Virus record (IMG/VR): IMGVR_UViG_3300030430_001099
Coordinates: 1 to 29,856 of that record
Length of the DNA: 29,856 nt
Direction: 5' to 3' (one strand)
Origin: a virus
Position numbers and translations under genes: made by a program. A model generated the notes under the pieces. It saw only the letters and a program-made list of their open reading frames with translations. It had not been told where the DNA came from and did no database searches. This document shows, in pieces, positions 1 to 29,856 of the stretch (within the stretch, counting starts at the first letter, position 1; each line of letters starts with the position of its first letter).

Positions 1-2
1 AT

Positions 3-98
3 GAAGCGGGGGATTTAGCTTACGAAAGATTAAAAATGGCTATAGGTCGTGATGCTTCTAAAGATTGGGAATGTAGTAATGTTGAGGAGAGAGAATAA
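3..98 (+). CDS. C-terminal end of an unidentified protein (partial)
   Basis: This reading frame is open from the window edge and ends in TAA at 96-98, giving 31 residues that finish in the acidic string NVEERE. The stop overlaps the ATG of the next gene (TAATG), the usual junction in this operon, which supports it as the 3' end of a real gene. The start lies outside the window. The fragment is too short to assign a family. Confidence 0.6.
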   Translation, partial: EAGDLAYERLKMAIGRDASKDWECSNVEERE

Positions 99-313
99 TG
101 AAAGTTAAACAGTTAATTAAAGAGCTAGAGGATATAAATCCAAATGCCGATATACGTTTATATTTCCCCTATGATATAGAGCAAGACCACCTTGAAGATT
201 TAATGTCAAATGAATTTGAGATTTTTACTTCAGGTTTAGATTATGACGAACCATTTATAGAATTATTTTCGACTGTTGATATGAATGGTAACAGACAAGA
301 GGAGAGTGTCTAA
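98..313 (+). CDS. Small acidic phage protein, 71 aa, unknown function
   Basis: The gene starts at ATG 98, with a GAGGAGAGAG ribosome-binding site just upstream, and overlaps the previous stop. The protein begins MKVKQLIKELEDINPNADI, a pattern I know from many small phage proteins of the form KVKxLIxxLxxxxPxAxV; none has an established function as far as I know. It is rich in Asp/Glu and has no signal peptide or membrane segment. It is the first complete gene of a run of four overlapping small genes that ends at a terminator. Real gene: confident. Function: unknown. Confidence 0.8.
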   Translation: MKVKQLIKELEDINPNADIRLYFPYDIEQDHLEDLMSNEFEIFTSGLDYDEPFIELFSTVDMNGNRQEESV

Positions 314-456
314 TGTTTGCAGATGAAAAAATGACAGACGAGTTTTACGATTGGCTTCAAGACTGTCCTGTGATTTGGGTTAGAGGAACAGTTAAACAAG
401 ATTCTATTGACTATACTTTTGTGTGTCCTGATAATGAGGAGGATGATAATGAGTGA
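313..456 (+). CDS. Mini-protein, 47 aa, unknown function
   Basis: The ATG at 313 overlaps the preceding TAA and the frame runs to TGA at 454-456. The product has the pattern W14-L-x-D-C-P-V-I-W22 followed by a Y34-T-F-V-C-P segment and a very acidic tail (NEEDDNE). Small phage proteins with a similar WLxxCPVxW...YxF pattern seem common in marine podoviruses, which supports translation. Two cysteines, each followed by Pro (C18, C38), are too few for a classic zinc finger. The end overlaps the next gene by 8 nt, consistent with translational coupling. Confidence 0.65.
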   Translation: MFADEKMTDEFYDWLQDCPVIWVRGTVKQDSIDYTFVCPDNEEDDNE

Positions 457-706
457 TGAAGAAAATACTAAAATACTAGAACATATTAGTTTTGTGATAA
501 CAGGACTGAATGTGTTTCGTGACCGAGAGGATTTACTAACTGATTTGTTTAACCATGTGGAAGCAGAGATGTTAGAGAACCCTGTGCCTGTAACAGAATA
601 TCGCATTGTGCGGTCTGTGATAGGATTTATGGAAACTCACTGTGCTAATGCTGTCTCAGAAGCACAGTTAGAGGAAATGGCAGAACAAGCGAAGACTACC
701 CTTTAA
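449..706 (+). CDS. Helical acidic protein, 85 aa, unknown function
   Basis: The start at ATG 449 is chosen because a strong GAGGAGG sequence lies just upstream (436-442). A longer in-frame extension to 407 would run deep into the previous gene and lacks such a site. The product begins MSDEENTKILEHISF and looks wholly alpha-helical and acidic, with no membrane segment or recognisable motif. Its last codons form the left arm of the terminator at 695-743, so this gene ends the first small operon. Confidence 0.7.
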   Translation: MSDEENTKILEHISFVITGLNVFRDREDLLTDLFNHVEAEMLENPVPVTEYRIVRSVIGFMETHCANAVSEAQLEEMAEQAKTTL

Positions 707-743
707 ATTAATTAACTCATTCGATACTATAAGGGTAGTTTTT
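695..743 (+). terminator. Intrinsic terminator overlapping a gene end
   Basis: ACTACCCTT (695-703) is perfectly complementary to AAGGGTAGT (731-739), and the right arm runs into a five-T tract (739-743). The left arm lies inside the last codons of the preceding gene. The loop is long (about 27 nt) and AT-rich, so the structure is weaker than a compact hairpin, but its position at the end of the first operon is right. Confidence 0.6.
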
Positions 744-753
744 GTTTAAAAGT

Positions 754-826
754 TTACGACTGGGGTGTAATGGGAAGCAAATATTTATATATTTTTTCAT
801 ATACTCCTAAGTTACCCTAGTCGTAA
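754..826 (+). ncRNA. Long hairpin in the non-coding leader region
   Basis: TTACGACTGGGGT (754-766) pairs with ACCCTAGTCGTAA (814-826): 13 pairs including one G-U. A second short stem (771-775 with 805-809) extends it inward, leaving an AU-rich terminal loop. Flanking TTAAA/TTTAA could lengthen it. No T tract follows, so it is not an ordinary terminator. It lies in the only gap of about 310 nt in the left arm (707-1017). Roles to consider are an RNase III processing site of the kind T7-like phages use between early genes, a 5' leader structure, or a small RNA. The stem is directly visible; its role is inferred. Confidence 0.5.
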
Positions 827-848
827 TTTAACATAAGTGTAAGTGTTT

Positions 849-945
849 AGTGCTGACAAAATTCACGAGGTCAGTTAAATGAGACTTGTTAAATACTCAA
901 GCTAAATACTTACGAGTGCTGACAGACACTATAAAAACCGATAAT
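849..945 (+). promoter_or_regulatory. Two AGTGCTGACA boxes, candidate tandem promoters
   Basis: The 10-mer AGTGCTGACA occurs exactly at 849-858 and 915-924 in the non-coding region. Each contains CTGACA, five of six matches to a -35 box. Downstream of the first, TTAAAT lies after 16 nt (875-880). Downstream of the second, GATAAT lies after 15 nt (940-945). These could be two weak sigma70-type promoters for the operon starting at 1018. They could equally be a repeated operator or binding site. The repeat is certain; the promoter call is tentative. Confidence 0.4.
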
Positions 946-965
946 CATGTTGCTGTTGGAGGAGT

Positions 966-996
966 TGGTAGTTACTTCGGGATTACAAAACTACCA
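966..996 (+). promoter_or_regulatory. Leader hairpin upstream of the 1018 gene
   Basis: TGGTAGTT (966-973) and AACTACCA (989-996) form a perfect 8-bp stem with a 15-nt loop. It ends about 10 nt before the ACGGAGG ribosome-binding site of the gene starting at 1018. A hairpin in this place can modulate translation or protect the 5' end of a transcript. No T tract follows, so termination is unlikely. Confidence 0.4.
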
Positions 997-1017
997 CTTA
1001 GTTAAACGGAGGTAATT

Positions 1018-1263
1018 ATGACTAAAACTGAAATATATACTAGACTTGCTGAACTGCAAGAGGGAGCATTAGGACTACTAACTGAGAAGCTTAGAAGTTT
1101 TAATAGACATTGTATTGATAGTGAATTAGCACGACCAGAGGGTGATGAAGATTATTCTTATGTTGCTAGTTGTGCTATTGACCTAGACTATCTAGAAACT
1201 ATCAATAATGAAGTATCAGATATCTTAGAGGACTTGGAAAAGTATAAGCTTTATGACAGGTGA
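1018..1263 (+). CDS. Acidic helical protein, 81 aa, unknown function
   Basis: It starts at ATG 1018 after a clear ACGGAGG ribosome-binding site and is the first gene after the structured leader. The product is mainly helical with a middle DED-rich stretch; no domain is recognised. It overlaps the next gene by 11 nt. The position directly behind a regulatory-looking leader suggests an early gene, possibly host-directed, but nothing in the sequence shows the target. Confidence 0.7.
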   Translation: MTKTEIYTRLAELQEGALGLLTEKLRSFNRHCIDSELARPEGDEDYSYVASCAIDLDYLETINNEVSDILEDLEKYKLYDR

Positions 1264-1444
1264 TTTAATATCTCAATTCGGTAGCCCTCATAGTCGAGAG
1301 GCTTTTATTTTTAAAAACAGACATGGCTTTTTTGTCGAGCTTTATCGTGAGACTGTGCTTATCAGAGTGGTTGAGTGTTTTAAGCATTCTGAAAGCTATG
1401 CTGAAGATGTCGCTGAGAATTGGGTACAAAGAATTTTAAACTGA
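1253..1444 (+). CDS. Small phage protein, 63 aa, unknown function
   Basis: The frame opens at ATG 1253 inside the end of the previous gene. The product shows a beta-rich middle (HGFFVELYRETVLIRVV) followed by SYAEDVAENWV. A similar pattern, a two-strand hairpin then YAEDxAENW, occurs in many small proteins of marine phages to my recollection, which supports the gene. It has no membrane segment. Function is unknown. Confidence 0.7.
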   Translation: MTGDLISQFGSPHSREAFIFKNRHGFFVELYRETVLIRVVECFKHSESYAEDVAENWVQRILN

Positions 1445-1452
1445 GGTGACTT

Positions 1453-1626
1453 ATGAAAACTTATGTCGTTCATGCTATGCAACCAACACACTACAAACTA
1501 GAAGTACAAGCTAAGTCTATTACAGAGGCCTTAAAAGTTGCTGAGAAAACTAAAGGCAGTGACTGGGAACTCCTTGAACACGGAGCATGGCAGTATCATC
1601 ATGTTGGGGAGGTCTTTGATGATTGA
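1453..1626 (+). CDS. Small protein, 57 aa, unknown function
   Basis: The ATG at 1453 follows a CTGAGGTGAC ribosome-binding site, and the frame ends TGA at 1624-1626. The product begins MKTYVVHAMQPTHYKLEVQA and ends HHVGEVFDD. The pattern of two N-terminal strands, then a helix SITEALKVAEK, then a Trp-containing strand suggests a compact alpha/beta mini-domain. The stop overlaps the next start, fitting the surrounding operon. Confidence 0.65.
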   Translation: MKTYVVHAMQPTHYKLEVQAKSITEALKVAEKTKGSDWELLEHGAWQYHHVGEVFDD

Positions 1627-1726
1627 TTTACTACAATTACTACTTGCCCTTATGTTCTTTTTTGTGTTAGGCTTTTTTGTGTGGGAAGCAACTAAGTTGG
1701 TTGATAACAAAAACAGGAGAAAATGA
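1619..1726 (+). CDS. Single-pass membrane mini-protein, 35 aa
   Basis: The start at ATG 1619 is preferred over an upstream in-frame start at 1538 because GGGGAGGT lies about 5 nt before it (1607-1614) and the upstream part would overlap the previous gene throughout. Residues 2-22 are a continuous hydrophobic segment (LLQLLLALMFFFVLGFFVW), followed by a basic tail NKNRRK, so an N-out/C-in single-pass topology is likely. Such small early membrane proteins may act on the host envelope or in superinfection exclusion; nothing here proves it. Confidence 0.6.
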   Translation: MIDLLQLLLALMFFFVLGFFVWEATKLVDNKNRRK

Positions 1727-1866
1727 TGGAGATATTTTTAAGACTTTATGATGATATAGTTAAAGAATTAACAACAGACCTACCAAACAAAGAAGAAGTT
1801 GAGTATTGCGAGGACTGTGGTGACCCTCTCGACAAATGTTCTGGTTACAAGTGTTGGGAAAGATGA
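1723..1866 (+). CDS. Zinc-ribbon-like mini-protein, 47 aa
   Basis: The ATG at 1723 overlaps the preceding TGA (ATGA) and is followed by a second ATG. The C-terminal half has four cysteines: C29-x2-C32 and, after a GDPLDK turn, C39-x4-C44. That is the spacing of a small zinc-binding knuckle. The N-terminal half is a single acidic helix. Its end overlaps the next gene start (ATGA). A role as a small transcription or adaptor protein is conceivable but not shown. Confidence 0.6.
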   Translation: MMEIFLRLYDDIVKELTTDLPNKEEVEYCEDCGDPLDKCSGYKCWER

Positions 1867-2060
1867 AAACCAGAAGAATAGATATTTTTCTTATGCAAAA
1901 GTTTAATGATTATTGTGATGAACAACTACATTACAATACTATAGCAGAGCAAAAAGACTTTGCTGAGTATGTCGAGACTAATAAAAGTTTTCTTATTAAA
2001 CTTTATGTGAAACAAAGAAGATGGGCAAGATGGCATGAGGGTAGAACTTGGAGAGACTAA
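1863..2060 (+). CDS. Small basic-tailed protein, 65 aa, unknown function
   Basis: ATG 1863 overlaps the preceding TGA. A longer in-frame version starting at 1836 would lie inside the previous gene. The product is helical and ends in a Trp/Arg-rich tail (KQRRWARWHEGRTWRD), which could bind nucleic acid or membrane phosphates. No family is recognised. A second possible start is the Met at residue 11. Confidence 0.6.
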   Translation: MKTRRIDIFLMQKFNDYCDEQLHYNTIAEQKDFAEYVETNKSFLIKLYVKQRRWARWHEGRTWRD

Positions 2061-2082
2061 TTAATTTTAACCGGAGAAATAA

Positions 2083-2820
2083 ATGAGAAATTTAGTAATA
2101 TCAACTTTAATAACCTTAATACTGGTGACCGCTACTTATATTTTACTTGGTAACTATGTCAAGCAAACTGTGGGTGACACACCAGACTATGTCGAAGAAT
2201 TTAATGAGACCACACAAGTTTTATTAGCTAGACTTAATAGTTTAGAAGCAGAAAATGCCGAGCTTAGACTAGAAAATGATGGTATCTTCCAAACTTTGTT
2301 AATAGCAGAACGAGGCCTAAAAACTTTAGAAAACTTTACCAGACAAGTCGAAGCAGATTATCTTAGTTTGCAAGATGAGTTTTTATTATTACAAGCTGAC
2401 TTAATATTAGTTAAACAAGACGGAGTTATTTTAAAAAATAATACAGAGAGTAAATTAACTGAGTTGATGACCAATTTAGCCTTATTACAAGCAAAGCCCT
2501 TAGAGGCCACACCAGAGCCAGAAAAAACAGAGCCTCTTACTGTCTCTAATGAGGTAAATAAAATAGTTAGTGAGCCTTTGGCTTGTCCTAAACCAATAAA
2601 AAATAAAAGTTTTTCCTATTATATTAAAAATATTAGTTTAAAGAACTCCATAACTTTTAGAATTGTGTATGATTTAGAAGCAGGTCAACCTTTTAATGTT
2701 GAGTTTGAGTCTAACCCACCTACTAGTGTCAGACGAGCTAGTTTACGATATTTAAATAGTTTAGATTTTGGTCAAGCTAATGCCGAAAATTGTTCAATAC
2801 CTTTCAGAATAAATGTTTAA
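2083..2820 (+). CDS. Membrane-anchored coiled-coil protein with TonB-like C-terminal domain, 245 aa
   Basis: The gene starts after a CCGGAGA ribosome-binding site. An N-terminal membrane anchor (residues 4-23) is followed by a long heptad-type coiled coil (about 40-137), a short Pro/Glu-rich linker (EATPEPEKTEP, 141-151) and a C-terminal beta/alpha/beta domain (about 186-245). The last domain follows the TonB C-terminal pattern: a strand TFRIVYDLEAGQPFNVEFES, then a helix RRASLRYLNSL, then a final strand IPFRINV. C168 and C237 could form a disulfide in the periplasm. TonB itself is anchored in the inner membrane with a Pro-rich spacer and this domain contacts TonB-dependent receptors, so the architecture fits. 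The coiled coil is unusual for TonB. The alternative is a spanin-like or other envelope protein. The family call is by eye only. Confidence 0.6.
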   Translation: MRNLVISTLITLILVTATYILLGNYVKQTVGDTPDYVEEFNETTQVLLARLNSLEAENAELRLENDGIFQTLLIAERGLKTLENFTRQVEADYLSLQDEFLLLQADLILVKQDGVILKNNTESKLTELMTNLALLQAKPLEATPEPEKTEPLTVSNEVNKIVSEPLACPKPIKNKSFSYYIKNISLKNSITFRIVYDLEAGQPFNVEFESNPPTSVRRASLRYLNSLDFGQANAENCSIPFRINV

Positions 2821-2822
2821 CT

Positions 2823-3020
2823 ATGACAGAAAGTATTATATTAAATAAAGAATTATTTAGAAAATTTGATAATTTTGTTATTACTAATTATGAAAATATT
2901 TTTAGTCAAGGTGGAGTAGTTTATGAAGTTGAATGTTTAGCAGACGATAACTTTAAAATTACTTTTCATAATAATCAAATCATCTCCTTAGCTAAAATAG
3001 TTGAGGAGATTAGCTCATAG
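2823..3020 (+). CDS. Small protein, 65 aa, unknown function
   Basis: The ATG at 2823 lies 2 nt after the preceding stop. An upstream TTG at 2790 is possible but would overlap the TonB-like gene. The product begins MTESIILNKELFRKFDNF and has an alpha/beta pattern (helix, then strands around YEVECLADDNFKITFHNNQ). No clear ribosome-binding site is seen, so it may be translated by coupling. It is the last gene before the promoter at 3024. Confidence 0.55.
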   Translation: MTESIILNKELFRKFDNFVITNYENIFSQGGVVYEVECLADDNFKITFHNNQIISLAKIVEEISS

Positions 3021-3023
3021 CTC

Positions 3024-3051
3024 TTGACAGACTTTGCTACAAGACTATAAT
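3024..3051 (+). promoter_or_regulatory. Near-perfect sigma70 promoter
   Basis: TTGACA (3024-3029), a 16-nt spacer and TATAAT (3046-3051) give both consensus hexamers intact. It begins 3 nt after a gene stop and would start transcription near 3058, about 30 nt before the SSB start codon. It is the best promoter in the window and indicates that the host RNA polymerase reads the replication genes. Confidence 0.85.
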
Positions 3052-3086
3052 AGTTTATGCAATTATGCCAAAAACGGAGAAATTTT

Positions 3087-3524
3087 ATGGCAATACAAGA
3101 AGGAATAGCCTACTGGGCTAGTGTTACGACTCCAAATACTAAGTTTGAACCTGTTTACACAGTAGATTTAGTAGTGAGTGACGAAGTCGCCAAAGACTTT
3201 GAAGGTCGTGGTTTTAAAGTAAAAGAGATAACCATGAATGACGAAGTAGTTGGAAAAGCAATAACTTTTAAGAGAAAGGTGAATGGCCCTAACGGCATGG
3301 TTAGACAAGCTCCTAAACTCTTAGATGCAAATAAAGTACCCATGGATGAATTAGTTGGTAATGGCTCCAAAGTCAAAGTCCAATATGCTGAGTGGGAAAC
3401 ATCTAATAAGTATGGAGAGTTCAAAGGTTTGGACTTTCAGGCTATGCAAGTTATTGACTTAGTGCAATATAAATCTAGCGATGGCTCAGAGTTTGATGCT
3501 ATCGAAGGAGGAGAAGAGTTCTAA
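3087..3524 (+). CDS. T7 gp2.5-like single-stranded DNA-binding protein, 145 aa
   Basis: The start at ATG 3087 follows an ACGGAGA ribosome-binding site. An upstream in-frame ATG at 3057 coincides with the predicted transcription start of the 3024 promoter and is unlikely. The protein begins MAIQEGIAYWASVTTPNT and has an OB-fold-type run of beta strands. It ends in the acidic, aromatic-terminated tail DAIEGGEEF, the hallmark of phage SSBs whose C-terminus contacts polymerase and helicase. It would coat the displaced strand at the replication fork. The following genes (primase-helicase, polymerase) are its natural partners. Assignment rests on overall pattern, tail and context. Confidence 0.8.
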   Translation: MAIQEGIAYWASVTTPNTKFEPVYTVDLVVSDEVAKDFEGRGFKVKEITMNDEVVGKAITFKRKVNGPNGMVRQAPKLLDANKVPMDELVGNGSKVKVQYAEWETSNKYGEFKGLDFQAMQVIDLVQYKSSDGSEFDAIEGGEEF

Positions 3525-3775
3525 TGATTATTAGTATTAAAAACGAAGAAGGTGAAGTTACTAACTTTGATGTTAGTGCAATCGCTGACGAACAAAAGAA
3601 AGCTGATGCTACTGTTATGGTAAATAAAGTAGGTAATCTTTCTGTTGTTATCGAAGCTTTAGACTTTGCTAGTCGTACACACAGAGCAAACTTAGAGGAG
3701 CTGTTAAAAGGCTGTCCTGAGTCGCAAGTGGAAGAAAGTGCTGAAGAATCTACTGAAGATTCTGAGGAAACCTAA
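3524..3775 (+). CDS. Small acidic protein co-transcribed with SSB, 83 aa
   Basis: Its ATG overlaps the SSB stop (TAATG), so the two are translationally coupled. The product begins MIISIKNEEGEVTNFDVSAI, with beta strands then a helix, and ends in a Glu/Ser-rich tail (EESAEESTEDSEET). The tail resembles the acidic ends of proteins that compete for SSB or DNA-binding sites. Function unknown. It is followed within 40 nt by a strong terminator, so SSB plus this gene form one short transcription unit. Confidence 0.7.
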   Translation: MIISIKNEEGEVTNFDVSAIADEQKKADATVMVNKVGNLSVVIEALDFASRTHRANLEELLKGCPESQVEESAEESTEDSEET

Positions 3776-3813
3776 CCACACTTTTTATCATTTATTTGGT
3801 ATTTACATTTTAG

Positions 3814-3843
3814 ATAGGGTGTCTTCGGATGCCCTATTTTTTT
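3814..3843 (+). terminator. Strong intrinsic terminator with UUCG tetraloop
   Basis: ATAGGGTGTC (3814-3823) and GATGCCCTAT (3828-3837) form a 10-bp stem with two G-U pairs, closed by C-G around a TTCG tetraloop. Seven T residues follow (3837-3843). The T tract runs up to the ribosome-binding site of the primase-helicase gene, so downstream expression needs either read-through or anti-termination. Confidence 0.9.
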
Positions 3844-3853
3844 GAGGTCAAAG

Positions 3854-5524
3854 ATGGAAAACACATTAAAATTTAAGAAGTATCACTTGCCTTGTCCGGC
3901 TTGTGGTAGTAGTGATGCCCTATCAATCAACGAAAATGGTTCAGCTAAGTGTTTTAGTTGCGATACTTTTTTTCCTAAAGGGGTGGACAATCAAGCTAAT
4001 ATAGTAGATAGTGAAACTAAGATGACAGAAACAGTTAGAGAATTAAATGCCCATGGTGGTACTTTTGCTAAGTTAGCAGACAGAAATATCTCAAGAGAAA
4101 CTGCAGAAAAGTATGGAGTTAAAACTGTTTACGATAGTGCCGGACAAATAGCCCAACACATTTATCCTTTGTATATTAACAACGAGCTAACCTCTAACAA
4201 GATTAGATATGTTAGAGATAAAAAATTTAGTTATGATGTTAGTCCACAAGGAGTTGGTTTATTTGGTCAACAACTATTCAAAGAGGGTGGCAAATATTTA
4301 ACCATTACTGAGGGTGAGTGTGATGCTATGGCCGCTTACGAATTACTAGGCAGTAAGTGGGCAGTAGTCTCTATTATTAGGGGAGCTTCTGGAGCAGTTA
4401 AGGATGTTAAAGAAAACTTAGAGTACATTGAAAGTTTTGACAACATTGTCATTTGTTTCGATAAAGACAGACAAGGCATTGAGTCAGCTAAGAAAGTCGC
4501 TAGTATTCTTAAGCCCGGCAAGGCTAAGATAATTACCTTACCTAATGGTTACAAAGATGCTAATGATATGCTTCTCAAGGGCAAGTATAAAGAGTTTGTT
4601 AGTGCATGGTGGGATGCTAAACTTTATACTCCTAGTGGAATTATTAGAGTATCAGAAAAGAAAAACTCTTTTTTAGATAGAGAAAAGAAAGAGTCTGTGC
4701 CTTATCCTTGGGCTGGTTTAAATCAAAAACTTTATGGTCTTAGACAAGGTGAGTTAGTAACTTTAACCGGTGGTACAGGTCTAGGTAAGTCTAGTATTAC
4801 AAGAGAATTAGAACATTGGTTGGTCAAACAAACTAATGATAATGTTGGTATCATAGCACTTGAAGAGGACTGGCGAAGAACAGTAGATGGTATTTTATCT
4901 ATTGAGGCTAATGCTCGATTGTATGTCGACCAAGAACGAGAAAAGTTTGACGAGTCAACTTTGATGGATATGTTTGATAGAGTGTTCAAAGATGACAAGG
5001 TTTTTATTCATGCTCATTTTGGGACTAATCAGATAGATGATATCTTTGCTAAACTAAGATACTTAATTGTTGGTTGTGATTGTAAGTGGGTGGTAGTAGA
5101 CCATCTCCACATGCTAGTTAGTGCTTTAGAAGAAGGTGATGAAAGACGAGCCATAGATAATATTATGACTAGGCTTAGAAGTTTAGTAGAAGAAACTGGA
5201 GCCGGTTTAATTCTAGTCTCACATCTGAGAAGAGTAGATGGTAATAGAGGACATGAAAATGGTATTGAGGTTTCTTTGTCGCATTTAAGAGGTTCTAATA
5301 GTATTGGACAATTAAGTGATTGTGTGATAGCATTAGAAAGAAATCAACAATCCGATGACCCTGAAGAGGCTCGGACAACTAGACTTAGAATCTTAAAGTC
5401 TAGATATACTGGAGATGTTGGCATGGCCACAGCTTTAATCTACGACAAAGAAACAGGAAGACTGTCTGAAAATTACGATACTGAATTTACTGTACAAGAG
5501 AATCAGACATCTATTGCATTTTAA
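3854..5524 (+). CDS. Primase-helicase (T7 gp4-like), 556 aa
   Basis: ATG 3854 is preceded by a GAGGT ribosome-binding site; the frame is open further upstream only across the terminator. N-terminal zinc knuckle: C14-x2-C17 and C33-x2-C36, which in this family recognises the primer template. The TOPRIM primase core has E153 (ITEGECDAM) and the D203-x-D205 pair (CFDKD). The helicase half has a Walker A motif GGTGLGKS at 306-313 (K312), a Walker B strand WVVVDH ending at D416, and LILVSH near 452-457. The length is close to T7 gp4 (566 aa). It unwinds DNA as a hexamer and lays primers for the polymerase encoded directly downstream, whose ATG overlaps this stop. Confidence 0.95.
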   Translation: MENTLKFKKYHLPCPACGSSDALSINENGSAKCFSCDTFFPKGVDNQANIVDSETKMTETVRELNAHGGTFAKLADRNISRETAEKYGVKTVYDSAGQIAQHIYPLYINNELTSNKIRYVRDKKFSYDVSPQGVGLFGQQLFKEGGKYLTITEGECDAMAAYELLGSKWAVVSIIRGASGAVKDVKENLEYIESFDNIVICFDKDRQGIESAKKVASILKPGKAKIITLPNGYKDANDMLLKGKYKEFVSAWWDAKLYTPSGIIRVSEKKNSFLDREKKESVPYPWAGLNQKLYGLRQGELVTLTGGTGLGKSSITRELEHWLVKQTNDNVGIIALEEDWRRTVDGILSIEANARLYVDQEREKFDESTLMDMFDRVFKDDKVFIHAHFGTNQIDDIFAKLRYLIVGCDCKWVVVDHLHMLVSALEEGDERRAIDNIMTRLRSLVEETGAGLILVSHLRRVDGNRGHENGIEVSLSHLRGSNSIGQLSDCVIALERNQQSDDPEEARTTRLRILKSRYTGDVGMATALIYDKETGRLSENYDTEFTVQENQTSIAF

Positions 5525-7308
5525 TGGAATTAGTATTTGATATAGAAACGAATGGATTGCTTTGGGAATCTTCAATAAAAAACAGTGAGACTGGTGAAGT
5601 CACTAATCTACCACCAGCTTCTGTTATTTGGTGTATCGTAGCTATTGATGATAATAATACAGTACATACTTTTAAACCTGAAAGCATTGACGAGGGCATT
5701 GAGTTTTTACAATCTGCTGATAGTTTAGTTGGGCATAATATCTTAGGCTTTGATATTCCAGCTATAAATAGGATTAAACAGATAGACTTATCTGCTTATA
5801 CTAATATTATTGATACTTTGACCTTATCAAGATTATTACATCCTACTAGGGAAGGAGGACATAGCCTAGAAAAGTGGGGTTGGAAGCTCAACTGCCCAAA
5901 GTCAACTGCTCCAATATTTACAGAGTACAGCGATGAGATGCTTGACTATTGTATTCAAGATGTTAAATTAAATAAAAAAGTTTTAGAAAAATTAAGAAAA
6001 GATAGTATAGGTTTTTCTAAAGAATCAGTAAAACTAGAACACGAAACCACTAAAATATTATTAGAACAAGAACTAAATGGTTTTCTGTTTGATGAGAGGA
6101 GAGCTATAGATTTATTAAGCTCTTTAAACCAAAGAAAAAAAGAAGTAGAAGATGAAGTTCATGCTACTTTCAAGCCTAAGTGGGTGCCTGTAAAAGAGGT
6201 TACACCTAAGCTTAAAAAGGATGGTACTTTGTCTAAATCTGGACTTACCTCCGTTGAGTACCAAGAGAGAGTTGCAACTAATGACACTACTCCTTTTACG
6301 AGGAAAGAACTTAAGGAATTTAATCTCGGCTCTCGTCAGCAGATAGGAGAATATTTAATTGATTTTGGTTGGCAACCACAAAGATTTACCCCTACAGGTC
6401 AACCGATTGTTGATGAAGGTACTCTCAGCAAGATAGCACATATCAAAGAAGCTCAACTGATAGCTGAGTATTTATTAATACAGAAAAGAGTTGGTCAAAT
6501 TGAATCATGGATTGATAATATCAAAGATGATAATAGAGTTCATGGAGCTGTTATTTCTACTGGAGCAATAACTGGTAGAATGACACATAGAAATCCTAAT
6601 ATGGCTCAAGTACCGGCAGTTTACAGTCCTTATGGTAAGGAGTGTCGAGCTTGTTGGACTGTGCCTAAAGGATATAAACTAGTAGGTATAGATGCTTCAG
6701 GGTTAGAATTAAGGATGTTAGCCCACTATATGTCAAACGAGGAATACATAAATGAAATTATCAATGGAGACATTCACACAACTAATCAGCAGTTTGCTGG
6801 ACTTAAATCAAGAGATGAGGCTAAAACTTTCATCTATGCACTTATATACGGAGCCGGAGATGAAAAAATTGGAAAAATCATTGCAGGAAATAGAGCAGAT
6901 GGTAAACAACTGCGAGAACAGTTTCTTACTAGTTTACCAGCACTTCAATCTCTTAAAACAAGAGTTGACACAGCGGCTCAAAGAGGATTCCTCAAAGGAT
7001 TAGATGGTAGAAAAATATTTTTAAGACACAAACATGCTGCTCTCAATACTTTACTACAAGGTGGTGGAGCAATAGTTATGAAAAAAGCTCTAACAATATT
7101 ATACGACAAACTTAAAACTTGTAATCTTGATTTTAAATTTGTTGCCAACATTCACGATGAATGGCAAATTGAAGTGAAAGAAGGTCAAGCAAATCAGGCG
7201 GGACAGTTAGCAGTAGAAAGTATTCGTGATGCCGGTGAATACTATAACATGCGTTGTCCCCTTGATGGCGAATTTAAAGTCGGAGATAATTGGAGTGAAA
7301 CCCACTAA
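5524..7308 (+). CDS. Family A DNA polymerase with 3'-5' exonuclease (T7-like), 594 aa
   Basis: The start overlaps the helicase stop (TAATG). Exonuclease motifs: Exo I FDIET (D6, E8), Exo II HNILGFD (D77), Exo III Y142-x3-D146. Polymerase motifs: A, VGIDASGLELR (D390); B, R430-x3-K434-x3-Y438 followed by YGAG; C, HDEW (H544, D545, E546). Motif B is very close to T7 gp5. The position equivalent to E. coli Pol I Phe762 is Tyr438; in phages this Tyr form has been linked to a virulent lifestyle. At 594 residues it is shorter than T7 gp5 (704). Proofreading and polymerase residues all look intact. It overlaps the next gene by 14 nt. Confidence 0.96.
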   Translation: MELVFDIETNGLLWESSIKNSETGEVTNLPPASVIWCIVAIDDNNTVHTFKPESIDEGIEFLQSADSLVGHNILGFDIPAINRIKQIDLSAYTNIIDTLTLSRLLHPTREGGHSLEKWGWKLNCPKSTAPIFTEYSDEMLDYCIQDVKLNKKVLEKLRKDSIGFSKESVKLEHETTKILLEQELNGFLFDERRAIDLLSSLNQRKKEVEDEVHATFKPKWVPVKEVTPKLKKDGTLSKSGLTSVEYQERVATNDTTPFTRKELKEFNLGSRQQIGEYLIDFGWQPQRFTPTGQPIVDEGTLSKIAHIKEAQLIAEYLLIQKRVGQIESWIDNIKDDNRVHGAVISTGAITGRMTHRNPNMAQVPAVYSPYGKECRACWTVPKGYKLVGIDASGLELRMLAHYMSNEEYINEIINGDIHTTNQQFAGLKSRDEAKTFIYALIYGAGDEKIGKIIAGNRADGKQLREQFLTSLPALQSLKTRVDTAAQRGFLKGLDGRKIFLRHKHAALNTLLQGGGAIVMKKALTILYDKLKTCNLDFKFVANIHDEWQIEVKEGQANQAGQLAVESIRDAGEYYNMRCPLDGEFKVGDNWSETH

Positions 7309-7717
7309 ACAAGACCGCAAGAAGTTTGATATAGACTTAGAGTTTGGTAGTATTAGAGAAGATAAAGTTGCAGAAATGCTCTGTAACAAAAAGATTGAAG
7401 TTAAGTCTGAACGAGGCATGTGGATGAAAACTGGTAACATAGCTATCGAATATCAAAGTTATGGTAAGCCCTCTGGTATTGAAGCCACTGAATCTGATTA
7501 CTGGTTTCATCATCTTTGTGTAGGTGATAAAGAATACTGTACCTTAGTTTTTCATACTGATGTTTTAAAAACCATAGTTAAAGAACTAGATACTTTTAAA
7601 ACTGTTTCTGGCGGTGACCACAATGCTAGTAGAATGTATTTAGTAAACTTACAAAAACTTTTCTCATCTGATGTTATTAAAGCTTTTAAGGAATTAGAAG
7701 ATGAGCAAGAAAAATAA
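7295..7717 (+). CDS. PD-(D/E)XK endonuclease, likely T7 gp3 counterpart, 140 aa
   Basis: A GTG start at 7295 is chosen because CGGAGA (7281-7286) lies 8 nt upstream. An in-frame ATG at 7265 lacks a ribosome-binding site. Visible nuclease pattern: E22 in a helix, then the strand KKIEVKSE with E35-x-K37, then TGNIAIEYQSYGKPSG with E52. This order and spacing fit small PD-(D/E)XK enzymes such as phage endonuclease I or Holliday-junction resolvases, and the position between DNA polymerase and exonuclease is comparable to gp3 in T7-like phages. The likely role is to resolve branched DNA and degrade host DNA. Its end overlaps the next gene by 17 nt. Confidence 0.75.
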   Translation: MKPTKQDRKKFDIDLEFGSIREDKVAEMLCNKKIEVKSERGMWMKTGNIAIEYQSYGKPSGIEATESDYWFHHLCVGDKEYCTLVFHTDVLKTIVKELDTFKTVSGGDHNASRMYLVNLQKLFSSDVIKAFKELEDEQEK

Positions 7718-8579
7718 ATCTTTAGATACTTTAGTAGAAGACATCTACAACACTATCGGAGTCCTAGCCGATGGTAATAAAATTAAAATCTCAAATAAAC
7801 TTCTAGAAGAATTAGGCATTGACATTGTATCTGCTGTTAAAGAGTGGGCAACTCCGGTTAAAAGGAATAAAGCTACTAGTCAAACTTTACGCATGTCCAA
7901 CATTGGTAAACCTGAAAGACAACTCTGGTATGACATGCATGAAGAAAGAGATACTTCAAGCTCAATGGAGCCTTCAACTTTTATTAAGTTTTTGTATGGT
8001 CATATTTTAGAGGCCTTATTAATTTTCTTTGTTAAATTAGCTGGACATAAAGTTACTGCTCAACAAAAACAAGTCTCAGTTAAGGGTATCAAAGGACACA
8101 TGGACTGTAAGATTGACGGTGAAGTAGTAGATATTAAAACTGCTTCTGGTTATGCCTTTCGTAAATTTAGAGAAGGCACTTTAGCTGAACAAGATACCTT
8201 TGGTTACTTAGCTCAACTAGCTGGTTATGAAGCAGCAGAAAAGACATCTGAGGGAGGTTTCTTAGCTTTTAACAAAGAGACAGGAGAATTAGCTCTTTTT
8301 AGGCCTCAAGACCTTGACAAACCCAATATAAAGGATAAAATAGATAAGGTAAAACAAATTATTAAATCAGATTCTCCACCTGATTATTGTTTCACTGAGA
8401 TACCGGAAGGTAAAGCTGGTAACATGAAGTTGCCAAAAGAATGTACTTTCTGTCCTTATAAATTTAAATGTAGGTCTGACTCCAATAATGGAGAGGGACT
8501 TCGTGTTTTTAATTATGCTAAAGGTCCTGTGTACTTTACTAAAATAGTCAAAGAACCTAATGTAGAAGAGTTATTATGA
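7701..8579 (+). CDS. RecB/Cas4-family PD-(D/E)XK exonuclease, 292 aa
   Basis: The RecB-type nuclease residues are visible in order: H101-x2-E104 (GHILEALL), D135 (GHMDCKIDG), D144-I-K146 (VVDIKT) and the QxxxY motif at Q172-Y176. Near the C-terminus, C248-x2-C251-x5-C257 has the spacing of the iron-sulfur site of Cas4 and AddB nucleases; C230 or C136 could be the fourth ligand. The protein probably fills the T7 gp6 exonuclease role in host DNA recycling and end processing, though gp6 belongs to a different fold. The start at 7701 overlaps the endonuclease gene and the stop overlaps the next ATG (ATGA). Confidence 0.85.
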   Translation: MSKKNKSLDTLVEDIYNTIGVLADGNKIKISNKLLEELGIDIVSAVKEWATPVKRNKATSQTLRMSNIGKPERQLWYDMHEERDTSSSMEPSTFIKFLYGHILEALLIFFVKLAGHKVTAQQKQVSVKGIKGHMDCKIDGEVVDIKTASGYAFRKFREGTLAEQDTFGYLAQLAGYEAAEKTSEGGFLAFNKETGELALFRPQDLDKPNIKDKIDKVKQIIKSDSPPDYCFTEIPEGKAGNMKLPKECTFCPYKFKCRSDSNNGEGLRVFNYAKGPVYFTKIVKEPNVEELL

Positions 8580-8824
8580 GAGGCAAGAAAGCTAAAAAGC
8601 TAAGAAGAAAAAGCGAACAACTACTAGTAGAGTGGTTGAGGACTATGGTGCCGGAAGGAGAAGACACCTCTAAAATATCTACTAAAAACTTACAAGAATT
8701 TTTACCAACTCAAACTCATATCTATGCTAATAATAAGTTGATGTTGAGTGCTTATTCTTTACGATGGTTTTATAAAAAAGTAAAACAAAACCCTAACATA
8801 ACTTTACAGGACTTAATATTATGA
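8576..8824 (+). CDS. Small basic protein, 82 aa, unknown function
   Basis: The start overlaps the exonuclease stop (ATGA). The N-terminus is strongly basic (MRGKKAKKLRRKSEQLLVEW), then come helical segments ending TLQDLIL. A DNA- or RNA-binding role is plausible from charge only. Similar short genes sit between exonuclease and ribonucleotide reductase in related marine phages as far as I recall. The stop overlaps the next gene start. Confidence 0.7.
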   Translation: MRGKKAKKLRRKSEQLLVEWLRTMVPEGEDTSKISTKNLQEFLPTQTHIYANNKLMLSAYSLRWFYKKVKQNPNITLQDLIL

Positions 8825-9090
8825 CGATTAGATATAAATTTAATGAAGATAAAATCTTAGCAGATATTAAAGAGTATATTGATTCTACTTATGACCAACA
8901 TTACTCTCAGGGGAAGTACCAAGCTACGGATATGATTATAGATGCAGGACATGGTGAGGGTTTTAGTATTGGTAATATTATGAAGTATGCCATGAGATGT
9001 GGTAAAAAAGATGAAAAGAGAAAAGAACTAATGAAAATAATTCATTATGGCATAATAGGGTTGTATGTAGAGGATAATGATGGAAGATAA
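8821..9090 (+). CDS. DUF3310-like protein, 89 aa
   Basis: The conserved block GFSIGNIMKYAMRCGKKDEK followed by a helix with IIHYGIIGLY matches the DUF3310 pattern (FxxGNxxKYxxRxGxK...L.K...Y), shared by many phage proteins and by T7 gp1.7, a nucleotide kinase. A DxxxQHYSQGKYQATD segment lies upstream, as usual in the family. Its place just before the ribonucleotide reductase genes fits a role in nucleotide metabolism. It overlaps nrdA by 14 nt. Family call fairly confident, activity inferred. Confidence 0.7.
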   Translation: MTIRYKFNEDKILADIKEYIDSTYDQHYSQGKYQATDMIIDAGHGEGFSIGNIMKYAMRCGKKDEKRKELMKIIHYGIIGLYVEDNDGR

Positions 9091-10969
9091 GGTAGGGGAC
9101 AAAGAATACTTAGGTATTAAAATTAACTATGATAATGAAAAACTTTTAGATAAGTTTAGTCTCGATACTTTAAGAGATAGATATTTTACTGGAGAAGAAA
9201 CTCATGCCCAAGAAGCATTCGCAAGAGCCTCCGTTTTCGGAGCAACATTTAAAGGAGTTACAGATTTTGAACTGGCTCAGAGACTTTACAACTACAGTTC
9301 CCGCTGTTGGTTTATGTTTAGCACTCCTATACTTAGTAACGGGGGAACAAGTCGTGGGTTACCTATTAGTTGTTTCCTTAATTATGTTCCTGACAGTCGA
9401 ACTGGTCTCTCATCTCATTATGATGAGAATATATGGTTGGCTAGTTCGGGTGGAGGCATTGGTGGATATTGGGGAGATGTGCGTAGTAACGGGGTATCTA
9501 CTGCTCACGGCAGTAAGTCTACTGGTTCAATCCCCTTTATGCATGTTGTAGATTCTCAAATGTTAGCCTTCAATCAAGGTGTAACCAGACGTGGTAGTTA
9601 TGCAGCTTACATGAATGTTTGGCATCCAGAGATTGAAGAGTTTATCAACATGAGAAAAGAATCTGGTGGTGATATTAATAGAAAATGTTTGAACCTACAC
9701 AATGGAGTCAATATTAATAATGAGTTTTTACAGGCTGTTGAAAATGATGAAGAGTGGCGGTTGATTGACCCTAAATCTAACGAAGCTATTAAAACAATTA
9801 ATGCTAGAGATTTATGGTGGCAAGTGTTAAATGCTAGAGCAGAAACGGGAGAGCCTTATATAGTTAATTTAGATACTTGTAATGAAGCTTTACCACAAAA
9901 ACAAAAAGACTTAGGCTTAGCAATCAAACAGAGCAATCTATGTTCTGAGATTACTTTACCAACTGATGAAGAAAGAACAGCGGTCTGTTGTTTGTCTTCG
10001 GTAAATTTAGAACACTTTGATAAATGGTCTAAGGATAAAAACTTTATCAACGATTTAGTTACTATGCTAGATAATGTGCTTCAGCATTTTATTGATAATG
10101 CTGTTGATACTACGCAATTAGGAGAATACAATGCCAATTTTAAAAGATTTACAAAACACATTCGAGCAGGGAAAGAAGGTTTTACAAAAGCGACTTACTC
10201 CGCTTATCGAGAAAGGTCGATTGGTTTGGGAGCAATGGGTTTCCATGCTTACCTTCAATCTAAACAAATACCTTTCGAGAGTATCTATGCTTCTGGCTTC
10301 AACCATAAAGCATTTAAACACATCAAGACAAAAGCTTTGGAAGCTTCTCAAGGACTTGCTGAGTCACGGGGAGAGGCTCCTGATATCTCTGGTAGTGGGC
10401 TTAGGAATGCTCATCTTATCGCTGTTGCTCCTAATGCCTCTTCTAGTATTATTTGTGGTGGGACATCTCCTTCGATTGAGCCATACAGGGCTAATGTTTA
10501 TACGCACAAAACTCTCTCAGGAAGCTACCAAGTAAAAAACAAATACTTAGAAAAGCTTTTTAGGTCGAAAGGTATTAAAGGTAAAAAACTAACACAATTA
10601 TGGAAAGACATAGCTGGTTATGATGGTTCAGTACAACAGCTTGATATTTTAACTGCAGAGGAAAAAGAAATATTTAAAACCGCCAATGAAATAAATCAGA
10701 TTTGGATAGTAGAACATGCTTATAAAAGACAAGATTTTATTTGTCAGTCGCAATCGGTAAACTTATTTTTTATCTTACCTAAAGCTACTGAGCCTCAAGC
10801 AGTGCATGATGATTATATGCAGTATGTCAATGATGTTCATTGGTATGGAGCTAATAAACTTAAGTCTTTATATTATTTTAGGTCTAATGCTGCCAGAAAT
10901 GCCGAGAATGTTAATGTTAAAATACCTCGTATCAAACTTGATGAGGGTTGTATAGCTTGTGAGGGATAG
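9077..10969 (+). CDS. nrdA: Class I ribonucleotide reductase, large subunit, 630 aa
   Basis: Reduces ribonucleoside diphosphates to deoxy forms for phage DNA synthesis. Catalytic residues are all present: C99 and C304 (the redox pair), and N287-L-C289-S-E291 (thiyl radical Cys with its Asn and Glu). Y599-Y600 form the radical-transfer pair, and C625-x2-C628 at the C-terminus re-reduces the active site. The protein lacks the N-terminal ATP-cone of cellular NrdA (E. coli NrdA is 761 aa), so dATP feedback inhibition through that domain is absent. Two ATG codons (9077, 9080) follow an AGAGGAT ribosome-binding site. nrdB follows after three small genes. Confidence 0.96.
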   Translation: MMEDKVGDKEYLGIKINYDNEKLLDKFSLDTLRDRYFTGEETHAQEAFARASVFGATFKGVTDFELAQRLYNYSSRCWFMFSTPILSNGGTSRGLPISCFLNYVPDSRTGLSSHYDENIWLASSGGGIGGYWGDVRSNGVSTAHGSKSTGSIPFMHVVDSQMLAFNQGVTRRGSYAAYMNVWHPEIEEFINMRKESGGDINRKCLNLHNGVNINNEFLQAVENDEEWRLIDPKSNEAIKTINARDLWWQVLNARAETGEPYIVNLDTCNEALPQKQKDLGLAIKQSNLCSEITLPTDEERTAVCCLSSVNLEHFDKWSKDKNFINDLVTMLDNVLQHFIDNAVDTTQLGEYNANFKRFTKHIRAGKEGFTKATYSAYRERSIGLGAMGFHAYLQSKQIPFESIYASGFNHKAFKHIKTKALEASQGLAESRGEAPDISGSGLRNAHLIAVAPNASSSIICGGTSPSIEPYRANVYTHKTLSGSYQVKNKYLEKLFRSKGIKGKKLTQLWKDIAGYDGSVQQLDILTAEEKEIFKTANEINQIWIVEHAYKRQDFICQSQSVNLFFILPKATEPQAVHDDYMQYVNDVHWYGANKLKSLYYFRSNAARNAENVNVKIPRIKLDEGCIACEG

Positions 10970-11124
10970 TGCCGAAGAAATCAAAGAATCAATTTGCTAC
11001 CGCCCATAAACCAGTAGCAGGAGCAAACGGTAAAAAAACTTCACAAGGTCGAGGTAATTTAGCCACCTCAACTATGAACAAACATTTTCGTAGAAGTTAT
11101 AAAAAATATAGAGGACAAGGATGA
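10969..11124 (+). CDS. Conserved-looking basic mini-protein, 51 aa, GTG start
   Basis: A GTG at 10969 overlaps the nrdA stop (TAGTG), and the frame ends TGA at 11122-11124, overlapping the next ATG (ATGA). Both overlaps argue for a real, coupled gene. The product begins VPKKSKNQFATAHKPVAG and ends RRSYKKYRGQG; it is rich in Lys, Arg, Gly and Asn. I recall closely similar proteins (KPVAxxNGKKTSQGRGN core) in several marine phages, always short and without assigned function. RNA or DNA binding is plausible. Confidence 0.7.
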   Translation: MPKKSKNQFATAHKPVAGANGKKTSQGRGNLATSTMNKHFRRSYKKYRGQG

Positions 11125-11393
11125 CAAGATTTGATAAACGAAGAATTAAACCTAACTGGGAAAGTTTATCTAAATGGGAAGATGATAATCAGTCTTTAGT
11201 TATTTGGGCAGTAACAACAGACTGTATTCGTCAAAGAATGACAGAGATTAATCAAGAATTTGAAGTAAGAGATTCTTTAATATATGAATTTATTTATCAC
11301 ACCAGAAGAGGTTGGGATATGGAAATGTTTAAAAATATGTTTAAAGATTTTGTTATTGAAAAATTAAAAGAAGAGGTAGAAAAAAATGAATGA
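11121..11393 (+). CDS. Helical protein, 90 aa, unknown function
   Basis: The ATG overlaps the previous TGA. The product begins MTRFDKRRIKPNWESLSKWE and is helical throughout, with aromatic residues in the centre (YEFIYHTRRGWDM) and a charged C-terminal helix EKLKEEVEKNE. No motif is recognised. It overlaps the next gene by 8 nt. Placement between nrdA and nrdB need not imply a role in the reductase; phages often insert small genes there. Confidence 0.7.
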   Translation: MTRFDKRRIKPNWESLSKWEDDNQSLVIWAVTTDCIRQRMTEINQEFEVRDSLIYEFIYHTRRGWDMEMFKNMFKDFVIEKLKEEVEKNE

Positions 11394-11601
11394 TAAAATG
11401 TTAGAAGCTTTGAAAGAAAAATACAAAGCACAAAAAATGATAGCTAAGACTAACTTAAGTTTGTATCTTAGCAATTCAGTCGCAGTAGCCGAACATCCTG
11501 ATGTGGTCGAAACTATTGATAAGTTATTTAGAGAATATGCAGAAGCAGTTGAATATATAGAAATATTAAAGGAGTTAGATTATGAGTTTGCTAGGCACTA
11601 G
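11386..11601 (+). CDS. Helical protein, 71 aa, unknown function
   Basis: The ATG lies inside the end of the previous gene; an AGAGGT ribosome-binding site is visible just upstream. The product is predicted almost wholly helical, with a Lys-rich first helix (MLEALKEKYKAQKMI) and an acidic second half (EYAEAVEYIEILKELD). The end overlaps nrdB by 20 nt. Function unknown. Confidence 0.7.
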   Translation: MNDKMLEALKEKYKAQKMIAKTNLSLYLSNSVAVAEHPDVVETIDKLFREYAEAVEYIEILKELDYEFARH

Positions 11602-12565
11602 AGAATATTATAAACCATTTGATGATGCTTGGATGTTTGACTACTATGTCTTACAGAATCAAATGCACTGGATGCCAGAGTCTGTACCACTACATACAGA
11701 TGTCAAAGATTGGCAAGACCTCACTGAGGTAGAAAAGAATTTACTAACACAAATATTTAGATTGTTTACGCAATCAGATGTAGATGTAGGTGCAGGTTAT
11801 ATTGATAGATACATGCGTATCTTTAGAAAACCAGAAGCTCGTATGATGATGGGTTCTTTTGCAAACATGGAATCTATTCATCAACATGCTTACAGTTTAT
11901 TGCTTGATACAGTTGGTATGCCTGATAATGAATATAAAGCATTTGCTGAATACGAAGAGATGTCAGACAAACACGAATACATTAATGATATTAAAACTAC
12001 CAGACAAGATAAAAGAAGTATAGCTAAAACTTTAGCAGTTTACTCAGCCTTTACTGAGGGACTACAACTGTTCTCCAGCTTTGCAATCTTATTAAACTTT
12101 CCAAGGTTCGGTAAGATGAAAGGCATGGGACAGATAGTAACTTATTCTATTCGTGATGAATCTATGCATGTTGAAGCTATGACTAAACTGTTTAGACAAT
12201 TCATTCAAGAAAACATAGACATCTGGACAGATGAATTTAAAAAAGAAATATACGATATTTGCAGACAGATGGTTGAACTAGAAGATAAATTCTTAGACTT
12301 AGTTTTTGAGATGGGTAACATTCAAGGACTAACCAAAGAAGATATGTATAAGTACAACCGTTATATTGCTGATAGAAGACTTTTGCAATTAGGTCTTAAA
12401 ACTAATTACAATCAAAAAGAAAATCCTCTTACTTGGTTAGATGAAGTTATGGGTGTCGAACATCAAAACTTCTTTGAAGGCCGAGCCACTTCTTATATGA
12501 AAGCTGGTTTAAGAGGTAGACAAGATAAAGTTACCTTTAGTAACTTAGAAAATATAAATGAATAA
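11582..12565 (+). CDS. nrdB: Class I ribonucleotide reductase, small (radical) subunit, 327 aa
   Basis: Houses the metal site and radical that activate NrdA. All canonical residues align with E. coli spacing: metal ligands D66, E97 (31 residues apart, as D84/E115), H100, E160, E193 and H196, and the radical tyrosine Y104 (E97-x2-H100-x3-Y104). Because the Tyr is present, a standard tyrosyl-radical enzyme is likely. The C-terminal tail, which docks to NrdA, ends TFSNLENINE. The start overlaps the previous gene and the stop overlaps the next gene by 8 nt. No glutaredoxin or thioredoxin is seen in the window, so a host reductant is probably used. Confidence 0.96.
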   Translation: MSLLGTREYYKPFDDAWMFDYYVLQNQMHWMPESVPLHTDVKDWQDLTEVEKNLLTQIFRLFTQSDVDVGAGYIDRYMRIFRKPEARMMMGSFANMESIHQHAYSLLLDTVGMPDNEYKAFAEYEEMSDKHEYINDIKTTRQDKRSIAKTLAVYSAFTEGLQLFSSFAILLNFPRFGKMKGMGQIVTYSIRDESMHVEAMTKLFRQFIQENIDIWTDEFKKEIYDICRQMVELEDKFLDLVFEMGNIQGLTKEDMYKYNRYIADRRLLQLGLKTNYNQKENPLTWLDEVMGVEHQNFFEGRATSYMKAGLRGRQDKVTFSNLENINE

Positions 12566-12776
12566 TAAAGAAGCAAACTTAATTAGCTTTAAAGTATTAC
12601 TAACTAGAGAGAATAAAATAGTAACAGAGCTTAGTATGTTGCCAGAAGATAAAGTTGATACTGTATTTCCTAACCATGAAAGAGAGATAATCAAAAGCAT
12701 TGTTAGGAATGGTAGAGTAAAACTTGAACCTTTACATAAATATCTCGAAAAAGAAGTAAATGCCTTGAAAAATTGA
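12558..12776 (+). CDS. Small protein, 72 aa, unknown function
   Basis: The last + strand gene before the convergence point. It starts within the nrdB end (ATGAATAATAA context) and its product begins MNNKEANLISFKVLLTRENK, with an alternating strand/helix pattern and a charged C-terminal helix. Its TGA stop lies within the left edge of the hairpin at 12775. No family recognised. Confidence 0.65.
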   Translation: MNNKEANLISFKVLLTRENKIVTELSMLPEDKVDTVFPNHEREIIKSIVRNGRVKLEPLHKYLEKEVNALKN

Positions 12777-12805
12777 TTCTGTGGAAAAAATGACCTCACA
12801 GAATC
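12768..12805. terminator. Convergent-transcription terminator hairpin
   Basis: GATTCTGTG (12775-12783) and CACAGAATC (12797-12805) form a perfect 9-bp stem with a 13-nt loop. Read on the minus strand, the stem is followed by AATTTTTC (five T at 12772-12768), so it looks best as a terminator for the cyclase end of the minus operon. On the plus strand the tail is only TTCTGTATTG, so termination there would be weaker. The remaining gap to 12901 shows nothing else clear. Confidence 0.65.
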
Positions 12806-12901
12806 TTCTGTATTGAACGGAAACGATTCAAGTAATACTATACGTCCAAAATTTAACAAAATTGCTTACAAGCCCTCTGAGTGGCTCTGACAGCATTTAG
12901 C

Positions 12902-14632
12902 TTAAATTGTGTAGATTTTTACTGCTTTTTCTTTACCTTTAACAAAAATTGGCTCTAACTCTGTTGCTGTTCCTTGATATTTGCTTATAGTTGCTTCACC
13001 TATAACTAAATCTTTACCAACAGACTTACATGAGGACTCTAAACGAGCTGCTAGATTACAAGCATCGCCCAATACACTATATTCAAAACGGGACTGGCTT
13101 CCGATATTTCCTGCTACAACTTCTCCAGAATTTATGCCAATACCAATATCAATACCTAACTGTGCTTCTTGCATTGCGTGTCGTATCTGAAGGGCTGTCT
13201 CAATAGCTTTTTGTTCATGGTCTTCAACATCTACTGGTGCATTCCAAACAGCCATCATAGCATCACCAATATATTTATCTACCATCCCTTCATTAGCTTT
13301 GACCGCATCTGCTTGGATAGTTAAAGCTTTATTCATTATCTCAACAACTTCTTCTGGTGCTAGTTTTTCTGATAGACTTGTAAAGCCTCTAACATCGGTA
13401 AACATAATAGTACATCTTCTTCTCTCACCACCTAATCTTAATAACTCTGGATTCTTTTGTAGTCTAGCTACCTGTCGTGGGTCAAGATAAGTAGAAAACT
13501 GTTTCTTAATTTGCTGTCTAAGTTTAAACTGAGTTCTAAAGTTTAAATAGAACTGTTGAGCAGCAATCAAAAATAAACTTATCAGAGTCCATGTCACATC
13601 TATTAAAAGATTCTGTTGTATAAAAGACCAACCGAGATAAGCTACTCCACCAAAAATAGTTAAGGCTGAGACTAAACCTGTAGTGATACCCAAGAAACCA
13701 GTTAAGATAGCAACAAGTAAACCAGCTACTACTAAGATACTTAGCTCGGCAAACAAACGATAGTCTGGTATGTTAGGTGTTTCTAATAAAATAGACTCAG
13801 CTAGAGCTGCTTGAATTTTGTGTGGCTCTAACAAACCCACAGGGGTTGCTAATTGTCTCTGTATTCCTGCTGCAGTAAAGCCCACAAAAACAAACTTACC
13901 TTGCACATCCATTTCAGTTAGGTTAGTCTCTGGTGTTTTAACCCAACTAATCCATTTCTTACCTGTCGAGTCTGTCGAGATAGGCGGTATGCCTTTTACT
14001 CTTATCATTTCTATACCATTCTCGTTGGTTTTGATTTGATAAGTATTACCACCACCTAGTATCTTAAGAACTTCTGTACCAAAAGAAGCTACCCAACCAT
14101 CCGGAGTTTGTTGGATAAGAGGTATCTTTCTAACTAAGTTATCTATATCAACCGGCACTGACACAGCTCCTTGAGCAGAAGCTTGTTTTAAAATAGAAAT
14201 ATTTTCTAAGAATCCTTGAGCCTGAGTCAAACTAACATCAGGGCCTAAGATAACTGTCCCGTGTGTCTGTGGATATTTATTATTGTTTACTTCGGGCATT
14301 GCTATGACACTAGGAGCTAAACCAAGCATCTCAGCAAAGGCTTCATCGCCTCCTAGTCTATCAGGATGAGGAAAGAGTATTGTCCAGCCAACTCCTAATG
14401 CTCCTTGTTGTAGTAATTTAAGATGAATATCTGCTAAGGTTTGCCGAGGTAAAGGATAACCGCCTTGTTGGTCTATAAACTCTTCATCAATGTTAAGAAT
14501 AGTAAAGTAACCAGTAGGCTCTGGAGTCTTGACAAGGGCATCAAAGGTTTTGAGTCTTAGTATCTCCAGAGGAGGAGCATTAAAGACTAGAGGTAATGTT
14601 AGAAAGAATAATAAAAGACTAGCCCACTTCAT
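12902..14632 (-). CDS. CHASE2-domain class III nucleotide cyclase, 576 aa
   Basis: Likely an inner-membrane receptor making cAMP. An N-terminal signal/anchor (1-18) leads into a CHASE2 sensor (about 22-285; FDALVKTP, LNIDEEFI and GKFVFVGFT segments). Three membrane helices follow (about 293-312, 314-336, 342-362), then a cytoplasmic cyclase domain (about 404-576). Catalytic residues: metal Asp D413 (FTDVRGF) and D457 (KYIGDAMM), K453, S519 at the base-selecting position usually Asp or, in class IIIb, Thr, then N526 and R530. K453 plus Ser points to ATP rather than GTP. All key residues are present, so it looks active. Its start overlaps the preceding gene (ATGA) and it is the last gene of the minus operon. 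CHASE2 cyclases next to FecR proteins are familiar in bacteria, not in phages. Confidence 0.92.
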   Translation of the reverse strand: MKWASLLLFFLTLPLVFNAPPLEILRLKTFDALVKTPEPTGYFTILNIDEEFIDQQGGYPLPRQTLADIHLKLLQQGALGVGWTILFPHPDRLGGDEAFAEMLGLAPSVIAMPEVNNNKYPQTHGTVILGPDVSLTQAQGFLENISILKQASAQGAVSVPVDIDNLVRKIPLIQQTPDGWVASFGTEVLKILGGGNTYQIKTNENGIEMIRVKGIPPISTDSTGKKWISWVKTPETNLTEMDVQGKFVFVGFTAAGIQRQLATPVGLLEPHKIQAALAESILLETPNIPDYRLFAELSILVVAGLLVAILTGFLGITTGLVSALTIFGGVAYLGWSFIQQNLLIDVTWTLISLFLIAAQQFYLNFRTQFKLRQQIKKQFSTYLDPRQVARLQKNPELLRLGGERRRCTIMFTDVRGFTSLSEKLAPEEVVEIMNKALTIQADAVKANEGMVDKYIGDAMMAVWNAPVDVEDHEQKAIETALQIRHAMQEAQLGIDIGIGINSGEVVAGNIGSQSRFEYSVLGDACNLAARLESSCKSVGKDLVIGEATISKYQGTATELEPIFVKGKEKAVKIYTI

Positions 14633-15081
14633 AAATCACCTGCTTGAGCCATAACATTAAGATTGTTTAAGATAATTAATCTATAAACTTTATTAGACCT
14701 TGCTAACATTTCTATGTTTGGATTACATAGATATACATAAACTCCAACACTTTTAATAAAGATTAAAGTTTTAAGACTAGGTCGGTCAGGAAGAAAAGGA
14801 TTACCTTCAATAGCATAACCTTTAATATTGACAGCTCTGTTAGTAGTGTAAATATCTAAAAACTGTAATAACAAAGCTTCTGTGTAGATAGGAGTAGGAT
14901 TATTAAACTCTAAATTAAACTGATAAGTTGGTAAAGTATAAGTAATATTTTCAAGCTGAGGCTTGTTGAGGTAAGGTGCTTTAGTAATCTGCCAATAAAT
15001 ATCAGGCTTATCCGGAAGATTGCTTGATAGTAATGGAAGAGTTACTACCACCATTAAGAGTAATAGTAATTGCTTTGCCAT
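14629..15081 (-). CDS. Small exported protein, possible divergent OmpA-like fold, 150 aa
   Basis: A clear signal peptide (MAKQLLLLLMVVVTLPLLSS) directs it to the periplasm. The mature part has the order strand (YQFNLEF), helix (YTEALLLQFLDIY), strand (AVNIKGYAIEG), helix (SLKTLIFIKSVGV), strand (YRLIILN). That order recalls the OmpA C-terminal peptidoglycan-binding domain, where the segments read IxIxGHTDxxG and LSxxRAxxVxxYLxxxGV. The residues that bind peptidoglycan are not conserved, so the resemblance is weak and may be misleading. Its first 74 nt overlap the FecR gene in another frame, and its stop overlaps the cyclase start. By context, a periplasmic partner of FecR and CHASE2 is reasonable. 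Confidence 0.6.
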   Translation of the reverse strand: MAKQLLLLLMVVVTLPLLSSNLPDKPDIYWQITKAPYLNKPQLENITYTLPTYQFNLEFNNPTPIYTEALLLQFLDIYTTNRAVNIKGYAIEGNPFLPDRPSLKTLIFIKSVGVYVYLCNPNIEMLARSNKVYRLIILNNLNVMAQAGDL

Positions 15082-16120
15082 CTTGTATAATTAAAACCTT
15101 GTAGCTGTTGTTGGTATCTAAATCTAATCTTACTGTGTCTTCTACTTGTCTTAAAAAAGTTAAAACAGTGTCGGTTACAAAAGTATTTACTTGAGTGTTG
15201 GGGTCAAAACCAAAAGCTGTGCCTTGAACATTAATATCCCCAGTGTTCAAAACATTTTGCTCTAGCTCATCTATTTCTTCTATAATACTTAAAAGGTCTT
15301 CTAAGAAATTTACATCTAGATAGTTAATATCTAACTCAGTAAATTCTAAGTTATCTTCTGCTAAATAGTCCTGTTCTAGTTCGTCAAACTCTAAATAGTC
15401 TATATCTAAAATATTATCTGAACCTTCTGCTTGAGCCTCTTCGCTAACAAAGTTTGGGTCTTGTTTGGGTGGATTGACAATCAACATATTGTCAATAATA
15501 TCTAGAGTCAAGTCTAAGATAACAGGACTACTAGGTGCCGACTCAAACAACTCAACTGTAGTAGCTTGGTAGGGCTTGTTGAGAACTACTTGTCCTACTA
15601 AAGTAGAAACTACTATTTCACCAGAAGCGATACCCTGCTCATCAGGTAGTAGGATTATCAAAGACCTACCTAGTTCATCGACAGTAACAGTAAAGTCTGT
15701 GCCTCTAATACCAATGGTAGCACTAGGAGTTTCAATAGAAATGTTTTCTCTATTGATAGAAGCTAATTTACCAGTGATAAATCTAGCAGTACCACTAGCA
15801 AACTGTAGAGCCATCTTAGATTTAGATGGGTCAGGGTCATAGATAAATTCATCTATAACTAATTGTGAATGTTCAGTTAAACGAACTTGAGATTCGTCTA
15901 GAAAAGTAATGCCTATTCGACCATTAGAGGTCTCGACATTATCAAAACTATTAATAGTAAAGGCGAGAGCAGCAGTAAAGGGGTCTTGCTCCCTTACTAC
16001 TCTCCCTATACCTTTTAATTCTGTTATGCTTCCTATACTAGCAACTTGTGCTGCCTGAATCTGATTGTATGATACAGACAGTGCCATTATTGCCAGTAGA
16101 AATAATCTTAAGCCAATCAC
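15008..16120 (-). CDS. Exported FecR-domain protein with acidic 5-residue repeats, 370 aa
   Basis: A signal peptide (1-23, ending IQAA) precedes a FecR periplasmic domain (about 28-190). Typical signatures are ITFLDESQVRL, LVIDEFIYDP, FASGTARFITGKL and ETPSATIGIRGTDF (130-143). Next comes a Pro-rich joint (near 217), an acidic repeat region (238-277: a Leu every fifth residue) and a C-terminal beta segment ending ITIKQSSG. FecR domains transmit envelope signals or scaffold surface systems; unlike true FecR, this protein has no N-terminal cytoplasmic part, so it is fully periplasmic. The C-terminus recalls a curlin repeat unit, suggesting an anchor or nucleator for the neighbouring curlin-like protein; that is inference. 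The long overlap with the upstream gene (83 nt) is needed to keep the signal peptide. Confidence 0.88.
   Translation of the reverse strand: MIGLRLFLLAIMALSVSYNQIQAAQVASIGSITELKGIGRVVREQDPFTAALAFTINSFDNVETSNGRIGITFLDESQVRLTEHSQLVIDEFIYDPDPSKSKMALQFASGTARFITGKLASINRENISIETPSATIGIRGTDFTVTVDELGRSLIILLPDEQGIASGEIVVSTLVGQVVLNKPYQATTVELFESAPSSPVILDLTLDIIDNMLIVNPPKQDPNFVSEEAQAEGSDNILDIDYLEFDELEQDYLAEDNLEFTELDINYLDVNFLEDLLSIIEEIDELEQNVLNTGDINVQGTAFGFDPNTQVNTFVTDTVLTFLRQVEDTVRLDLDTNNSYKVLIIQDGKAITITLNGGSNSSITIKQSSG
15290..15409 (-). repeat. Eight tandem acidic pentapeptide units in the FecR-domain protein
   Basis: Residues 238-277 read as consecutive 5-residue units LDIDY, LEFDE, LEQDY, LAEDN, LEFTE, LDINY, LDVNF, LEDLL. 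Every unit starts with Leu and is rich in Asp/Glu/Asn with an aromatic at its end or centre. They differ from canonical pentapeptide repeats (A-D/N-L-x-x) because the residue two before Leu is Asp/Asn/Thr rather than Ala. The DNA has a matching 15-nt period. Confidence 0.75.
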
Positions 16121-16739
16121 TTGCTAAAGTTGAACTCTGTGTAATATTAAATGCTCGGCTGCTCCCTGTTTGGTCTAAATAAAAATAGCCATCAGCATAG
16201 CCGCTACCATTATAGACCACATTGTTTGAGTCACCATCTATATCTATATAAGATGTAGCTCCATCAATATCCACTGTGTAGTCTATGGTATTTTCATCCC
16301 CATTGACAACCCAGTCGAGGTCTAAGTATTCTGCTAAAGCATTTGTTGCTACATTTAACTCAAAGTCATTACTTGAGCCTGTAACATCAACGTAGTAATT
16401 ACCACCATCAGCACTATAAGTATCTGTGGGGTCTACTTGAATTTCAAAAGTATTACTATCACCATCAAATTCAAAAAAGCCTACTAGTGAATCTAGGACA
16501 ATGTCCCCGATAAATTTGTTGGAATCCCCAAGTTGATTAATATCTAAAGTCATAGAACCACCAGCTAATTCTAGTGCAGTCATTTGACCTGAGACAGCAT
16601 CAAGACCACCAATAAGATTGGAACCGCCTAGTTGTTCAACATCTAGGTTTAAGTCTGAACCAACTTGATTGATGTATATTTCATTATCGGCTTTAACTAT
16701 AAAGCCTAAGAAAGCTAATAATATAATTATTCTATTCAT
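16038..16739 (-). CDS. Curlin-like secreted repeat protein, candidate amyloid subunit, 233 aa
   Basis: A short signal peptide (1-17, IVKA cleavage) is followed by a low-complexity beta-repeat protein rich in Gly, Asn, Asp, Ser. Repeats centre on a G-x-x-N turn, often preceded by Gln: QVGSDLN (25-31), QLGGSN (36-41), QLGDSN (69-74), FDGDSN (91-96), VTGSSN (119-124), VNGDEN (145-150), IDGDSN (167-172), QTGSSR (190-195), STGNNG (214-219). From the third unit on they recur every 22-28 residues, with hydrophobic/polar alternation after each turn, as in curlin repeats (SxxxxxQxGxxNxxxxxQ). Two cysteines (C222, C233) near the end are atypical. It lies directly after csgG and overlaps it by 8 nt, making it the obvious secretion substrate. 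Repeat type is seen; amyloid formation is inferred. Confidence 0.8.
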   Translation of the reverse strand: MNRIIILLAFLGFIVKADNEIYINQVGSDLNLDVEQLGGSNLIGGLDAVSGQMTALELAGGSMTLDINQLGDSNKFIGDIVLDSLVGFFEFDGDSNTFEIQVDPTDTYSADGGNYYVDVTGSSNDFELNVATNALAEYLDLDWVVNGDENTIDYTVDIDGATSYIDIDGDSNNVVYNGSGYADGYFYLDQTGSSRAFNITQSSTLASDWLKIISTGNNGTVCIIQSDSGSTSC

Positions 16740-17550
16740 AACTCCAATATCTCCTCTCTATTCCTTGTTGTACTATTGCTAGTACACTTGCTTCTATCGC
16801 TTTTTGGAGAGCAATAGAAACACTTTCATTTTGTGTAACACCAGATTCTATTTCTACTAATTCTGTCCCCGCTTCAATAAACTTAAAGACATCATTAGAA
16901 ACCCCTACAGACAGGATAGTCTTTGATGTTAGTACTTCCATTAATATCTCACCGGTATTAACAGAAACTAATCGTAAAGAAACTGTGACAGTGTCCTCAC
17001 GATATTGACGACTCATGCCGATACCTAAATATCTAGCACCATTACCACCACTTTTTAGGTTCGTGTCATACGAGATGACTCCGCCTTGAACTAGTAGTCC
17101 GGCAAAGATTAGGGGATTAAGTTCAGTCTCATCCTCAAAATCTTTACGAGTTGTTCTAATTATTTGTCGTTCTTTTGTTAAATTATCTAGTCCTACTCTT
17201 TCGACCACAGTAAAGAATTGACCATCTGCAGCATGTTTAAAAGCCCTGATAAGTAAAGCATCAGGCGACTGTGTTATGGCTGAACTAAACAAAGCAAAGG
17301 TACTATTACTCTTTCTTTGTCCTGTTAAATCTGTAAAACTATTAGGATAAATAGCAATAGTCGGCTTAATTCTAGCCGGTTTTAAATTTTTTAATTCTTC
17401 TGACTGTAACTCTAATACGGTACTTGGTCTTTTCTTGGAATAAGCTCCTATGACATTCTCATCTAAAAGAGAACTGTGTCTAAGACTTGAACAACTAGAA
17501 AGTAAAAGAACCGATAGGAACAGTAATCTCTGTAACATTCCCCTCTGCAT
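16732..17550 (-). CDS. csgG: CsgG curli-type outer-membrane secretion channel, 272 aa
   Basis: CsgG forms a nonameric outer-membrane pore that exports curli subunits. A lipoprotein signal ends LLLSSC with C20 as the lipidated residue. Family signatures run through the protein: LTGQRK (75-80), VVERVGLDNL then ERQIIR, GGNGARYLGIG, NTGEILMEVLTSKTI and a C-terminal AIEASVLAIVQQGIER. The length (272) matches E. coli CsgG (277), so it looks complete. In the constriction loop after TGQRK, F88 aligns with E. coli Phe56, but the Asn55 and Tyr51 positions differ. A second start at Met5 is possible. The first 56 nt overlap csgF. It is followed immediately by its probable substrate. Confidence 0.93.
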   Translation of the reverse strand: MQRGMLQRLLFLSVLLLSSCSSLRHSSLLDENVIGAYSKKRPSTVLELQSEELKNLKPARIKPTIAIYPNSFTDLTGQRKSNSTFALFSSAITQSPDALLIRAFKHAADGQFFTVVERVGLDNLTKERQIIRTTRKDFEDETELNPLIFAGLLVQGGVISYDTNLKSGGNGARYLGIGMSRQYREDTVTVSLRLVSVNTGEILMEVLTSKTILSVGVSNDVFKFIEAGTELVEIESGVTQNESVSIALQKAIEASVLAIVQQGIERRYWSYE

Positions 17551-17950
17551 CTGTAACCTTAAGTGTAATCATAGTACCATCAGCACTGACACTATATTCT
17601 ATGGTGTTGCCCATTAATTCTAAAACACCGAATGTGCTTGGGTCTTCCCCAAACAAAGCATCTACTAACTGTCTAGATAGTTGGGCATATATTCTAGACT
17701 CTAAGTTTCTAATAAATCTTGCTAAAGTTGTATTTTCTGCCTCTCTTTCAAGTTCTTCTTGATAGGCTTTGATTTCAGCTCTGATAGCTTCTTTTCTATT
17801 GAACTCTTGATTTTCAATAGTTAAGTAATGAGCTGAAGTATTTAGCCCACTAAAAGATGGTGATTTAAATTTATGTACTAATTCATCTCCAGCTAAAGTG
17901 TTACTAACACCAAGCAACAAAACTATAAATAACGTGCTTAATATTTTCAT
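17495..17950 (-). CDS. csgF: CsgF curli assembly protein, 151 aa
   Basis: CsgF is secreted through CsgG, plugs the pore with its N-terminus and couples export to fibre nucleation. The start at 17950 is chosen because GAGGAG precedes it and a signal peptide (1-20, SNTLA) begins there; a longer in-frame version from 17992 would precede the signal peptide. The mature N-terminus carries HKFKSPSFSGLN (F28-x2-P31-x-F33-x-G35), matching the CsgG-binding FRNPNFGG segment of E. coli CsgF. A helical part (51-100) and C-terminal strands (IEYSVSADG, ITLKVTDAEGNVTEI) follow as expected. It is 151 aa against 138 in E. coli. No csgE, csgC/H or csgD is visible. Confidence 0.9.
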   Translation of the reverse strand: MKILSTLFIVLLLGVSNTLAGDELVHKFKSPSFSGLNTSAHYLTIENQEFNRKEAIRAEIKAYQEELEREAENTTLARFIRNLESRIYAQLSRQLVDALFGEDPSTFGVLELMGNTIEYSVSADGTMITLKVTDAEGNVTEITVPIGSFTF

Positions 17951-17963
17951 TTCTATTATCTCC

Positions 17964-18251
17964 TCAATCTTTTCTTTGGTCTTTCTTTCCATCTGCCCTT
18001 GCTAATCTATCAACATCTACAGGCACACCCATAGCTGTCCGACACATTGTATCTATTCTTATAATATCGTTGTCTATTTGTCTTATCCTATCTATTAAAG
18101 CTACTATCATACCATGTTGTGTATCTAGTTTTTTATGTACATCTGCTATCAAATGATTAAATAGTTTCCACACCATCCATCCAGCAGCTACAGCAAAAGC
18201 TGCAGGAATCCCTACAGTTTCTAAAATGTCCATCCAAGTTTTCGTATTCAT
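17964..18251 (-). CDS. Small membrane protein with coiled coil, possible holin or lysis accessory, 95 aa
   Basis: One membrane helix (about 12-31, GIPAAFAVAAGWMVWKLF) is followed by a coiled-coil/amphipathic stretch (DVHKKLDTQHGMIVALIDRI) and a charged tail (ARADGKKDQRKD). The layout, one N-terminal membrane helix with a charged C-terminus in a short late gene, fits some holins, but holins are too diverse for sequence reading alone. Its ATG overlaps the stop of the upstream gene, and it is separated from csgF by 13 nt. It is common in marine podoviruses as a hypothetical protein to my recollection. Confidence 0.65.
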   Translation of the reverse strand: MNTKTWMDILETVGIPAAFAVAAGWMVWKLFNHLIADVHKKLDTQHGMIVALIDRIRQIDNDIIRIDTMCRTAMGVPVDVDRLARADGKKDQRKD

Positions 18252-18694
18252 TATCTACCTTTAACTAAACTCCCGCCAAAATACATACCTATAATAGCTG
18301 AGACTAAGTTAGTATCTAGTTGTGTAATTACCAAGCCCTGAAAAGTAATCCATTCAAAAACCTCTCGACCTTCTTTAATAAACCAAAAGCCCGGATTCCA
18401 GTTAGTATAGCCAACAGTCACAGAAACATCTGGATAGTAGACTGCTACTAGTTTAGGTAATAACACAATCGCAAAGACTGAAGTTAAAGCTATGATTCTT
18501 CTAGTCCAAGCAAAGCCTTTATCTTTTAAACCATGGTCTAAAGATTGTTGTCTTTCTTTCATGCCAAACTCACCACGGGTTATTAAAAGTTTTTGTTGTT
18601 CTGCTTTAGCCTTTCGACTCTCAGCCCAGACACTCATCAAACCACCAAGAACTGTGGAGGCCAACATAGTTATTATTTCAAACGGGAAACCCAT
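18251..18694 (-). CDS. Membrane protein, 147 aa, possible holin-like lysis protein
   Basis: Three hydrophobic segments are visible: 5-23 (FEIITMLASTVLGGLMSVW), about 66-86 (RIIALTSVFAIVLLPKLVAV) and about 118-143 (FQGLVITQLDTNLV then AIIGMYFGGSL). They are separated by a charged helical linker (ESRKAKAEQQKLL) and a Trp-rich loop (NWNPGFWF). A late-region membrane protein of this size next to another small membrane protein suggests lysis, but the family is often only called a phage membrane protein. It overlaps the genes on both sides (TAATG upstream, ATG/stop downstream). Confidence 0.7.
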   Translation of the reverse strand: MGFPFEIITMLASTVLGGLMSVWAESRKAKAEQQKLLITRGEFGMKERQQSLDHGLKDKGFAWTRRIIALTSVFAIVLLPKLVAVYYPDVSVTVGYTNWNPGFWFIKEGREVFEWITFQGLVITQLDTNLVSAIIGMYFGGSLVKGR

Positions 18695-18846
18695 TATTCA
18701 AATTCTCCTAACATAAACTTTTCCATTTCTTCTTCGTATAAAGGTCGATAGTCTTCAATAGTAAACCAAGGTAAACCAAGACTTGTTCTAGCCTTGCAGT
18801 TGTCCTGCCAAGCTTCTTCTAGTTGTTGTTCTGTATATAGTAGCAT
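18694..18846 (-). CDS. Small acidic protein, 50 aa, unknown function
   Basis: The frame opens with ATG at 18846 and closes with TAA at 18696-18694, overlapping the ATG of the next gene (TAATG). It starts 1 nt after the stop of the 1435-aa virion gene. The product begins MLLYTEQQLEEAWQDNC and includes GLPWFTIEDYRPLYEEE. The helix-then-Trp/Tyr pattern resembles short proteins I associate with T7-like marine phages. Tight spacing on both sides supports it. Confidence 0.7.
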   Translation of the reverse strand: MLLYTEQQLEEAWQDNCKARTSLGLPWFTIEDYRPLYEEEMEKFMLGEFE

Positions 18847-18847
18847 G

Positions 18848-21800
18848 TTAATTATTTAATAATTTAAACATCTCTTCAGATGTTGTGCCAGTAGGAAAAT
18901 CTTTTTCACTTATTTTTAAAGCTCTTTTAATTAAACTATCATCATTATAAAAAGCAGCATTTTCAGGATTATTTTCTCTATTAATAATAGCTCTTAACAA
19001 ACCTTCCATACCTTTTTGTTTATACAAATCCGAACCTTCTTTTAAATATCCAATAGTATCTGGGTTTTCTATTTCTGCTCTTTTTAATCTTTCTTGTTTT
19101 GTGCCTGTTCTTCCTCCACCTAAGTATTCTAGTAAAGCATAGTCTATAGCTTCATCTTTAAAAGAAGCATATCTATTTAATTTAGTATTCATGTCTCTAA
19201 CAATAGCTCTCATTCCTGCTTCTGGGGTATCAAAAACTACAAAAGGTCTTTTTCTATTTTCTGCATAAAACTGTCCTGTTTCTCCTGCATACCCTTGACC
19301 TTTTTCAATATTACCGGGATTGTTATACCTAATAACATCACCGCCCTCAGCAAAACCTAACCGACTCATCTGTTCTTGATAAGGTTCACCAGTCAAAGGA
19401 TTGATACGGTCTGCGGGGTTCTCTTGAGTAAAAGGTACTTCTGGTCCTTTAACAATACCTCCAACAGTTTTTTGTAACCTTTTAAAAACTTGCTCAGGTT
19501 TTGACTCTTCTTCTTCCATAACTTTATATATATCATCATCAATAAGGACAGGAAGATTGCTAAGTTGTCTATCTATTTCCTGAATATCACTAACAATGTC
19601 GTAGAACTCGTCAAAACTTTTTGAGTTTTCTAATATTTGTAATTGTAAATCTTTTGTCAAACCTAAAGGTTGAAAGTTTCTTCTTTTACCTATGAAGGTT
19701 GCTAAGTCTTTTTTATTAAAACCAGAGTCTTTAATAAGTTCAAAAATAGGTAAGTCAAACATTTCGGCTGCTTCCGTTAGTCTATGTAGTTTTGAAAACT
19801 CTCGATAGTATTTTTGGTTCTGTTCTAAGTACTGATTAATAAAATCTTCAGCTTTTATATCAGGCTCAATAGCTCTGTAAAGATTGTTTCTTCTCATGCT
19901 TTTCTTTTTAGCAAAGTCACTAACTTTAAAAGAGTAAACATTTTCTAAGTACTCTTTATTCAATGGTTGTACTCCAAAGCCTGTTAAGAATTTGATTAAT
20001 GATTCTTCTTTGTAAATGTCTTGGTTAAATTTAGTTTGTTCTTTATCCCATGTGTCAGCATATCTTGAGATAGAAGATACTGTGCCGGGTTCAATAGACT
20101 TAGCTATGTTACTTAATAAGATAGGAAGATTATTTAGTAAACCTTCACTGTAGGTTTCGCCCTCTTCAAACCTTTGGGTTCTATCATAAGGATTAACCAT
20201 TAAATCTCCTTCTAAAGTTCTACCTCCTCTAATAAAATAGTTACTTAGTTGTTCTTGAATAATAGACTCACCTAAGAATGGTGAAACCATTTCATTAACT
20301 GTAGTATTTAAGACATCTTTTATAAAACTTTCTTCAGTATATTTTTCATCAGATAATGCTCTATTAACAAGAACTTGAAAAGGTTTTTTAGGAAAATCAA
20401 AAGCATCCCATGAACTTATATTACCAATAGCTGGTTCACCTTCTGGTGTTACTGTCACAAATATTCTAGAGTTTTGCATGTAATCTGGTAAGAACTTTTT
20501 AGCTGCTTCAACCTCTTCTTGACTTAAACCTGATAAAGCTTGGGAGCCTTTTTCTAGTGCTAAAGCACCTCCACCAGCAACTGCAGTAAAAGAAGCTAAT
20601 CTTCTTAATCCTCTTTCTAATTGAATACCACCAGCTTTACTATTACCAGCTCCTATTAATTGTTTACCTTGATTAACTTCTCTAACACCTCTAGTTAAAC
20701 TATTAACAGAGATTCTAACTGACTCAGCCATAAATGAAAAGAAACGACCAAAAACAGGAGTTCTTCTTAAATTTTTTAACATTTCAGGTACTAAATCATA
20801 ATTAGGTAAAACATCTCTAACAGTACGAGCTGCTTCGTCTTTTAAAGCCTCATCACTAAGTTTTAGTTCGTCTGGTAAAGCATTATTTAATCTTTTAAGA
20901 TATTGTTGCTCACCAAGGTACATATTAATTTTAAAGAAATCATCTTCAGCAATGTAAATATTTTGTGCTTTTTTATTAATACCACTATTTAATATTTTAA
21001 GTAAAACATTATTTGGTGCTACACCTTCTAAATCACTAACTAAACCTCTTAAATCTCCAGCAATAACACCTTTATTAAGAATCCCTCGACCTGAAAGTTC
21101 TTCATAAAACTTTTGAATTTCTCCGGGTTTTGTTTTAGCTCTTAAAACTTTAAGTGATTCTGATATTCTTTTAGGGTCTAAAGGATTAGTACCATTAGCT
21201 AATGACATTTGAAAACCACCAGCTATATTTTTAACATGAGTAGTATGAGACCAAACAGTTTTAGAAGACTGAGAAATACCTTTTAGTAAAGTTAAGTTTC
21301 TCCATAAAACTCCTCCCCAGTTATCTGCTTCAGTAAACGGTAAGTTTTTACCAACAGTAAAATATCTTTGAAGTTCTGGGGTAGTATATTGTCCAGATAG
21401 TTTACCAAAACCTTGAGGTATTTGTTTATTAAATATTCCTGTTTTGTTGCTATAAAAATAAATATTTTTACCATCATTAAATATGTCTTTGTGAAACTTT
21501 AAATCCTCAACAGCAGATGATAGCTTTGTTGCTGAGTGAATAAATTTTTCAACAGGGTTATCTATCTCGCCAAGTAAATTCCTAATAGGAGTTGGAATAT
21601 CTTTTCGGCCTTGAAATATTTCTTTTCTAATTTTATCAAACTTTACTAAACTACTGTTAAAATTTTGAACATCTTTTTTATTACCAATAATATCATTATA
21701 TTGTGCTTCAGCTCTTAAAATAACTTCATCGTCTGTTAGTTTACTATTGTTTCTTCTTATTTCACTTTTAAGATATTCTTTAGCTTCTTTAGCAACACTT

Positions 21801-23155
21801 TTATCTGGTGTGTAACCCGGTTGGCTGTAGAGTTTGTAAGACTTTCTGACATAGCTACCTAAGTTATCTTGATATAATTTTTTTTGCTCGTCTGTTAAAT
21901 AATCTGTTTTCGTCATTAAACGACTTAACTCATCTTGAGTTTCTCTCATCTGTCGAACAAAAGGTTGTATTTCTTTTGGTAAAGATTTTAAACTAGATTC
22001 AAACATAGTTTGTCTAGCTTTAGCTGTTTTAATATTTTTATAATCACTAAAAGCAACTTGATTTATTTTTTCTAATAATCCTTTTTTATTTCTACCTGTT
22101 TTAGAAACAACCTCATTAATAGCTCTATTTAAATTACCGGCAACATGATTAATAGTAGCATTCCATTTTTCTTTAGTATTTTCAGTTTTAAGAAACTTTT
22201 CATGCATCAACTCAGTTCTGCCACCTTGAGGTGTAAAAAGTCTACGAGCTATATCATTAGTATTTCGTAGTAAATCACTTTGACTAAATTGTAAATTAAT
22301 AGGTTGGTCTAGTTTAGAATCTAAAGCTTTAACATCTCCTTGACCTATTACTTTTCCCTCAGCTATATCTTTTTTTCTTTTAGATAATGCTAATTTTTTT
22401 TGTTGAGTATCTAGTTTTTTATAACCAGACATTGTATTAATAAAGTCAGTAGTTGCTTGTTCTCCTCTATTTCTAATTTCTGTAAGTTTTTTTAATAAAG
22501 GAGTGGAGGAAGCCTGTAAAGCTTTACCAGTTAAAGCAACAGCACCAGTTAAACCTAAACCCTCACCTAGCAGAGCTAATCTGTTTTCAAGTTCTGTTTT
22601 TTCTTGGCTAGAAGTTAAAGGGTCTAGTAGATATTTTTTGATGTCACCTTCTAAACCATCGTTTTCTTTAATCATGGAGCCAATAACTCCAGCTAAAGTT
22701 TCTTCAAAAGGATTGATAGATAATTGAGCAGCAACTTCACCAGTTGCAATAGTTTGTCCTATCTTAGTAGTTAAAGGAGCAACTTGTTGAGCTTTTTTAA
22801 CAGCTCCTAAAGCCTGTAAAGGTTTAGCAGCTTTACCGACTCCAACCATAGAACCAACAAAAGCTCCAATGTCTCTAGTAAACTCTAAAGCTCCTGACTC
22901 AGGTTCTTTAATAGCAGCGACTTCTCTTTCGCCTCTTTTAACCATCTCAACATTTTCAATACCAGCAAAAGCTCTGTAAAGATTTTGGAGATACTTTTCT
23001 GTTTCGTCTATCTCCTGTTGATTAGGATTGGTAACAAGTCTAGAAAGTTCTATAGTTTCTCTAACAACATCACTACCTGCACCTAAAACAGTTCTATTAA
23101 AGTTTTTCTTTTGCTCCTCATTAAGAAGATTGTACAGGTTCTGAATTTGTATCAT
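18848..23155 (-). CDS. Giant internal virion protein with C-terminal muralytic-type domain, 1435 aa
   Basis: At 1435 aa it matches the size class of T7 gp16, the internal-core protein ejected into the cell at infection. Most of it is helical and charged, with a hydrophobic, Gly/Ala-rich patch near residues 90-170 (GAFVGSMVGVGKAAKPL) that could insert in the membrane. The C-terminal 160 residues start with RYNNPGNI (1276-1283), a motif that opens lysozyme/transglycosylase-like domains in many phage structural proteins; GGGRTGTKQERL follows. It would make a local opening in peptidoglycan for DNA entry. It follows the 436-aa gene with 1 nt between. Ejection role is inferred from length and context. 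Confidence 0.8.
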   Translation of the reverse strand: MIQIQNLYNLLNEEQKKNFNRTVLGAGSDVVRETIELSRLVTNPNQQEIDETEKYLQNLYRAFAGIENVEMVKRGEREVAAIKEPESGALEFTRDIGAFVGSMVGVGKAAKPLQALGAVKKAQQVAPLTTKIGQTIATGEVAAQLSINPFEETLAGVIGSMIKENDGLEGDIKKYLLDPLTSSQEKTELENRLALLGEGLGLTGAVALTGKALQASSTPLLKKLTEIRNRGEQATTDFINTMSGYKKLDTQQKKLALSKRKKDIAEGKVIGQGDVKALDSKLDQPINLQFSQSDLLRNTNDIARRLFTPQGGRTELMHEKFLKTENTKEKWNATINHVAGNLNRAINEVVSKTGRNKKGLLEKINQVAFSDYKNIKTAKARQTMFESSLKSLPKEIQPFVRQMRETQDELSRLMTKTDYLTDEQKKLYQDNLGSYVRKSYKLYSQPGYTPDKSVAKEAKEYLKSEIRRNNSKLTDDEVILRAEAQYNDIIGNKKDVQNFNSSLVKFDKIRKEIFQGRKDIPTPIRNLLGEIDNPVEKFIHSATKLSSAVEDLKFHKDIFNDGKNIYFYSNKTGIFNKQIPQGFGKLSGQYTTPELQRYFTVGKNLPFTEADNWGGVLWRNLTLLKGISQSSKTVWSHTTHVKNIAGGFQMSLANGTNPLDPKRISESLKVLRAKTKPGEIQKFYEELSGRGILNKGVIAGDLRGLVSDLEGVAPNNVLLKILNSGINKKAQNIYIAEDDFFKINMYLGEQQYLKRLNNALPDELKLSDEALKDEAARTVRDVLPNYDLVPEMLKNLRRTPVFGRFFSFMAESVRISVNSLTRGVREVNQGKQLIGAGNSKAGGIQLERGLRRLASFTAVAGGGALALEKGSQALSGLSQEEVEAAKKFLPDYMQNSRIFVTVTPEGEPAIGNISSWDAFDFPKKPFQVLVNRALSDEKYTEESFIKDVLNTTVNEMVSPFLGESIIQEQLSNYFIRGGRTLEGDLMVNPYDRTQRFEEGETYSEGLLNNLPILLSNIAKSIEPGTVSSISRYADTWDKEQTKFNQDIYKEESLIKFLTGFGVQPLNKEYLENVYSFKVSDFAKKKSMRRNNLYRAIEPDIKAEDFINQYLEQNQKYYREFSKLHRLTEAAEMFDLPIFELIKDSGFNKKDLATFIGKRRNFQPLGLTKDLQLQILENSKSFDEFYDIVSDIQEIDRQLSNLPVLIDDDIYKVMEEEESKPEQVFKRLQKTVGGIVKGPEVPFTQENPADRINPLTGEPYQEQMSRLGFAEGGDVIRYNNPGNIEKGQGYAGETGQFYAENRKRPFVVFDTPEAGMRAIVRDMNTKLNRYASFKDEAIDYALLEYLGGGRTGTKQERLKRAEIENPDTIGYLKEGSDLYKQKGMEGLLRAIINRENNPENAAFYNDDSLIKRALKISEKDFPTGTTSEEMFKLLNN

Positions 23156-23156
23156 A

Positions 23157-24467
23157 CTATTTTACAGATAAGTAAGTGTCATACATTTTATTCAATAAAC
23201 TTTCAACATAGTCTGCTTCAGAGTTTATATCATTTGTGTCGTCTGCTATCATAGAAGTTACTTTACCCTCAACAAGTGGGTCAGATAAAGAACCAATAAT
23301 TGTTGTTATAAAGTTTTCTCTGACCTTATCAGTGGTAAAACTTTTAAGTTGATTTTGTAACCCAACTATAACTTCTTGAGACTGTCCTGTTTTATTTGCT
23401 TGGTCTATACTATAGATAATCTTTCTAATTTCTCTAGATGTTTCATCACCCATACCAGTTTGAGAATCAATGTAATCTTGTCTTTGCATTCTGTAACTTA
23501 TTAAATCATCACCTGACGTTGGGATAGCATCACGATTTTCTCTTTGTAAGTATAAAGCATCAAAAGTTTTACCAGCTTGTTGAGCTTTAGCTATCTCTGG
23601 ATTAAAATTAATAGATTGACTAATAATTTTATTCTCTAAAGCAGTTGAACTAATGTTCTCTTCTGTAATAGAACGTAAAACTTGTTGTTGTTGAACAGGG
23701 TCTTTAATACCCTCAATAACTCTAAGTTTAGCTTCGTTATTAGTTAGGGTAAACATTGAGGGGTCTCTATAGACTTCTATACTTGCTTTACCTGTAATCT
23801 CATCAGGATTAATTAAATAACCTAAATCATTTTTTCTTTGTTCTAAGAAAGCTTTTTCTGTTTTAATTTTTTCGTCTAAATCAGCTCTACGTTTATTACC
23901 TAAACCAAACACTCCTAAAACTTGATGAACCGCACTTCTATTACGAGGGTCCATAATATCTTCTTTTCTAGATTTATAATAATCATTAAAAGGTTTCATA
24001 AATTGTTCTTCAGTCATCTTTAAATCAATATTACCTGTTTTTAGTTTTTCTTTATGAATTTCTTCTAAACGTTTTTGATAGTCTGCTATATCTTGTTTTC
24101 TAGCATCTCTTTGAGACTGTAGTGTCATATCATAATCAGGATTTATTTTGTTAAACTCTGTTTCAGCTTGAGTGTAAAAATAATTACTATCTTTTCTAAA
24201 AGCTTTTTCGTCTTCAATTAAATTAGAATAAGCATCCCATCTTTTCTGTACTCCAGCTTGGTCAAAAACTTTTTGTTCGTCTAAAGCTTGTAAGTTTTTA
24301 TTAACTTTTGCTAATTTATTAGCCTCCCATAAATCCATTAAAAATAAACCAGCCATACCTAATCTATTTCTTTTCCTTTGTTTTCGAGATTGTCCAAAAG
24401 CACCACGAGCTAAATCTAAATAACTTACATCTTTTCGACCTAATAAACTTTTAAAATTATCTGACAT
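23157..24467 (-). CDS. Probable internal virion protein, 436 aa
   Basis: A helical, charged protein with a basic N-terminus (GQSRKQRKRNRLGMAGLFLM) and coiled-coil-like stretches (QKRLEEIHKEKLKTGN). No catalytic motif is seen. It lies between two other virion-like genes and just before the gp16-sized protein, so a gp15-like internal core or ejection protein is likely. Its start overlaps the stop of the preceding gene. Confidence 0.65.
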   Translation of the reverse strand: MSDNFKSLLGRKDVSYLDLARGAFGQSRKQRKRNRLGMAGLFLMDLWEANKLAKVNKNLQALDEQKVFDQAGVQKRWDAYSNLIEDEKAFRKDSNYFYTQAETEFNKINPDYDMTLQSQRDARKQDIADYQKRLEEIHKEKLKTGNIDLKMTEEQFMKPFNDYYKSRKEDIMDPRNRSAVHQVLGVFGLGNKRRADLDEKIKTEKAFLEQRKNDLGYLINPDEITGKASIEVYRDPSMFTLTNNEAKLRVIEGIKDPVQQQQVLRSITEENISSTALENKIISQSINFNPEIAKAQQAGKTFDALYLQRENRDAIPTSGDDLISYRMQRQDYIDSQTGMGDETSREIRKIIYSIDQANKTGQSQEVIVGLQNQLKSFTTDKVRENFITTIIGSLSDPLVEGKVTSMIADDTNDINSEADYVESLLNKMYDTYLSVK

Positions 24468-25063
24468 TATTCCTCTCCTTTTTCTAATAAACTTTCTCTA
24501 GGTTGTGATTCTTTTTCTACTCGTGCTAATAAACTTGGTTCTAAATTTACTTCAGATATCATTTCTCTCACATCTTTTGGTACAGCAGCATCACTAACTT
24601 TTGTTTTTGCTTCTTTCTTTAAAATATCTAATGAGTTTTGTACTCTATTTACTTGTTCTTCACCAGACATTTCAGGTCCTATTTCATCATCACCGGCATC
24701 AAGGTTATAAGATATTTCTGCTTTTTCTGCTAAAGCCATTATCATATACATTGTAGGTTCCATTAATAAGACCATTAAATCTGCTGTCCATTTACCTTCA
24801 AGAAAACCAGCATACAAAACAATAGAAGCAAGGTCTATTACACCTACTCCTTTGTTTAAAGATATTAAAAGATTTGCTGTAGCTTCTGGTTCTGTTAAAG
24901 CATCGAATACTTCATACATAGCTTTACGAGGCTCAACAATCTCTGGTGGTCTTTCCCAAGCATAAGGTTCGTCAGGTGAATTAGTTAAACTTTGACCGGG
25001 AATAGGTCTTCCTCGACTTAAACCGTCTTCTAAAAATTTTATTGCTTTTTCTGATATTGCCAT
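24467..25063 (-). CDS. Probable virion protein, 198 aa
   Basis: It begins MAISEKAIKFLEDGLSRGRP. Two hydrophobic helices lie near residues 65-90 and 93-112 (LISLNKGVGVIDLASIVLYA, then DLMVLLMEPTMYMIMALAEK). The second half is acidic and helical. The membrane-capable helices suggest an ejected or membrane-associated internal protein. The family is common in marine T7-like phages without a detailed role, as far as I know. It follows the 280-aa gene by 9 nt. Confidence 0.65.
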   Translation of the reverse strand: MAISEKAIKFLEDGLSRGRPIPGQSLTNSPDEPYAWERPPEIVEPRKAMYEVFDALTEPEATANLLISLNKGVGVIDLASIVLYAGFLEGKWTADLMVLLMEPTMYMIMALAEKAEISYNLDAGDDEIGPEMSGEEQVNRVQNSLDILKKEAKTKVSDAAVPKDVREMISEVNLEPSLLARVEKESQPRESLLEKGEE

Positions 25064-25072
25064 AATTATTCC

Positions 25073-25915
25073 TTATACTTGTGGTAATGGTAAAACATTA
25101 ACATCGGCATACAAGTTTTGTAGAGCTTGTGGTGTTCCTGTTCCATACATGTTTTGTTGCATTAGTTGATTAAAGTTTGGTAGTTTTGTTGTATTATTAG
25201 CTGCCATAAATTGTGGAGCTATTTCTTGCATATAAGCTGCTTGAGCTGCTGTAGTTTGAGGTCGTGGAGCAACTCCTTTAGAAATAAAAGGTTCTTCAGG
25301 TTCAGGAGATAAAGCTGATACTATAGCTCCTGTTGCTAAAGAAGCAGTTGTATCTTCTATATAATTTTCAGGTAATTCAAAATTCTTAATATCTTCAAAA
25401 GTATTTTTAACAAATCTTTGACCACTTTCAAAAATATTTTTTGGACTATCTGCAACTAAAAAATCTGCAACCGGTCTACTTGCTTTGGCACTTTCTGTAG
25501 CTCCTCCTAAAAATATTTCATTATTTATTTTTTCTATAGAGCCTGTAATAGTATTATCAACTATTAAATTAGACGTTCCTTCTTTTGCTGTAGTTTCTAC
25601 AGCATTAATAAACATATTAGTTGCTTCAGAATTATTTTTAGCATTTCCAATATTATTTAACAAATCTTTAGAACTAGATATAGTTTCTTGTAAGCCAGTT
25701 GCTGCTTGTTGTAATGTTTCGTTTGTGACAGCTTCTGTACTAGCTTGAGAGGCTGCTTTACCAAAGGTGCTGTTAGCCCATCCTGATAAACGTTTAGCAG
25801 CAGCACCCATCATCATATATAAACCAATACCACCTACTATTCTACCAAGTTTTGTAGAGAATAATTTCTTTACTCCCTTTTTAATTTTTCTACCTACTTT
25901 TCTTAAAAATCCCAT
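25073..25915 (-). CDS. Probable internal virion protein (gp14-like position), 280 aa
   Basis: A very basic amphipathic N-terminus (MGFLRKVGRKIKKGVKKLF) leads into a Gly/Ala/Met-rich hydrophobic stretch (GGIGLYMMMGAAAKRLSGW). The remainder is Ala/Asn/Thr-rich helical and ends with a Gln/Asn/Pro-rich tail. Such a membrane-active start and the position before two larger internal proteins recall T7 gp14, but no sequence similarity can be shown by eye. A GGAGAAAAA ribosome-binding site lies upstream. Confidence 0.6.
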   Translation of the reverse strand: MGFLRKVGRKIKKGVKKLFSTKLGRIVGGIGLYMMMGAAAKRLSGWANSTFGKAASQASTEAVTNETLQQAATGLQETISSSKDLLNNIGNAKNNSEATNMFINAVETTAKEGTSNLIVDNTITGSIEKINNEIFLGGATESAKASRPVADFLVADSPKNIFESGQRFVKNTFEDIKNFELPENYIEDTTASLATGAIVSALSPEPEEPFISKGVAPRPQTTAAQAAYMQEIAPQFMAANNTTKLPNFNQLMQQNMYGTGTPQALQNLYADVNVLPLPQV

Positions 25916-25924
25916 TTTTTCTCC

Positions 25925-28285
25925 TTAAACTGTTTGATTTCCACCAGTACCAAAAATACCACCTGTATTGCTTCCATAAGTTTGTATGCCTCGACTATAT
26001 GAATTACCAACAGAGCTTAATAAAGCTGATAAGTAATCATCATATTTTTCACCAGCTTTACCTTCATTAGCTAAAGCAGTTGCAATAATTTGAGCTTTTC
26101 TATCTTCTTCACTTTGAATACCTCTAAAAGTAAAATCTGCCTCATCTCTTAATTGCTGACCTAAAAAAGCAAGAGACTGGGAAGATAAATTAAAAGCATT
26201 CATGGCATTTTGCATATTAATTTGATTTTGCACAGCAGTATTAGCTGTATTAATTTGTCTTCGCCACTGGACATTAGAAGCTTCAACAGCTGCAGCATTT
26301 TGAGCATTCCATTGATTTCTATTAAATTCTAAAGAAGCATTATATTGATTAACTTGATTAACTAATTGAGCATTAAATTTTTCAACATCAGCTTGTCTAT
26401 TAGCATTCCTAGCTGTTGCTGCGTTTTCTTGAGTTGTATTAAATTGTGAAACTGCAGTTTGTTGACTAGCATTATATTGATTAATTTGATTATTTAAATT
26501 AGCCATAAATTGATTTATTTGATTTTCTGAAACTGCATTAAATTGAGCAGCTGCATTATCTGAAGCTTGATTAGATAATATTCTTTGTTGTTCTTGTTGA
26601 GCTTCTAACATATAAGCTTGTTGTTGATTATTTAAATTAGCCATATCCATAGCTAAAAAGTTTTTAGCATTATTAATCTGAGCTTGTTGATTTAAATTAG
26701 CTTCAGTTAAATTAGCTTGTGACATAAGCACAGCATTTTGAATAGTTGCTTGTTGTCTACTATTTGCTTCAGTTAAACTTACAGTTTGTAAAAATCTACT
26801 ATTACTTAAATTAGCTTGTTGTTCATTACTAAGATTAGCCATATCCATTTTAAAAACATTACCAGCATTAAATAAAGCTGTTTGTTGTTGTCTTTGAGCA
26901 TCTGCTTCAGCTGCTTGAGCTTCAATACCTCTTTGTTGAGCTACTGATTGTTGAATAGCTTGAGCATTTGCTTGTGCTAAAGGTATAGCTGATTGAATAA
27001 TAGCATTAATTAAAGTATCTCGACCAACAGTAGAGGCTGATAAACCTCTAGCAGCTAACATTCTTTCAACACTAGTTACAGCCGGTCTAGCCCACATTGG
27101 TATTTCACCATTTTCCATGCCACTTAAAAGACTATCAAGTTGATTAGAAACTAAAGCTTCTTCAGGTAAGCCTTCAATAATACCTCTTTGTTCTTCACTA
27201 AAATCTGTAAGCCTTGCCTCTAAAGCTTCTGGGTCATTACCAAGCTCGGTAATGTCTTCTTCAGATAAACCTGCATTTCTTAATTGTTTTTTAGCTCTAG
27301 TAACTCTAGCTAAACTAGTCCCAGCATTTTTAGCTGCTTCAGCTTTAGCTTCAGGACTAAGTTCTCCCTGAGCTGCTGCCATTAAAGCACCTTTTTCTAT
27401 TTTAACTTCAGCTCCCTCTATTGGGGTAACTCTATTTACAGATACTTCATCAATTTCTTTAGTAACATCTCCCTCTGCTGCAGAGACTTCTGCATCTTCT
27501 TTAACTTTGGCTGCTTCCATTTGAGCTGCAGAAACTTGTGTAGCTGGACTAACTTGACTTGCTTGAGCTTTAGCGACTTCTTCATCTAATAACTGAGCAG
27601 CTTTAGTAACACCTACAGCAGGAGCAGCAGTCATTTCAGTTGTAACTTGAGGTGTTAAAGGTATAGGATTACCTGCATTATCTAATATTAAATTACCCTG
27701 AGCATCTCTTTGAAAACCTGCTTGTTCAGCTTTGGGTATTAAAGCTCCTTCTGCTACTTGTCCAGTAGCTGCTGCTTCTATTTGTGTTTGAGCATCAAAA
27801 GGAGTTGGTTCAGGTGTTTCATCTCCCGGTGCTGGAGTTGGCTCAGGACTTGGTGCCGATGTAGGAGCTGGACTTGGTGCTGAGGTTGGTGTTGGTGCTG
27901 GAGTTTCTCCACCCGGGTCAGGTTCAGGTTCAGGATTAATAATAGGATTTGTAGAACTACCTCCTGTAAAACTACCACCAACAGGAGGTGTTGTAGGTTC
28001 TCCATCCGTAGGTGACGGTGGTTCTGTTTTTTCACTAGGCCCTGCTGGAGTTGGAGTAGAAGGAACAGAAGGACTAGTAGGTGTTAATTCAATACTTCCT
28101 TTAGGATTAGACTCATCTTTTGGTACTGCACCAAACTTTGCATCTTCTTCATTTATTTTAGTTGTTTTACCACCAACAACTAGACCTTTTCTAATATTAT
28201 CTACAATATTTTTTACTGCACCACCTTTTCTGTAATCTTGTCGTACAGAAACTGTTCTTGTTCTTTTCTTTTTATTTTTTGCCAT
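25925..28285 (-). CDS. Large Ala/Gln/Asn-rich virion protein with Pro-rich linker, 786 aa
   Basis: The N-terminus is basic (MAKNKKKRTRTVSVRQDYRK). Residues 68-162 are a flexible Pro/Ser/Thr/Glu-rich linker with short repeats (PTSAPSP units at 133-148). A charged helical part (about 220-415) follows. Then comes a long Gln/Asn/Ala-rich helix (about 425-700) with 11-residue periodicity: MDMANL recurs at 480-485 and 546-551, exactly 66 residues apart. The C-terminus is Gly/Ser-rich. Such hendecad helices occur in rod-like or tube-forming phage proteins. The setting indicates an internal or tail-tube-associated structural protein. Function not known. Confidence 0.7.
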   Translation of the reverse strand: MAKNKKKRTRTVSVRQDYRKGGAVKNIVDNIRKGLVVGGKTTKINEEDAKFGAVPKDESNPKGSIELTPTSPSVPSTPTPAGPSEKTEPPSPTDGEPTTPPVGGSFTGGSSTNPIINPEPEPDPGGETPAPTPTSAPSPAPTSAPSPEPTPAPGDETPEPTPFDAQTQIEAAATGQVAEGALIPKAEQAGFQRDAQGNLILDNAGNPIPLTPQVTTEMTAAPAVGVTKAAQLLDEEVAKAQASQVSPATQVSAAQMEAAKVKEDAEVSAAEGDVTKEIDEVSVNRVTPIEGAEVKIEKGALMAAAQGELSPEAKAEAAKNAGTSLARVTRAKKQLRNAGLSEEDITELGNDPEALEARLTDFSEEQRGIIEGLPEEALVSNQLDSLLSGMENGEIPMWARPAVTSVERMLAARGLSASTVGRDTLINAIIQSAIPLAQANAQAIQQSVAQQRGIEAQAAEADAQRQQQTALFNAGNVFKMDMANLSNEQQANLSNSRFLQTVSLTEANSRQQATIQNAVLMSQANLTEANLNQQAQINNAKNFLAMDMANLNNQQQAYMLEAQQEQQRILSNQASDNAAAQFNAVSENQINQFMANLNNQINQYNASQQTAVSQFNTTQENAATARNANRQADVEKFNAQLVNQVNQYNASLEFNRNQWNAQNAAAVEASNVQWRRQINTANTAVQNQINMQNAMNAFNLSSQSLAFLGQQLRDEADFTFRGIQSEEDRKAQIIATALANEGKAGEKYDDYLSALLSSVGNSYSRGIQTYGSNTGGIFGTGGNQTV
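26576..26878 (-). repeat. Hendecad repeat region coding for a long helix
   Basis: Residues 470-570 of the 786-aa protein contain near-repeats with 11-residue spacing, for example NVFKMDMANLSNEQQA and NFLAMDMANLNNQQQA 66 residues (198 nt) apart, with NLTEANLNQQAQ and SLTEANSRQQAT between them. The periodicity is at protein level; the DNA copies have diverged. Confidence 0.6.
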
Positions 28286-28400
28286 TGTTCTTTTTCCTAC
28301 TTTTTAGAGTTGTTAAAATCTTTGAAGGTATAGTAGCTATAGAGATAACTAAGGTTGAAACAGGAAGTTTCTTAGTCTTTTTAGTTTTCTTACTTTTCAT
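28272..28400 (-). CDS. Possible basic mini-protein, 42 aa
   Basis: An ATG at 28400 opens a frame to TAA at 28274-28272, filling the gap between two genes and overlapping the next start by 14 nt. The product has a Lys-rich start (MKSKKTKKTKK), a hydrophobic middle (LPVSTLVISIATI) and a basic end. No ribosome-binding site is visible, and a candidate promoter (28405-28433) would start transcription almost at its ATG. It may therefore be a leaderless gene or not a gene. Confidence 0.35.
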   Translation of the reverse strand: MKSKKTKKTKKLPVSTLVISIATIPSKILTTLKSRKKNNGKK

Positions 28401-28404
28401 CTAT

Positions 28405-28433
28405 ATTTTACTATTTTTCCATCAATTTGTCAA
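28405..28433 (-). promoter_or_regulatory. Candidate sigma70 promoter for the internal virion genes
   Basis: On the minus strand TTGACA (28433-28428), a 17-nt spacer and TAAAAT (28410-28405) match a sigma70 promoter in 11 of 12 positions with ideal spacing. It lies at the very end of the 79-aa gene and points at the 786-aa gene. Because the -35 falls in coding sequence (Ile-Asp-Lys) of AT-rich DNA, a chance match is possible. Confidence 0.4.
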
Positions 28434-28650
28434 TCTTTTCTTCCAATTTGTCAAACCTTTCCATGACAGACTTCATAATATCTTTGTTATCTAACTTAGT
28501 AACATAATTAACTGCTATCTCTTCTCTAGTTTTATTTAGTAATATATCTAATCTTTTTAACTCTGACCCGTTTTGTCTAATGCTATACAGCACTGGAGCT
28601 AAGACCAGAGTTATAAAGATATTCCAAAACATTAAGCTGGATATTTCCAT
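28411..28650 (-). CDS. Membrane-anchored coiled-coil protein, 79 aa
   Basis: One N-terminal membrane helix (about 3-23, ISSLMFWNIFITLVLAPVLY) is followed by charged helices with heptad pattern (ELKRLDILLNKTREEI; ERFDKLEEKIDKLMEK). I recall similar proteins, a FWNIFLTLVLAPV-type helix then a coiled coil, in many marine phages near tail genes, with no proven role. Lysis accessory (i-spanin-like or holin regulator) and tail-associated roles are both open. The start lies 2 nt after the 119-aa gene. Confidence 0.7.
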   Translation of the reverse strand: MEISSLMFWNIFITLVLAPVLYSIRQNGSELKRLDILLNKTREEIAVNYVTKLDNKDIMKSVMERFDKLEEKIDKLMEK

Positions 28651-28651
28651 A

Positions 28652-29011
28652 TTAGCTAATAGTTTTGCTTACTGATGTTGGGGTAACTTTCTCAGCTATC
28701 TGAGCATCAATACCGGCTTTGAGAGCTGTAACTTCATCAGACCCCATAGCTGTTTCGACCCAGCCTTGGACATCTGATAAGCTGACACTTGCAAAAGCTG
28801 TGAAGCTTGATAAATCTGAAACATCTAATGATTGACTACCATAAACTTCTCCAGTTTGTGGGTTACCATCAGCATCGTTGTTAGCATCGTCAGACCCTTT
28901 AAGTCGCCAATGCACATTATAAATTACATCAGACTCAGTGTTTGAACTGCTATCTGTATGTGAAGGGTAAGTATCAACATTTGATACATCCCAAGTATAT
29001 GATATAGCCAT
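28652..29011 (-). CDS. Tail-region protein, 119 aa, unknown function
   Basis: The product begins MAISYTWDVSNVDTYPS and contains YNVHWRLKGSDDANND, then a helical C-terminus (GWVETAMGSDEVTALKAGID). Proteins with this start (ITYTWDVxxVDxxP then VIYNVHWRL) are frequent in marine phages next to tail-fibre genes. The beta-rich first half suggests a small structural protein or tail decoration. It follows the S74 gene by 1 nt. Confidence 0.75.
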   Translation of the reverse strand: MAISYTWDVSNVDTYPSHTDSSSNTESDVIYNVHWRLKGSDDANNDADGNPQTGEVYGSQSLDVSDLSSFTAFASVSLSDVQGWVETAMGSDEVTALKAGIDAQIAEKVTPTSVSKTIS

Positions 29012-29012
29012 T

Positions 29013-29856
29013 TTAGTTTCCTCCTTGCAATAGCTTAATCTCAGCTTTAAGAGTCTTAATAGTTTCTACTAAGCTCTCGTAGCCTTCCATATCCTCAAGG
29101 CCCTTTGGACTATGAGAATGTTTCTTTAATTGTTTAATTTCTTCTTGTTGTTCTTGTATAGCTGCAACTAAATGTACTACCAACTTAGAGTAATCCATTT
29201 GATACATCTCTTCTTCAGAGCCTGACACTGCGTTAGGTACTAGCTCCATAACCTCTTGTGCTATCAAACCTTCATCAGACTTGCCATCTGCTTTCCAGTC
29301 GTAAGCAACAGGATTAAGTTCGTTGATAACTTCTAAACCTCTGGCAGACCCTGTGATGTCTTTTAATCTAGCATCGGATGAAGTGTTGTAAGTTGTGGCT
29401 GAACCTGTGACTGAGACTGAACCGACTGTAGTATTATCTTTTCTAAATTGAACCACAACACCATTGCTAGTTTTACGATTAAATATACCAGCAAAATTAT
29501 CATCTCTAGTAGCAGTAAGTAAACCATCATTTCTAGCTTCAATTCCTTTAGCTGAAATACCTGTAGAAGTCTTACCAACAAGTAAGTTACCTGAACTATC
29601 CATTCTAATTTTTTCAACACCTTGGCTTTTGAATCTCATAAAGCCATCATTCATTTCAATAGCTGTTGATTCTGAAAAACCTGATAAATCTAGGATTAAA
29701 TCATTATCATCTCTATCGCCTACAAAAATAGTGCTTGACTGTTTTTCAAAAGCATTAACACCATCAGGTTTAAGACTGCCTGTAAATCTAATGCTACCGT
29801 CTACATGAAGCTTTTCAGCAGGGCTGGTTGTGCCGATACCTACGTTATTTCCACTT
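29013..29856 (-). CDS. Tail fibre/spike C-terminal part with S74 autoprotease-chaperone domain (partial)
   Basis: The frame is open from the window edge (first full codon at 29855), so the N-terminus is missing; the Met at 29654 is internal. The beta-rich stalk shows the typical NVGIGTTSPAEKLHVDGSIR and LLVGKTS units of fibre proteins. The S74 intramolecular chaperone begins at TSSDARLKDI: Ser (codon 29378-29376) and Lys five residues on form the Ser-Lys pair, with predicted self-cleavage between Ser and Asp. GLIAQEV and a C-terminal coiled coil (about the last 60 residues, with EQQEEIKQLKKH) follow, as needed to trimerise the fibre before release. It is the likely host-recognition protein. 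Confidence 0.92.
   Translation of the reverse strand, partial: SGNNVGIGTTSPAEKLHVDGSIRFTGSLKPDGVNAFEKQSSTIFVGDRDDNDLILDLSGFSESTAIEMNDGFMRFKSQGVEKIRMDSSGNLLVGKTSTGISAKGIEARNDGLLTATRDDNFAGIFNRKTSNGVVVQFRKDNTTVGSVSVTGSATTYNTSSDARLKDITGSARGLEVINELNPVAYDWKADGKSDEGLIAQEVMELVPNAVSGSEEEMYQMDYSKLVVHLVAAIQEQQEEIKQLKKHSHSPKGLEDMEGYESLVETIKTLKAEIKLLQGGN

Follow-up and report, generated by a model that had tools for sequence, protein, structure and literature searches.

Genes of the curli (type VIII) secretion pathway have already been described in pelagiphages. The pair csgF and csgG was reported in pelagimyophages in 2020, with capture of sibling cells as the proposed role and uptake as an option (PMC7029224). 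A complete module with a curlin, a FecR protein and an adenylate cyclase was described two years later in HTVC023P-type podoviruses and in myoviruses (PMC9599517). The authors of that study found the module spread over 65 ocean stations, presented metatranscript evidence for it, and discussed aggregation (credited to PMC7029224), superinfection and uptake. They also suggested that FecR is an iron-responsive regulator of the module, and called the gene preceding csgF a histidine kinase. For the phage Melnitz, which carries csgGF, no clumping was seen in cultures and a role in lysis was preferred (PMC9004378, 2022). The six-gene order can already be read from the GenBank entries of HTVC008M and Melnitz.

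According to an earlier note on the DNA analyzed here, no description existed of the whole module together with its substrate and cyclase; this was wrong, since the module including FecR and the cyclase appears in PMC9599517, and the ideas of aggregation and superinfection put forward in the note largely repeat published ones. What is new in this study are the figures for co-occurrence and selection, an operon of Caulobacteraceae, the layout of the FecR protein, the scarcity of CsgG, class III cyclases and cAMP receptors in SAR11, and the finding of no kinase domain in the gene that holds the "histidine kinase" position. We consider it somewhat more probable than not that the locus is a phage-borne type VIII secretion module of the pelagiphage kind, with the workings proposed below.

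The gene block and its products

The window, i.e. the whole stretch of DNA analyzed, is a virus record of 29,856 bases. Its plus strand carries replication genes (primase-helicase, DNA polymerase, Cas4-like exonuclease and both ribonucleotide reductase subunits), and its minus strand the virion and tail genes. The module closes the minus-strand block, coming right after two small membrane genes and the structural genes, and late expression is supposed from this position only. The best matches of the DNA polymerase are Pelagibacter phages HTVC115P, 103P and 104P, at only 51-52% identity, a kinship that does not prove the phage to be one of SAR11, and no near DNA match to the window was found.

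IMG/VR was searched with CsgG and FecR, which gave 130 distinct loci after removal of duplicates; a csgG locus is called flank-complete if its contig extends 1 kb or more upstream and 7 kb or more downstream of it (n = 56). The features of the region, in the order of transcription, are as follows.

18251..18694, minus strand: membrane protein of 147 aa, between the structural genes and the module (phrog_38283, 9.9e-8, unknown function)
17964..18251, minus strand: 95-aa protein with membrane and coiled-coil parts, directly upstream of csgF (in 56/56 flank-complete loci)
17495..17950, minus strand: csgF, secreted pore cap or assembly factor (PF10614, 1.5e-14; phrog_35372, 2.4e-44)
16732..17550, minus strand: csgG, outer-membrane secretion pore lipoprotein (PF03783, 6.2e-50; ATG at 17550 or 17538)
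16038..16739, minus strand: curlin-like protein, predicted export substrate (signal peptide, degenerate curlin repeats, net charge -31)
15008..16120, minus strand: FecR-domain periplasmic protein, GTG start (PF04773, 1.5e-11; phrog_37870, 7.7e-79 over full length)
14629..15081, minus strand: X150, small exported protein, lineage-restricted (in 12 of the 56 flank-complete loci)
12902..14632, minus strand: membrane-bound CHASE2-domain class III nucleotidyl cyclase (PF05226, 7.1e-30; PF00211, 3.2e-24)

The six overlapping minus-strand genes named in the earlier note, from csgF to the cyclase, are all present as open reading frames (12902-17992) in this viral contig, with structural genes alongside; successive genes overlap by 56, 8, 83, 74 and 4 nt. 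The span that it had given (12902-17950) is correct at the lower end, while the upper end is the likely start of csgF (ATG at 17950) and the open frame runs on to 17992. CsgF, CsgG, FecR, CHASE2 and Guanylate_cyc were all detected above the curated Pfam cut-offs, the curlin-like protein fell below them, and X150 received no assignment. The CsgG profile matched E. coli CsgG structures along the full length (4.8e-64). The claimed signal peptides were also recovered: CsgG has a lipobox (LLSSC), CsgF has the signal peptide MKILSTLFIVLLLGVSNTLAG, and the N-termini of the other module proteins are hydrophobic and of signal-sequence type. No match to CsgE, CsgC or CsgD was found among the module genes.

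As for the two small genes upstream, no kinase domain was found in the 95-aa protein. It holds the position of the histidine kinase gene of PMC9599517 and may be that gene under another name. The 147-aa protein has a hydrophobic segment (residues 61-79) and, judged by its appearance, could be holin-like.

Conservation in phages and in a bacterial operon

Had homologues of the six genes never co-occurred elsewhere, the earlier note would have given up its reading. In viral contigs the co-occurrence of csgG with its neighbors proved near-exceptionless, so that the reading came through its own test: all 56 flank-complete loci contain csgF, a curlin gene, fecR and a small membrane gene ahead of csgF, and 53/56 contain the cyclase gene. 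Because similarity to the query decided which loci were included, and they are related to one another, 56 is no count of independent events. The order csgF, csgG, curlin, fecR, (slot), cyclase was found in the window and in the 56 flank-complete loci. Purifying selection on the five core genes is strong (dN/dS 0.04-0.18; 0.10-0.18 for csgF and 0.04-0.15 for csgG). The family matches together with this co-occurrence bear out the proposal of a phage-borne curli export module that includes a FecR protein and a CHASE2 cyclase.

X150, which had been presented as an exported partner, is indeed a small exported protein, but not a core part of the module. It occurs in 12/56 loci, evolves fast (dN/dS 0.44-0.76) and is absent from contig L004, whose CsgG is 97% identical to that of the window; it is therefore best regarded as an optional extra. 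Its relatives contain a D..TT....E.NP motif resembling that of DUF5658, which was itself matched below the cut-off in two of them (0.001-0.002).

The module is not confined to phages. Two metagenome-assembled genomes of Caulobacteraceae (L176 and L177) carry csgF, csgG, two curlin genes, fecR and a CHASE2 cyclase gene in one operon flanked by ordinary bacterial genes, so that a bacterium, too, combines FecR and the cyclase with curli. Trees of CsgG, the cyclase and FecR place the two bacterial versions together with those of the phages and separate from the other bacterial sequences included. No branching order among myophages, podophages and Caulobacteraceae was settled, and the trees thus give no direction of transfer. 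The 18 other CsgG loci from Alphaproteobacteria gave no typical curli operon that includes FecR and a cyclase: neither gene was present in the stretches examined, two of which end at or just after csgG. At least the two Caulobacteraceae genomes depart from this pattern. Given a cultured carrier, or expression in E. coli, the Caulobacteraceae operon offers a possible route to study the FecR/cyclase version outside the hard-to-grow SAR11.

Proposed workings and alternative explanations

In the infected cell, CsgG and CsgF very probably assemble into a pore in the outer membrane. The acidic curlin-like protein would then be exported through it and assemble as beta-solenoid fibres on the cell surface, a step to which we give somewhat better than an even chance. 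This protein is homologous to the curlins of HTVC008M and Melnitz. Its own Curlin_rpt score is 14.9 bits against a cut-off of 20.7, and its G-x-x-N motif count is only moderately unusual (reached by 236 of 20,000 shuffles), so the support for a curlin comes from the family and not from the single sequence: Curlin_rpt matches at E <= 10 were obtained for 16 of 30 family members (best 0.0067), and the invariant columns of the family are spaced Q-x-G and G-x-x-N residues. The AlphaFold2 model predicts an all-beta protein of repeated two-strand rungs (mean pLDDT 85); a Foldseek search with it returned no PDB match at E <= 0.001.

Alternatively, the CsgG/CsgF pore might not serve fibres at all, but act as a gated pore or pinholin-like lysis timer, or as an uptake channel; the other genes would then be regulators. 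A lysis-timing pore was proposed for Melnitz from its gene neighborhood and altered CsgF (PMC9004378), uptake is an option in PMC7029224 and PMC9599517, and the place of the module, just behind two small membrane genes and the structural genes, would suit such a function. We nevertheless regard this as unlikely, because a bare pore explains poorly why a curlin-like gene under purifying selection adjoins csgG in 56/56 loci; moreover, Melnitz and HTVC008M possess two curlin-type genes each.

Returning to the fibre-exporting pore, the CHASE2 cyclase could, more tentatively, sense the state of FecR or of the export machinery from the periplasmic side and make cAMP as a local signal. The cyclase was correctly described as intact, as far as its residues can tell: it matches adenylate cyclases in the PDB (down to 8.7e-34) and keeps D413 and D457 (metal-binding Asp), K453 and D523 (base-binding), and N526 and R530 (transition-state). 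All six catalytic residues are kept in 25 of 27 aligned cyclases, the exceptions being Melnitz (transition-state Asn) and contig L145 (base-binding Asp). A functional pairing of FecR with the cyclase is suggested by their nearness outside curli operons, where a CHASE2 or cyclase gene lies within 6 kb of fecR in 16 of 73 loci (a raw count with no background rate).

Could the module mainly alter host physiology through cAMP, curli export being a by-product or a co-regulated trait? The preservation of the key residues and the purifying selection on the cyclase gene are in line with this, but among 79 SAR11-family genomes a class III cyclase was detected above the cut-off in two, in both cases within phage-module contigs (one further genome gave a sub-threshold match), and four genomes have a cNMP-binding domain. 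If the host is SAR11, phage-made cAMP would thus be without its usual receptor in most genomes, and simple cAMP signaling to such a host is doubtful. Of the signaling proposed in the earlier note, the intact active site stands, while the signal to the host is weakened to the extent that the host is SAR11. Furthermore, three of the 56 viral modules lack the cyclase gene yet keep the rest, and the Melnitz enzyme has lost its transition-state Asn. A primary role of cAMP is, in our view, decidedly improbable. In the same 79 genomes, CsgG was present in the two with a cyclase and in one other (G005), on a 3-kb contig with the gene order of the phages. SAR11 bacteria themselves were considered as carriers of the module and rejected, as phage genes were found on both of the module contigs inspected in SAR11 bins. 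In these genomes a CsgG or class III cyclase belonging to the bacterium itself is all but absent.

The remaining component of the fibre-exporting module is the FecR protein, whose model comprises a signal peptide, the FecR domain (residues ~30-200), an acidic disordered linker (~213-293) and a C-terminal beta domain (~304-370). Foldseek matched the model to the signaling domains of PupR and BDI_1681 (5e-5 to 1e-4) and, at E 0.011, to the "cell surface anchoring domain" 5ix9, which we take to be part of an adhesin retention module; a sequence profile search did not confirm the latter match. The protein contains no cytoplasmic anti-sigma region: a signal peptide occupies its N-terminus, and the FecR domain is the only domain found. 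An exported FecR protein of this kind, with a linker and a separate beta domain, suggests a role in anchoring the fibre or in sensing, and points away from iron regulation. That it is an iron-responsive regulator of the module (PMC9599517) is highly improbable: the FecR domain is present in 28/28 homologues scanned and its fold matches periplasmic domains of anti-sigma regulators, but the signal peptide, the missing anti-sigma region, and the lack of any sigma factor or TonB receptor gene annotated beside the HTVC008M or Melnitz module all speak against it.

With regard to the anchoring role, FecR would be no iron anti-sigma factor; its folded domain might stay in the periplasm, the acidic linker might reach into or through the pore, and the C-terminal beta domain might cap, seed or anchor the fibre, an arrangement that we put forward as rather unlikely in its details. 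Less likely still is the fuller version of this model, in which FecR is anchor and plug at once: the linker passes through the CsgG/CsgF pore, the beta domain seeds or holds the fibre outside, and cAMP from the cyclase signals what state the pore is in. If true, this would be a new way to anchor curli and to sense secretion, common to the bacterial operon and the phages. Endings such as NGGxxSxIxIxQ in the C-terminus of FecR had looked by eye like a curlin repeat. This candidate was discarded, as its profile score (16.2) lay below the maximum of a shuffled-column null (17.9) and Pfam gave no support either; it stays a structural idea alone.

The phage would benefit by altering the surface of the cell that it infects, so as to keep siblings close or rival phages out; some surface effect of this sort is conceivable, at a little less than even chances. 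Phages that give streamlined ocean bacteria a missing secretion system would change their surfaces and perhaps their aggregation. This idea is already published, and the bacteria concerned include some of Earth's most abundant cells.

Comparison with known systems

The pelagiphage type VIII system of PMC9599517 agrees with the window in having the small gene(s), csgF, csgG, a curlin, FecR, an optional slot and an adenylate cyclase, without csgE, csgC or csgD. It differs in the slot between fecR and the cyclase gene, which in the window holds X150 and not a second curlin, and in the upstream gene, described there as a histidine kinase, whereas no kinase domain was found in the 95-aa protein. 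HTVC008M and Melnitz have homologues of all five core genes in an order identical to that of the window, at 33-48% identity. Their slot gene is a second curlin (in HTVC008M with a PA14 domain and curlin repeats), and the Melnitz cyclase is without the transition-state Asn that the window retains as N526.

The Caulobacteraceae operon shares the module genes, in nearly the same order, but lacks the slot gene and the upstream membrane gene, has two curlins in tandem ahead of FecR, and is flanked by bacterial genes. Enterobacterial curli (csgBAC, csgDEFG) have CsgG and CsgF homologues in common with the window, which in contrast has no match to CsgE, CsgC or CsgD, a divergent and acidic substrate, and FecR and the cyclase inside the operon. 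Finally, the cAMP pathway of Sinorhizobium meliloti that acts through Clr (PMC5498481) likewise includes both a CHASE2 adenylate cyclase, CyaD1, and a protein with a FecR domain, SMc02177. In that bacterium, unlike in the phage module, SMc02177 is a cAMP-regulated target, Clr is the receptor, and no curli genes are involved.

Module genes in bacterial assemblies and a phage-named record

Among the cellular loci found here, the nearest counterpart to the phage module is an operon encoding, in order, csgF, csgG, two curlins, FecR and a CHASE2 cyclase, which is carried by two bacterial contigs from Caulobacteraceae MAGs:

L176:7037-13094, csgF-csgG-curlin-curlin-FecR-CHASE2 cyclase operon
L177:7038-13058, csgF-csgG-curlin-curlin-FecR-CHASE2 cyclase operon

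The phage curli module was also observed on contigs of MAGs assigned to the SAR11 family (L338, L339 and L244). Phage genes are present on the first two of these contigs, and therefore CsgG or cyclase matches in SAR11 bins can be contamination. Module genes were likewise seen on contigs of MAGs assigned to Flavobacteriaceae, Pirellulales and Woeseiaceae (L178, L179, L180 and L181), which are probably mis-binned phage contigs. CsgG (40% identity) is additionally encoded by OR851715.1, a 1,499-base record under a Salmonella phage name, possibly a host fragment.

Curlin-like protein and upstream virion protein

Two cysteines close to the C-terminus of the curlin-like protein (window 16038-16739), C222 and C233, are kept in at least 90% of its relatives; a disulfide might close a cap. 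Upstream of the module lies a gene whose product shows weak endolysin-type similarity close to its C-terminus:

window 18848-23155, virion protein, 1435 aa

Comparison with Methylophilales phage Melnitz

In the Melnitz cyclase (L002:6326-8377) the transition-state Asn is replaced by Ser, and the enzyme may therefore be inactive or altered. The GenBank annotation of this phage contains two curlin-repeat genes:

L002:3516-4235, curlin-repeat protein
L002:5294-6310, curlin-repeat protein

One of the two products scores above the Pfam cut-off. This annotation differs from the published description, in which Melnitz is said to be without csgA and csgB (PMC9004378).

Follow-up and report, generated by a model that had tools for sequence, protein, structure and literature searches.

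A degenerate-repeat curlin in a podovirus-borne curli cassette, with an invariant cysteine pair and a candidate curlin-like tail on the FecR protein encoded next to it

What is the product of a viral gene that encodes an Asp-rich repeat protein directly behind csgG, and does it form a fibre? The question arose from a stretch of 29,856 nucleotides (IMG/VR record IMGVR_UViG_3300030430_001099, positions 1 to 29,856; hereafter the window), for which an initial annotation had proposed a divergent curlin-like amyloid with a signal peptide, Asp-rich repeats and two cysteines near the C-terminus. An open reading frame of 233 amino acids spans all of positions 16038-16739 on the minus strand; stop codons are frequent in the plus strand of this region. 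Its start overlaps the end of csgG by 8 bp, and in nearly all relatives, too, csgG lies directly upstream. By sequence, the N-terminus is a Sec-type signal peptide (MNRIIILLAFLGFIVKA, with cleavage predicted before DNEIY), and the cleavage junction ADNE[IV] is retained among the relatives. Asp makes up 12.0% of the protein, the mature part carries 35 acidic versus 3 basic residues, and the pI is 4.05. C222 and C233 are the only cysteines, C233 being the last residue. Thus, position, signal peptide, Asp content and cysteines are all as first described. The gene, named curlin 1 here, and its neighbours have the following coordinates in the window.

12902-14632, minus strand: CHASE2-domain adenylate/guanylate cyclase (PF05226, 7e-30; PF00211, 3e-24)
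14629-15081, minus strand: putative secreted or membrane protein of 150 amino acids, in the place of the myophage curlin 2; no family match
15008-16120, minus strand: FecR-domain protein of 370 amino acids (PF04773, 1.5e-11) with a signal peptide, the FecR domain, an acidic linker predicted to be disordered and a predicted all-beta C-terminal domain (AF2 model)
15011-15103, minus strand: candidate curlin-like tail at FecR residues 340-370, with the motif Y-x-psi-x-psi-x-Q ... G-x-x-[NS]-x-I-x-I-x-Q
16038-16739, minus strand (read from 16739 to 16038): curlin 1, predicted secreted degenerate-repeat curlin with about eight to nine beta-arch rungs
16041-16043, minus strand: codon of Cys233, the C-terminal residue; a C-terminal Cys is found in all podo-type homologues
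16074-16076, minus strand: codon of Cys222, at an outward position of the last strand; invariant in the podo-type homologues (57/57)
16732-17550, minus strand: csgG, outer-membrane secretion pore lipoprotein (PF03783, 6e-50; lipobox LSSC20, Cys20 invariant)
17495-17992, minus strand: csgF (PF10614, 1.5e-14), translation probably starting at Met15, position 17950
17964-18251, minus strand: 95-amino-acid protein with an N-terminal transmembrane helix and a coiled coil (by sequence), in the slot of a published "histidine kinase"

The same gene order (small membrane protein, csgF, csgG, curlin, FecR, optional gene, CHASE2 cyclase) was found in about 180 viral contigs. In nearly all loci the curlin gene accompanies csgG; the loci were retrieved by curlin queries, so that csgG without a curlin is under-sampled. 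Cassettes of this kind have been published before and occur commonly among viruses from sea water. A type VIII secretion (curli) cassette was reported in 2022 for HTVC023P-type podoviruses and pelagimyophages and is expressed in metatranscriptomes (PMC9599517), and csgF/G and "sibling capture" were reported in PMC7029224. The initial view that a phage-borne functional amyloid would be unusual is not supported: HTVC008M and Melnitz have annotated homologues, they are published as pelagiphage CsgA/B, and curlin 1 has at least 596 relatives in IMG/VR.

The published pelagiphage cassette shares with the window the order of upstream small gene or genes, csgF, csgG, CsgA/B, FecR, the optional second gene and the adenylate cyclase. 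In PMC9599517, FecR is interpreted as an iron-dependent regulator, the short upstream gene, which is no core component of the system, is taken for a histidine kinase, and CsgA/B are omitted from the phylogeny. We equated this short gene with that of the 95-amino-acid protein since position, number and short length agree; relatives carry it once or twice, ahead of csgF. Neither a kinase nor any other domain was found in the 95-amino-acid protein with Pfam and NCBIfam. Judged by sequence, the published "histidine kinase" is thus probably a membrane/coiled-coil protein of about 95 residues.

The window differs from the published cassette in having the non-curlin 150-amino-acid gene instead of a second curlin. 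A motif at the end of this protein scored 8.6 bits as a curlin repeat, but it is absent from the orthologues and was dismissed as chance. The protein has a signal-like N-terminus and an LDIYTT...EGNP motif and is limited to some window-like cassettes. At loci L130-L133, L139, L140, L144 and L160 the gap between FecR and the cyclase encodes proteins of about 112-127 amino acids whose C-x4-C and TVNQ(N) ends, or variants of these, resemble the end of curlin 2. Elsewhere in the window, positions 25925-28285, near the structural genes, encode a protein of 786 amino acids that is rich in Pro/Thr in its N-terminal part and contains Asn/Gln/Ala-rich repeats; it gave no family match over the cut-off.

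The homology of curlin 1 was examined by sequence, profile and structure comparison. A tblastn search with curlin 1 found HTVC008M (E 3e-14) and, weakly, Melnitz. The HTVC008M homologue gp016 (YP_007517882, "curlin minor subunit CsgB") is 31% identical over 97% of the protein and likewise lies behind csgG. Another HTVC008M protein, gp018 (L082:8759-10084), annotated as hypothetical, contains a PA14 domain and curlin repeats and is possibly a glycan-binding curlin. Profile comparison with hhalign aligned window-type with myophage curlins from end to end (99.8%, E 2.6e-28), and alphaproteobacterial curlins were matched at 87% (E 4e-6). The score of curlin 1 against PF07012 is 14.9 bits, under the curated Pfam cut-off of 20.7; at E <= 0.1 the same family has matches in 32 of the 52 relatives aligned, the best with 1.6e-5, and the Melnitz homologue scores 26.0 bits. 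A PDB sequence search gave no meaningful match.

Structure prediction had been named as the check for a beta-solenoid of stacked strand-turn-strand repeats, and AF2 indeed predicts such a solenoid from 52 sequences (pLDDT 82, pTM 0.78). Among viral models, its best Foldseek matches carry the annotation "Curlin associated" (TM up to 0.80, probability 1.00). In the PDB fold search many non-amyloid beta-solenoids were matched with high Z (SufB/D, pectate lyases, tailspikes); a specific curlin or CsgA fibre was not among these matches, an absence that is not evidence. The hhalign homology, the AF2 model and the viral Foldseek matches support the proposal of a curlin-like solenoid in a csg cassette.

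The repeats were then resolved into rungs. The Gly turns of curlin 1 lie at residues 27, 38, 71, 93, 121, 147, 169, 192 and 216. Nine G-x-x-N turns had been counted originally; only six are strict (38, 71, 93, 121, 147, 169), and the number nine is reached when the Gly turns G27 (GSDL), G192 (GSSR) and G216 (GNNG) are included. The spacing of 22-28 residues from the third turn onward was reproduced (22, 28, 26, 22, 23, 24). Six G-x-x-N compare with 2.2 +/- 1.3 in the shuffled mature sequence (p = 0.014), which is modest by itself. All nine rungs, however, have an invariant turn Gly among the 57 podo-type homologues, and rungs 2-7 keep the Asn at 100%. Ladder Gln are retained in the first strand of rungs 1, 2, 3 and 8 and in the second strand of rungs 1, 8 and 9 of the same proteins, the terminal-rung residues being Q25, Q36, Q69, Q190, Q201 and Q225. 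Many of the conserved Gln had been described as replaced by "Asp or Val"; in rungs 4-7, where Gln is lost, the slot itself is filled by the hydrophobic F, V or I, and Asp, Thr or Asn stand beside it.

Scoring each rung against the kernel N-x5-Q-x-G-x-x-N-x5-Q gave Gly in 9/9, Asn in rungs 2-7, Gln7 in 4/9 and Gln18 in 3/9. Read from sequence, this pattern fits the published D-class with degenerate repeats and not the canonical class. Bacterial D-class curlins have incomplete motifs, hydrophobic residues in the Gln columns, long arcs and a predicted solenoid (PMC10192328), all of which the window curlin shares; it differs in being Asp-rich and phage-encoded and in having exactly two cysteines including the C-terminal one. 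With E. coli CsgA/CsgB it shares the CsgG and CsgF partners and the beta-arch repeats; in contrast to E. coli curli there is little sequence similarity, csgC/D/E are absent from the window cassette, and FecR and the cyclase are present. Asp is named as a gatekeeper residue type of CsgA in PMC11414021, and by analogy the Asp residues of curlin 1 may act as gatekeepers. By its repeat pattern, curlin 1 is a probable D-class member of the already known phage curlins.

The cysteines follow a strict pattern. Exactly two are present in the mature part of 135/135 unique homologues. In the window-type proteins they form C-x10/11-C at the C-terminus (57/57), whereas the myophage-type proteins, HTVC008M gp016 among them, carry a mid-protein pair (78/78, mostly C-x7/8-C). 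A second scan, with a set overlapping the first, found the same pair in 57/57 unique proteins. The second myophage curlin has its own C-terminal C-x4/5-C pair. As a cellular control, 16 of 24 alphaproteobacterial curlin-like ORFs contain no cysteine. In L230, an alphaproteobacterial csg operon, one curlin ends in C-x5-C as phage curlin 2 does; cysteine clamps are therefore not restricted to phages, and this curlin fits the published alphaproteobacterial origin. A disulfide between the two cysteines is likely. If oxidised, the cysteine loop might impede export through CsgG or prevent stacking. Because of this clamp and the degenerate middle rungs, it is uncertain whether curlin 1 is a functional amyloid.

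The dN/dS of mature curlin 1 is 0.12, with inward positions (0.085) below outward ones (0.126). Curlin 1 is therefore under strong purifying selection and is a maintained, functional protein.

We consider it probable that curlin 1 is the structural subunit of a type VIII (curli) cassette carried by a podovirus related to pelagiphages, and that it is a surface solenoid, exported by CsgG, whose stacking gives a fibre or coat on infected cells. The data show homology, gene order, predicted fold and selection; the following course is inferred. Curlin 1 would be exported by Sec and leave through the outer membrane via CsgG with CsgF. Outside the cell it would fold into a beta-solenoid of about eight rungs, which would stack either on further copies of itself or on the curlin-like FecR tail. 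The resulting surface fibre or coat may promote aggregation of infected cells or shield them from other phages. Since curlin 1 is the sole recognisable curlin in this phage, we propose FecR for the role of the nucleator CsgB. Against this reading speak the sub-cut-off Pfam score, the loss of the Gln ladder in rungs 4-7, the lack of a specific curlin in the PDB search, the possible effects of an oxidised cysteine loop and the Melnitz-infected cultures, which showed no clumping (PMC9004378).

The main competing explanation, which we regard as a serious though clearly less likely one, is that curlin 1 is exported by CsgG/CsgF yet is capped and remains a monomeric or short-oligomeric beta-solenoid, that is, a curlin-derived, non-amyloid surface protein. 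The hydrophobic core that replaces the Gln ladder in rungs 4-7, the strong acidity, the invariant cysteine pair at the C-terminal end and the high-Z matches to ordinary solenoids all agree with it, and imperfect or blocked terminal rungs prevent the polymerisation of solenoids (PMC10192328). However, the conserved Gln sit in the terminal rungs, where stacking would happen, C222 points outward by register so that the clamp may leave the stacking edge open, and D-class curlins occur in bacteria.

Alternatively, the phage could gain from the CsgG/CsgF pore, for example in lysis timing or solute uptake, with curlin and FecR as accessories. This was put forward in PMC9004378 and PMC7029224 and has been proposed for Melnitz, and the cassette adjoins small membrane proteins. 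We hold it to be improbable: a curlin accompanies csgG almost throughout, within the sampling limit given above, and it is under strong purifying selection. Moreover, Melnitz was said to be without csgA/B (PMC9004378); its GenBank record (EXVC044M, L083), in contrast, has two annotated curlin-associated repeat proteins at 5193-5912 and 6971-7987. A virion protein, such as a tail fibre or depolymerase-like solenoid, is very improbable, since the solenoid folds common in tailspikes and the nearby structural genes are countered by the signal peptide, the location within the csgF-csgG cassette, the curlin homology and the same cassette in unrelated myophages.

To return to the fibre model, its proposed nucleator was analyzed at the tail. 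Q346 and Q367 are invariant in 122/122 FecR orthologues. The tail was scored with a PSSM built from 170 cellular curlin kernels, the threshold being the 99.9th percentile of the background. The last half-motif reached a mean of 9.3 bits, and 86% of the orthologues were above the threshold versus 0/896 control ORFs, mostly opposite-strand frames and thus a lenient control. The first half is weak (34% over the threshold). Pfam recognised no curlin repeats in the FecR protein, and hhalign of the tail against curlin 1 was weak (probability 5%, P 0.007, 12 columns); the case for the tail therefore rests on the PSSM motif statistics. AF2 predicts successive strands in the C-terminal domain, at a pLDDT of 68 for the whole protein and about 58-79 for the tail domain. 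Alphaproteobacterial FecR matches listed end by position 235 of 377 and none extends into the tail; in this sample the curlin-like tail therefore seems specific to the phage cassette. In L230 and L231, the csgF-csgG operons that were examined had neither a FecR nor a cyclase gene beside them.

The tail may dock on the solenoid or nucleate it. We tentatively suggest, as a possibility that falls short of being probable, that the phage FecR ends in a curlin-compatible mini-solenoid which acts as nucleator or anchor of the disulfide-clamped degenerate curlin and which, with the CHASE2 cyclase, could signal to the infected cell that the fibre is assembling. Descriptions of the cysteine pattern and of the FecR tail were not found in the open-licence papers searched, and both appear to be new.

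The closest PolA relatives of the phage are the pelagiphages HTVC115P, HTVC103P and HTVC104P (51-52%); for a structural protein, distant matches were found in HTVC027P and 023Pt_psg01. A SAR11 host is presumed from these related phages. Across 297 SAR11-order genomes CsgG gave a strong match in one, a MAG with a phage-like cassette contig, and weak matches in four others; the presumed host would normally be without a csg system. A scan of genome contigs yielded, apart from one cellular operon, largely phage-like cassette contigs that had been binned into MAGs of bacteria. Cassette contigs L186-L192 and L194 stand in MAGs named Maricaulis, Flavobacteriaceae, Pirellulales, Marinimicrobia and Pelagibacter and are probably phage contigs. 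The very short, unannotated record OR851715.1 (Salmonella phage S.Kent 1-2-1, 1499 bases) has a csgG match (40.5%) and is perhaps a bacterial fragment.

Although curli cassettes are widespread among marine phages, neither their product nor their purpose is proven. The cysteine pair and the FecR tail provide concrete, testable parts: polymerisation, seeding by FecR and an oxidation switch of assembly. Answers on these three points would decide between the surface fibre and the pore as the source of the benefit to the phage. If the proposal for the tail is true, the FecR genes of these phages would be structural or sensory partners of a fibre rather than iron regulators.
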